A DNA stretch of 45,074 bases. It comes from Kofleriaceae bacterium (GTDB taxonomy: Bacteria; Myxococcota_A; Polyangia; Haliangiales; Haliangiaceae). Under the pieces are notes generated by a model. The model did no database searches and was not told where the DNA came from. It saw nothing but the letters and a program-made list of their open reading frames with translations. This document shows, in pieces, positions 1-45,074 of the stretch (the first letter of the stretch is position 1; every line of letters begins with the position of its first letter). The position numbers and the translations under genes are program-made. Location: NCBI GenBank assembly GCA_022842285.1, contig JALHPV010000021.1:1-45074 (forward strand), read 5' to 3'.

Positions 1-108
1 GGCTCCGTCACGCAGCTCGTTCATGGCCTTCTCGAACCGACCGCGCGCCTCTTCTTCGGCGGCGGCAAGTTGCTTACTGCTCTCGGACTGCTTGCCCGGC
101 TCTGACAC
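1..108 (-). CDS. Partial hypothetical protein (N-terminus only, runs off the left edge)
   Basis: An open frame of 36 codons begins with GTG at 108 and continues off the window edge. It is polar and charged (Glu, Lys, Ser, Gln), looks helical, and has no signal peptide or recognisable motif. There is no Shine-Dalgarno sequence, but a TACTCT hexamer lies 6 nt before the GTG, a spacing seen at several other starts here. It reads in the same direction as the M48 protease gene just upstream (stop at 136), so it may be the tail of that operon or have its own promoter. Function unknown. Confidence 0.45.
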   Translation of the reverse strand, partial: MSEPGKQSESSKQLAAAEEEARGRFEKAMNELRDGA

Positions 109-114
109 GGGCGC

Positions 115-120
115 AGAGTA
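115..120 (-). promoter_or_regulatory. -10-like hexamer TACTCT, 6 nt before a GTG start
   Basis: On the minus strand TACTCT ends 6 nt before the GTG of the partial gene at 108, matching the leaderless-type spacing seen repeatedly in this window. No convincing -35 was seen. Confidence 0.3.
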
Positions 121-135
121 CGCGCGAAGTGGCAG

Positions 136-1431
136 TCAGTCCATCGGACTGGCGGCACCGGAGAGGGTCTGGTCGATGATGGTCGGAGGAACGCCGAGGC
201 GCTCCGCGATCCGGGCCATCTCCGTGTACTCCTCTTCGGCGACGTGACCATCCGCACCCGCGATGACCGTCAGGTGCTGCACGAGCTGCGCCCGGTGGGC
301 CAGTGACTGGCTGGCCAGGTCGGTCAGCACGGTCTCCAGCTCGGACGCGAGCTTGTCCACGTCCTCGGGCGTCTGCGCCTGCTTGGCCCCGAGCAGCGCC
401 CGCAGGGCGGACATCTCCTCGGGCTGGATGCCCCCGTGGGCGGCCGCCACGCTGACGCCCGCCAGGTAGAGGCCCCGCCGCAGCTTCTCGGCCGCGGTCG
501 ACTTCTCCTCGAGGTACGTCGGCTCCATGAGCGCCAGGTCCCGCTCGACGATCTGCTCGACGTCGTCCAGGCTGATGCCGTCCTCGCCGCGCCCCGTCCG
601 CGAGCGGTACGCCGCCGACCGCCCGAAGGCGATCAGCGCACGCACGCGCACCGGCGTATAGGGATGCGTCGAGAAGCAATCGAGCGTGTCGTCGTCATCG
701 CGCGCGTCGTTCGTGGCGCTCGGCGCCGAGGCCATCGCCTCGATCTGCGAGGCAAACGCCTCGAAGTCTGCGGTGATGGTCGGGCGCGTCAGGCCACTCG
801 ACAGCTTGAAGAACGCCGTCGCGCCGATCTCGGGATCGCCCGCGCAGACGAGCCCGGCGCGATCCGCCGAAACCTCCGCGGCCCGGCACCACACGAACAG
901 CCGGAGCTGCACCGCGCGTGAGACCAGCGTGCCGCCGATGTCCTGGATCGTCGCCGTGATCGGCATCGGGATCCCGAAGTGGTCGTACACCGCGTGTCCG
1001 AGCTCGTGACCGAGCACGAACCGCAGCTCCGCCGGGGAGAAGTCCTCGACGAGCCGCGACGACAGCGCGACGATCAACGGGCCCGTACGGCCGCGCGAAC
1101 AGAACGCGTTGTAGCCAGGATCCGGCTTCAGATAGATCTCGACCGGCTGATCGAAGCCGAGCTTCTCGCGACACTCCGCGAGCGCCTTGCTCACCTCGGG
1201 TGCCATCCGCTTGTTCAGGCGAATCGCATCGGCGAGGAGGCTACGGCGCTGGCGGAAGCCCCAGCCGCTCGCGCGCTGATCGAACTTCTCGAGAGCTTTC
1301 TTGACGCCGCGATCATCGGCGAGCTCGCCGCGGAGATCGCGGTCGCGCCTCGCCTGGATATCGGCGACGAGGCTCGATCGCATCGCTCCGCCCGTCGGCG
1401 GCGCTTCGCCTGGTGCGTCCACCAGGCTCAC
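136..1431 (-). CDS. M48-family zinc metalloprotease with C-terminal TerB-like domain
   Basis: 431 residues. The zinc-protease signature HELGH is at residues 142-146 and the preceding stretch (about 80-140) fits an M48 peptidase; a conserved Glu further on is expected as third zinc ligand. The last about 120 residues resemble a TerB-like helical domain with an acidic 'GADGHVAEEEY' turn. No signal peptide or membrane segment is obvious, unlike HtpX, so a cytoplasmic location is likely. The GTG start at 1431 overlaps the TGA of the upstream TerB-like gene (GTGA), so the two are translationally coupled and probably work together. An internal Met at residue 17 is an alternative start. M48 assignment is firm; the TerB assignment is by resemblance and the substrate is unknown. 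Confidence 0.85.
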   Translation of the reverse strand: MSLVDAPGEAPPTGGAMRSSLVADIQARRDRDLRGELADDRGVKKALEKFDQRASGWGFRQRRSLLADAIRLNKRMAPEVSKALAECREKLGFDQPVEIYLKPDPGYNAFCSRGRTGPLIVALSSRLVEDFSPAELRFVLGHELGHAVYDHFGIPMPITATIQDIGGTLVSRAVQLRLFVWCRAAEVSADRAGLVCAGDPEIGATAFFKLSSGLTRPTITADFEAFASQIEAMASAPSATNDARDDDDTLDCFSTHPYTPVRVRALIAFGRSAAYRSRTGRGEDGISLDDVEQIVERDLALMEPTYLEEKSTAAEKLRRGLYLAGVSVAAAHGGIQPEEMSALRALLGAKQAQTPEDVDKLASELETVLTDLASQSLAHRAQLVQHLTVIAGADGHVAEEEYTEMARIAERLGVPPTIIDQTLSGAASPMD

Positions 1432-1862
1432 TTCGCGTACTTGATCGCGAGGACTTCGATGATCTTCTGCGCGAGCGCGTCATCGACGTTCAGCACGCGC
1501 TGCATCGCCTCGAGGAGCTCTTCCTCGGAGTCGTCGATGTCACCGCTCGACATCGCGATGTCGGCGGCGAGCACGAACGTCTTCTTGCGCACGGCATCGC
1601 TCGAGATCTCGGCGAGCGCCTTCACGGCATCCTGCGCCGTCGAGAACTTCGCGCGCAGCTTCTTGGCCGCGGCCATCTGCTGATCGAAGTCCGCGTCCTT
1701 GAACTCGGGAAGCGTGTTGATGAACGCCTCGAGCGTCGCGACCTCGGATCCCTCGAGGTATCCGTCGATGCTCGACATGAGCATCATCGCGTGCAGGAGA
1801 AGAATGTCATCGGTCGGCTTCTTCGCCGGCTGCTGTCCCATCAACTTGCCAAGTAGACCCAT
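1428..1862 (-). CDS. TerB-like (tellurite-resistance-fold) protein
   Basis: 144 residues, all-helical in appearance, with 'SSIDGYLEGSE' near residue 30 and 'MSSGDIDDSEEE' near 105: two acidic turns typical of TerB-like domains, which may bind metal. The ATG at 1862 is chosen over an in-frame upstream start (1958) because a GAGGGGG Shine-Dalgarno-like run lies about 12 nt before it. It is coupled by a GTGA overlap to the M48 protease that carries its own TerB-like tail, suggesting paired TerB domains. A role in tellurite resistance should not be assumed: the fold occurs in many stress and membrane-associated systems. Confidence 0.75.
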   Translation of the reverse strand: MGLLGKLMGQQPAKKPTDDILLLHAMMLMSSIDGYLEGSEVATLEAFINTLPEFKDADFDQQMAAAKKLRAKFSTAQDAVKALAEISSDAVRKKTFVLAADIAMSSGDIDDSEEELLEAMQRVLNVDDALAQKIIEVLAIKYAK

Positions 1863-1891
1863 AGATCGTGATTCCCCCTCTGCGGAGAATC

Positions 1892-2464
1892 CTACGTCGA
1901 TCTCGAATCCCAGAGCGGCTCCGGATGGCCATCTTTCAACACGCACCACCGGCCCCACACGAAGAGCGCATCCGAGAGCCGGTTCAGGTACTGCACGGCC
2001 AGCAGCCCGACCTCCTCGGTCCCAGCGAGCGACACGACGAGGCGCTCCGCGCGCCGGCAGATCGTCCGCGCGAGGTGGCAGTAGGCACTAGCCCAACCTC
2101 CACCCGGCAACACGAACGACTTGAGCGCTGGGAGCTCGTCGTTCACGCCGTCGATGTCCCGCTCGAGGGCATCGACGTGGCGCTGCTCGATGCGCGGCAA
2201 CTTCTCGCGCATCTCCGCCGTCTCGCACGCGAGCTCCGCGCCGAGGTTGAACAGCTCGTTCTGCACGCGTCGCAGGATCGGCGTGAGGTGCGCGCCCGCG
2301 GCGGACTCCTTGAGCGCCTCGAGCACGAGGCCGACGGTGGCGTTCAGCTCGTCCACGGTGCCGTAGCAGTCGATCCGCGCGTGGGCCTTCGAGACTCGCT
2401 GGCCGCCGATGAGCGAGGTCTGCCCCTCGTCGCCGCCGCGCGTGTACACCTTGTCGATTCGCAT
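1892..2464 (-). CDS. PduO-type cob(I)alamin adenosyltransferase
   Basis: 190 residues, normal for the PduO/MMAB family, which transfers the adenosyl group of ATP to cob(I)alamin to make adenosylcobalamin. The N-terminal ATP-binding motif '[17 protein letters not shown]' (residues 7-23) is intact; the family's Arg/Glu cluster follows as 'ICRRAERLV' and the C-terminal '[14 protein letters not shown]' is present. The ATG at 2464, preceded by AAGGG, is preferred to a GTG at 2479. It lies 29 bp upstream of the TerB-like gene on the same strand and could be co-transcribed. No cobalamin riboswitch is visible in the short region upstream. No B12-dependent enzyme is encoded nearby. Confidence 0.92.
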
Positions 2465-2535
2465 GGCCCTTATTCCCACAATCTTCAGGGCTTCGGGGGC
2501 TTGCGAGCCTTCCCAGGGTGCTTACAGCGATCTCC

Positions 2536-3639
2536 ATGCTCAAAATCGTCGGCGGGTTCGTCAAGGCGTTGGCGCTCGTAGGTGGTTTGGTCGTCACCGT
2601 GCTGTCGCTCATGGCCGTCGGTGGCCTGTGGATCGACAGCAATCCCGCGCGCCTGGCGCTCGCCCTGATCGTCGCGCTCGCTATTCCCGCGATTCTCGCG
2701 GACCGCGCCCTCGGGCTCGTTGGACGCGACAAGCAGCGCGGCGTCACCACCGACGTGCTCGCGGTGAGCTACGCGCTGTTCTCGCTGGGCTTCGTCGGCA
2801 TCGCGCACGGCGCCACGCGCCCGCTCCTCACCGCCGAAGGCGAACGCCTCGGGCAGGCCGGGCTGCACCGCTCGTCGCAGGCGGCCTACTTCCTGGCGGG
2901 CGGTCACCGGCCGACGATCTCGCTGCCGATCGCGGTCGTGACGCCTCCGCCCGCCGTCACGCCGCCCACGATCGCGCCCGCGGCCGCCGGGGATCTACGA
3001 CCAGCCGACAACAAGGAGCGCTCGCCAGCAGAGCTGTTCAAGGAGTTCGCGCCGTCCGTCGTCGCGATCCATGTCACCACTCCGTTCGGTGAAGGCGGCG
3101 GCACCGGCTTCGTGATCGATGCGCAGGGCACGATCGGCACGAACCATCACGTCATCGATCGCGCCTCGAAGATCGAAGTGAAGCTGATGGACGGCACTGT
3201 TGCCGATAGCGTCGAGATCCTCGCCGAGTCGCCCGACCACGATCTCGCCCTCATTCGCATCACGACGAAGGCTCCGCTGACGCCCGTGATCCTGGGGGAC
3301 TCGGAGAAGGTCACCGTGGGCGAGCGCGTCGTCTCGATCGGCAACCCTCTCGGCCTCGAGCACACCCTCACCGACGGCGTCATCTCGGCGCGCAGGGTGA
3401 TCGAGACGCGCAAGATGATCCAGATGTCCGCGCCCGTCTCGCCGGGCAACTCGGGCGGCCCCCTCTTCAACACCCGCGGCGAAGTCGTCGGCGTGACCAC
3501 CGCGATCTACGCCGCGCACTCCGTCGCCCAGAACTTGAACCTGGCGATGCCCATCAACGACGTGCGCGCGATGCTGCGCGCCGAGTACCCGGAACGTCAT
3601 GCCGTCGGCACGGAAGCGTCGCGCGGCGGGAGGTGGTGA
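2536..3639 (+). CDS. Membrane-anchored HtrA/DegP-like serine protease (S1C) without PDZ domain
   Basis: 367 residues from ATG 2536; an in-frame GTG at 2518 is an alternative and neither has a clear Shine-Dalgarno sequence. The N-terminus has two to three hydrophobic segments (about 1-27, 38-56, 74-92), then a Pro-rich linker, then a trypsin-like domain from about residue 165. The catalytic triad is readable: His205 in TNHHVI, Asp236 in DHDLALI, Ser306 in GNSGGPL. The protein ends soon after the protease domain, so the PDZ domain usual in DegP/DegS is missing. The probable role is periplasmic quality control or regulated proteolysis from the inner membrane. The next gene starts 3 nt after its stop, suggesting an operon. 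Confidence 0.88.
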   Translation: MLKIVGGFVKALALVGGLVVTVLSLMAVGGLWIDSNPARLALALIVALAIPAILADRALGLVGRDKQRGVTTDVLAVSYALFSLGFVGIAHGATRPLLTAEGERLGQAGLHRSSQAAYFLAGGHRPTISLPIAVVTPPPAVTPPTIAPAAAGDLRPADNKERSPAELFKEFAPSVVAIHVTTPFGEGGGTGFVIDAQGTIGTNHHVIDRASKIEVKLMDGTVADSVEILAESPDHDLALIRITTKAPLTPVILGDSEKVTVGERVVSIGNPLGLEHTLTDGVISARRVIETRKMIQMSAPVSPGNSGGPLFNTRGEVVGVTTAIYAAHSVAQNLNLAMPINDVRAMLRAEYPERHAVGTEASRGGRW

Positions 3640-3641
3640 AC

Positions 3642-4979
3642 ATGTCGAACATCACGAAGCTCGGTCTGACCGTCGTCATGGCGACCACGGGCGGCTTGCT
3701 CTACGCGAACTACCAGGGCGACGCGCCGGTGGTCGTGGCAGCCCCCGTCGTGGCGGAGAAGCCGGTCGCGGCCGCGCCGGCCGTGCCGCCGAAGCTCGAA
3801 GCGCCCACGCTGGAGCGTTCGGTGAAGACCGTCGCGCTCGGCTGGGAGTACCTCGGCCCGGGCGCGATGACCGCGCAGTCGGCGAGCTTCACCGCCGCCA
3901 CCTCGATGGCCGAGATCGAGGCCGCGCTCGCCAAGGGTGGAGGAGCGACCGGGGGGGCGGATCTCGCCATCGTTCCGCTCGCGTCGTACGTGGCCTCTTA
4001 CGAGAAGCTGCGCGCGCTCGCGCCGGAGATCGTGTTCGTCGTCGGGTGGTCGCGGGGACGAGAAGTGTTGTACGCCGCGGATGCGAAGGAGCTCGCGCGG
4101 GCAGCGACGTCTGCGAAGCCGATCGTGGTCGGCGCCACCCCGGGCTCTCCGGAAGCCTTCATGTCGCTGGCCGTCCTGGACCTCGAGGGAGTCGCACTCT
4201 CGCGCGTGTCGTTCGGCGACTCGCACGACGCGAAGCTCATCGCCACGACGCGTGGCCGTGCCCCCACCGCGCGCACCAAGGTGCTGCTCACCTCCGCGGA
4301 GCTCCCGCGCCTCATGCCGGTGGTGGCCATCGCCCCACGCGGCTTCGTGCAGGCACACGCCGCTGACCTCGAGGCGTGGGGCACCACGTGGCTCGCCGGC
4401 GTCTCGAAGCTCCAGGCCGACGTCCCCGCCGCCGCGCGCACCGTCGCCGCGATGCCGGGGGCCCCCGCGCCCGTCGCGCTCATCGAGTCGCTCGGCCAGG
4501 TCGAGCTCGCGAACCTCCACGACAACGCGATCGCGATGGGCCTCGCCGGTCGGGGTGCCCTCACGCTCGACGCGACGTTTCGCCTGACGTGGCATGCCTG
4601 GCGCTCCGTCGGCGTGCTCACGACGCCTGCGCCCGAGGTCGCGCCCATTGCCCCGACGGCGGTCGCCTCGCTGATCCGTGCATCGACTCTGACGCCCGCC
4701 GCGTCGACCCACGTCGCCGCCAAGCCCGGCAAGCGCGGTGTGCTCCTGGTCGTCCCCGCGACGATGAAGGATGCCGACGCCTTCATCGATCGCATCGGGC
4801 TCGTGGCTGGCGTGTTCGACCGCTTGACGCTCCGCATCGCCGTCGATGCCGGCCCGAAGACGGCCGAGCAGCTCGTGCTGCGCGCACGCGAGCGCTTCGG
4901 CCTGTCGGCGGCGCAGCTCGTGGTGGGCAAGCGGGTGGCGGGTTCGTCGACGGCGTCGATCGAGGTGCTCGCGCAGTAG
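3642..4979 (+). CDS. Exported substrate-binding-like protein with weak OmpA-like C-terminus
   Basis: 445 residues. A GGGAGG Shine-Dalgarno sequence lies about 8 nt before ATG 3642, so this start is chosen over GTG 3633. An N-terminal hydrophobic segment (about 4-24) and an Ala/Pro/Val-rich linker suggest an exported or membrane-tethered protein. Residues about 60-345 resemble a type 2 periplasmic-binding (NMT1/SsuA-like) fold, with 'LGWEYLGPGAM' near the start and 'ADLAIVPLASY'. The last about 75 residues resemble a degenerate OmpA-like domain (an alternating strand, then 'AEQLVLRARERFGL' helix). It follows the HtrA-like protease by 2 nt and may be its partner. No ABC permease or ATPase genes are adjacent, so a transport role is doubtful. 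Domain calls are by resemblance only. Confidence 0.65.
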   Translation: MSNITKLGLTVVMATTGGLLYANYQGDAPVVVAAPVVAEKPVAAAPAVPPKLEAPTLERSVKTVALGWEYLGPGAMTAQSASFTAATSMAEIEAALAKGGGATGGADLAIVPLASYVASYEKLRALAPEIVFVVGWSRGREVLYAADAKELARAATSAKPIVVGATPGSPEAFMSLAVLDLEGVALSRVSFGDSHDAKLIATTRGRAPTARTKVLLTSAELPRLMPVVAIAPRGFVQAHAADLEAWGTTWLAGVSKLQADVPAAARTVAAMPGAPAPVALIESLGQVELANLHDNAIAMGLAGRGALTLDATFRLTWHAWRSVGVLTTPAPEVAPIAPTAVASLIRASTLTPAASTHVAAKPGKRGVLLVVPATMKDADAFIDRIGLVAGVFDRLTLRIAVDAGPKTAEQLVLRARERFGLSAAQLVVGKRVAGSSTASIEVLAQ

Positions 4980-5377
4980 CGCCGCACGAACGTCAACTTC
5001 GCACTGACTTTCCGCGGTCCGCTCGCGTCCGCCGATTACTCGGGATGGAGCCTCTCGCACCGCCGAGCCCCTAGACAGCGTTCACGAGTTTGTCAGGGGG
5101 GCCAAGGAGCGCGCTCGCGAACGTCACGCGCGCCGCCTCGCTGTCCGGTTATCGGACACCACCATCACCGCGGGAAGAATGACAACAAAACCCTTGACGA
5201 GATTCTGAACGCCGTCGGCACCGCGGCGGCGATGTCGCCAACAACTCGTCACAGGACGCGTTCTCGTGCGGTGTGCGCGCGGCGAGGACTCAACTTCGAT
5301 TCGATCGAGGTGAGGGGCGTTTTCTCGTCGGAGATCGCGCGAGGCGAGCGCCGAAATCTGCGTGATAGTGGTGGTGA
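4980..5377. other. Non-coding gap before the HNH gene, with one inverted repeat
   Basis: About 400 bp without a supportable gene. The clearest structure is TGTCCG-GTTAT-CGGACA at 5142-5158, a perfect 6-bp inverted repeat that could be an operator. A TTGACG (-35-like) occurs near 5194 without a good -10. The short open frames here have no coding character. Confidence 0.5.
5142..5158. repeat. Inverted repeat TGTCCG-N5-CGGACA
   Basis: Perfect 6-bp arms around GTTAT, 220 bp upstream of the HNH nuclease gene. It could be a protein-binding site; it does not match the palindrome repeated downstream of the gene. Confidence 0.35.
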
Positions 5378-6589
5378 ATGTTCGAGCAAGTTGCAGGCAA
5401 TGAACATGCGCGGGCGGCGGACGGAATGCAGTGGCTCGACGCGAAGGTGCGGGACTTCGTGCGCCGGCAATCCAGGATGGCCACCGAGGAAGCGGAGCTA
5501 CTGCGCGAAGTCGAGGACACGCGGCTGTGGCACTGGCTCGGCTACCCCTCGATCGTGGCCTACGTCGAGGCGCGGTTCGGCATCGGTCCGCACGCGGCGA
5601 TGGAGCGCCTCCGCACCGCCCGCGATCTGGCCGAGCTACCCGAGATCAACGAAGCGCTCGCGAAGGGCGCCATCACCTATGGCCACGCGCGCGAGCTCAC
5701 CCGCAAGGTCACGCCCGCGACCGAAGCCAACTGGCTCGATCACACGCGGAACATGCGGGTCGGTGACGTCCAGCGCGAGCTCGCGGGCCGCGCGAAGGGC
5801 GACACGCCCGACTCGCCGAAGCGTCCGGAGCTGGAGCGCGTGCGCGTCGTGTTCGAGGTCACCCCTGCCATCAAGGCTCGGCTCCGCGAGATGCGGGCCC
5901 TCGCCGACGAGGAGCGCGGCGAGCGCCAGGACGACTCGGCCTTCCTCGAGATGCTCCTCCGCGACTTCGCCGAGCGCGATCAGCGGACCGATGTCACCAG
6001 CACGCGCCCCGCCTACCAGGTCGCGATGACCATCTGTCGAACCTGCAGGGCCGCCACGCAGACCAGCGGCGGACGTGAAGTCGTGGTCCCCCAGGGGACG
6101 GCCGAGCTGGCCTGCTGCGATGCCGAGCACCTCGGCGACCTGGATGCCGACGAGCCGGCCCGCATCACGAGGTCGGTAACCGAACGGATGCGCAAACAGA
6201 TCCTCGCGCGCGATGGCAATCGCTGCGTGGTGCCCGGCTGCCGTTCGGCTCGCCACCTCGACGCGCACCACATCATCTTTCGCTCGCTCGGCGGTCCTCA
6301 CGCGCTCTGGAACCTCTGCGCCTTGTGCTCGGGCCACCACGCCGCGCTCCACGACGGCAAGCTCTCGATCACAGGCCGCGCACCCGACCTCGTGGTCGTC
6401 AACCATCGCGAGCGCTGCGACCGCGACCTCACCGACGATGGCTCGTGTGCCTGCCCCGTCCTTCATTCACGTCCCCCAGGGGACGCACAGCCTGCCCCAT
6501 CGACCAACCACGCCACAACGGCACGCGCGGACAACGCGTCCGAGATGACAGCGGATGCCGATGCCGCCGGACGCCACGTGCACAACTGA
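5378..6589 (+). CDS. HNH endonuclease with DUF222/13E12-like N-terminal region
   Basis: 403 residues. Residues about 20-140 are helical and resemble the DUF222/13E12-repeat region often fused to HNH nucleases. A Cys pair (220, 223) and a CC (246-247) precede the C-terminal HNH domain (about 270-330): His297/298 in DAHHII, Asn312 in LWNLC, His320/321 in SGHH, with Cys283, Cys288, Cys314 and Cys317 as likely zinc ligands. The tail after about 345 is low-complexity. The DNA for 'VPQGT' (6086-6099) is the core of the palindrome repeated downstream, and another copy (6469-6485) lies in the tail codons, so the gene physically merges with the repeat array. Such nucleases are often mobile or multicopy; the target is unknown. 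The start at ATG 5378 is likely but has only a weak GGTGG ribosome site. Confidence 0.85.
   Translation: MFEQVAGNEHARAADGMQWLDAKVRDFVRRQSRMATEEAELLREVEDTRLWHWLGYPSIVAYVEARFGIGPHAAMERLRTARDLAELPEINEALAKGAITYGHARELTRKVTPATEANWLDHTRNMRVGDVQRELAGRAKGDTPDSPKRPELERVRVVFEVTPAIKARLREMRALADEERGERQDDSAFLEMLLRDFAERDQRTDVTSTRPAYQVAMTICRTCRAATQTSGGREVVVPQGTAELACCDAEHLGDLDADEPARITRSVTERMRKQILARDGNRCVVPGCRSARHLDAHHIIFRSLGGPHALWNLCALCSGHHAALHDGKLSITGRAPDLVVVNHRERCDRDLTDDGSCACPVLHSRPPGDAQPAPSTNHATTARADNASEMTADADAAGRHVHN
6086..6099. repeat. Palindrome core inside the HNH coding sequence
   Basis: GTCCCCCAGGGGAC, identical to the central 14 bp of the 18-bp palindrome repeated after the gene. It is translated here as part of VVVPQGT. 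Confidence 0.7.
6469..6485. repeat. Palindromic repeat copy 1 (in the 3' end of the HNH gene)
   Basis: ACGTCCCCCAGGGGACG, with C instead of T at the last position of the 18-bp consensus. It is read in a different frame from the 6086 copy, giving SRPPGDA, so codon constraint does not explain the similarity. Confidence 0.8.
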
Positions 6590-6634
6590 AGGGGCCGCAG
6601 TCCCCCATGTCGCGGCATACGTACAACAGCCACC

Positions 6635-6652
6635 ACGTCCCCCAGGGGACGT
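6635..6652. repeat. Palindromic repeat copy 2
   Basis: ACGTCCCCCAGGGGACGT, 8-bp perfect arms around a central CA; followed by GTGACCGACA-type flank sequence. Confidence 0.85.
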
Positions 6653-6715
6653 GACCGACATGCAACACGCGCCCAGCACCAGCCGCCCCGACGAGCTGCT
6701 GCCATCCGACCACCC

Positions 6716-6733
6716 ACGTCCCCCAGGGGACGT
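6716..6733. repeat. Palindromic repeat copy 3
   Basis: Identical 18-bp palindrome; it starts the first copy of the larger direct repeat. Confidence 0.85.
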
Positions 6734-6863
6734 GACCCACGCGCACCACACGCGCGGCATCCGCTCCCCGACGAGCCGCCGGGGGCTGCGTCGCAGCGAT
6801 GCACAGCGGGCGACCCTTCTTCTTCTCCCCAGGCACACGGCTCCCCGAGGCGGGGCGGCGGGG
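6716..6863. repeat. Direct repeat unit A (about 148 bp)
   Basis: Matches unit B at 6903-7046. The second half aligns at a constant 183-bp offset (for example GCACAGCG, the CTTCTTCTTCTCCC tract and CTCCCCGAGGCGGGGCGGCG). It contains the 18-bp palindrome and a second short hairpin, CCCCG-AGG-CGGGG (6843-6855). Confidence 0.7.
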
Positions 6864-6902
6864 ACGAGCTGCCGCCTTCCGACCACCAGACCAGCAACAC
6901 CA

Positions 6903-6920
6903 ACGTCCCCCAGGGGACGT
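6903..6920. repeat. Palindromic repeat copy 4
   Basis: Identical 18-bp palindrome, 187 bp after copy 3; followed by GTGATCGACAAGCAACACG. Confidence 0.85.
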
Positions 6921-7046
6921 GATCGACAAGCAACACGCGCGCGGCATCCGCTACCCGACGAGCCGGGACGGCGACGCAGCCATGCACAGCGACCGACCCT
7001 TCTTCTTCTCCCGAGGCGCACGGCTCCCCGAGGCGGGGCGGCGGGG
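6903..7046. repeat. Direct repeat unit B (about 144 bp)
   Basis: Second copy of the larger unit, differing from unit A by scattered substitutions and about 4 bp of indels. The same CCCCG-AGG-CGGGG hairpin is at 7026-7038. Confidence 0.7.
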
Positions 7047-7261
7047 GAGCGACCGCTGCGCGCCGCTGCGCGAGCCCCGTGACGAGCGCTCTATCCTTGA
7101 CGCTTCCACGCTCGGCGCGATGCACATGCGGGCGGCGGCACCGCGAGCCAGCACGTCCCCCGCTGGCGCTCGGCGCGTGGGCTTGCGCAAAGCGGCGTGC
7201 GCGGCGCCCCCGCCGCCCCGACGAGCAGCTGCCATATGCGATCGGACCAGCAACACCATCC

Positions 7262-7278
7262 ACGTCCCCCAGGGACGT
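7262..7278. repeat. Palindromic repeat copy 5 (one G shorter)
   Basis: ACGTCCCCCAGGGACGT, still an inverted repeat with 7-bp arms, followed by the same GTGACCGACAAG flank as other copies. Confidence 0.8.
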
Positions 7279-7436
7279 GACCGACAAGTCCGAGCCGCAC
7301 CCGCCGCCTCGACGAGCACCGGACCAGCACCTGCGGGCCGACGTGGACAGCGCGCTGCGCGACCTGCTCCCCGCTGACGTGGTCGAGGTCACCGGCCGCC
7401 CCGAGCAGCGCGTGCAACAAGTCGTCGCGGCGATGG

Positions 7437-7661
7437 CTACCTGAGCTTCGCGAGCACGGCCCGCGCCGTCGTCGACAGGCCGTCGGGGTCGAGCGCGGCC
7501 TCGATCGGACGCAACGCCCGTGCGAGCTCGAACGCCCTGGTCCGGCCCGCCGCATCCAGGTCGTGCCACGCGGGATGGTAGGTCAGGGGATCGTGCGCAC
7601 GACTCGGTGGCCGATGCGCCGAGGCCACCGCTTCCACGAGCAGATCTTCGTCGTCGCTCAC
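7437..7661 (-). CDS. Small hypothetical protein coupled to the sigma factor
   Basis: 74 residues, starting at GTG 7661, which overlaps the sigma-factor stop (GTGA). An acidic N-terminus (SDDEDLLVEA) is followed by a His-containing segment (SAHRPP...AHDPLTYHPAWHDL) and a helical C-terminus rich in Ala, Arg and Leu. No membrane segment. Its place as the last gene of the VIT/VWA-sigma operon, in translational coupling with the sigma gene, would suit a sigma-binding regulator, but this is inference; it has no recognisable ZAS or RsgI-type motif. The longer reading from 7706 would overlap the sigma gene by about 50 nt and is not preferred. Confidence 0.65.
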   Translation of the reverse strand: MSDDEDLLVEAVASAHRPPSRAHDPLTYHPAWHDLDAAGRTRAFELARALRPIEAALDPDGLSTTARAVLAKLR

Positions 7662-8230
7662 AGCGCGAGCTCCCGTTCGATCTCGACGCCGCGAAGCTCG
7701 AGGCACTTCGCGAGCAGCTGCCGGGCGCGCGTGAAGTTCTGGAGAAACGTGTTGCGCGTCATGCCGAGGCCCTGGGCGAGCTCGTCGTCATCCGCGCCGC
7801 CGGCACTCGACAACCGGGCATCCAGCGCCGCCCGTGGCTTCGCCGGTAACCCATCACGACAGAACACCAGTGCCTGCCGCAACATCGGATCCGCCGGCAC
7901 GCTCCCACTGCGTTCGGATTCGGCGATCGCCGCGTCAAGATCATCGGCCTCGACGGGCGTCGCCTTCGTGCGCCGCACCTCGCTGATGGCGAGGTTGCGC
8001 GCGATTCGCACCGTCAATCGCAGCAAGCCATTTGGCCTGCCATCCGGCTCGAAGCGCGGAGCCACCTGCCACACGCGCAACAGTGCCTCCTGCAGCACGG
8101 CCTCGACGTCCACGACGCCCGCGAACGAGCGGAGCGTGTCACGCACGGGACGCTCGACGGCCGTCATCCACTGCCCGAAGGCCCGGGTGTTGCCGGCGAC
8201 GATCGCGGTGAGATGGACGTCGAGATCCAT
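7658..8230 (-). CDS. ECF-like RNA polymerase sigma factor
   Basis: 190 residues. Region 2-like sequence spans about 15-95, with 'AVLQEALLRVWQ' corresponding to the core-binding/-10 segment of ECF factors; a region 4-like helix-turn-helix lies near the C-terminus ('DDDELAQGLGMTRNTFLQNFTRARQLL'). ATG 8230 is 2 nt after the stop of the VIT/VWA gene (8233), so co-expression is likely; an alternative start at 8248 would overlap. No zinc-type anti-sigma gene is adjacent; the coupled 74-residue protein is the only candidate partner. Region 2 is divergent, so it is called ECF-like rather than placed in a group. Confidence 0.82.
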   Translation of the reverse strand: MDLDVHLTAIVAGNTRAFGQWMTAVERPVRDTLRSFAGVVDVEAVLQEALLRVWQVAPRFEPDGRPNGLLRLTVRIARNLAISEVRRTKATPVEADDLDAAIAESERSGSVPADPMLRQALVFCRDGLPAKPRAALDARLSSAGGADDDELAQGLGMTRNTFLQNFTRARQLLAKCLELRGVEIERELAL

Positions 8231-8232
8231 GG

Positions 8233-10347
8233 TCAGACCAGCCACCACAGAGCGAGGAGGAGCGCGGCGAGAACCAGCACGGCGAGCACCCAGCGCTCGA
8301 TGTTCACACGCTTCGCCGACGCCCTCGGTGCCTGTCCCGGCGGAGCCACCTGCGATTCCTGCCGCACATACTCCTTCACCGGCATCGGTTCGGAGGCCGA
8401 GCTGCGGACCATCATCGTCTTCATCGGCCCCGGCGCCAGCCCCGCCCGGGTCTTGGTCACCGAGCCGAAGCTGGCGAACGTCGGCTCTTCCTCGAGGGTG
8501 TCGAGCATGCCCGGCATCGAGGAGCGGAGCCCGAAGCTCGCCGCGCTCGTCCCGAATGGCAGCTCCTGCGGCACCACCTCGTGGCGCGCCCTGCCGTCAG
8601 TCGCCACGCGCCGCGACTGGTCGACCGCCACCCACGACGTCATGCGCGTCGAGATCTGGAACTCGACGCCCGTGCTCTCGATCGCCCGATCGCTCTCGAT
8701 CGCAGCCGCGTTCCCACCTGCGGACCACTCCATCTCCAGATCGGCGACATGCTCGCGCGCATACAGCGCTGCGATCGCGGCATTCCCCGTCCCGGGCGCA
8801 CGCGCCGGCACGCTGATGCGTTGCTCCCACGTGTCATGAGCCCGCCGCCCGCGCACGACGAGCTCGCCCCCTGCCGGCGACAGCTCGAGGCCCGCCACGA
8901 TCGGCGAGCCCGCAAACACGTCGGGCACGTGGCGCGGCACGTGCCGCACGAGGGCGCTGCCCTCGATCACGACGTCGGTCAGCGCCGGTGCCGTCGTCCG
9001 GTCCAGCAACCGCTTCGCGACGCGCTCGAGGTCCTCGGTCATGCCGACCAGCACCTCCGCTCCGCGACCCGCGCGCGCGAGGGCCTGAGCGAGCGAGCGA
9101 TTCGGAGCCGCGCCGACACCAACCACGTGCAGCCGGCAGCGACCGGGCAGCCCCTTCAGCAACGTGCGCAGGATCTGCGCCTCGCCACCGACATAGCCGT
9201 CGGAGATCAGCACCACCTGACGTTGCGCATCGGGCCGCAGCATCGACATCGCCGCGCTGACCGCGCTCGCCATCTCGGTGCCGCCCCCCGCCGACAGCTT
9301 GTTGACCCACTTCAAGGCCGCACTGCGCGCCTCCGCCGTCGCCGCCACTGGCTCGGGCTGATAGGGCCGCGGCCGGTTCGAGAACTCGATGATCTCGAAG
9401 CGGTCCGCATCGCCCAGCGACGCCATGAGCAGGTGAATCACCTGCTTCGCCATGTCGAGCGGCAAGCCGCCCATCGAGCCGCTCGTATCGAGGAGGATGA
9501 TCAGATCGCGCGCCACGCTCGTCGCCCGCGCCGCGGGAGCGGGCGGCACGATCGTGAGCAGCCCGAATGCATCCCCTGTCGGGCGGCGGTGCGTCGCGAG
9601 CGACAACCCGACGGACGCACTCGCCACCGGCCACCGCAACACGAGGTCGCGATCGAGCGCCGACTGGTCCCGCAGACCGACGACCACCGCGTCGTCCTTC
9701 GTTGTCTGCACGATGCCATGCGACGCCGAGCTCGCCCCCCGGCCGGCGACGAGGGCATCGCCGATCGCGATCTCGATCCCGACGCGCGCCGCGACGCCCC
9801 CGACCGCCACCTCGACGTGGGTCGCCGTCGCGTCCTCGAGGTTGTCCACGTACCGCGGGCCGATCACCGTTGGAAAGCGCAGCTCCCACTCGCCCTCGGG
9901 CAGCCACGTGAGCCGCACGTCGATCGTCGTACGCGCGATCAGCTCCTCGCCCGGCGGGAGGTTGCCGAGCTGCTGCGTGAAGATGTCGGCCCGCTCCTGA
10001 TCGAGGATCGCGGCTGTCTTGCCCTCGGCGACCGCCCGCTCGAACGTCTCGCGAGCCTTCGCCCGCGGCTCGACCACGCCGGTGATCACGCGGCCCGCCA
10101 GCTCGAAGGCATACGCGCTCACGGCCCCGTTCGCCGGAAGGGGCATCCGGTACGTGACATGGAGCGGCTCCGCATGGCGATTCGCGAAGCGCTGCTCGAG
10201 TACGAGGCGCGCGAGACCTCCCCGCGCCTCCCCGCGCAGCGTCGCGCCGAGCAGGGGCAGCGAGCGGCCGTCGCTCGTGACGACCTCCGCGCCGTGGTTC
10301 GAAGAAGCAGTCACGCCAGAGAGAGCCGAGAGTAGCGGGAGGGTCAT
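8233..10347 (-). CDS. VIT and VWA domain protein with C-terminal membrane anchor
   Basis: 704 residues. A VIT (inter-alpha-trypsin) domain spans about 25-170 and a von Willebrand A domain about 280-450 with the metal-binding MIDAS motif DTSGSMGG starting at Asp287. The C-terminus ends in a hydrophobic helix (about 685-703) with a short tail, so it is probably held in the membrane by its C-terminus. ATG 10347 has AAAGGA upstream and is preferred over 10398. Proteins of this layout bind protein ligands through the metal site. It is first in an operon with an ECF-like sigma factor and a 74-residue protein, which suggests membrane sensing linked to transcription; that link is inferred from gene order. 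No obvious N-terminal signal peptide is seen, which is odd for a surface protein. Confidence 0.85.
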   Translation of the reverse strand: MTLPLLSALSGVTASSNHGAEVVTSDGRSLPLLGATLRGEARGGLARLVLEQRFANRHAEPLHVTYRMPLPANGAVSAYAFELAGRVITGVVEPRAKARETFERAVAEGKTAAILDQERADIFTQQLGNLPPGEELIARTTIDVRLTWLPEGEWELRFPTVIGPRYVDNLEDATATHVEVAVGGVAARVGIEIAIGDALVAGRGASSASHGIVQTTKDDAVVVGLRDQSALDRDLVLRWPVASASVGLSLATHRRPTGDAFGLLTIVPPAPAARATSVARDLIILLDTSGSMGGLPLDMAKQVIHLLMASLGDADRFEIIEFSNRPRPYQPEPVAATAEARSAALKWVNKLSAGGGTEMASAVSAAMSMLRPDAQRQVVLISDGYVGGEAQILRTLLKGLPGRCRLHVVGVGAAPNRSLAQALARAGRGAEVLVGMTEDLERVAKRLLDRTTAPALTDVVIEGSALVRHVPRHVPDVFAGSPIVAGLELSPAGGELVVRGRRAHDTWEQRISVPARAPGTGNAAIAALYAREHVADLEMEWSAGGNAAAIESDRAIESTGVEFQISTRMTSWVAVDQSRRVATDGRARHEVVPQELPFGTSAASFGLRSSMPGMLDTLEEEPTFASFGSVTKTRAGLAPGPMKTMMVRSSASEPMPVKEYVRQESQVAPPGQAPRASAKRVNIERWVLAVLVLAALLLALWWLV

Positions 10348-10405
10348 GGTCGATGTCCTTTCAACCGACCAACGCGATGACTGGCGATCTGGTGACAAAG
10401 ATTTT

Positions 10406-10430
10406 TCTATCCTTATTTCGCTGAGATAGA
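10406..10430. promoter_or_regulatory. AT-rich inverted repeat in the divergent promoter region
   Basis: TCTATC-N13-GATAGA in the 93-bp gap between the divergent VIT/VWA and lipoprotein genes. The right arm overlaps the -10-like TAGACT (10427-10432), which ends 8 nt before ATG 10441. It may be an operator; no -35 was recognised. Confidence 0.35.
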
Positions 10431-10440
10431 CTCGTCCGCC

Positions 10441-10776
10441 ATGACCAAGCTGCTACTCGCTGCCGCGCTCGCCCTGTCCCTCGTCGCCTGCAAGGGCGGC
10501 GGCGACGACGAGCAGAAGAAGAAGTTCGTCGACATCTGCGCCAGGAGCATGAAGTCGATGGGCGAAAGTCCCGAGGACCTCCAGACGGCGATGAGCAACG
10601 TGATGCTCTCGTGCAGCAAGGCCTGCGACATGGGTGACAAGCCGTCCTGCGCGAACATCGACGACTTCATGAAGACGACCTGTGGGGCCGTGGCCTCGAT
10701 CTGCGAGGGCATGTGCTCGGACGAGACGAAGAGCCCGTCGCTGAAGAAGGCGTCCTGCGATAACAAGCCCAAGTGA
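10441..10776 (+). CDS. Eight-cysteine small lipoprotein, copy 1
   Basis: 111 residues. A lipoprotein signal ends at the lipobox LVAC, followed by a short Gly/Asp linker. The mature part has eight cysteines in the order ICA, LSC, KAC, PSC, TTC, SIC, GMC and ASC, so a small disulfide-bonded domain is likely. The next gene is a tandem paralogue with all eight cysteines conserved. Function is unknown. A TAGACT hexamer 8 nt before the ATG, without Shine-Dalgarno, suggests a leaderless transcript. The overlap with the following gene is GTGA. Confidence 0.8.
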   Translation: MTKLLLAAALALSLVACKGGGDDEQKKKFVDICARSMKSMGESPEDLQTAMSNVMLSCSKACDMGDKPSCANIDDFMKTTCGAVASICEGMCSDETKSPSLKKASCDNKPK

Positions 10777-11168
10777 TCGGCCGCGTCGCCGTCGTCGCCG
10801 CGCTGGTCGCGTGTGGGGGAGGAAGTAGCAGCGCCCCCGCATCGACCGAGCCCTCGGCGACGTCGGCACCAGCGCCCGATGCGCGATTGGACGACACCGA
10901 GGTGCGAGATCAGCTCGTCGACCTCTGCGCGCGGTCGATGAAGGTCCTGAGCGAGGCTCCGGAGGACCTCCAGACCGCGATGGCCAACGTCATGCTGTCC
11001 TGCAGCCAGGCGTGCGACCTCGACTCGCGCCCGTCGTGCGATCACCTCGAGGAGTTCATGCAGATCACGTGTGGTGCCGTCGTCAGCATCTGCGACGGCA
11101 TGTGCTCGGACGAGACGAAGAGCCCGAGCCTGAACCGGGCGGCCTGCGCGCACGACTCGACGCCCTGA
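10773..11168 (+). CDS. Eight-cysteine small lipoprotein, copy 2
   Basis: 131 residues from GTG 10773, overlapping the stop of copy 1. It has a hydrophobic signal ending in LVAC, then a Ser/Ala/Pro/Thr linker longer than in copy 1. From 'CARSMK' to 'SICDGMCSDETKSPSLN' it aligns with copy 1 without large gaps, with all eight Cys kept and blocks such as EDLQTAM and MCSDETKSPSL identical. This is a clear tandem duplication. The pair may form a secreted complex or have diverged in target; nothing in the sequence tells which. The gene ends 24 nt before a convergent gene. Confidence 0.8.
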   Translation: MIGRVAVVAALVACGGGSSSAPASTEPSATSAPAPDARLDDTEVRDQLVDLCARSMKVLSEAPEDLQTAMANVMLSCSQACDLDSRPSCDHLEEFMQITCGAVVSICDGMCSDETKSPSLNRAACAHDSTP

Positions 11169-11192
11169 TCGTCGCGCCGCACCCGGGGACGG

Positions 11193-11687
11193 TCACGCCA
11201 GCGGCGGCGGCTCCACGGTCCACGTGTCGCGCCTGGCGAGCCACCACCTCGTCAGCGCGTCGTCGTCGAGGTCGAGCGTGTTCGCGAACTGCAGGAGAAT
11301 GGTCTCGTCGCGATCGCCCCACCCCGGGCGGTCGCGCACCAGGTGATGCAGGTTGACGATCGCGTACCAGGCGAGGGTGGCCTCGCCGAAATCGATATCG
11401 TCCGACTGGAGCGCTGATAGCGGCTCGGCGTAGGCCCGGTCGGTCGCCATCATCTCGACGAGCTGGCCCGACAGCAGGGCATCGACTTCCCGCAGCGCGC
11501 GACGCGGCAACGCGAGGTCGACGACCTGGTGCGTGCCCACGACCGACTCGTAGTACGAGATGGGCCCCTGCGCCGCTGCGTAGCGCTCCCACACCGGCAG
11601 TAGCTCGTGTCCCATCGCGCAGAGCAGCTCCATGCGCCGCTGCCGGGGTAGCGCGCGCAGCTCGGCGAGAAGCTCGGCCCGGGTCAC
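11193..11687 (-). CDS. Hypothetical protein coupled to bioB
   Basis: 164 residues, predicted soluble and mostly helical, with one conserved-looking stretch '[24 protein letters not shown]'. No signal peptide, Cys cluster or catalytic motif is recognisable; a distant resemblance to DUF416-like proteins was considered but not supported. GTG 11687 overlaps the bioB stop (GTGA), so it is translated after bioB from the same message. A role in biotin metabolism is possible by position only. Confidence 0.65.
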
Positions 11688-12763
11688 CCGCGAACTTGCG
11701 GCAGCGAGGGCTTCCGCAGCGTCGGTGCGGGGCGCGGGGCAAACTCGATCATCTTCTCCGGCTCCGCCGGCACACCCTCACCCGATGCGAGCTCGAGCTC
11801 GAAGCCGGCGTCGCGGATCATCTGGTGATCGGCGTGCGGCGTGGCGCCCCCCGTCGTCAGATAGCCCTGCGTGAAGATCGAGTTCGCCGGATACAGCGCG
11901 AAGGCCTGCAGCGCCCGCAGCGTGATCTCGCGGCCACCGGCCACGCGCAGATCCGTGCGCGGGTGCACGAGGCGGAACATGCAGAGCGCGCGCAGGGCGA
12001 AGCCCGGCTGCACCAGCGGGTAGCCGGCGAGCGGCGTGCCTTCTCGCGCGTCGAGGAAGTTCACGGGGATGCTGTCGACATCGAGCTCGCGCAGCGAGAA
12101 CGCGAGATCGAGCAGATCGTCCTCGCTCTCGCCGAGGCCGACGATGCCACCGGCACACGTGTCCATGCCGGCGCGCTGCGCGGTGCGGATCGTCTCGACG
12201 CGATCCTTCCACGAGTGCGTGGAGACGATCTGATCGTAGTGGCGCTCGCTCGTCTCGAGGTTGTGGTTGAACCGATCGACACCCGACGCGACCAGCCGCT
12301 CCGCCTTCGCATCGGTGAGCAAGCCCAGCGATGCACACAGCTCGATGTCGAGCTCTGCCTTGATCCGCGTGGCCGCCTCGCAGATGGTGTCGAGGTCGCG
12401 CTGCGACGGCCCCCGGGTGGCCGTGACCATGCAGTAGCGCTTCGCCCGTGCGGCCGCGGCCCGTCGCGCGCCGGCGACGAGCTCGTCGACCGTCTTCATC
12501 GGCGCTTCACCGCTCGGCGAGCTGCCGGCGTTATGCTTCGACGACTGCGAGCAGAAGCCACAGTCCTCCGGACAGGCCCCGATCTTCGCGTTCTCGAGCA
12601 CGTGCAACGAGACGCGACGGCCCCAGTGCGCGCGGCGCACACGGAAGGCGGCATCGAGGAGCGTCAGCAGCTCGTCCTCGGGGGCATGCAGGATGCGACG
12701 TGCATCCTCGCGGCTGATGGTGCCGCCGGCGAGCGCGACGTCGGCAAGCGCGGACCAGGTCAT
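11684..12763 (-). CDS. bioB: Biotin synthase
   Basis: 359 residues. A radical-SAM enzyme that inserts sulfur into dethiobiotin, the last step of biotin synthesis. The CxxxCxxC motif that binds the [4Fe-4S] cluster is at Cys64, Cys68 and Cys71 ([13 protein letters not shown]). Family blocks such as 'YNHNLET'-like '[14 protein letters not shown]', 'GGIVGLGE' and 'PVNFL' are present, so the enzyme should be active. No other bio genes are adjacent. ATG 12763 is preceded at 6 nt by TATAAG and lacks a clear Shine-Dalgarno. The downstream hypothetical gene is translationally coupled. Confidence 0.96.
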
Positions 12764-12769
12764 GGCCGG

Positions 12770-12775
12770 CTTATA
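12770..12775 (-). promoter_or_regulatory. -10-like TATAAG, 6 nt before bioB
   Basis: On the minus strand TATAAG ends 6 nt before the bioB ATG. The overlapping AGTTAACT palindrome (12781-12788) just upstream could be an operator; no BirA-type box was recognised. Confidence 0.35.
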
Positions 12776-12782
12776 ACGCGAG

Positions 12783-13184
12783 TTAACTCTCGGGCGGCGC
12801 CTGGACCAGCGCGGAAACGCGGAAGGTCTTCACGATCTCGTCGGACACCGCCGTGAGGAGGCCACGCAGCTGCAGCTCGCCTTCGGATGCCTCCGGTAGG
12901 TCCATCGGCACCTCGACCACGATGGCCGCCCCCGGCGGCAGGTCGCGCGAGAGCGGCAGCTCCCCCTCCGCGATCGTCTTACCGGCGGATGACGCGAACG
13001 AGTACTGGAGCTTCGTGAGTCGCATCGGGCGGGAAGCCGGGTTCGTGACCTGCACCACCACGACGTCCTGCGCGTTCTGGACGCCCAGGACGGTCAGCTC
13101 GGGCGTACGCCCCGTGTGGCAGCCGGCCGCACCTGCGGCGGCAGATGCCAGCACCGTGGCCAGTAGGAACTTCCGACACCACAT
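12783..13184 (-). CDS. LEA14/WHy-like lipoprotein
   Basis: 133 residues from ATG 13184; a start further upstream (13253) would precede the signal sequence and is not preferred. An N-terminal signal ends at a Cys in GAAGCHT (lipobox). The mature domain resembles the LEA14/WHy domain: '[20 protein letters not shown]' followed by 'LTKLQYSF' and '[12 protein letters not shown]', a beta-sandwich seen in desiccation-related plant proteins and many bacterial lipoproteins. It lies 19 nt upstream of bioB on the same strand; functional linkage to bioB is not evident. Confidence 0.72.
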
Positions 13185-13303
13185 CGCGACGAGGAAGCCA
13201 TTCTGCTGCTTCCATGCCAGGCGGCAACTTTCCGCAACTCGTTGCAACCCCATCCCGGAGGGGCCCGGATCCGCGTTCCCCGTTCACGCCGTCCGGACGT
13301 TGT

Positions 13304-13319
13304 TGTCGTGGTTACGACA
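13304..13319. promoter_or_regulatory. Inverted repeat upstream of the FKBP gene
   Basis: TGTCGT-GGTT-ACGACA, perfect 6-bp arms, in the divergent gap between the LEA14-like and FKBP genes and just before the -10-like TAGGAT at 13324. A regulator site is plausible. Confidence 0.35.
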
Positions 13320-13323
13320 CGTG

Positions 13324-13329
13324 TAGGAT
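13324..13329 (+). promoter_or_regulatory. -10-like TAGGAT, 6 nt before the FKBP start
   Basis: TAGGAT ends 6 nt before GTG 13336; no Shine-Dalgarno sequence lies between. A weak TTGTCG at 13303 is 15 bp upstream. Confidence 0.35.
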
Positions 13330-13335
13330 TTTTCC

Positions 13336-13824
13336 GTGGCCGAGCCCAAAGTTGCAAAGGGTCTGAAGGTGACTCTGAAAGTGGACCTCTCCGTCGTGGG
13401 AGGTGCGCAGCTCGAGAAGAGCACCGTCGAGTTCGTGCAGGGCGGAGGCACGATGCCGTCGTTCGTCGAGAAGGTCATCGACGGGCTCTCGAAGGGCGAC
13501 AAGCGCGAGGGGGTCTTCAAGGCCGCCGACGCGTTCGGGCACCCGTCGCAGCAGCCGGTGAAGACGGTGAAGCGCAGCGAGTTCCCGAAGGACGCCAAGC
13601 TCGAGAAGGGCGAACGGTTCGCGGGCCAGGATCCGGCGACGAAGATGAACATCGTCCTCCAGATCGAGAAGGTGAGCGCGGACACGGTCGACATCCGCTA
13701 CATGCACCCGCTCGCCGAGAAGGACATCAAGTACTCCGTCGAGGTCATTCAGGTCCGCGATCCGCGCCCGCCGCCGATGCCCGCCAGCGCGATCCTCGAT
13801 CTCGAAGAGATGAAGGAAGAGTGA
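13336..13824 (+). CDS. SlyD-like FKBP-type peptidyl-prolyl isomerase
   Basis: 162 residues. FKBP-family enzyme that speeds cis-trans isomerisation of peptidyl-proline bonds and often acts as a folding helper. The SlyD layout is visible: 'EGVFKAADAFG' (the EDAYG segment), 'VKTVKRSEFP', then an inserted flap and 'VDIRYMHPLAEKDIKYSVEVIQVR', matching the VDxNHPLAGKxLxF signature with changes. The C-terminal metal-binding His/Cys tail of E. coli SlyD is absent. The GTG start at 13336 has a -10-like hexamer 6 nt before it. Its TGA shares one base with the ATG of the next gene (TGATG), so the two are coupled. Confidence 0.83.
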   Translation: MAEPKVAKGLKVTLKVDLSVVGGAQLEKSTVEFVQGGGTMPSFVEKVIDGLSKGDKREGVFKAADAFGHPSQQPVKTVKRSEFPKDAKLEKGERFAGQDPATKMNIVLQIEKVSADTVDIRYMHPLAEKDIKYSVEVIQVRDPRPPPMPASAILDLEEMKEE

Positions 13825-14597
13825 TGCAGCCGCGCCGGCTCTACGCTCATCGCGGGGCGTCGGCGGAGCGGCCCGAGAACACGATGATCTCGTTCGAGCG
13901 TGCCGCCGAGATCGGCGTCGAGGCGCTCGAGCTCGATGTCCACCTGACGCGCGACAACGTGCTGATCGTCACGCACGATGGCACGGCCCAGCGGATGTGT
14001 GGCGTCCCCGCGCCCTGGAGTGCGCTCGACCTCGTCGAGGCCCAGAAGCTCGACGCCGGCTGGGGCTTCGTGGCCACCGACGGCACACGTCCGTTCGCTG
14101 GCCAGGGTGTGACCGTCCCGACGATGGAGGCGGTCCTCGACCGCTTCCCGGATCACGTGATCAACGTCGACATCAAGGGCGACGCCCGGTCGGCCGACGC
14201 CCTCCTCGCCCTCATCGAGCAGAAGCAAGCGGCCGACCGCGTCACCATCGCGAGCTTCGCCCTGACGAACCTCGTCTCCATTCGTCGGCGTGGATACCGG
14301 GGCGAGACCGGCCTGGCCAGCCCCGAGGTGGCCTCCCTCCTCGCGCTCCCCGCCGCCGCCTGGCGGCTTCTGCCGTTCACCGGCAATGCGGTTCAGGTGC
14401 CCACGCATCAGGGGCCGATCCGCCTCGATCGAGCGCCGTTTATCGCCAAGTGCCACAGCCTTGGCCTTCGCGTGGACTTCTGGACCATCGACGATCCCGC
14501 GGAAGCGGCTCGTCTCCTGGCTTTGGGCGCCGACGGCATCATGACCAATGATCCAGCGGCCCTGAACGCACTGTTCCAGGCCCCCCCGGCGGCCTGA
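13824..14597 (+). CDS. Glycerophosphodiester phosphodiesterase
   Basis: 257 residues from ATG 13824, overlapping the FKBP stop by one base. Hydrolyses glycerophosphodiesters to glycerol 3-phosphate and an alcohol. The GDPD signature is intact: His9-Arg10-Gly (AHRGAS), Glu19-Asn20 (PENT), Glu36 and Asp38 (ELDVHLTRD), His51-Asp52 (THDG); the C-terminal 'VDFWTIDDPAEAARLLALGADGIMTNDP' is typical. No signal peptide, so cytoplasmic. The longer reading starting at 13242 lies in the FKBP gene in another frame and is rejected. Inositol-phosphate synthase follows, so phospholipid headgroup metabolism may be a shared theme. Confidence 0.92.
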   Translation: MQPRRLYAHRGASAERPENTMISFERAAEIGVEALELDVHLTRDNVLIVTHDGTAQRMCGVPAPWSALDLVEAQKLDAGWGFVATDGTRPFAGQGVTVPTMEAVLDRFPDHVINVDIKGDARSADALLALIEQKQAADRVTIASFALTNLVSIRRRGYRGETGLASPEVASLLALPAAAWRLLPFTGNAVQVPTHQGPIRLDRAPFIAKCHSLGLRVDFWTIDDPAEAARLLALGADGIMTNDPAALNALFQAPPAA

Positions 14598-14685
14598 CCC
14601 CGTCGACAATCCGACACCTGGGACCGGCTTCATGCCGCTGTCTACCCCTTGTAGGAAGTCCGGGCGTGGGGCAAAACCCCGGACC

Positions 14686-16005
<1,320 letters not shown>

Positions 16006-16020
16006 GCGGAAGGTGATGCC

Positions 16021-16083
16021 CGGGCGTGGCGCCATGCGCTGCGCCCGTCCTTACCGGCTAGGAGTCCCTTGAGGGACGACTAG
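16021..16083. terminator. Two hairpins between convergent genes (possible bidirectional terminator)
   Basis: First hairpin: CGGGCG (16021-16026) with CGCCCG (16042-16047). Second: CTAGGAGTCCCT-TG-AGGGACGACTAG style, 12-bp arms with two mismatches at 16058-16083, core GTCCCTTGAGGGAC at 16064-16077. The second covers the stop codon of the minus-strand zinc-ribbon gene. No U-run follows, so an intrinsic terminator is only suggested. The GTCCC/GGGAC core recalls the palindrome near the HNH gene, but the centre and flanks differ. Confidence 0.45.
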
Positions 16084-16523
16084 CGATACGGAGACTCGGT
16101 GTCGTCGTAGTCGATGAGCTGGGTCATGAGGTCGGGGTGGATGGGGATGTTGCGGACGTCGAGGCAGTGCCACTCGACGGCGCCGCAGTTCCAGCACGCG
16201 TAGACCTCGAGCATGCCGAAGCCCTTCCGGGCATCGAGCTCCTTCACGTGGTTCAGGACCCACCCATGGTGGGCCTCGGCGGCGTGGGTCAGGAACATCG
16301 GGTTCGTGTGCTGCGCATTCATCTCGCCCCCGGTCGCCGACGTGTGCTCGCGCGGGATGCAGCGAACGAACTTGCGGCCGCTACACCGGGCGCATGGGTT
16401 CGGCGGGCGCGACGCAGGTGGCATCGGGATGACGCCGACCCTCGTGCCGCAGCCCTCACACATGGAGAGGCCTTCACGGCCGTGCTCGTAGAAATAGCCC
16501 TTGCAGTAAGCGCACGTCGCCAT
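16080..16523 (-). CDS. Zinc-ribbon hypothetical protein
   Basis: 147 residues, cysteine-rich. CxxC pairs occur in order at the N-terminus (CAYCKGY), then MCEGCG, PCARCSGRKFVRC, and late YACWNCGAVEW, so two or more treble-clef or ribbon zinc sites are likely. Two His pairs (AHH, and H near HPDL) could add ligands. No catalytic motif; cytoplasmic. ATG 16523 gives a protein starting directly before the first CxxC; the longer frame to 17183 overlaps the outer-membrane gene and is rejected. It follows that gene by 29 bp and may be co-transcribed. Confidence 0.72.
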   Translation of the reverse strand: MATCAYCKGYFYEHGREGLSMCEGCGTRVGVIPMPPASRPPNPCARCSGRKFVRCIPREHTSATGGEMNAQHTNPMFLTHAAEAHHGWVLNHVKELDARKGFGMLEVYACWNCGAVEWHCLDVRNIPIHPDLMTQLIDYDDTESPYR

Positions 16524-16552
16524 CCGACGAGCGTGCCACAGGGGCCAGCTTC

Positions 16553-17140
16553 CTAGCGGCGATCGGTCTGAACGGCGATGTGGAAGCCGCCCATCCACGA
16601 TTGATCGTGGAGGCTCGTGCCGAGCGAGACGCCGGCGGAGATCCAGGGAGTCAGCCAGTAGCCGGCGCGGGCACGCGCCTCGACCACCTTGGAATCTCCG
16701 GTCACCCAGACCCGATCGTCGCGGTGTTGCTCTCGCGTCGCGAACGAGTAGTCGACACGACGGCCACCAGCGGCAAGCTCGACCCCGAAGACACTGCGGC
16801 CGTGAGTCGCGCGCGCACCGGCGATGAAGACACCTTGGACCACCTCGAGGTGGCCGTGGTGCGGCGACTGGCCGAGGACCTCGGTCCCGAGATCGCGCGC
16901 CGCGATGCCGTCCGTGCGGACTACGCCCCCAACCTCGCCTTCGACGGCCAGGTACACCTGGCGATACGTCACACCGACGCGCCACGCGAGCATCAAGCCG
17001 AGATCGGGCTCGGGCGACTGCGTCACCGGGTTGTCGAAGCTGCGCACGACGCCGCCGCCCTCGACGAGCACCTGGACCTGCTCTGCGAACGCAGGCGAGG
17101 CCGCACCGAGGAGGAGCACAGCAGCAACCGCGGCGCGCAT
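16553..17140 (-). CDS. Probable outer-membrane beta-barrel protein
   Basis: 195 residues from ATG 17140, preceded by GGAG and by TAAATT 8 nt upstream. A cleavable signal peptide (Ala/Val/Leu core ending ASPAFAEQ) is clear. The mature part alternates short amphipathic strands with Gly turns (for example 'LGLMLAWRVGVTYRQVYLAVEGEVG' and 'SVFGVELAAGGRRVDYSFATRE'), the look of a small OmpW/OmpX-type barrel. The longer frame running to 18013 crosses the Gre-like gene on the other strand and is not real. Ligand or function not apparent. Confidence 0.72.
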   Translation of the reverse strand: MRAAVAAVLLLGAASPAFAEQVQVLVEGGGVVRSFDNPVTQSPEPDLGLMLAWRVGVTYRQVYLAVEGEVGGVVRTDGIAARDLGTEVLGQSPHHGHLEVVQGVFIAGARATHGRSVFGVELAAGGRRVDYSFATREQHRDDRVWVTGDSKVVEARARAGYWLTPWISAGVSLGTSLHDQSWMGGFHIAVQTDRR

Positions 17141-17170
17141 CGCTCCAGAATTTAGCGTAGACCAGAGCAA

Positions 17171-17641
17171 ATGCCGGCCCCAATCGACAAGGAGGTACTG
17201 CGGGACCAGCTGCTCGCCGCCCTCGAGGCGGCTCTCGCGGCGGCCCGGCAGGCCCACGACTCGGCCATGGAAGGAGCCTTCCACGAGGAGGCCAAGGCCG
17301 AAAACGACAAGGACACCCGGGGGCTCGAGCAGAGTTACCTCGCGCGGGGGGTGGCGCAGCGCGTCGCCGACCTCGAGGCGGCGGTGGCCCTCGTCGCCAA
17401 ATGGAAGCTCGCGACCACCGCGGTGATCGCGCTCGGCGCCGTGGTCACCGTGCACGAGGAGACCACGCAACATCAGTTCTTCATCGCTCCGGCGGGCGGA
17501 GGCACGATGCTCGATGGCATCCAGGTGATCACGCTCGCGTCGCCCCTCGGCAGGGCGCTCCTCGGCAAGCGGGAAGGAGATGAGATCGACCTTCCTCTCG
17601 GAGGCCGAGCCCGCAGCCTCGAGGTCGTCGAAGTTAAGTAA
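17171..17641 (+). CDS. GreA/GreB-like transcription elongation factor
   Basis: 156 residues. Gre factors bind the RNA polymerase secondary channel and promote transcript cleavage. The N-terminal half is a helical, acidic coiled coil (about 5-80, with the family's EDND-like 'HEEAKAENDKD') and the C-terminal half an FKBP-like fold with 'SPLGRALLGKREGDEIDLPLGG', close to the Gre motif 'SPLGRALLGKxxGDxV'. The central acidic tip residues needed for cleavage cannot be assigned with certainty, so it may be a non-cleaving relative. It is divergent from the outer-membrane gene with only 30 bp between starts, so promoters must overlap. Confidence 0.72.
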   Translation: MPAPIDKEVLRDQLLAALEAALAAARQAHDSAMEGAFHEEAKAENDKDTRGLEQSYLARGVAQRVADLEAAVALVAKWKLATTAVIALGAVVTVHEETTQHQFFIAPAGGGTMLDGIQVITLASPLGRALLGKREGDEIDLPLGGRARSLEVVEVK

Positions 17642-17662
17642 CCGCTCGGCCCCGGCCGGACT

Positions 17663-17668
17663 TATCAT
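17663..17668 (+). promoter_or_regulatory. -10-like TATCAT, 7 nt before the PD40 lipoprotein gene
   Basis: TATCAT ends 7 nt before ATG 17676, with no Shine-Dalgarno sequence between; leaderless-type spacing. Confidence 0.35.
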
Positions 17669-17675
17669 CCGCGGC

Positions 17676-19454
17676 ATGAGGGGCACATTCCTGTTTGCAC
17701 TCGTGGGGTTCCTGATCGCGTGTGGCGACGACGGAGGTATGCGAGATGCCACAGATTCCGGGCCGGTGGCGACGATCCGCGTCGAGCCGCCCGACCTCGA
17801 GGTGACGATCACCGACGGCGCAGCCGTGATGCAGCCGTACACGGCGACGCTGGTCGAGGCCGACGGCACGGAGAGCGACGTGACGACCACGGCCGTGTTC
17901 TCGTTCGCCGACACGACCTTTGGCAGCTTCGCCACCGCGACGGCCACCGTGACGGGCTTCGGCGCGGGACCGACGCGCGTGCAAGCCACGGTCGATGGTG
18001 TGAGCGGAGACACCGGCCTGACGGTGTACGTGCGGCAGACGGTCGTCGATCCGGGTGTCGATCCAACGGTGCCTGATCGCTTCGAATCGGCGACCGAAGA
18101 TCCGACGCTCGCGCCGACGATCCGCTACCCGCTCGACTCGATCCTCGTGCCGCCGAACCTCGGCCAGTTCGACGTGCACTGGTCCAACCCGGTGGCGGCG
18201 CCGGTGCCGCCCGACGTGTTCCGCGTGCGCATGCAGAACGAGTTCGTCGACATCAAGCGCTACACGAACGGTCTACAGCCATCGAACCCCACGCCCTTCT
18301 GGATGGTCTTCGAGCCGAACCAGTGGTACCCGATCGCGAGCTCGCGTCAGCAGCTGACCCTCGAGGTCGCGGGCATGGTGCTCGCCGACGGAACGCGGAA
18401 GGGCACGGCCGCGGCGCAGCAAGTCGACGTCACCAACGAGAACGCCCGAGGCGGCATCTACTACTGGGCGACGGCGCAGCCGCCCGGCATCTTCCGGTAT
18501 GACGTCGGGACGCCCGAGATCGCGCCCTCGCGGTACTTCCCCGCGGGTCAGGAGCCGGGCTCCCCGAACAACTGCCTGGGCTGCCACACCCTCTCGCGAG
18601 ATGGCTCGCGCATGGCGCTGACGATCGACGGCGGTGATGGCCGCGGCACGGTGATCCAGGTGAACGACCGCGCGGTACTCGTGCCCTTCGACGGCGTATC
18701 GCAGCCGCCCATCGCCTGGAACTTCGCCACGTTCACGCCCACGGCCGACAAGGTGCTCGGCGTGAAGTACGGCCAGATGACGCTCTACAACGCGATGGGC
18801 GGGGCCGTGCTCGCGACCATTCCCAACACCGCGGAGACCATGTACGCGACGCACCCCGAGCTCTCGCCCGACGGCACCCGGCTCGTGAACGTCGAGTCGT
18901 CATCGCTGAACACCGACTACACGCCGGAGTCCGGCCGGCTCGTGATCCGCTCGTTCGATGCGGCCACGAACACGTTCGGCACGCCGACGGTGCTCGTCGA
19001 GGCCGGGACGGACGGTCTACAGAACTACTACCCGTCGTTCTCGCCCGACAGCCAGTGGCTGATCTTCACGCGCACGCCGAGCTACGGCTACAACAACGCC
19101 AACGCCACCACGTGGATCACGAAGGCGGATGGCTCGGGGCCGCTGATCCAGCTCGTGACGTCGGACCTGGCGCAGGGCATGACCAACTCGTGGGCCCGCT
19201 GGGTGCCGTTCGGGCAGACGTTCGGCCCCGATAACGAGCCGCTCTTCTACGTGACGTGGTCCAGCACGCGTGAGTTCGGGGTCCGGATCACGCCGAACGG
19301 GTTCCTGCCGCAGATCTGGATGACGCCCGTGTTCACCGCTCGCGCGGAGGCAGGGATGGACCCGTCGGGACCGGCATTCCGCGTGCCGTTCCAGGACGTT
19401 CAGACCGGTAACCACATCGCCCAGTGGACCGAGCAAGTCGTGGTGGTGGAGTAA
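17676..19454 (+). CDS. PD40/TolB-like beta-propeller lipoprotein with a CxxCH motif
   Basis: 592 residues. Lipoprotein signal ending at LIAC (Cys16), then an Ig-like/Big_2-type domain (about 30-118: 'ATIRVEPPDLEVTITDG...TAVFSF') and a large beta-propeller-like region with WD40-like PD40 blocks ('HPELSPDGTRLV', 'YPSFSPDSQWLIFTRTPSYG'). A CLGCH motif at 300-304 begins the propeller, next to 'LSRDGSRMAL'; it could bind a c-type heme but no cytochrome domain is evident. The frame extends back to 17580 but the lipoprotein start at 17676 is clearly right. Probably surface or periplasmic; substrate unknown. Confidence 0.8.
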   Translation: MRGTFLFALVGFLIACGDDGGMRDATDSGPVATIRVEPPDLEVTITDGAAVMQPYTATLVEADGTESDVTTTAVFSFADTTFGSFATATATVTGFGAGPTRVQATVDGVSGDTGLTVYVRQTVVDPGVDPTVPDRFESATEDPTLAPTIRYPLDSILVPPNLGQFDVHWSNPVAAPVPPDVFRVRMQNEFVDIKRYTNGLQPSNPTPFWMVFEPNQWYPIASSRQQLTLEVAGMVLADGTRKGTAAAQQVDVTNENARGGIYYWATAQPPGIFRYDVGTPEIAPSRYFPAGQEPGSPNNCLGCHTLSRDGSRMALTIDGGDGRGTVIQVNDRAVLVPFDGVSQPPIAWNFATFTPTADKVLGVKYGQMTLYNAMGGAVLATIPNTAETMYATHPELSPDGTRLVNVESSSLNTDYTPESGRLVIRSFDAATNTFGTPTVLVEAGTDGLQNYYPSFSPDSQWLIFTRTPSYGYNNANATTWITKADGSGPLIQLVTSDLAQGMTNSWARWVPFGQTFGPDNEPLFYVTWSSTREFGVRITPNGFLPQIWMTPVFTARAEAGMDPSGPAFRVPFQDVQTGNHIAQWTEQVVVVE

Positions 19455-19467
19455 CCCACATGCCTCG

Positions 19468-19473
19468 TATACT
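19468..19473 (+). promoter_or_regulatory. -10-like TATACT, 6 nt before the coiled-coil exported protein gene
   Basis: TATACT (five of six bases match TATAAT) ends 6 nt before ATG 19480. No room for a Shine-Dalgarno sequence if it acts as a promoter. Confidence 0.4.
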
Positions 19474-19479
19474 GGGCGA

Positions 19480-20382
19480 ATGCGTTCGCTCGGTTCGCTC
19501 CTCCTCGTAACGGCGCTCGTCGGGCCCGCGCTCGCCGACAAGAAGATCCAGGACATGACGCCCGGCTATGCCAAGGAGGCCGCGGCGTGTGCGATCCAGA
19601 AGAACGGCCTCGTGAAGGTCGTCACCGGCGCCAAGGACAAGGCGGCCAAGCTCACCGACGCGAGTGCGAAGGCCGAGCTCGAAGCCGACGTCGCGACGGT
19701 CGAGGGGGAGCTCGTGGCCGTGGAGGCCCATTGCACCGCCGTGCAGGGGCTGGTCGACTTCCTGAAGGAGAACGCCGACGCGGCCTACAAGAAGGTCGAG
19801 AAGCAGATCGACGCGCGTGACAACACGGTGCGAAAGCTGCGCAAGGCGTCGAAGAAGGCGATCGAACAGGCGCAGCCCACCGTGCGCAAGCTGATCGCGA
19901 AGCTAGCAGAGCGCGACGCGAGCACGGCGAAGCCATCGACGGGGCCCCGTACGACCCCCGCGAACTTCCCCAGCAAGCGGTCCATCGATCTGCCCGCGCT
20001 GCCCGGCTCGTGGAAGATGACCGGCACGGCGGTGACCGACACCGTCGAGTACGTGGAGAAGCAGAACCAGGCGACGGTCACGGCGCGCGCCTTCAGCGGA
20101 GCGACCTGCGATCAGCAGCGCACGATGCTCGCGAAGCGAACGCCCGACCTGGTGGACCTGGAGCTCACCGATGACAAGCTCGGTGTGGAGTGGAGCGTCC
20201 GGGCGGTGCGCAAGGACAAGACGCCGCACCTCGTGAGCGTGATGTGCATGCCGACCAAGACCGGCGGCGTGCTGGCCACGAGTGATGTCCTGCCATCGAC
20301 GAACACGGCTCTCGCCGACGAGCTCTCGAACGTGATGCGCGCGATGCTGCAGGCGCACGCAGCGAAGACGACCGAGCCGTAG
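19480..20382 (+). CDS. Exported hypothetical protein with a coiled-coil region
   Basis: 300 residues. A signal peptide (SLLLVTALVGPALAD) is followed by a Lys/Ala/Glu-rich helical region (about 30-150) likely to form a coiled coil, a Thr/Pro linker ('STGPRTTPANFPSKRS') and a C-terminal globular part (about 175-290) with two Cys. No family recognised. It sits 25 bp after the PD40 lipoprotein gene and 15 bp before the SEC-C gene; the latter may be co-transcribed. Confidence 0.72.
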   Translation: MRSLGSLLLVTALVGPALADKKIQDMTPGYAKEAAACAIQKNGLVKVVTGAKDKAAKLTDASAKAELEADVATVEGELVAVEAHCTAVQGLVDFLKENADAAYKKVEKQIDARDNTVRKLRKASKKAIEQAQPTVRKLIAKLAERDASTAKPSTGPRTTPANFPSKRSIDLPALPGSWKMTGTAVTDTVEYVEKQNQATVTARAFSGATCDQQRTMLAKRTPDLVDLELTDDKLGVEWSVRAVRKDKTPHLVSVMCMPTKTGGVLATSDVLPSTNTALADELSNVMRAMLQAHAAKTTEP

Positions 20383-20397
20383 TACACCCGGTTCGTC

Positions 20398-22278
20398 ATG
20401 GACGCGGAGCTCCTCGCCGAAGGCTTTGGCTCGGCCACGCGCGCGAGCTTCGAGGCGGCGGCCACCGGAGACTTCGAGGCGGCGCTCGCGCGCTGCGCGT
20501 TCGATGACGCGGCGCTGATCCTCCTGCGCCACGAGGTGACGGTCGACGCGAAGCGCGTGCTCCCGCACGTGACGGGCCCGTGGCTCGCGCTCGCCCTCGC
20601 CGCCCGGCTCCCGGCTCCCGATGGGCTCCTGGCGGCCGCGCGCGCGGTGCCGGTGCGCGACGAGACGACCGATGTCGCGGCGGCGTATCTGTTCGCGGCG
20701 CTGAAGTCCGGCCTGCCGCGCGAGAAGGTGATCGCGGCGACCCGCCTCGCGTCGCGCCGCGCGAGCTCGTACCTCGGCAGCTCGCTCATGATCGGGCTCG
20801 CGGAGGAGCTGGCCGATCCCACGCTGACGAAGCTGTTCGGCAAGGTCGGCGATCTGCGCAAGCAGGTCGACGCGGTGAGGGCGACGGCGGAGCGGGTGTG
20901 GAAGCTGTCCGTCGACGAGCTCGGGGCCGCCCTGCCCGTCCAGCGCGGTCACAAGGGAGCCACGCTGCGAGCGGCGCCGCGCGTGGGCCGCAACGAACCG
21001 TGTCCGTGCGGCAGCGGGCAGAAGTACAAGAAGTGCTGCGCCGACAAGCCCGAGGCGACGGCCGTGGTCGCGGCGGCGGCGGATCGCATCACCGTGGAGC
21101 AGGTCGACGAGATCCCACTCGTCGAGCTGGCGAAGCTGGACATCACGCTGCTCAAGGAGAAGCAGCTCGAGGCCGCGTTCCGGCGGTACACGCGCGAGGG
21201 CATCTGGGACCACGCCGAACGATGCGCGTTCATGCTCGCGGCGCGCCGGCCGGCCGAGCGTGAGGACTTCCTCGACGAGCTGATCCTGATGCTGCGCTCG
21301 GCCAACGAGATCGAGCGTGCGCGCCCATTGGTCGCGGAGCTGACGAGCGCCGAGTACCGCGCGGACCACGAGATCGAGCTCGCCATCGCCGCGCTGCCCC
21401 CGGGTCATCTGGACGTCCTGGACACGGCGGCGCGCCGCGCCCTCGCGACGGATACGGCCATCGAGCTCGCCCTCACGCTCCTGCGGCAAAGCCCGGCGCT
21501 CGGCATCCTCGTCGGGCGCGGCTGCGTCGACGCGGAGAGCCTGCCGGATGCGCGGGTCGTGATGGAGATGATCGAGGATGCGCGCGACGAGCTCTGCCTG
21601 CCGCCCGAGGATCCTCACTGGGAGCTCTACGACTCCCTCGTCGCGGCCGAGAAGGAGGACGCGGATGACGAGAGGAGCGAGCAAGCGCGCACGGCGCTCG
21701 CGGCGCGCGTGGATCAACTACAGCGCGAGCTGAAGGCGAAGGAGCAGCAGCTCGCGGCGCGGGCGCCCGTGCAGGAGGTGGTAACCACCACCGTCGAGCC
21801 CGAGAAGGTGCGCGAGCTCAAGACGACGATCGAGGAGCTGCGCGGTGTGATCGCCGAGGGCAATGCCGAGCGCGCCGAGCTGCGACGCGAGGTGGCGGCG
21901 CTGCGCGCGGTGACACCGACCCCGGTCGCGGTCACGCCCGAGCCGGTCGAGACCGAAGACGATGGCGACGCGATCGATCCGGCGATTCGCTCGGTGGTGT
22001 TGCCGGCACTCGATCCGGCGGCGCGCAGTGCTCTCGACCGCGTCCCGCGGACCGTCGCCGCGGAGTCGATGCGGCTCCTCGGTGCGCTCTGCGCCGGCGA
22101 TCCCTGGACGTGGAACCGCGTGAAGCTCGCGCGCGACATGGCGAAGCCGGTCCTGATGGCGCGCGTCGGCATCCACCATCGCATGCTCATGCGCCCCGAC
22201 GGCGACGAGCTGCGCGTGCTCGATCTCATCGCGCGCGAGGATCTCGACACGACCCTGCGGAAGCTGCGCCGCAGCTGA
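20398..22278 (+). CDS. SEC-C motif protein with a long C-terminal coiled coil
   Basis: 626 residues. A SEC-C zinc motif (GRNEPCPCGSGQKYKKCC) lies at about 197-214 with Cys202, 204, 213 and 214; in SecA this motif binds zinc and SecB. Here it is in the middle, flanked by helical, TPR-like repeats, and the region about 425-515 is a Glu/Leu/Lys coiled coil. No ATPase motor is present, so this is not SecA; SEC-C also occurs in many proteins of unknown role. No signal peptide. The stop is one base from the stop of the convergent YqgE gene. Confidence 0.74.
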   Translation: MDAELLAEGFGSATRASFEAAATGDFEAALARCAFDDAALILLRHEVTVDAKRVLPHVTGPWLALALAARLPAPDGLLAAARAVPVRDETTDVAAAYLFAALKSGLPREKVIAATRLASRRASSYLGSSLMIGLAEELADPTLTKLFGKVGDLRKQVDAVRATAERVWKLSVDELGAALPVQRGHKGATLRAAPRVGRNEPCPCGSGQKYKKCCADKPEATAVVAAAADRITVEQVDEIPLVELAKLDITLLKEKQLEAAFRRYTREGIWDHAERCAFMLAARRPAEREDFLDELILMLRSANEIERARPLVAELTSAEYRADHEIELAIAALPPGHLDVLDTAARRALATDTAIELALTLLRQSPALGILVGRGCVDAESLPDARVVMEMIEDARDELCLPPEDPHWELYDSLVAAEKEDADDERSEQARTALAARVDQLQRELKAKEQQLAARAPVQEVVTTTVEPEKVRELKTTIEELRGVIAEGNAERAELRREVAALRAVTPTPVAVTPEPVETEDDGDAIDPAIRSVVLPALDPAARSALDRVPRTVAAESMRLLGALCAGDPWTWNRVKLARDMAKPVLMARVGIHHRMLMRPDGDELRVLDLIAREDLDTTLRKLRRS

Positions 22279-22279
22279 T

Positions 22280-22840
22280 CTAGTTGACGCCGCGCGCCGC
22301 GAAGAGCGACGACGCGCTGACACCGAGCGACGCGAGGGCGCGCTCCCAGATGTCGTCGGGATGCGTCTCGAACACGAGGCTCGGCGTCGCCGCGGCGTGC
22401 AGCCAGGCTCCGCGGGACATCTCCTGCTCGAGCTGTCCAGGCCCCCACCCGGAGTAGCCCAGCAGCAGGCGGATGTGCCGCGGCGGCATGTTCGCGATCG
22501 ACCGCAGCTTGTCGGGTGACGTGGAGAGGGAGATCGACGAGGTGATGGCGATCGTGCCCTGCCCCGCTGGCGCCGACGCGGCCGGCTCGTGCAGCACCCA
22601 GCCCGTGCTCGGCGATACGGGCCCCCCTGCCCAGACGACGGCCGACGACTCGCCCCGCCAGTTCATCTCGAGCGACTCGAGCAGCTCGGTCGCGCTGATG
22701 GGGCTCGGGTGGTTGATGACGAGACCGAACGAGCCCGCCGGACTGTGCTCGATCATGAGGACCACCGAGCGAGAGAAGTTCGGGTCGGAGAGCTGCGGCA
22801 TCGCCAGCAAGAGACCCGGTGCGAGGTTCTCGGACTCCAC
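22280..22840 (-). CDS. YqgE/AlgH family protein
   Basis: 186 residues with a start at GTG 22840, which gives the normal family length; the frame is open further up to 22930 but those 30 residues are not family-like and no Shine-Dalgarno is seen at either. Signature blocks: '[20 protein letters not shown]' at the N-terminus, '[20 protein letters not shown]', '[15 protein letters not shown]' and '[17 protein letters not shown]'. The family (DUF179) is widespread in bacteria with no agreed biochemical role. It reads toward the SEC-C gene, their stop codons one base apart. Confidence 0.88.
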
Positions 22841-22901
22841 GTCTACCGACCAGTGTTGCCGAAAACGATCGATGGTGCCGCAGGATTTTTTGGGATTCAG
22901 G

Positions 22902-23105
22902 TCACGCGTGCGTGTGCGCACGTGTCGCACCAGGCGGCGTCCGGAGATTCGGGTCGGTCGCGCCGTCCTGATTCAGCGTCTTCTCCCGATCCTTGTCGGC
23001 CGGCTTGTCCTCGCCGAGGCCCAGCTGGTTCTGCACCTTCTTGAAGAGCGCCGAACCAAGGCTGAGCGCGAAACCAGTCGCCACTGCACGCACGAAGAAC
23101 GTCAT
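22902..23105 (-). CDS. Small hypothetical protein with one hydrophobic segment
   Basis: 67 residues from ATG 23105. The N-terminus ([19 protein letters not shown]) is a hydrophobic or amphipathic helix; the rest is polar and ends in a His/Thr tail. It is placed between the YqgE and YceI lipoprotein genes on the same strand, 18 nt after the latter. A TACGAT hexamer 7 nt before ATG 23105 favours this start over GTG 23111, and lies in the gap after the YceI gene. No family recognised; it is small enough to be uncertain. Confidence 0.5.
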
Positions 23106-23112
23106 GCGCACA

Positions 23113-23118
23113 ATCGTA
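23113..23118 (-). promoter_or_regulatory. -10-like TACGAT, 7 nt before the 67-residue gene
   Basis: On the minus strand TACGAT ends 7 nt before ATG 23105, in the short gap after the YceI lipoprotein gene. Confidence 0.3.
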
Positions 23119-23123
23119 GCGCG

Positions 23124-23825
23124 TCAGGCGCCAGTCGGCTTCAACGTCAGCTGGACCTTCACGGTGAGGGCATCCGCGACCGACTTGTCGGGCTGGCCAC
23201 CAACGTTGAAGTCCTTGCGCGTGATGGCCTGCTCGGCCTTGACCTTCACGAAGTCGGCGGTCTGCTCGACCACCTCGAACGTCACGGGATAGGTCTTCTC
23301 GACGTCGCGGAACTTCACCTTCGCGTCCGCCGTGTACTTCGTATCGGCCTTCTTCACGTTGGTCACGTCGACATCGATCGTCCCGAACTTCGCCGAGTCG
23401 AGATAGTCGGGCGACGCGAGGTGTCCGTCGCGCTTGGCCGAGTCCGACTTCAGGCTGAGGACGTCGATGGTGAAGCTCGCGGTGCCGCCTTCGAGCGCGT
23501 TGCCCTCGCCGAGCTTCACGCTCTTGTAGGTGATCTTGTCGAAGGTGATCTCCGTCGGATCCTCGGGCTTCTTCTCGGCGTGCTCGGCGTAGACCTTCAC
23601 CCAGTCGCCATCGGCGGCGGCCGGCGTCGGCGTGGGCGTGGGCGTCGGCGTCGCGGCCGCGGAGCCCGTCCCTTCGCTCGGCGGAGGCGGCGGCGGATCG
23701 GCAGGCTTGTCAGCCGGCTTCGTCTCCGTCGTCGGAGTTGCAGGCGGCGTGGCCGGCTTGTCTTCCTTCTTCGAGCAACCTGCTGCGACAGCGAGCGCAG
23801 CCACCAACATCAGACTCTTCATCAT
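23124..23825 (-). CDS. YceI-domain lipoprotein
   Basis: 233 residues. A lipoprotein signal ends at AAGC, followed by a long Pro/Thr/Lys linker including a (Thr-Pro)n run. The C-terminal YceI-like domain (about 75-230) has '[35 protein letters not shown]' like the YceI signature. YceI proteins are lipocalin-like and bind isoprenoid-type lipids. Its start overlaps the stop of the upstream YceI-domain gene (ATGA) and is preceded by AGGAG about 9 nt upstream, so the two are coupled. Confidence 0.85.
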
Positions 23826-24820
23826 CGAACTACTCCTTGGGTGTGACGCAGGACCAACGAAACCTGTACGGGAATGCGATCGCCGTCGAAGTCGCCCTTG
23901 TCGGGAGCGAGGGCGGTCTCGGCAATGACGAGAGAGAACTGCGCAGCGATCCGCATGACCTCACCGCGCGTCCCGAGGTGTGCCTGCTCGGCCGCATCGA
24001 GGCGCTTCGCGGTGCCCGTGACCTCGACGGTGTGCGTGCGCCCGATGAACTCGACGGTGCCCGCAGCACGGAATGCGATCTGCTCGGCGCTGACCGGACG
24101 CGCCGCGATGATCCGCTCCAGGCGGAAGGTCAGGCGCGGAAACTTGTCAGCGAGCAAGTAGCTCTCGCGCGCGTGCTTGCTGCGCTCCGCGATGCCCGTG
24201 TCGACGGACGCGGTGGCGACGCTGATCTCGAGCGTCATCGGCTGGTCGAGGGCCGCAGGATTGCCACGCAACGTGCCGCGCAGGTCGCCGTTGAAGACCG
24301 CGTCGAAGGCCTCGCCACCGGCGGAGAGCTTGCCGACGATGGTGCTGCCCTGGCCGTGGACCACCTCGTAGGAGCCCGCCGAGAGCGCGAGCCCACCCTC
24401 GATGCCGCTCTCGACGTTCACGGCCACCGCCGCCGGCAGCAGGTCGACGCCACGCGCTGGCCCCGGGCCGCTCGCGAACGCGGCGATGGGAACCGCGAGC
24501 GGGATCACGGCGACCACCCACGACGCGGCGCGCAGGATGGTGGACTGCTGCTCGAGGCGGCGCTCGCGACGCTTGATGATGAAGGCCCCGATCGCGAGCC
24601 CGATCGCGGTCGCGGCGATGATCGCGCAGATCTCCAGGCCCAGCCAGATCGGGGTCTGCGTGCTCACGCGCCACTCGGTCACGGGGTCGGGCACGTAGAA
24701 GCGCTTGTTCAGGGCGGTGTAGAGGTTCCCCGAGCCCTGCACGAGCCACCGCACCAGCGACGCGACGAGCGCGGCCAGCGGCAGGACGACCGGGAGGAAG
24801 GGAGACCGCACGCCCCGCAC
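23822..24820 (-). CDS. Membrane protein with a YceI-like C-terminal domain
   Basis: 332 residues from GTG 24820 (GTG 24811 is a close alternative). Three hydrophobic segments: about 8-25, 60-85 and 98-118; a YceI-like beta-barrel domain follows (about 135-330), with '[24 protein letters not shown]' and '[18 protein letters not shown]' in the expected places. Having a membrane part and YceI in one chain is less common than a secreted YceI; it may accept a lipid such as a quinone in the membrane, but this is inference. It overlaps and is coupled to the YceI lipoprotein gene. Confidence 0.78.
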
Positions 24821-24872
24821 TTCTAGCTGTCCGTTACAACGGACGCACGGGTGGCTGCGGGAACTGACTGTT

Positions 24873-27260
24873 TCAACGCCGTCGGGAGCGCCGGCGCCCG
24901 AGTGCGAGCACGACACCGAACGCCAGGAGCAGGGCGGCGTCAGGGCGGGAGGTGCCACAGCAGCCTCCCGTGTCCTCGCCTTCAGGGGTCGGCGAGCCGA
25001 GCGGCGCATCGGGCATGTCCTCCAGATCCGCGTCGTCCGGGCCCGCGGCATCGCCGGCATCCACCATCGCGTCGCCGGGGGCATCGGGCGGTGCATCCGG
25101 GGTGATGGGAGCAATGACGGTCAGCGCGAGGGTGATGGAGACGGACTGCGGCGGGGTCTGCGCGTCCGTGGCGACGATGGTGATGGACGGATCGCTCTCC
25201 GTGGGCGGCGTCCCGGACAGCACCCCCGTGCCCGGGTCGATCGCGAGCCACGCGGGTGGGCTCTGCAGGCTCCAGGCGATCGGAGCCACCCCGCCCGTGG
25301 CCATCGCCGTCGCGGTGTACGGCATGCCCTGCGTTGCCTCGGGCAGCGCCGCCGTCGTGATGCGGAAGACGGCGCCCGACAGCACGGTCGCGTTCGGCGG
25401 CGTGACGCCGAGGGCGGTGTACACGATCATTCCGTCGTGCGTGATGCCGGTCGTCGGCCGGTACCGCACGAAGACCATACCGCCGCTGCTGCCGGGGAGC
25501 ATGGTCGTCGTCCCGTAGGGACCCGCCAGCGACGATGCGACCTCGAACGGCGCCGTCGTCGCGAGCATGATGTTGCCGGGGACATTGCCCGCCATCACGA
25601 GGTAGCTCTGCGTCGGCGACGTAGCGCCGAGGGCGGTGGTGAACGCGAACGGACCCGCCGTCGCGGTCACGAACGGCGCGCCGGTGACGGTGATCGCGAG
25701 CGTGTCGGTGTCGATTTGCGGTCCCCCCGCCCCCGTCGCGCCTTGATCGTTCGACGTCATGGTGAGGGTGACCGCTTGCCCTGTGGCGGGGGCGTTGAAG
25801 ACCAGGCCATCGAGCGTCGCGTTCACGTTGGCCTGCGCGCCCGTGATGGTGAGCGCGGCGGAGTTGTTGCCGGCCACGGAGGTGGCGCCGACGGCAACGA
25901 CCGTGAGCGTCCCGGCGGTGACACCGATCGCGACGCGGACCGGCGAGGCATCCGCGTCGATGTCGGCGACGCTGATCGCGTTGCCGTTGCCCGCCGAGAA
26001 CGGCAGCGTCATCCCGATCTGGACGGTCTGCGCGGCGGGCAGCGTGTTCACGGGCGCGTCGTTGGCTGCGCTCAGGGTGAAGGTGACGGTATCCAGATCG
26101 GTCAACGCGCCGCCGGCGCCGGTGTGGCCCTGATCGCTCGTCGCGATCGTGAGCGTCTGCACGCCCGAGAGGTTCGCCCCGGGTGCGTACACGAGCCCCT
26201 CGAGCGCCGCGTTCGTCGCGGCCAGCGTCGCAGTGAAGGCGACCGCACTCGTGCCATTCGCCCCACCGGTGATCGTGATGTCAGTGAGGGTGCCGAGCGT
26301 GATGGTGCCGGACGTGACGGTCAGCGCGACGGCGAGTGGCGACCCGAGGATGTCGCTATCACTCACGCGGATGCTGTTGCCATTCATGCTGGACAGCACG
26401 AAGGACGAGTCCTCCGCCCCCGTGAGCAGGGCCTGCTCGACGAGATTCACCGGGGGGTCGTTGACGAAGTTCGCGCTGCCGACGTGATCCAGGGGCAACC
26501 CCGCGAGGCTCGCGGGCGTCGTCCGGGGCACCAGCGCCGACTGCGCCGTCGACAGCGTGAAGGGTTGAGCCGTCCCGGTGAGCTCCGCCGCGACCCAGTC
26601 CGCCGCCGTCGAGCCCGTGGAGTCGCCGAAGCGCCCCACGTAGCCCGCGTCGTATGCGATGCGAACCATGCCCGCCCCCACGCCGCCCGCGCCATTCACG
26701 AACGTCTGGGCCCCATAGCTGATGTCGGCCGCCCCGGCGTCGAGGACGCCGATCGAATCGAGCACGGTCCAGCTCACGCCGTCGATCGTCCCGTTGTTGT
26801 CGCTGTCGGCGTCGTCCAGCAGCGTCGGCGGCGTCGGGCTCGTGATCAGCAGGAACGACACGGAGAGATTCTCGAGGTCGTTGCCCGTATCCGACGCGAA
26901 CCCGGCCGCGCCGGTGAATCCGGGCCCCGTGCCGACGATCAGCGTGGCGGCAGGCGCCACCGCATACGGATGCCCTTGCTGCGCGATCACGAGGTAGCCG
27001 TTCGCGGGCACGATCAACCCGCCCAGCGAGAACAGGTTCTGAACGTCACCGGCGCCGGTCCCGTCTCCCTCGAGCGCGACCAGGTACGTCCCGGCCGGTA
27101 TGGTGAGCGGCGCGCTGTCCGTGTTCCGCAGCTCGACGTACTCGTTCGGCACGTCGGTGCCCGGTGGATTGAACGCCACCTCGTTGATGAGCAGCGCCGC
27201 CTCCGCGCGCGCCGCTCCCAGCGCCACCAGCATCGTCGCCATCAGCATGCGGTTCCGCAT
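24873..27260 (-). CDS. Large secreted surface protein: lamin-tail-like and Ig-like domains, MYXO-CTERM-like anchor
   Basis: 795 residues. Signal peptide, then a lamin-tail-like (LTD) domain (about 22-150: 'ALLINEVAFNPPGTDVPNEYVELRN'), two long similar beta-rich repeats (about 270-390 and 395-510, both containing 'TATLAATNAALEGL' or 'TGAQANVNATLDGL' and 'SDQG.TGAGG') and a putative Ig domain near 620-710. The C-terminus has 'TGGCCG', a hydrophobic helix and an Arg cluster (GRRRSRRR), the layout of a MYXO-CTERM sorting signal; here two adjacent Cys occur. Likely exported, cleaved and anchored at the cell surface. Confidence 0.85.
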   Translation of the reverse strand: MRNRMLMATMLVALGAARAEAALLINEVAFNPPGTDVPNEYVELRNTDSAPLTIPAGTYLVALEGDGTGAGDVQNLFSLGGLIVPANGYLVIAQQGHPYAVAPAATLIVGTGPGFTGAAGFASDTGNDLENLSVSFLLITSPTPPTLLDDADSDNNGTIDGVSWTVLDSIGVLDAGAADISYGAQTFVNGAGGVGAGMVRIAYDAGYVGRFGDSTGSTAADWVAAELTGTAQPFTLSTAQSALVPRTTPASLAGLPLDHVGSANFVNDPPVNLVEQALLTGAEDSSFVLSSMNGNSIRVSDSDILGSPLAVALTVTSGTITLGTLTDITITGGANGTSAVAFTATLAATNAALEGLVYAPGANLSGVQTLTIATSDQGHTGAGGALTDLDTVTFTLSAANDAPVNTLPAAQTVQIGMTLPFSAGNGNAISVADIDADASPVRVAIGVTAGTLTVVAVGATSVAGNNSAALTITGAQANVNATLDGLVFNAPATGQAVTLTMTSNDQGATGAGGPQIDTDTLAITVTGAPFVTATAGPFAFTTALGATSPTQSYLVMAGNVPGNIMLATTAPFEVASSLAGPYGTTTMLPGSSGGMVFVRYRPTTGITHDGMIVYTALGVTPPNATVLSGAVFRITTAALPEATQGMPYTATAMATGGVAPIAWSLQSPPAWLAIDPGTGVLSGTPPTESDPSITIVATDAQTPPQSVSITLALTVIAPITPDAPPDAPGDAMVDAGDAAGPDDADLEDMPDAPLGSPTPEGEDTGGCCGTSRPDAALLLAFGVVLALGRRRSRRR

Positions 27261-27269
27261 GCGGCGAGG

Positions 27270-28841
27270 CTAACGCGCCTGGTCCCGCTCCGCGAGGATA
27301 CGCGTCGTCCACATCCGGGCCGTGCTCAACGTCGCATCCAGCTCGAGGGCCCGCGTGAATGCCACCAGCGCACGCTCCGGATCCTCGGCCTCGTAGTGAC
27401 ACAGCCCGATCTCCAGCGCGACGCTCGCCTGCGCTCCGTACCACTCCTGGGCGATCGTCAGGTATCGCAGCGCCTCGATCGGCCGCCGGATCGCGCGCAA
27501 GATCCTCCCGATCTCGAGCGGCAGGTTCTGCGGCCCCGGAAAGAAGTATCGCCACGCGTGATGCAGCGCCGTCCGCAGATCGCGTTGCTCGACCTCGTCC
27601 GCATCCGCCGCGAGGCCGCGCAGCCGCCGCGCGAACTGCCACACGAGCCCCGGATCGTGATTGCTCAAGCGCACGAGCGCGAGGAGGTGATCGAGCTCGG
27701 CCCGCCCCCCCATCTGCCGCTCCGCTTCGATCAACTCGAAGCACTCGCCGGGCCCGAACGTCAGCAGCTTGTCGTGAATCACGCCGAGCGTGTCCGCGAA
27801 CTGCTGCTTCGTCCCCCCGAGCACGCACGCCGCGGTCTTGAGCCGCAGGCTATGCCGCGCCGTCGCGGCGTAGTGCCCGCCCTGCTCGACGAACCACTGC
27901 CCGATGGCGTGGAAGTTCACCATCATCGAGAACGCGCCCGCGTGAAACTGCAGCCCGTCTGGCTCCGGCGTGTACAGCTCGTCCTCGCGCGTGAACCCCT
28001 TGTCGCTGCTCACCAGCAACATCTGCCCCTTCGACAGCTCGCGAAACCATCGCATCGCGCGTAGCCCGCCCGTCGGCACCAGCACCGTCACGTCATCCAG
28101 CCGTTGCCGATACCCCTCCACGATCCGCGTGATCACCGGATCCTCCCAGTGCCCCTTCTCCACGGGCGCCAGGTCCCACCCGAGCCGCAACTCCGCCATC
28201 GGGACGGTCTCGGGCGTGGCCGTCGACTCGTCTGGCGGCGGCATTCGCACCGTCACGCGTCGATCGAACAGCTCCCCCTTCTCGATCCGCACCAGATCCT
28301 GCCGAAAGGAATCGAACGCGTAGTTCGCCAGCACCACCACCGGATTGTTGAACCCCGTGATCACCCCGCCGTTCGCGAGCTCGATCCTCACGTCGCTATC
28401 GACGTCGAAGCTCCCGAAGTCCAGCACCCCGTCCGCCACCAGCGCCGCCAGCCGCGGGTGCCGCACCCACGCCTCGATGTTCGAGCGCGCGAAGTCCGTC
28501 ATCAGGTACCGGATGCGGATGCCCTGCAGCGACGACTGCTCCACGAGCTCGCGCAGGATCGTCACGAACTGGAACGCGAACCGCCCCACGCCTGCCGCGA
28601 GCTCCACGACGTACAGCACCTGCCCGCGATCGATCTGTCCTGCCCGCTCCGCGTCCTTCCAGTACGCGATCACCGTGTGCGCATACGCCTGCGCGATGAA
28701 CGGATTGCACGTCGAGTTCGACGGCATCTGCCCCGTGTGCCACGCGTTGGCCCCCGCCCCCTCGTAGTACCGGCGGTTGTAGTCCCACAGCAACGACTTC
28801 GAGAACCGCGAGCTCTGCTCCAGTACCTGCCCGAGCTCCAT
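27270..28841 (-). CDS. SAM-dependent methyltransferase-like protein with C-terminal TPR-like region
   Basis: 523 residues from ATG 28841. The N-terminal half has a Rossmann-type SAM site, 'VLYVVELAAGVGRFAFQF' with Gly-rich loop, and a following acidic turn 'YLMTDFARSN'; Phe/Tyr-rich sequence such as 'NPVVVLANYAFDSFRQD' resembles the MidA-like class (substrate-binding). From about 430 there are helical repeats like TPR ('ALRYLTIAQEWYGAQASVALEIGLCHYEAEDPERALVAFTRALELD'). Target is unknown; a protein substrate is plausible given TPR. A TAAATT lies 7 nt before the ATG, and the upstream-start reading is rejected. Confidence 0.75.
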   Translation of the reverse strand: MELGQVLEQSSRFSKSLLWDYNRRYYEGAGANAWHTGQMPSNSTCNPFIAQAYAHTVIAYWKDAERAGQIDRGQVLYVVELAAGVGRFAFQFVTILRELVEQSSLQGIRIRYLMTDFARSNIEAWVRHPRLAALVADGVLDFGSFDVDSDVRIELANGGVITGFNNPVVVLANYAFDSFRQDLVRIEKGELFDRRVTVRMPPPDESTATPETVPMAELRLGWDLAPVEKGHWEDPVITRIVEGYRQRLDDVTVLVPTGGLRAMRWFRELSKGQMLLVSSDKGFTREDELYTPEPDGLQFHAGAFSMMVNFHAIGQWFVEQGGHYAATARHSLRLKTAACVLGGTKQQFADTLGVIHDKLLTFGPGECFELIEAERQMGGRAELDHLLALVRLSNHDPGLVWQFARRLRGLAADADEVEQRDLRTALHHAWRYFFPGPQNLPLEIGRILRAIRRPIEALRYLTIAQEWYGAQASVALEIGLCHYEAEDPERALVAFTRALELDATLSTARMWTTRILAERDQAR

Positions 28842-28848
28842 CGCCCCG

Positions 28849-28854
28849 AATTTA
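28849..28854 (-). promoter_or_regulatory. -10-like TAAATT, 7 nt before the methyltransferase-like gene
   Basis: On the minus strand TAAATT ends 7 nt before ATG 28841. The same hexamer lies 8 nt before the outer-membrane gene at 17140. Confidence 0.35.
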
Positions 28855-29015
28855 GCCCGCAACCGAGGCGGGCCGCGGCGGACGCGCGCCACATGACCAC
28901 TCCAGCGACGAAAGACAGTCCCGAGCAGCGCTCGACGACCCAGGAGACCGGCAGAACATCCGCGCCGGAACCTAGTCAGCGACTACGGCCGTGGTCGTGA
29001 GCTACTACTCGAGGC

Positions 29016-29402
29016 ATGACGCTGGAGCAGCTCGCGGCGCTGGTCTACGGGGCTGCGACCGTCCTCGTGGTCGGATTTCAGGTGGCGCTCGCGCTGGGGG
29101 CGCCCTGGGGTGCGTACGCGATGGGCGGCAAGTTCCCGGGACGATGGCCCGCGCGGATGCGTGCCGCCGCGATCGTTCAAGCCGTGGTCCTGTCCGCACT
29201 CGCCGCCGTCGTCTGGTCCCGCGCCGGGGTCGCCGGCTCGGGGCTGACGACCCGCGCTCCCTGGTCGATCTGGGTGGTCGTCGCGATCTCCACGGTCGCT
29301 CTGGTGCTGAACCTCATCACCCCGAGCGCCGGCGAGCGGAAGCGCTGGGCTCCTGTCGCCCTCGCGATGCTCGCCTCGAGCCTCGTGGTGGCCCTCCGGT
29401 GA
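29016..29402 (+). CDS. Small integral membrane protein
   Basis: 128 residues with four hydrophobic segments (about 6-30, 48-68, 83-102, 110-126) separated by short polar loops; the first loop has 'APWGAYAMGGKFPGRWP'. No family recognised. GAGG lies just before ATG 29016. The gene is convergent with the next one, 18 bp apart. The 174 bp before it holds a possible 35-codon frame of low confidence. Confidence 0.72.
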   Translation: MTLEQLAALVYGAATVLVVGFQVALALGAPWGAYAMGGKFPGRWPARMRAAAIVQAVVLSALAAVVWSRAGVAGSGLTTRAPWSIWVVVAISTVALVLNLITPSAGERKRWAPVALAMLASSLVVALR

Positions 29403-29420
29403 TGAGCTCGTCGTTCGTTC

Positions 29421-29855
29421 CTACTTGAAGTCGTCGAGCGGCTGACCACGCTGCGCGTCGACGATCACCGCCGTGCCATCGGAGAAGGTGAAGGTGAGTC
29501 GATGACTCAGCAGCTTCTTCTGGTGGTCGGTGATCGTGGCGCCACCGAGCGGGAGCTCGAGTACGGGGGCGCTGAACCACAGACCATTGGAGATCGAGAC
29601 GAGGAGTCGCTGGTCGGTCTTGGCGATCACGCAGCTGCGACCCGGGAACTGGCTCGCCGTGCCGCCCGCATCTGCATGGCGCTGGGCCGCTTGCGCATCG
29701 AGCACCTTGCCCGCCGTCCGCGGCGCCACGACGGTCGCTATCGCACCGAGGCCGTAGGTTCCCTTCGGCTCGACGAGGAGCGCCGCCTGGACGCTCTCAC
29801 CGCCACGGAGGTACTCGGCCAGCTTCTTCTGTACGCGCTTGGTGATGTTCGCCAT
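29421..29855 (-). CDS. Hypothetical protein, possibly PH-like fold
   Basis: 144 residues, soluble, beginning with a basic helix (ITKRVQKKLAEYL), followed by a 'GGESVQAALLVEPKG' segment and a beta-rich stretch with 'CVIAKTDQRLLVSI', 'LELPLGGATI' and 'HRLTFTFSDGTAVIVDAQ' similar to bacterial PH domains, which are also seen in the divergent gene at 30020. No function known. A GGAAG lies about 10 nt before ATG 29855. The gap to the next gene (29856-30019) holds no further feature. Confidence 0.6.
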   Translation of the reverse strand: MANITKRVQKKLAEYLRGGESVQAALLVEPKGTYGLGAIATVVAPRTAGKVLDAQAAQRHADAGGTASQFPGRSCVIAKTDQRLLVSISNGLWFSAPVLELPLGGATITDHQKKLLSHRLTFTFSDGTAVIVDAQRGQPLDDFK

Positions 29856-30019
29856 GGTCGCTGCTTCCGTCGAACGAACGTACCTGTGTCGTCGCCGGGC
29901 GTGCCCCGCACAGGGATCTCACGTCCCGAGCAGCTTCCCGAGGCCCGTCCTGGACCCGTTGTCGGTGAGCGCGAGCGATCGCGGAACAAGCGCGCACCAC
30001 GGTGTGTTGCCATCGGGTC

Positions 30020-30775
30020 ATGGGACTCCACCTTCCGCAGGACCTTGCCGACAACCTCCGCCAGCGCATCCTCCAGTACGTGCGACTGGAAGGCACGGAG
30101 CAGATGCTCGCCTTCTACGACGACACCGCACTTGGCTCCGCGAAGGCGGGGGTGCTGTTCACGGACCACCGGATCGTCCTGTTCGACAAGAAGGACCTGA
30201 CCGTCGTGGCGCTCGCCGAGGCGACGGTCATCTCGCTCGTCCGCGACTCGTACAATCACTTGAAGCACGAGCTCACGGCCACCGCCGCAGGAGCTCAGAT
30301 CCGCAAGGACCTCTATCTCGCGCCTGCCCAGGCGGCGCAGGTCGATCAGGTCCTCGCATCCTACGTGCGACCAGGACTGACGATCACACCGTGCGGCAAG
30401 GTCGATACGACGCGCAAGGTCGCGGTCCGGAGCCGGGAGGGGTTCGTGTTCTCCACGACGCACACGATCGAGGGGCGCCCGATCGAGGAGTACCTCGGAG
30501 TTGTCTCGGGCGAGGTGGTCGCGGGCACCAACGTCGTCATCGATGTCGTCGCGTCGATCTCGGACGTGCTCGGCGGGCGCTCGGGGGCGTACGAATCGGA
30601 GCTGGCCTCGGCGCGCGAGGCGGCGTTCAAGCGGGCGGAGCACGCGGCGATCGAGCTCGGGGCCAACGCCATCGTGGGCATCGACGTCGACTACCTGGTC
30701 ATGGGGTCCAGCGGCACGATTCTGATGGTGAGCATCAACGGGACGGCCGTGCGGCTCGCCGACCGCGCGCCATAG
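30020..30775 (+). CDS. PH-like plus YbjQ-like (UPF0145) protein
   Basis: 251 residues from ATG 30020. The N-terminal half is PH-like ('AFYDDTALGSAKAGVLFTDHRIVLFDKKD'), the C-terminal half YbjQ/UPF0145-like: 'FSTTHTIEGRPIEEYLGVVSGEVVAGTN', a helix and 'ELGANAIVGIDVDY', the family's conserved pieces. UPF0145 proteins form pentamers with unknown activity and were once called heavy-metal-binding. Fusing them to a PH-like unit is a notable arrangement. It lies opposite another PH-like gene (29421-29855), suggesting a linked pair. Cytoplasmic. Confidence 0.75.
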   Translation: MGLHLPQDLADNLRQRILQYVRLEGTEQMLAFYDDTALGSAKAGVLFTDHRIVLFDKKDLTVVALAEATVISLVRDSYNHLKHELTATAAGAQIRKDLYLAPAQAAQVDQVLASYVRPGLTITPCGKVDTTRKVAVRSREGFVFSTTHTIEGRPIEEYLGVVSGEVVAGTNVVIDVVASISDVLGGRSGAYESELASAREAAFKRAEHAAIELGANAIVGIDVDYLVMGSSGTILMVSINGTAVRLADRAP

Positions 30776-30804
30776 TTCGGACTAGCTCGGTGTCGTACCT
30801 TTCG

Positions 30805-30859
30805 CTACGGGGACGGGCGTGCTGGGCACGGCAGTCCCCAGCAGACAGCCGTCCCGTAG
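30805..30859. other. Strong imperfect hairpin in an intergenic region
   Basis: CTACGGGGACGG (30805-30816) pairs with CCGTCCCGTAG (30849-30859) with a one-base bulge, and inside it TGCTGGG (30820-30826) pairs with CCCAGCA (30837-30843) around a 10-nt loop, so a 55-nt two-stage stem-loop can form. There is no U-run after it and no ORF. It lies between the YbjQ-like gene and the VCBS lipoprotein gene and could be a terminator-like structure, an RNA element or a regulator site. Confidence 0.5.
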
Positions 30860-30956
30860 ACAGGAGGCCCGGCAGTCAACCGCCGTGTTCCTGATGAGTT
30901 AGGGGTCGCCGTGGAGGTCGCGAGGACGGCCAGATTCGTGCTCCTGCACTCCCACG

Positions 30957-33077
30957 ATGAAGAGCATCCTGACGTGGGTCGCTGGCGTCGTACTCGCCCT
31001 GGGAGCGTGCGGCGGTAACAACGCCGATGGGGACGGCGATACTGACGTCGACGCGACGACCGACGTCGATGCGGCCACCGACGGCACGATCCCGGACGCG
31101 GGTGTCGACGGGGAGCCCGCCTGCGTCTTCCAGCCCACGGGAGAGTTCAATCCCCAGGTCGAGTGCGCGTGGAACGGGCCGGCCGCCGGGGCGCCCTACC
31201 CGACCCTCGACGATGTGGTGATGACGCCGATCGTCGTGAACCTGACGGATGACGACATCGACGGGGACGTCGACCTCGACGATATCCCCGACATCGCCTT
31301 CATCTCGTACAGCCTCCAGACGGACCCCGCGGTCTGCCCCGCCGGTACGACGTGCGGATGCTGCAACTCGAGCGGCGTGCTGCGCATCGTCTCGGGTCGG
31401 TGCGACCAGGGCACGTTGCCGCTCCACATCTCGGTCGGTGCCGCCGAGATCGAGGCCGCGACCGGGATCGCCGGGGTGTGGCTCGACAACTCGGGCGGAC
31501 TCGCGGCGGGCGATATCGACGCCGATGGCTCGGTCGATCTCGTCGCGACGGTGCGTGGAGGCGGAACGATCGCCTTCGAGCGTACCGGTGCGATCAAGTG
31601 GTTCCAGCCCGCCCACCCTGGCATGGGGAATCACCTCGCAGGGTCCCAGCCGGCGATCGCTGACCTGAATTCCGACGGCGCCCCGGAGGTCATCCAGGGT
31701 CGCGTCGTGTTGAACGGCGCCGATGGCAGCCTCGCGTGGATGGGCGCGACGGGCATCGGGACGAATGGCTTCATGGGGCCGGTGTCGGTCGTGTCGGATC
31801 TCGACCTCGACGGACAGCTCGAGCTCCTGGCCGGCGGTACGGCCTACCGGGCGAACGGTACGGAAGCCTGGTCGTATGACTTCCCGACCGAGATCTCGAG
31901 CGCCAACTGTCAGGCGCAGACCTTTCCGTGCGACGGCTTCACCGCGACGGGTAACTTCGACGCCGATCCGCAAGGCGAGGTGGTGATCGCGCGCGCCGGC
32001 GAGATCTACATCCTGAACCATGACGGCACGCCGCTCGTGCGGGACGGCGAGTCCGTCGTCATCCCCCTCCCCGTCGACGACTGCACCAAGAACGAAGGTG
32101 GTCCGCCGACGATCGCCGACTTCGACGGTGACGGAGAACCCGAGATCGGCATCGCGGGCGCGGACTACTACATCGTCGTCGACCTCGAGTGCCTCGCCGA
32201 CCCGCTGCCGGGCGGGTGCAGCGGCCCGGGCATCCGCTGGCAGGTCGCCAACGCGGACTGCAGCTCGCGCGTGACCGGATCGAGTGTCTTCGACTTCGAG
32301 GGCGACGGCCGGGCCGAGGTCGTGTACGCCGACGAGACTCACTTCCGCGTCTTCGACGGCGTCGACGGTACCGAGAAGCTCTCGGTTCCGAACCGTTCGC
32401 ACACGCGCCTCGAGATGCCGATCGTCGCCGACGTCGACAACGACGGCAACGCCGAGGTCGTCTACATCGAGAACGCGAGCGGCGGCGGCACGACCCAGGG
32501 GATCCGCGTCCTCGGAGATGCGACGGACTCGTGGGTCCGCACGCGTCGCATCTGGAACCAGCACAGCTATCACGTGACGAACGTCAGCGAGCTCGGCGCG
32601 ATTCCGTCGCCCGAGCCGCCCAACTGGCTCGCGACGACGCCCGCAACCGAGTCGGGAGTCATGAACAACTTCCGGCAGAACCTCCCCGACGCGGACGCGT
32701 TCGCGGCTCCCGATCTGACCATCGCACTCGCGATCGATGTCGACGACTGCGGCGCCGTCGCCACCGTCTGCAACGCGGGCGATCTGCTCGTCGGTCCCGG
32801 CGTCGCCGTTCACTTCTACGACACGAGCACGATGACAGAGGTCGCGTGTGACAACGGCCCCATCGTCACGCCGCAGACCCTCGCGCCCGGCAGCTGCGTG
32901 GACGTCACCTGCGTCTGGCCGATGCCCGTGCCGACCGGTACCGTGACCATCCGCGGGTGCGTCGACAACGCCGGCTACGCGTGCACGAGTGGCGCGAGCG
33001 GCGGCAACAACGAGTGTCTCGAAGCGAACAACCTCGCCGAGGCCTCCGGCATGTACGGCTGCACCGTCGTGCCCTGA
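30957..33077 (+). CDS. VCBS/FG-GAP-like repeat lipoprotein
   Basis: 706 residues. Lipoprotein signal ends in LGAC; a Gly/Asp/Thr-rich linker follows. The body has many calcium-binding-like repeats of FG-GAP/VCBS type, for example 'IDGDVDLDDIPDIAF', 'DIDADGSVDLVATVRGGG', 'DLNSDGAPEVIQG', 'DFDGDGEPEIGIAG', 'DFEGDGRAEVVYAD' and 'DVDNDGNAEVVYI', which would form a beta-propeller. The last about 150 residues are a Cys-rich C-terminal domain (CARDB-like by resemblance). Probably displayed at the cell surface; the ligand is unknown. Confidence 0.88.
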   Translation: MKSILTWVAGVVLALGACGGNNADGDGDTDVDATTDVDAATDGTIPDAGVDGEPACVFQPTGEFNPQVECAWNGPAAGAPYPTLDDVVMTPIVVNLTDDDIDGDVDLDDIPDIAFISYSLQTDPAVCPAGTTCGCCNSSGVLRIVSGRCDQGTLPLHISVGAAEIEAATGIAGVWLDNSGGLAAGDIDADGSVDLVATVRGGGTIAFERTGAIKWFQPAHPGMGNHLAGSQPAIADLNSDGAPEVIQGRVVLNGADGSLAWMGATGIGTNGFMGPVSVVSDLDLDGQLELLAGGTAYRANGTEAWSYDFPTEISSANCQAQTFPCDGFTATGNFDADPQGEVVIARAGEIYILNHDGTPLVRDGESVVIPLPVDDCTKNEGGPPTIADFDGDGEPEIGIAGADYYIVVDLECLADPLPGGCSGPGIRWQVANADCSSRVTGSSVFDFEGDGRAEVVYADETHFRVFDGVDGTEKLSVPNRSHTRLEMPIVADVDNDGNAEVVYIENASGGGTTQGIRVLGDATDSWVRTRRIWNQHSYHVTNVSELGAIPSPEPPNWLATTPATESGVMNNFRQNLPDADAFAAPDLTIALAIDVDDCGAVATVCNAGDLLVGPGVAVHFYDTSTMTEVACDNGPIVTPQTLAPGSCVDVTCVWPMPVPTGTVTIRGCVDNAGYACTSGASGGNNECLEANNLAEASGMYGCTVVP

Positions 33078-33106
33078 GACGGAGCGCATCGCGCTCGCCG
33101 AGCCCG

Positions 33107-33112
33107 TATAGT
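33107..33112 (+). promoter_or_regulatory. -10-like TATAGT, 10 nt before the 127-residue gene
   Basis: TATAGT (five of six bases match TATAAT) ends 10 nt before ATG 33123. No -35 was recognised. Confidence 0.35.
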
Positions 33113-33122
33113 CGGCGCCGCG

Positions 33123-33495
33123 ATGCTGATCATCTACGCGCTCGATACGCAGCGGTACGCGATCTGGCGCGAGGACACCCGGCCGCTCGAGCACCTGGCG
33201 AGCGAACAGGTGCAGGTGCAGGAGTACGCCGCGCTGAGCGATGCGATGGCCCGCGTGCTCGGCGAGACGTACGAAGGCGGCCTCAACCCCGCCGTGTTCG
33301 GCGACGAGATCGGCATGGGCATCAACGAGCCCGTCGTGCTCGATGCAGCGCGAGCCGGCGCAGAGCTCGCACGTGTCGCCGCGGAATCACTTCGAGGCGC
33401 GGGCGCGAGCGCATCGGTGATCGCGATCTATCAGCGGCTCGCCACGTTCTTCGAGAAGTGCGTGCTGAGACGCTGGACGCCCGTGTCCGTGCTCG

Positions 33496-33506
<11 letters not shown>
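33123..33506 (+). CDS. Hypothetical protein
   Basis: 127 residues, probably soluble and helical after a first strand ('MLIIYALDTQRYAIW'). A Gly turn follows ('GLNPAVFGDEIGMGINEPVVL'). No motif, signal or family recognised. The gene overlaps the 3' end of the convergent aguB gene by 11 bp. Confidence 0.6.
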
Positions 33507-34346
<840 letters not shown>

Positions 34347-34350
<4 letters not shown>

Positions 34351-35369
34351 GGCGTCCTGGTTAGCACGCGCGGCTGCTGCTGCGTGGAGCAGTGGAAGGC
34401 GCCGCCACCGACGACGACGGCCTTGCCATCGACGGGGACCATGCGGCGCGTGGGGAACATGGCGGCGATGGCCTGGACGGCGTCCGCGTCGGCATCGGTG
34501 CCGTAGGTGGGAATCACGACCGTCGTGTTCGCGATGTAGAAGTTCATGTAGCTCGCCGGCATCAGGTTGCCGGATGCGTCGAGCACCGCGCCCGGCGAGG
34601 GCGTGGTCACGACGGTGAGCCGCGCGGCTTCGAGGTCGCGAATGATCGCGGTCATCGCGTCGTAGTTGGGATCGCGCTGTGCGGGCGCCATGCAGGCGAC
34701 GACGCCCGGGGCGACGAAGCGCGCGATCGTGTCGATGTGGCCGTCGGTGTGGTCGTTGATGAGGCCCTGGTCGAGCCAGATGACGCGCTCGGCGCCGAGG
34801 GACCAGCGCAGGCGCGCGTCGAGAGCGGCCTGATCGAGCCCGGGGTTGCGAGAGCCGCCGAGCAGGCACTGCTTCGTCGTCAGCAGCAGGCCTTCGCCGT
34901 CCACTTCGACGGCGCCACCCTCGAGGACGAAGTCGAACGCGGCCCCGGGCACGCCCGCCCACTGAGCCACGCGCGCGGCGACCTCGGTGTCGCCCGGCAT
35001 GACGTATTTGCCGCCCCAGCCGTCGAACTTGAAGCGCGAGGTGGCGAGCTCGCCATCGCGGGCCACGAAGATGGGACCGGTATCGCGCAGCCAGACATCG
35101 CCGTAGGCCGCCTCGCGGAACCGGACGCCGACGGCGGCCGGGCCGAGCAGCTCGCGAGCGAGCGCCTCATCTGCTGCGTTTCGCACCAGCAATTCGACGC
35201 GCTCGCCGCGCGGAGATCCGTTGTTCAGGTCGACGATGCCGGCACACATCGCCATCAGCGAGCGGCGCGGGGCATCGAGGCCCTCGAGCCACTGGTCGGG
35301 GTCATGAGGCCAGGCGGTCCAGACGGCGTCGTGCTCGGCCCACTCGGCGGGCATGCGAAAACTGCTCAC
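34347..35369 (-). CDS. aguA: Agmatine deiminase
   Basis: 340 residues. Converts agmatine to N-carbamoylputrescine plus ammonia. Blocks of the family are visible: 'FRMPAEWAEHDAVWTAWP' at the N-terminus, 'YGDVWLRDTGP', 'INDHTDGHIDTIARFV' and, near the C-terminus, 'GGGAFHCSTQQQP' with the catalytic Cys (about 327). It is coupled to aguB by an ATGA overlap. Start choice is uncertain: TTG 35387, GTG 35369 and ATG 35354 are all possible; GTG 35369 is used since TTG is rare. No arginine decarboxylase gene is nearby. Confidence 0.94.
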
Positions 35370-35401
35370 CCGTTCTCGATATCCCAATGGTGCGCTACTG
35401 G

Positions 35402-35812
35402 CTAGCCGCCCGCGAGCTTGGCGCGCAGCTTCGTCCGCATGCCCTCGACGGCGGCCTCGACGGCGTCGTCCTTGAGCTGCGGGAGGCGCGACGCCTTGTA
35501 GCGACCGGAGACTTCGACCTTCGCGCCCCCGGCGACGACGTAGAGGATCTTGCCGGAGCGATCGGAAACGGCGATCGAGACCTCGGCGTTCATCGTCATC
35601 GGCTCGGCAAGCGGATCGAGCTCGAGCTTGGTGACGGTCAGATCGAGCTGGTGCTTCTGCGCGGCGGGACAGGTCTTGAGGATCGGGACCAGCGCCTTCA
35701 CGCCGGTCTTGGCAGCGGCCTTGCGCTCGGCCATCGCGGACGCGCTGGGCTGCGCGACCGTCGGCGAGACGGCCGTGAGGACCAGGGCGGCGACGAGCGC
35801 AGCGCGGAGCAT
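35402..35812 (-). CDS. Exported hypothetical protein
   Basis: 136 residues from ATG 35812, with GAAGGT about 7 nt upstream. A signal peptide ends in TVAQ. The mature protein is Lys/Ala-rich, contains one Cys ('LKTCPAAQKH') and 'EVSIAVSDRSGKILYVVAGGAKVE', strand-rich in the middle, and ends in a helix. No family recognised. It lies upstream of aguA on the same strand, 32 bp away. Confidence 0.66.
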   Translation of the reverse strand: MLRAALVAALVLTAVSPTVAQPSASAMAERKAAAKTGVKALVPILKTCPAAQKHQLDLTVTKLELDPLAEPMTMNAEVSIAVSDRSGKILYVVAGGAKVEVSGRYKASRLPQLKDDAVEAAVEGMRTKLRAKLAGG

Positions 35813-35968
35813 GGGAGGACCTTCGAGCACCATCTATGCCGCGGGGGATCTGCTCCCGGCGGCCGGCTAACCGCGTTCAGGGCCAGCGAACCGAGCGCTC
35901 CCGGAACCGGCTACTGCGCACGCCATAGCGATCCGGCACGCCGGGTGCGACAGGGTCAGCTGGCCACG

Positions 35969-37639
35969 TCAGGACCAGGCATTGGCTGGTGGTTCGACCG
36001 CTGGGGCGCGACCGCGGCGGGCGGCGGAGTAGGCCTGGGCAAAGGCGAGCGCGGAGGGGAAGCGGCGGCGCGGATCCTTGGCCATCGCGATCGCGAGGAC
36101 CGCTTCCACACCCGGCGAGATGCGGCCCAGCTCGCTTGGCTTCTGCGGTGGTTGATGGACGACCTGGTAGACGAGCTCGGAGAGGTCCTTGCCGCGGAAT
36201 GGCGTGCGACCGGTGAGGCAGCGATAGGCGATCGCACCGAGGGCGTAGACGTCCGCGAGGTGCGTGACGTGACTGCCGACCGCTTGTTCGGGCGCCATGT
36301 ATTGCGGCGTGCCGACGATGCCTTCGCCGGTCAACGTGCCTTCGCTGCCCGCGAGCTTGGAGACGCCGAAGTCGAGGATCTTCCAGGCGCCCTCGTGGAA
36401 GAACAGGTTGTGCGGCTTGAGATCGCGATGCACGACGCCCGCGACGCGCGCGACCTCGAGGCCACGACCGACGTGATCGAGGAGGACGCCGAGCTCGTCG
36501 GCGGGGAGACGCGGCTCGGTGCGGAGCTTCGTGGCGAGGTCGATGCCGTGCAGCCGCTCCATCGCGATGTACGGGACCGGGGCATCGGGGGGCGAGAGCT
36601 CGAGGACCTTGACGATGTGCGGTGATTCGAGCGAGGCCGCGACGGACATCTCGCGGCCGAAGCGCTCGACGAGCGAGTCGGTCGAGGTCGCGCGCGCGTT
36701 GAGCAGCTTCACCGCGGCGGGATGGCCGTCGGAGCGTTGCGCCTCGTAGACCTCCCCCATCGCCCCGCGACCGAGCACGAGCCCGAGGCGGAAGTCACCC
36801 ATCACGTGATTGGTGAAGCGGCCCTCGTTGGCCCGGGCTTGCTTGGCGACGTCGGCGCGGGCCTCGGCGAGCACTTGCTGCTGATCCCCGATCACGCGCA
36901 TCGCACGCTCGAGCTCGGCGAGGGCGTTGGCGCTGGTATGACGCGCCCAGCGGCCGAGGGCGTAGGCCGACAGGACGAAGCCCGTGATGAGGATCTCGGC
37001 GGTTGCGAGCTGAACGCGCGCGGCGAACGTCGACGGGATCAGGCCGACGTCGGGGATCCAGCCGGCGATCTGCGGGATCGAGATCACCGCGTGGCCGACG
37101 ATGCAGATCGCGGTGACGGCGAGGGCGGTGACACGATCCTTGCCGAGGGAAATGAAGACCACGCCGAGGAGCAGGATCATCACCACGGCGCTGAAGGGGC
37201 CGAAGTAGTAGAGCATCGGGATGGTGCCCATCGTCGCGATGCACCAGAGGATGCGGATGGGACGCGGTTGCCACCGCTCCGGGCTGCCGGTCATCCAGAC
37301 GAGGACGACGTTGCAGAGCGACATGACCGTGCAGCCGAGCCAGAAGAGCTTCAGCGCGAGTGGATCGCCGCCGATGACGAGCGAGAGGATGATCGCGCCA
37401 GGTGGCGCGGCGATGCCGAAGATGTGGAACTTCCGCATCCGCGGCAGGTCACTGGATTCGAGCGCCTCGGCCGCCGAGGTGGGCAGCTTCGGCCCGCTCG
37501 CGAACGCCATCGAGTCGCCCGGGGCCCCCGTGCCGACGGCCTTGGGCGGGGCGGACTCGGCGAGCGCGTGCGGGGACGCGGCCATCGTGCCGAGCTCGCT
37601 CGAGTCGACGTTGGTGTCGTCGTCGGAATCCGTCGGCAC
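35969..37639 (-). CDS. Membrane Ser/Thr protein kinase, N-terminal membrane domain
   Basis: 556 residues. The first 70 residues are polar, then five to six hydrophobic segments (about 73-91, 95-116, 130-165, 170-190, 212-230), a coiled-coil linker (about 235-275) and a C-terminal Hanks-type kinase (about 283-545). Catalytic elements are intact: Gly loop GRGAMG (290-295), Lys311, HRDLKPHN (404-411), DFG (423-425) and APE (449-451). The order membrane domain then kinase is the reverse of PknB-type kinases. Probably senses a membrane or lipid signal. The GTG start at 37639 is likely. Confidence 0.88.
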   Translation of the reverse strand: MPTDSDDDTNVDSSELGTMAASPHALAESAPPKAVGTGAPGDSMAFASGPKLPTSAAEALESSDLPRMRKFHIFGIAAPPGAIILSLVIGGDPLALKLFWLGCTVMSLCNVVLVWMTGSPERWQPRPIRILWCIATMGTIPMLYYFGPFSAVVMILLLGVVFISLGKDRVTALAVTAICIVGHAVISIPQIAGWIPDVGLIPSTFAARVQLATAEILITGFVLSAYALGRWARHTSANALAELERAMRVIGDQQQVLAEARADVAKQARANEGRFTNHVMGDFRLGLVLGRGAMGEVYEAQRSDGHPAAVKLLNARATSTDSLVERFGREMSVAASLESPHIVKVLELSPPDAPVPYIAMERLHGIDLATKLRTEPRLPADELGVLLDHVGRGLEVARVAGVVHRDLKPHNLFFHEGAWKILDFGVSKLAGSEGTLTGEGIVGTPQYMAPEQAVGSHVTHLADVYALGAIAYRCLTGRTPFRGKDLSELVYQVVHQPPQKPSELGRISPGVEAVLAIAMAKDPRRRFPSALAFAQAYSAARRGRAPAVEPPANAWS

Positions 37640-37808
37640 GCCCCCTACGATTACCGCATGCGGGGGGAGTTCGCGCCAATCGTCGTGCGAGGGCCGCCAG
37701 ACGGCGGCTAAACCCTATTCAGTTGGCCGAACCGTCGATGGTTGCACCACTTTCTGCTTTTGTGGGCCCGGGACCCATGTGTATGGTGCGCGCATCTTCG
37801 GGGGGTCC

Positions 37809-38804
37809 ATGAAGGCAATCCAGCTCGGCATGTTCATGTTCGGTGCGCTCTCGCTCGCGGCTTGCGGCGTCGAGGAGCGCACGCGCGACGGTGGCAATAG
37901 TGACGGCGATTCTGACTCGGATTCGACGACCGACGACAGCGACGACGCTGCCGACGACACGTCGATGACCGAGAAGAAGTGCAACAAGATGGACATCATC
38001 TTCATCGTCGACGACTCCGGCTCGATGGATGCGGAGCAGGGGAACCTCGCGCAGAACTTCCCGCAGTTCGCGCAGATCCTCGACGAGTACGTCACGGCCG
38101 ACGGTGACGCGCTCGACTACCGCATCGCGGTGACGACGACGGGCAAGCCCTTCACGATGAGGGTGAACGGTGGGCTTCCGATCACGGAGACTGGTCCCGA
38201 CGGCACGTTCTCGAACACGTGCAACCTGACCAAGCGCTGGATCGAGCCGACGGATCCGGACATGCAGACCACGCTCACGTGCCGCGCTGCCGTCGGCACG
38301 GGCGGCTCGGGCATGGAGATGCCGCTGCTCATGACCAAGCGCGCGGTCGAGAAGACGATGGGCGGCGACAACGCCGGCTTCATGCGCGCCGACGCGCTGC
38401 TCGCCGTCGTCATCCTGACGGACGAGGATGACTCGTCGTCGACGGTGAGCGAGTTCGACGTGACGCTCGACCCGATGAACTTTCCTCCCAACCCCGAGGA
38501 GCTCCAGCCGCCGATCGACTTCAACCCGTCCGATCTCGTGGCCTATCTCGATGGCGTGAAGGGCAACCGCACCAAGTGGGCCGCCGGCGTCATCGCGGGT
38601 GATCCCCCGGCCGGTGCCACGAAGTGCAGCGGCGGGTTCGGCGACGCATCGGCTGCACCGCGCCTCAAGGAGTTCGTGATGCTCGCGAACTCGCAGGGCA
38701 CGACGCAGGCGGTGTTCTCGTCGATCTGCCAGCCTGACCTGACGCAGGGTCTCCAGGCCGCGCTGACGACGTTCCAGTCGGCGTGCGAAGTCATCGTCCA
38801 GTAA
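37809..38804 (+). CDS. VWA-like domain lipoprotein
   Basis: 331 residues from ATG 37809 with a GGGGGT before it. A lipoprotein signal (LSLAAC) and an acidic Ser/Asp/Thr linker are followed by a VWA-like fold: 'MDIIFIVDDSGSMDAEQGNL', a MIDAS-type DxSxS, and later 'LLAVVILTDEDDSSS'. Several Cys (CNK, CNLTK, CRAA, CSGG, CQP, CEV) suggest disulfides. Likely a surface adhesion or sensing protein. The frame extends back into the kinase region of the other strand (37221), but that part is not real. It ends 4 nt before the SDR gene. Confidence 0.83.
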   Translation: MKAIQLGMFMFGALSLAACGVEERTRDGGNSDGDSDSDSTTDDSDDAADDTSMTEKKCNKMDIIFIVDDSGSMDAEQGNLAQNFPQFAQILDEYVTADGDALDYRIAVTTTGKPFTMRVNGGLPITETGPDGTFSNTCNLTKRWIEPTDPDMQTTLTCRAAVGTGGSGMEMPLLMTKRAVEKTMGGDNAGFMRADALLAVVILTDEDDSSSTVSEFDVTLDPMNFPPNPEELQPPIDFNPSDLVAYLDGVKGNRTKWAAGVIAGDPPAGATKCSGGFGDASAAPRLKEFVMLANSQGTTQAVFSSICQPDLTQGLQAALTTFQSACEVIVQ

Positions 38805-38808
38805 CGCG

Positions 38809-39453
38809 ATGACGCTGCACGGCCGCCATGTCTGCGTGACCGGTGGAACCGGCGCGCTCGGAAGCGGAGTCGTCGAGGTGTTGCGAGCGCGGGGGGCCAC
38901 GATCCACGTACCGCCGGCTCCTCCCGCGGGACCCGCGCTCGATCAGGAGGACGCGGCCGTCGCCTACTTCGCGAGCCTGCCGCCGCTCTGGGCGTCGGTG
39001 CATCTCGTCGGTGGCTTTGCGATGGGTGGGATCGCGGAGACGAGCTTCGCGACGTTCGAGCAGCAGTGGCGCATCAACACGGCCACGTGCTTTCTCGCGT
39101 GCCGCGAGGCCGTGAAGTCGATCCGGCGCGCCGGTGGAGGGGGCCGCATCGTGAACGTGGCGGCGCGGCCCGTGCTCGCTCCGGTGGCGAACATGGTCGC
39201 GTACACGTCGGCAAAGGCGGGCGTCGCGGCCATCACCCAGGCGCTCGCGGCGGAGGTCCTCGGCGAGGGCATCCTCGTGAATGCCGTGGTGCCGTCGATC
39301 ATCGACACCCCCGCCAACCGGGCCGCCATGCCTGCCGCCGATCACGCCACCTGGCCCACCCCGGCCGAGCTCGCCGCCGCGGTCGCCTTCCTCGTCACGC
39401 CGGAGAATGCGCTGACGTCGGGCGTACTTGTGCCCGTGTACGGCCGAGCCTAG
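38809..39453 (+). CDS. Short-chain dehydrogenase/reductase lacking the catalytic Ser
   Basis: 214 residues. The N-terminal nucleotide motif TGGTGALG (11-18) and 'YTSAK' with Tyr132 and Lys136 show an SDR; the active-site Asn may be Asn90. The catalytic Ser normally 13 residues before Tyr is Ala119 (NVAAR in place of NxSS), so the activity may be altered or the protein may serve another role. It ends with a usual SDR C-terminal ('ALTSGVLVPVYGRA'). Starts 4 nt after the VWA lipoprotein stop, likely the same operon. Substrate unknown. Confidence 0.85.
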   Translation: MTLHGRHVCVTGGTGALGSGVVEVLRARGATIHVPPAPPAGPALDQEDAAVAYFASLPPLWASVHLVGGFAMGGIAETSFATFEQQWRINTATCFLACREAVKSIRRAGGGGRIVNVAARPVLAPVANMVAYTSAKAGVAAITQALAAEVLGEGILVNAVVPSIIDTPANRAAMPAADHATWPTPAELAAAVAFLVTPENALTSGVLVPVYGRA

Positions 39454-39505
39454 CTCTCGCTCGTAACTCCTCTATGCTGGTGCCGTATGGGCCAGATGAG
39501 GTGCC

Positions 39506-40210
39506 ATGTCTGACGACGTTCTGAAGAGCATGCGGCGTCGCGAGTTCATCAGGACCGCCGCGGTCGGGACGGTCTTCGTGGGGGTGGGGGGCGCGCTGCT
39601 CCGACTCGCCGCCGACGACCTGACCAAGGAGGCGCGCGCCGAGAAGCGAGCCGATGGCCGTGCGGTCTTGCCACCGGGTCAACGCGTGATCGAGTACCTG
39701 CGGCCGATGGGCGGGGAAGAAGGCGACGGCGAGGTGAAGTCGTTCCGCCTCAAGGTTCACGGCGCGGTGAAGAAGCCCTTCGAGGTCGACTACAAGGGCC
39801 TCCTCAAGCTGCCGCAGGTGACGAAGGCCGCCGACGTTCACTGCGTGACCGGCTGGTCGATGATCGGCGGCACGTGGAAGGGCGTGCAGATCAAGGCGCT
39901 CGCCGAGCTGGCGGAGCTGAAGGAGGGCGTGAAGCACGTCATCCTCGAGGCGGCCCACGGCTTCACCGCGAACGTTCCGCTCGACGAGGCGACGCGTGAC
40001 AACGCCCTCATCACCTATCGCCTGAACGGCAAGCCATTCGAGCTGAGGCATGGCGCGCCGGTCCGCGCGCTGATTCCGGACCTCTACTTCTGGAAGAGCG
40101 CGAAGTGGATCACCGGCGTGCGATTCGTGACGAAGGACGAGCCGGGATACTGGGAGACGCGCGGCTATCACAACCACGCGAACCCGTGGCTCGAAGAGCG
40201 CTATGGCTGA
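39506..40210 (+). CDS. Tat-exported molybdopterin-dependent oxidoreductase (MsrP/sulfite-oxidase-like)
   Basis: 234 residues. An N-terminal twin-arginine signal (RRREFIRTAAV, 10-20) with a hydrophobic stretch suggests folded export. The molybdopterin domain has 'VHCVTGWSMIGGTWKGV', where Cys113 is the molybdenum ligand, and 'ANVPLDEATRDNALITYRLNGKPF' and 'GAPVRALIPDLYFWKSAKWITGVRF', typical of sulfite-oxidase-like enzymes. It overlaps the following PepSY membrane gene by 8 bp. In the MsrPQ system the molybdoenzyme takes electrons from a heme-b membrane protein; the downstream gene could be a functional counterpart. Substrate is not determined. Confidence 0.9.
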   Translation: MSDDVLKSMRRREFIRTAAVGTVFVGVGGALLRLAADDLTKEARAEKRADGRAVLPPGQRVIEYLRPMGGEEGDGEVKSFRLKVHGAVKKPFEVDYKGLLKLPQVTKAADVHCVTGWSMIGGTWKGVQIKALAELAELKEGVKHVILEAAHGFTANVPLDEATRDNALITYRLNGKPFELRHGAPVRALIPDLYFWKSAKWITGVRFVTKDEPGYWETRGYHNHANPWLEERYG

Positions 40211-40871
40211 GCCGGCCGCGGAGGTCGCCGAGGCACCCTCGCGCATCAAGAAACGCTGGCGCGCCTGGCTCCGCGCGATCCACCGCGACGTGGGCTACCT
40301 CGCCGTCGGCTTCACGATCATCTACGCGGTCTCGGGCATCGCGATGAATCACATCGACTCGTGGGATCCGAGCTTCCGCGCCGAGTCCCGCACGCTCGTG
40401 ATCACGCCCGTCGCCGACGAGCTCGACGATGACGCCGCCGCCGCCTACGTCGCCAAGGCCGCCGGCCTCGAGGCGCCTGCGTCCGTGTATCGCGCCGGCG
40501 ATGAAGTGCGCCTCGAGTACGAGAACGGCACCAAGGTCACCGCCATTGCCGAGCAGGTGACGGTGCAGGCGCGCTCCGATCGCTTCTTCTTCCGTGCGGC
40601 CGTCTGGCTCCACGCCACGCGCGGCAAGACCGCCTGGAAGTACATCTCGGACATCTACGCCGTCCTCCTGCTCTACCTCGCGATCAGCGGCCTCTTCATG
40701 ATCAAGGGCAAGCTCGGCTTCAAGTGGCGCGGCTCGCTCCTCGTCGCCACGGGCGTCGCGGTGCCCGTCCTGTACATCGTCCTGTCAGGCGGCCCGTCCG
40801 CGAAGAGCGACAAGCCTCCGGACGAGATGCCGGAATCGGGCATGCGCGCGCTGCCCCCCGAGCCAGAGTAA
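40203..40871 (+). CDS. PepSY-associated membrane protein, likely heme-binding partner
   Basis: 222 residues. Membrane segments lie about 29-48, 152-168 and 178-196, with a periplasmic-side stretch between the first and second that resembles PepSY ('DDDAAAAYVAKAAGL...VYRAGDEVRLEYENGTKV'). His27, His50 and His137 flank the helices and may bind heme b, as in PepSY-type ferric-reductase-like proteins. The 8-bp overlap with the molybdopterin enzyme gene suggests it supplies electrons to that enzyme. It is not MsrQ by sequence. Confidence 0.75.
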   Translation: MAEPAAEVAEAPSRIKKRWRAWLRAIHRDVGYLAVGFTIIYAVSGIAMNHIDSWDPSFRAESRTLVITPVADELDDDAAAAYVAKAAGLEAPASVYRAGDEVRLEYENGTKVTAIAEQVTVQARSDRFFFRAAVWLHATRGKTAWKYISDIYAVLLLYLAISGLFMIKGKLGFKWRGSLLVATGVAVPVLYIVLSGGPSAKSDKPPDEMPESGMRALPPEPE

Positions 40872-40879
40872 CTTTGGGC

Positions 40880-40908
40880 TTGCCACAGTTCGACAACTGT
40901 CGTACTGA
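40880..40908 (+). promoter_or_regulatory. Promoter of the ArsR-type regulator (-35 TTGCCA, -10 TACTGA)
   Basis: TTGCCA at 40880-40885 and TACTGA at 40903-40908 are 17 bp apart, and the -10 ends 6 nt before GTG 40915, compatible with a leaderless message. The operator-like palindrome lies between them. Confidence 0.5.
40885..40902. promoter_or_regulatory. Operator-like inverted repeats upstream of arsR-type gene
   Basis: ACAGTT-CGAC-AACTGT (40885-40900), perfect 6-bp arms, overlaps CGACA-AC-TGTCG (40891-40902). It lies between the -35 and -10, where a bound repressor would block polymerase. It shares AGTTCGACA with the site before the quinone oxidoreductase gene. Confidence 0.55.
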
Positions 40909-40914
40909 TGCGTC

Positions 40915-41226
40915 GTGCCCGCGAACCAGGTCGACAAGCTCGCACGGATGTTCCGGGCGCTCTCGAACCCGAACCGCCTGAAGCTGTTCATGAACCTGCT
41001 CGAGGAGAGCAAGCTCGACCTCGCCAAGGGCCGCACGCACGACTGCTTCCTCGTGAAGCTGCTCGGTGGCCTGGGCGACATCGGTGCCCCCACCGTCTCG
41101 CACCACGTGAAGGAGCTCGCGGACGCGGGCCTCATCACCACCGAGCGCGACGGCAAGCAGCTCATCTGCTCGGTCGATCCCGACGGCCTCGCCGCCCTGC
41201 GGGCTGCGCTCACCGTCGCCGGCTGA
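40915..41226 (+). CDS. ArsR/SmtB-family winged-helix regulator
   Basis: 103 residues, family-typical. 'FRALSNPNRLKLFMNLL' begins the domain and the recognition helix is 'APTVSHHVKELADAGLI' (about 58-74), followed by the wing 'TTERDGKQLICSV'. Cys at about 44 ('HDCFLV') and about 86 ('ICSV') could be redox or metal sensing; the CVC metal motif of ArsR itself is missing. Palindromic sites upstream of this gene and of the next one suggest autoregulation plus control of the quinone oxidoreductase. Starts with GTG 40915. Confidence 0.86.
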   Translation: MPANQVDKLARMFRALSNPNRLKLFMNLLEESKLDLAKGRTHDCFLVKLLGGLGDIGAPTVSHHVKELADAGLITTERDGKQLICSVDPDGLAALRAALTVAG

Positions 41227-41248
41227 CCTCCCTTTTTTTGACCCAATA

Positions 41249-41273
41249 GTTCGACACTTTTGAAAGTATCAAC
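41249..41273. promoter_or_regulatory. Operator-like inverted repeat upstream of the quinone oxidoreductase
   Basis: GTTCGACACTTT-TG-AAAGTATCAAC: the core ACTTT-TG-AAAGT is perfect and the outer arms match with one gap and one mismatch. It shares AGTTCGACA with the arsR-type operator and follows a TTGACC -35-like hexamer (41238-41243). A GGAG at 41274-41277 is the ribosome site for ATG 41284. Confidence 0.5.
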
Positions 41274-41283
41274 GGAGCCCACC

Positions 41284-42297
41284 ATGCACCACGACATTGC
41301 CATCGAGAAGTTCGGTCCCGCGTCCTCGCTCTCCCTCCGCCCCCTCGAGGAGCGCGCCCCCGCCGACACCGAGGTCACGATCGCCGTCGCCTACTCGGGC
41401 GTGAACTTCGCCGACATCCAGATGCGCCTCGGCCTCTACCCCGACGCGCCCAAGAAGCCGTTCGTGCCCGGCTACGAGGTCAGCGGAACGATCACGGCCG
41501 TGGGCTCGAAGGTGAAGGACCTCGCGGTCGGCGACACCGTCATCGCCGGCACCTACTTTGGCGGCTACGCCTCGTCGGTCACGATCCCCGCACACCAGGT
41601 CTTCAAGCTCCCCGCGCGCTACGACCTCGCCGCCGGCGCCGCCCTCCCCGTCGCCTACTTCACCGCGCAGCTCGCCGTCGGCGAGATGGCCCGCGTCCGC
41701 GCCGGCGATCGCGTCCTCATCGAATGCGCCACCGGCGGCGTCGGCGTGCTTGCCACGCAGATGGCGATCCATGCCGGCGCCACCGTCACCGGCCTCACCA
41801 CCACCCCGGCCAAGAAGGCCTTCATCGAGTCCCTCGGCGCGACCGCCTACACCCTCGACGAATTCCGCGCCGACGAGTCGCTGGGGGGCTACGACTTCAT
41901 CCTGAACTCCTCGGGCGGATCGTCCATCACCTGGCAGCGCGCCCGCCTCCGCTTCACCGGCCGCATGGTCTGCATCGGCATGTCCTCTGCTCTTGGCAAT
42001 GGCAAGCGTGACTACTGGAAGCTCGCCAAGATGCTCGTCACCACCCCGCGCATCTCCATCTTCAAGCTCTTCGACGCCAACACCGGCGTCTACGCCCTCA
42101 ACGCCCTGCACGTCTTGCGCGACCCCGTCTGGATCGCCCAGCTGACCCGGTCCCTCGCCACCGTCGAGGCGATGAATCTCGCCCCGCACGTCGGCAAGGT
42201 CTTCGACGCGAAGGACGCCGGCGCCGCCCACGCCTACCTCGAGTCGAAGCAGGCAACCGGCAAGGTCCTTCTCCGCTGGGACCAGAACGCGAACTGA
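41284..42297 (+). CDS. Zinc-independent quinone oxidoreductase / alcohol dehydrogenase-like (MDR family)
   Basis: 337 residues. Medium-chain dehydrogenase/reductase fold: catalytic domain (about 1-120) with 'VAYSGVNFADIQMRLGLYP', 'PFVPGYEVSGTI', then the NADPH Rossmann motif 'ATGGVGVLATQMA' (about 155-170). No zinc-ligand Cys pattern, as in QOR and VAT-1-type enzymes, to which it is closest. Likely reduces quinones or enones. It starts at ATG 41284 with GGAG 6 nt before; a TTG at 41260 is ignored. It is adjacent to the ArsR-type gene and shares an operator-like motif, so redox-controlled induction is a good inference. Confidence 0.9.
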   Translation: MHHDIAIEKFGPASSLSLRPLEERAPADTEVTIAVAYSGVNFADIQMRLGLYPDAPKKPFVPGYEVSGTITAVGSKVKDLAVGDTVIAGTYFGGYASSVTIPAHQVFKLPARYDLAAGAALPVAYFTAQLAVGEMARVRAGDRVLIECATGGVGVLATQMAIHAGATVTGLTTTPAKKAFIESLGATAYTLDEFRADESLGGYDFILNSSGGSSITWQRARLRFTGRMVCIGMSSALGNGKRDYWKLAKMLVTTPRISIFKLFDANTGVYALNALHVLRDPVWIAQLTRSLATVEAMNLAPHVGKVFDAKDAGAAHAYLESKQATGKVLLRWDQNAN

Positions 42298-42311
42298 TCC
42301 CTTCGGGGTCG

Positions 42312-42317
42312 TAGAGT
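42312..42317 (+). promoter_or_regulatory. -10-like TAGAGT, 6 nt before the PLP decarboxylase start
   Basis: TAGAGT ends 6 nt before GTG 42324, with no Shine-Dalgarno sequence in between. Confidence 0.35.
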
Positions 42318-42323
42318 AGGCAC

Positions 42324-43400
42324 GTGGCACTCGCAGAGCACATACGGCTGGCGCTCGAGCGGTGCGCGGTGCCAACGCTGATCTTCGATCTGACGCGCAT
42401 CGAGGCGAACGCACGCGCCTTCGCGGCCGCTGCGCGGGCCCACAACGTCACGTCACTGTTCGCGGTGAAGGCGTGCCCGAACGCAGACGTCCTCGACGTG
42501 ATGGCCCGTCACTTCGATGGCTTCGACGTCGCATCACCCGCGGAGGTCGTGCTGGTGGGCATGCGCGCGCGGGACCGCATCGTGTCCGTGGCCGATCCGA
42601 CGCTCCGCGCGAGCCGTCCGATGCCGCTCGCCTCGCGACGCGCGATGGTGGACGTGGATCATCCAGGGCAGGTGACGCAGCTCGACGAGCAGGTCGACGT
42701 CGCGGTGCGAATCTCGGCGTCGATCACGGGGCGCGACCCTGCCATCGGGGCGGTACTCGACGGCACGGGCCATCGCCGCTCGCGCTTCGGCGTTTCGTCA
42801 GTCGAGGAGCTGCGCGCGATCGCGCAGGTGTCTGCCGGCCGACGACTCGGGCTGCACGTACATCACGGGCCCGTGACGGCGACGAACGCGGAACGATTCA
42901 TCTCGACGGCCAGGGCCGCCCTCGCGATGGCCGCCGAGGCTGAGCTGCAGCCCGCATTCATCAACCTCGGCGGCGCGTGGCACGGCTTCGCCGACGTCGA
43001 GCCCGTGATCGCGGCCATCCGCGCCGCGCTCGGTGACCTCGAGATCGTCGTCGAGCCCGGGCGCGCGCTGACGATCGGTGCTGGCTTCGCGACGGGCCGC
43101 ATCGTGAGCGGGCGCAGCGTGGGCGATCGCGAGCTGCGGGTCAGCGACCTCTCGCGCATCTGCCACCTGCGCTGGAGCCCGATCGAGCTCGTCGCCCGCG
43201 CGCCGCATCCCGGCTCGGGGGTGAAGACGCTCGTCGTCGGCCCGACGTGCTTCGAGGAGGATGTTCTCGGCGAATGGACCGTCGAGCCCGATGCGCTGGC
43301 CATCGGCGCGCGGATCATGCTGTGCGATGTGAGCGGCTACGCGCTGGGCTGGAACACGAGCTTCGGCGGCGTGCCCCCCGCGGAGATCGTCGTCGAGTAG
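42324..43400 (+). CDS. Type III PLP-dependent decarboxylase (ornithine/diaminopimelate decarboxylase-like)
   Basis: 358 residues. A fold-type III (alanine-racemase-like) barrel plus C-terminal beta domain. Lys49 in 'FAVKACPN' binds PLP; 'VEPGRALT' (Glu244-Pro-Gly-Arg) binds phosphate; Cys309 and Asp313 in 'GPTCFEEDV' match the ornithine-decarboxylase CxxxD motif, and 'SGYALGWNTSFGG' is the family's C-terminal tyrosine segment. Substrate among ornithine, lysine, carboxynorspermidine or diaminopimelate cannot be fixed from sequence. With aguA/aguB it may belong to polyamine metabolism. Its stop directly abuts the stop of the convergent gene (TAGCTA). Confidence 0.88.
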   Translation: MALAEHIRLALERCAVPTLIFDLTRIEANARAFAAAARAHNVTSLFAVKACPNADVLDVMARHFDGFDVASPAEVVLVGMRARDRIVSVADPTLRASRPMPLASRRAMVDVDHPGQVTQLDEQVDVAVRISASITGRDPAIGAVLDGTGHRRSRFGVSSVEELRAIAQVSAGRRLGLHVHHGPVTATNAERFISTARAALAMAAEAELQPAFINLGGAWHGFADVEPVIAAIRAALGDLEIVVEPGRALTIGAGFATGRIVSGRSVGDRELRVSDLSRICHLRWSPIELVARAPHPGSGVKTLVVGPTCFEEDVLGEWTVEPDALAIGARIMLCDVSGYALGWNTSFGGVPPAEIVVE

Positions 43401-44840
43401 CTATCGCTCGTCTTCGGCGTCGGTGCCTTCGGTCTCGATGAGATCGGGGATGATCGGCTCGGCGCCGAACGGCACCAGGTCCTTGCGATCGGCGCGCACG
43501 CCCTGCCCCGGCTTCCGCTTCGGCACACGCGCGAGCACGCGCTCCGGGTAGCGGTATGTGAACGTGGCGTAGAGCGTGTTGCGGAAGAAGCCGGTGACGG
43601 CCATGACAGCGTCGGCGTCGCCACTCTGGACGATGAGCTCGTAGCGCAACCCGTAGGAGAGCCCCGAGCCAGGGTCGGGCTGGTAGGTGATGCCGAGATC
43701 GACGCGGCCGGCGTAGATCGACGACCGGAGATCGGAGGTCGCGGAGTCGATGATGCGGGTCCGCTGGAAGGCGACGAGGCCCACGGCCGTGTACTTCGGC
43801 TGACGGAGGGAGCTGTTGTCGATCCAGACGAGCGGGACGGCGGCGGATCCGATGAGGCTGTCGTTGATGGTGTTCTCGGCGATGAACTGCGAGGGGGTCA
43901 CGTCACGCCGGGCGGCGACGGCGGCGCGGCCCCAGTTCTGGAAGAAGTTGACCTGGGCGCCGGCGATGGGGAAGAGGCCGTTCTCGCGCTGCTCGTCAGG
44001 GTTGTCGGGGTCGGCGCCGAAGGGGAGGATGGCGACGACGCCCGCATCGGCGGTGAAGCTCCGACGGCGGGTCAGGTCGTGGCGCCACTGGACGCGAAGG
44101 CGCGGGGCGACCTGGCGATCGAGGCGGGGGCCCTGGATGGCCTCGGGGGGCGCGTCTCGCTCGAAGCGCTGGACGGAGCCGCCGAGCTCGAGCGAGACCG
44201 AATCGCGGCGAAATGACCGCTCGATGCCGAGCGAGAAACCGGCCTCGGCCGAGGAGAGGATCGTGTCCCCGAACGTCATGTCCGCGGTGGAGCGCTCGGA
44301 CCCGCGATCGTTGCTCTCGTCGAAGCGGGCGAAGAGGGACTGCGAGAGGCGGAGGTCGCGGTTGACGACGTGGGAGAGGTACTCCTGCGCGTCGGCCTGC
44401 TTGATGGTCACGCGGCCGACGGGCTGCAGGGTGAGGAGGGACTCGTCCGGGGTCGACTGGGAGCCGAGCGCGACCAGCTGGCCGGTACCGCCGCCGACGC
44501 TCGTGTACATCTGCGTCCCCTGCCCGAGGATGGCCAGCATGCGCCAGTTGGCGCGCCCGTTGACGGACGGGAACTTGCTGTTCAGGGCGTAGTGGAGGAT
44601 CTCGGCGTCCGCGCTGACGTCATGGAGGAGGCGCGGGGAGCCACGGGTGAACAGGATGCCCGGGCGGATCTGGAAAAAGATGTCCAGTTCCCGGTTGCCA
44701 TCGGTGGGCGCAGCGAACACGTTGTCGGTGACCGCAGTCTGCCCGTTGACCGTCGCGTTCCAGCTCGAAGCCTGAGCGCCCGCGACGCGCGGGACGATCG
44801 CGATCGCGATGATCGTCGCGATCACAAGCTTGCTGTGCAC
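43401..44840 (-). CDS. Probable outer-membrane beta-barrel protein
   Basis: 479 residues from GTG 44840. Signal peptide (LVIATIIAIAIVPRVAGAQ) and a mature chain of alternating amphipathic strands with Gly/Asn turns: 'WNATVNGQTAVTDNVF' at the N-terminus and 'SSIYAGRVDLGITYQPDPGSGLSYGLRYELIV' and 'NTLYATFTYRYPE' later, as in large outer-membrane barrels. The acidic C-terminal tail (EPIIPDLIETEGTDAEDER) extends beyond the barrel. No recognised family. A TAGAAG lies 6 nt before the GTG. The partner of the barrel is not encoded nearby. Confidence 0.78.
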   Translation of the reverse strand: MHSKLVIATIIAIAIVPRVAGAQASSWNATVNGQTAVTDNVFAAPTDGNRELDIFFQIRPGILFTRGSPRLLHDVSADAEILHYALNSKFPSVNGRANWRMLAILGQGTQMYTSVGGGTGQLVALGSQSTPDESLLTLQPVGRVTIKQADAQEYLSHVVNRDLRLSQSLFARFDESNDRGSERSTADMTFGDTILSSAEAGFSLGIERSFRRDSVSLELGGSVQRFERDAPPEAIQGPRLDRQVAPRLRVQWRHDLTRRRSFTADAGVVAILPFGADPDNPDEQRENGLFPIAGAQVNFFQNWGRAAVAARRDVTPSQFIAENTINDSLIGSAAVPLVWIDNSSLRQPKYTAVGLVAFQRTRIIDSATSDLRSSIYAGRVDLGITYQPDPGSGLSYGLRYELIVQSGDADAVMAVTGFFRNTLYATFTYRYPERVLARVPKRKPGQGVRADRKDLVPFGAEPIIPDLIETEGTDAEDER

Positions 44841-44853
44841 GAATGGCTTCTAG

Positions 44854-44870
44854 CATGTGCAAAGCACGTG
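44854..44870. promoter_or_regulatory. Inverted repeat in a divergent gap
   Basis: CATGTGC-AAA-GCACGTG with one mismatch, between the outer-membrane gene and the acidic-protein gene; a possible operator for either. Confidence 0.35.
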
Positions 44871-44877
44871 GTCCGAG

Positions 44878-44909
44878 TTGACAGGCCCGGCGAGCAACAT
44901 GCTTAGAAT
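44878..44909 (+). promoter_or_regulatory. Promoter candidate: TTGACA and TAGAAT
   Basis: TTGACA (44878-44883, perfect -35) and TAGAAT (44904-44909) are 20 bp apart, wider than the usual 17. They precede ATG 44928 of the acidic protein. Confidence 0.35.
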
Positions 44910-44927
44910 TGATCAGGACTTCCGACC

Positions 44928-45074
44928 ATGCAGAGTCATCTCACTTCCGAGCCCGAGTACCTCCCTCTGACCTTCGCGCCGCGCGCGGACGACGATGATG
45001 AAGAGGAGGAGGATGACGAGGACGACGGCGACGACGAAGACGAAGAGGCCGACGGCGAGGACGATGACGAAGCC
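44928..45074 (+). CDS. Partial acidic hypothetical protein (runs off right edge)
   Basis: 49 codons from ATG 44928 to the window end, with no stop. The first 20 residues are ordinary (MQSHLTSEPEYLPLTFAP), then 28 of the remaining 29 or so residues are Asp, Glu, Gly or Ala, overwhelmingly Asp/Glu. AGGA lies about 11 nt before the start. Such acidic runs are seen in nucleic-acid-mimicking, metal- or histone-like-protein-binding tails, but the rest of the protein is missing, so no function is offered. The coding strand has a long GA-rich purine tract from 44988. Confidence 0.55.
   Translation, partial: MQSHLTSEPEYLPLTFAPRADDDDEEEEDDEDDGDDEDEEADGEDDDEA

Follow-up and report, generated by a model that had tools for sequence, protein, structure and literature searches.

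Clade-specific palindromes lie in and around DUF222-HNH nuclease genes and often coincide with the end of homology between gene copies

When a nuclease gene is found among repeated copies of a palindrome, does the palindrome belong to the gene, and what might the protein do there? The question is raised by a 45,074-nt stretch of DNA from a Kofleriaceae bacterium (GCA_022842285.1, contig JALHPV010000021.1, positions 1-45,074; hereafter the window), in which a sequence-only reading had noted an 18-bp GC-rich palindrome recurring beside a DUF222-HNH nuclease gene. Such genes are multicopy in many bacteria, e.g., the 13E12 repeats of Mycobacterium, and we found no paper that gives their function. 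A palindrome private to each clade provides a concrete handle on this problem, as sequence alone then suffices to predict the substrate of each protein, and it makes many natural protein-site pairs available for studying how DNA recognition diverges; the arrangement would also represent a system of gene plus palindrome in which the nuclease bears no relation to RAYT. The features of the locus are as follows.

5143-5157, no strand: upstream dyad GTCCGGTTATCGGAC, possible operator; the paralogue has GTCCGGTGTTCGGAC
5378-6589, + strand: DUF222-HNH nuclease gene, 403 aa (open reading frame; DUF222, PF02720, E 1.1e-8; 77% paralogue at C80:25559-26686)
5540-5629, + strand: predicted helix-turn-helix in the DUF222 part, residues 55-84, weakly ParB-like (profile alignment)
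6086-6099, no strand: in-gene palindrome copy GTCCCCCAGGGGAC in the stretch that links DUF222 to HNH; GTCCCCGCGGGGAC occupies the corresponding place in the paralogue
6200-6382, + strand: HNH nuclease domain with conserved Cys/His; relatives of known structure are IscB, McrA-type enzymes and TagI
6469-6486, no strand: palindrome copy inside the 3' end of the gene, one end base changed; homology to the paralogue stops here
6630-6965, + strand: imperfect 68-nt units at 6630, 6711 and 6898, each opening with the palindrome (repeat analysis)
6635-6652, no strand: exact 18-mer copy, downstream array (sequence match)
6716-6733, no strand: exact 18-mer copy, downstream array (sequence match)
6903-6920, no strand: exact 18-mer copy, downstream array (sequence match)
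7262-7278, no strand: degenerate copy, one G short (sequence match; repeat family D3)

The repeated core is GTCCCCCAGGGGAC, with arms GTCCCC and GGGGAC around a CA centre, and five perfect copies are present in the window, at 6086 and 6471 within the ORF and at 6637, 6718 and 6905. All five sites reported earlier for the 18-mer (6635, 6716, 6903, 6469 and 7262) are found where they had been placed and with the deviations described, and a degenerate half-copy lies near 7152. The density is beyond chance, as had been claimed, with nine matches at ≤3 mismatches versus 0.06 expected from dinucleotide shuffles of the window. Two parts of the earlier description need adjustment: the 18-mer has 8-bp arms and forms a dyad but, with its non-palindromic CA centre, not a perfect palindrome, and an array downstream of the gene accounts for the copies from 6635 onward but omits the core at 6086-6099. 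Moreover, as the ORF runs to 6589, it also takes in the 6469 copy, and the array begins within the gene. Downstream, the sequence is a patchwork of imperfect 68- and 82-nt repeat units.

A search of the bacterium's own genome (7.9 Mb in 550 contigs) returns the core 12 times and a reversed control not at all, and freeing the 2-nt centre (GTCCCCNNGGGGAC) gives 14 copies, all in the same four places, i.e., the window, contig C80, the end of contig C16 and the start of C22. Nine of the 12 cores are at two HNH loci, five in the window and four at C80, which holds the sole close paralogue in the genome (77% identity) and has palindromes upstream, at the equivalent in-gene position, within the gene's 3' end and in an array that follows it. 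Two further cores are at the end of C16, which bears the C80 array unit in the opposite orientation and so probably represents the far side of that array. The filler between palindromes differs between the window and C80, and the palindrome is the part they have in common. The 18-mer is therefore not common genome-wide and is biased to HNH genes, which strongly supports the linkage of gene and palindrome that the sequence-only reading had proposed; the pairing also holds in relatives (below). The start of C22 (L014 1-145) carries a single core after the 3' end of an apparent transposase gene. A third, distant DUF222-HNH homologue (37%; C52:2337-3320, L127) has an internal stop and no matching in-gene palindrome, and is probably a decayed copy.

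The window protein scores 35.2 bits against the DUF222 profile, over the curated cut-off of 24.4, and has a C-terminal HNH domain in which C283, C288, H297, H298, C317, H321 and H325 are invariant in a 13-sequence alignment; by these sequence features it would be assigned to the DUF222-HNH (13E12) family. Its Pfam HNH score is below the cut-off, and an IscB profile match covers the HNH region. The similarity to IscB and McrA-type nucleases lies in the HNH domain and does not extend to the N-terminal domain, and no RuvC or guide-RNA parts are found with the DUF222-HNH protein. Family and profile searches find no RAYT or other transposase domain in the window protein. There are weak matches to defence nucleases, no partner methylase or defence gene is seen adjoining the window gene, and cargo of a phage or plasmid is dismissed, the matches being distant or HNH-only. 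A single-sequence structure prediction of the window protein has a mean pLDDT of 37.8. A RuvA_C domain, the RuvB-binding part of RuvA, terminates 6 of the 13 family members checked and is joined to DUF222-HNH at the C-termini of L085, L073, L205 and others; a domain search finds no such match in the window protein. This fusion is an unusual tie between a nuclease and the Holliday-junction machinery.

We collected sixty loci around same-family homologues. Many DUF222-HNH genes from other species and families of the phylum bear palindromes of 14-20 bp, which are found within the reading frame, at its 3' end and in arrays on its flanks. Their letters are specific to the locus, with arms GTCCC, GGCCC, CGCCC, TGCCC, TACCC, TGTCC, CCCCC and others; the centre is ACGT in most groups, and in the GTCCC group the loop letters vary while the stems are kept. 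At many of the sixty loci a palindrome family of the locus's own lies beside the HNH gene; these include GGCCCACGTGGGCC, GTCCCACGTGGGAC, GTCCCAGCTGGGAC, GTCCCCGCGGGGAC and TACCCACGTGGGTA, as well as TGCCCACGTGGGCA, CGCCCACGTGGGCG, GGGCCACGTGGCCC, TGCACACGTGTGCA and TGTCCACGTGGACA. Exact families of at least three copies occur at 13 of 62 HNH loci versus 0 of 40 control segments, which were hand-picked from contigs of these genomes at a distance from the genes. Across 30 genomes of the family, the count of SNCCCACGTGGGNS rises with the number of HNH genes (Spearman 0.76, p 1e-6; reversed control, 0.005), and in ten genomes where no HNH match passes the cut-off applied, the count is at background, 0-8 copies. 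Sites concentrate inside the gene and within about 1.5 kb of it, and many arrays are at contig ends of draft genomes. One genome, G024, has 23 HNH genes and 294 copies of SNCCCACGTGGGNS, some of them in solo intergenic arrays of TCCCACGTGGGA with up to 15 exact copies at a period of 24-50 bp:

L148 4880-5960; L149 3580-4260; L150 4920-5150 and 9660-9880: solo arrays of G024, no HNH gene within the fetched stretch

Palindromes are also found at greater distance. A genome from another family of the phylum, G178, carries CCCCCACGTGGGGG in five genes, and other families have TGACCCACGTGGGTCA, CGACCCACGTGGGTCG and CGTGGCCCACGTGGGCCACG, plus an array of TGGCTCCGCGGAGCCA. Two far relatives, one from a Gammaproteobacteria MAG, have CGTTTCCGCGGAAACG in the linker, GTTTC-CGCG-GAAAC, with the arms of parS. 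Taken singly, four distant genes reach p 0.02 on synonymous shuffles and about half show nothing, and some homologues, including one actinobacterial homologue from Rhodococcus, lack a palindrome.

Within the ORF, palindromes recur at three positions: near the start, in the DUF222-HNH linker (the 6086 copy) and directly after the HNH domain. The palindrome can encode the recurrent motifs HVG (CAC GTG GGN) or PxG, and we therefore shuffled synonymous codons within each gene. The ORFs contain 79 family-type palindromes, in 45 of 74 genes, versus 8.8 ± 2.9 (maximum, 18) after shuffling; the in-gene palindromes are therefore conserved at the level of DNA and not merely of protein. Among the loci aligned, the exact 6086 site is found elsewhere only in the C80 paralogue; other homologues have copies within that linker zone. 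A recent insertion at 6086 is dismissed, as there is no alignment gap at the site.

The palindrome diversifies with the protein. Arm type requires 14 changes for 13 states on the protein tree, compared with a shuffle mean of 33.6, with rows that are not fully independent; when the rows are reduced to one for each genome and type, a count as low as 14 changes arises in 15 of 2000 shuffles. The TGCCC arm is common to a clade that spans three genomes. Conversely, seven genomes (G001, G002, G006, G014, G022, G026 and G028) contain two protein clades with two palindromes, and in some cases the clade's palindrome matches that of same-clade relatives in other genomes. Because arm type tracks the protein tree and two clades in one genome keep two palindromes, the data point to a palindrome that is partnered with the protein rather than with the host, and this covariation suggests that each protein may have a private landing site for spread or control. 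Within the predicted recognition helix, H72 of the window protein is His in 13 of 13 scored GTCCC-arm proteins versus 4 of 33 others, which have mostly Arg, Lys, Gly, Thr or Asn in the other-arm clades; with a column chosen by eye and at most three independent changes, this association may serve as a lead only.

Homology between copies often ends at the palindrome. DNA homology between the window and C80 runs to the last base of the 3' palindrome (window 6486) and no further, and in G178 and G024 most pairs stop abruptly at the 3' palindrome after 80-92% identity. Over all same-genome pairs, which are not independent, 54 of 140 ends of homology lie 0-30 bp on the 3' side of a palindrome centre versus 9.5 expected, an excess carried by G000, G002, G009, G024 and G178; paralogue boundaries in G001, G011, G013, G014, G028 and G029 do not coincide with palindromes. 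In some cases, relaxed constraint at the tail of the protein could give the appearance of a boundary. On the 5' side, the edge is usually some 60-240 bp ahead of the start codon, in a region that bears a different dyad, GTCCG(N)CGGAC, in G000 and G024. As for features of an insertion sequence, there is no transposase, and one edge is at the palindrome with no matching second edge found.

What, then, might the protein do at these sites? We give about even weight to the explanation that the palindromes are cognate sites of the DUF222-HNH protein, at which the HNH domain cuts and from which repair copies the gene together with its sites. The DUF222 part, through its ParB-like helix-turn-helix, would bind the palindrome as a dimer, with one half-site per subunit and a 4-bp centre, and the HNH domain would cut or nick DNA there. 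The RuvA_C domain of many homologues could bring in RuvB, and repair of the break from other palindrome-bearing loci would copy gene and sites together and expand the arrays. Reading by DUF222 and cutting by HNH at the same palindrome would thus move the two as one, and the outcome would be a selfish unit, homing-like or REP-like in character, with a palindrome as its 3' edge. Binding, cutting and movement by repair are what we infer from the sequences; the best-supported element is that the DUF222 part of each protein reads its own palindrome, and next most likely is that the HNH domain acts at the palindrome and that the unit is copied by repair. In favour of this explanation are the linkage of gene and palindrome, the DNA-level conservation of the palindromes, their diversification with the protein and the RuvA_C domain of 6 of 13 members, together with the weak ParB-like similarity of the DUF222 part with its parS-like site, suggestive of binding, and co-duplication that ends at the palindrome. 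Counting against it, the ParB-like similarity is weak, the window protein has no RuvA_C match, the putative nuclease would have to tolerate sites within its own coding sequence, solo arrays occur with no HNH gene nearby, paralogue boundaries miss the palindromes in six genomes, and some homologues have no palindrome.

The sites of ParB and Noc have a 5-4-5 layout (parS, TGTTTCAC-GTGAAACA; NBS, TATTTCCC-GGGAAATA; PMC7383237). The DUF222-HNH palindromes resemble these in their 5-nt arms, 4-bp centre and CACGTG core, as in parS, and specificity shifts among relatives in both (PMC7383237). The protein similarity is weak. An hhalign comparison of DUF222 with a local ParB helix-turn-helix alignment gives Prob 28.8 and E 6e-4, collinear over 76 columns (HNH negative control, 1.3), HTH_ParB (Pfam) matches one homologue at E 0.06 and Spo0J gives E 0.35. 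A ParB HMM scores at best 10.6 bits on real and 7.3 on shuffled sequences; five real sequences exceed 5 bits, and so does one shuffled set. Unlike ParB and Noc, the DUF222 protein carries an HNH nuclease, its sites are in and around the gene, and no ParA partner or CTP-binding part is seen; a Pfam scan of the window protein gives DUF222 and HNH only, with no N-terminal CTP-binding domain.

REP/BIME elements and RAYT offer a second likeness, in that the gene is flanked by short palindromes whose type is tied to the type of protein, with extra copies or arrays elsewhere in the genome. They differ in that the enzyme here is DUF222-HNH with no match to RAYT (Y1 transposase), and that the dyads are 14-20 bp, not extragenic only (in the ORF in 45 of 74 genes) and, except in G024, mostly local instead of scattered in hundreds. 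The earlier suggestion of an HNH-linked counterpart with different machinery fits these findings, as there is no RAYT or transposase domain and the palindrome diversifies with the protein. Free-standing HNH homing endonucleases likewise have a gene near a presumed site, sporadic copies and multiplication in the genome, but the site here is short, palindromic, much repeated and in the gene, and no intron or intein is seen. The 13E12 or REP13E12 repeats of Mycobacterium belong to the same Pfam family and are multicopy genes that appear as repeats (PMC10589994); we found no palindrome pairing described for them, and the one actinobacterial homologue in our sample, from Rhodococcus, has none. Nor did we find an earlier description of palindromes tied to DUF222-HNH genes in the open-access literature. 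We tentatively propose, with somewhat less than even confidence, a selfish or self-organising unit outside the described kinds, in which an HNH nuclease with a ParB-like reader would co-evolve with a private, edge-setting palindrome in the gene and in arrays, across much of the phylum and possibly in Gammaproteobacteria.

Of the alternatives, the one that survives best, which we nevertheless regard as unlikely, is that the palindromes bind the protein for control or DNA organisation, by self-repression or in a ParB-like complex, with no spread by cutting and with arrays that grow by slippage. The clustering of sites in the gene and within about 1.5 kb, the parS-like layout and the ParB-like similarity are all consistent with this. 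Set against it, the sites are mostly within or downstream of the gene, not at its start, where a different dyad is found; the HNH domain has retained its catalytic residues, gene copies often cease to match at the palindrome, and solo arrays lie at unrelated loci. That different dyad, GTCCG(2-7)CGGAC, occurs near the gene start at 20 of 74 homologous loci; control DNA has 6 sites in 180 kb, so that the dyad is roughly tenfold enriched, and it is possibly the operator of some regulator.

We consider it improbable that the arrays are marks of self, at which the nuclease would be loaded or held and whose absence or difference in other DNA would provoke its attack, as a defence system. Pairing of clade-specific sites with a nuclease, an HNH domain related to McrA-type and TagI restriction enzymes and the weak matches to defence nucleases would suit such a role, but no partner methylase or defence gene is seen adjoining the gene in the window, several diverged systems share a genome, and the sites are few and local, not genome-wide. 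Still less probable is that the palindromes act as RNA or single-strand hairpins, with a 5-bp stem and 4-nt loop, in transcript processing or stability. Stems kept over varying loops in the GTCCC group are what this predicts, but an ACGT centre in most other groups is unexpected for a free loop, and copies are also found upstream of genes and in solo arrays. A terminator or known RNA is dismissed, with no terminator-like site and no Rfam match. The CACGTG core, shared with parS, might instead indicate sites for a host factor, e.g., the host ParB, near which HNH genes merely settle; we hold this to be very improbable, as two HNH clades within a single genome differ in their palindromes, some matching their own-clade relatives in other genomes, and HNH-free genomes have only the background count of 0-8. 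Chance, codon bias (HVG codons CAC GTG GGN) or an assembly artefact, to which the encoded HVG or PxG motifs and the many arrays at draft contig ends might point, is dismissed as barely credible in the face of the window and synonymous shuffles, the 0 of 40 control segments, the control patterns and the many independent genomes.

Farther along the window, an ECF-like sigma factor at 7658-8248 adjoins a gene at 8233-10398 on the - strand, whose protein partially matches marine proteobacterial sortase target proteins (TIGR03788, below cut-off).
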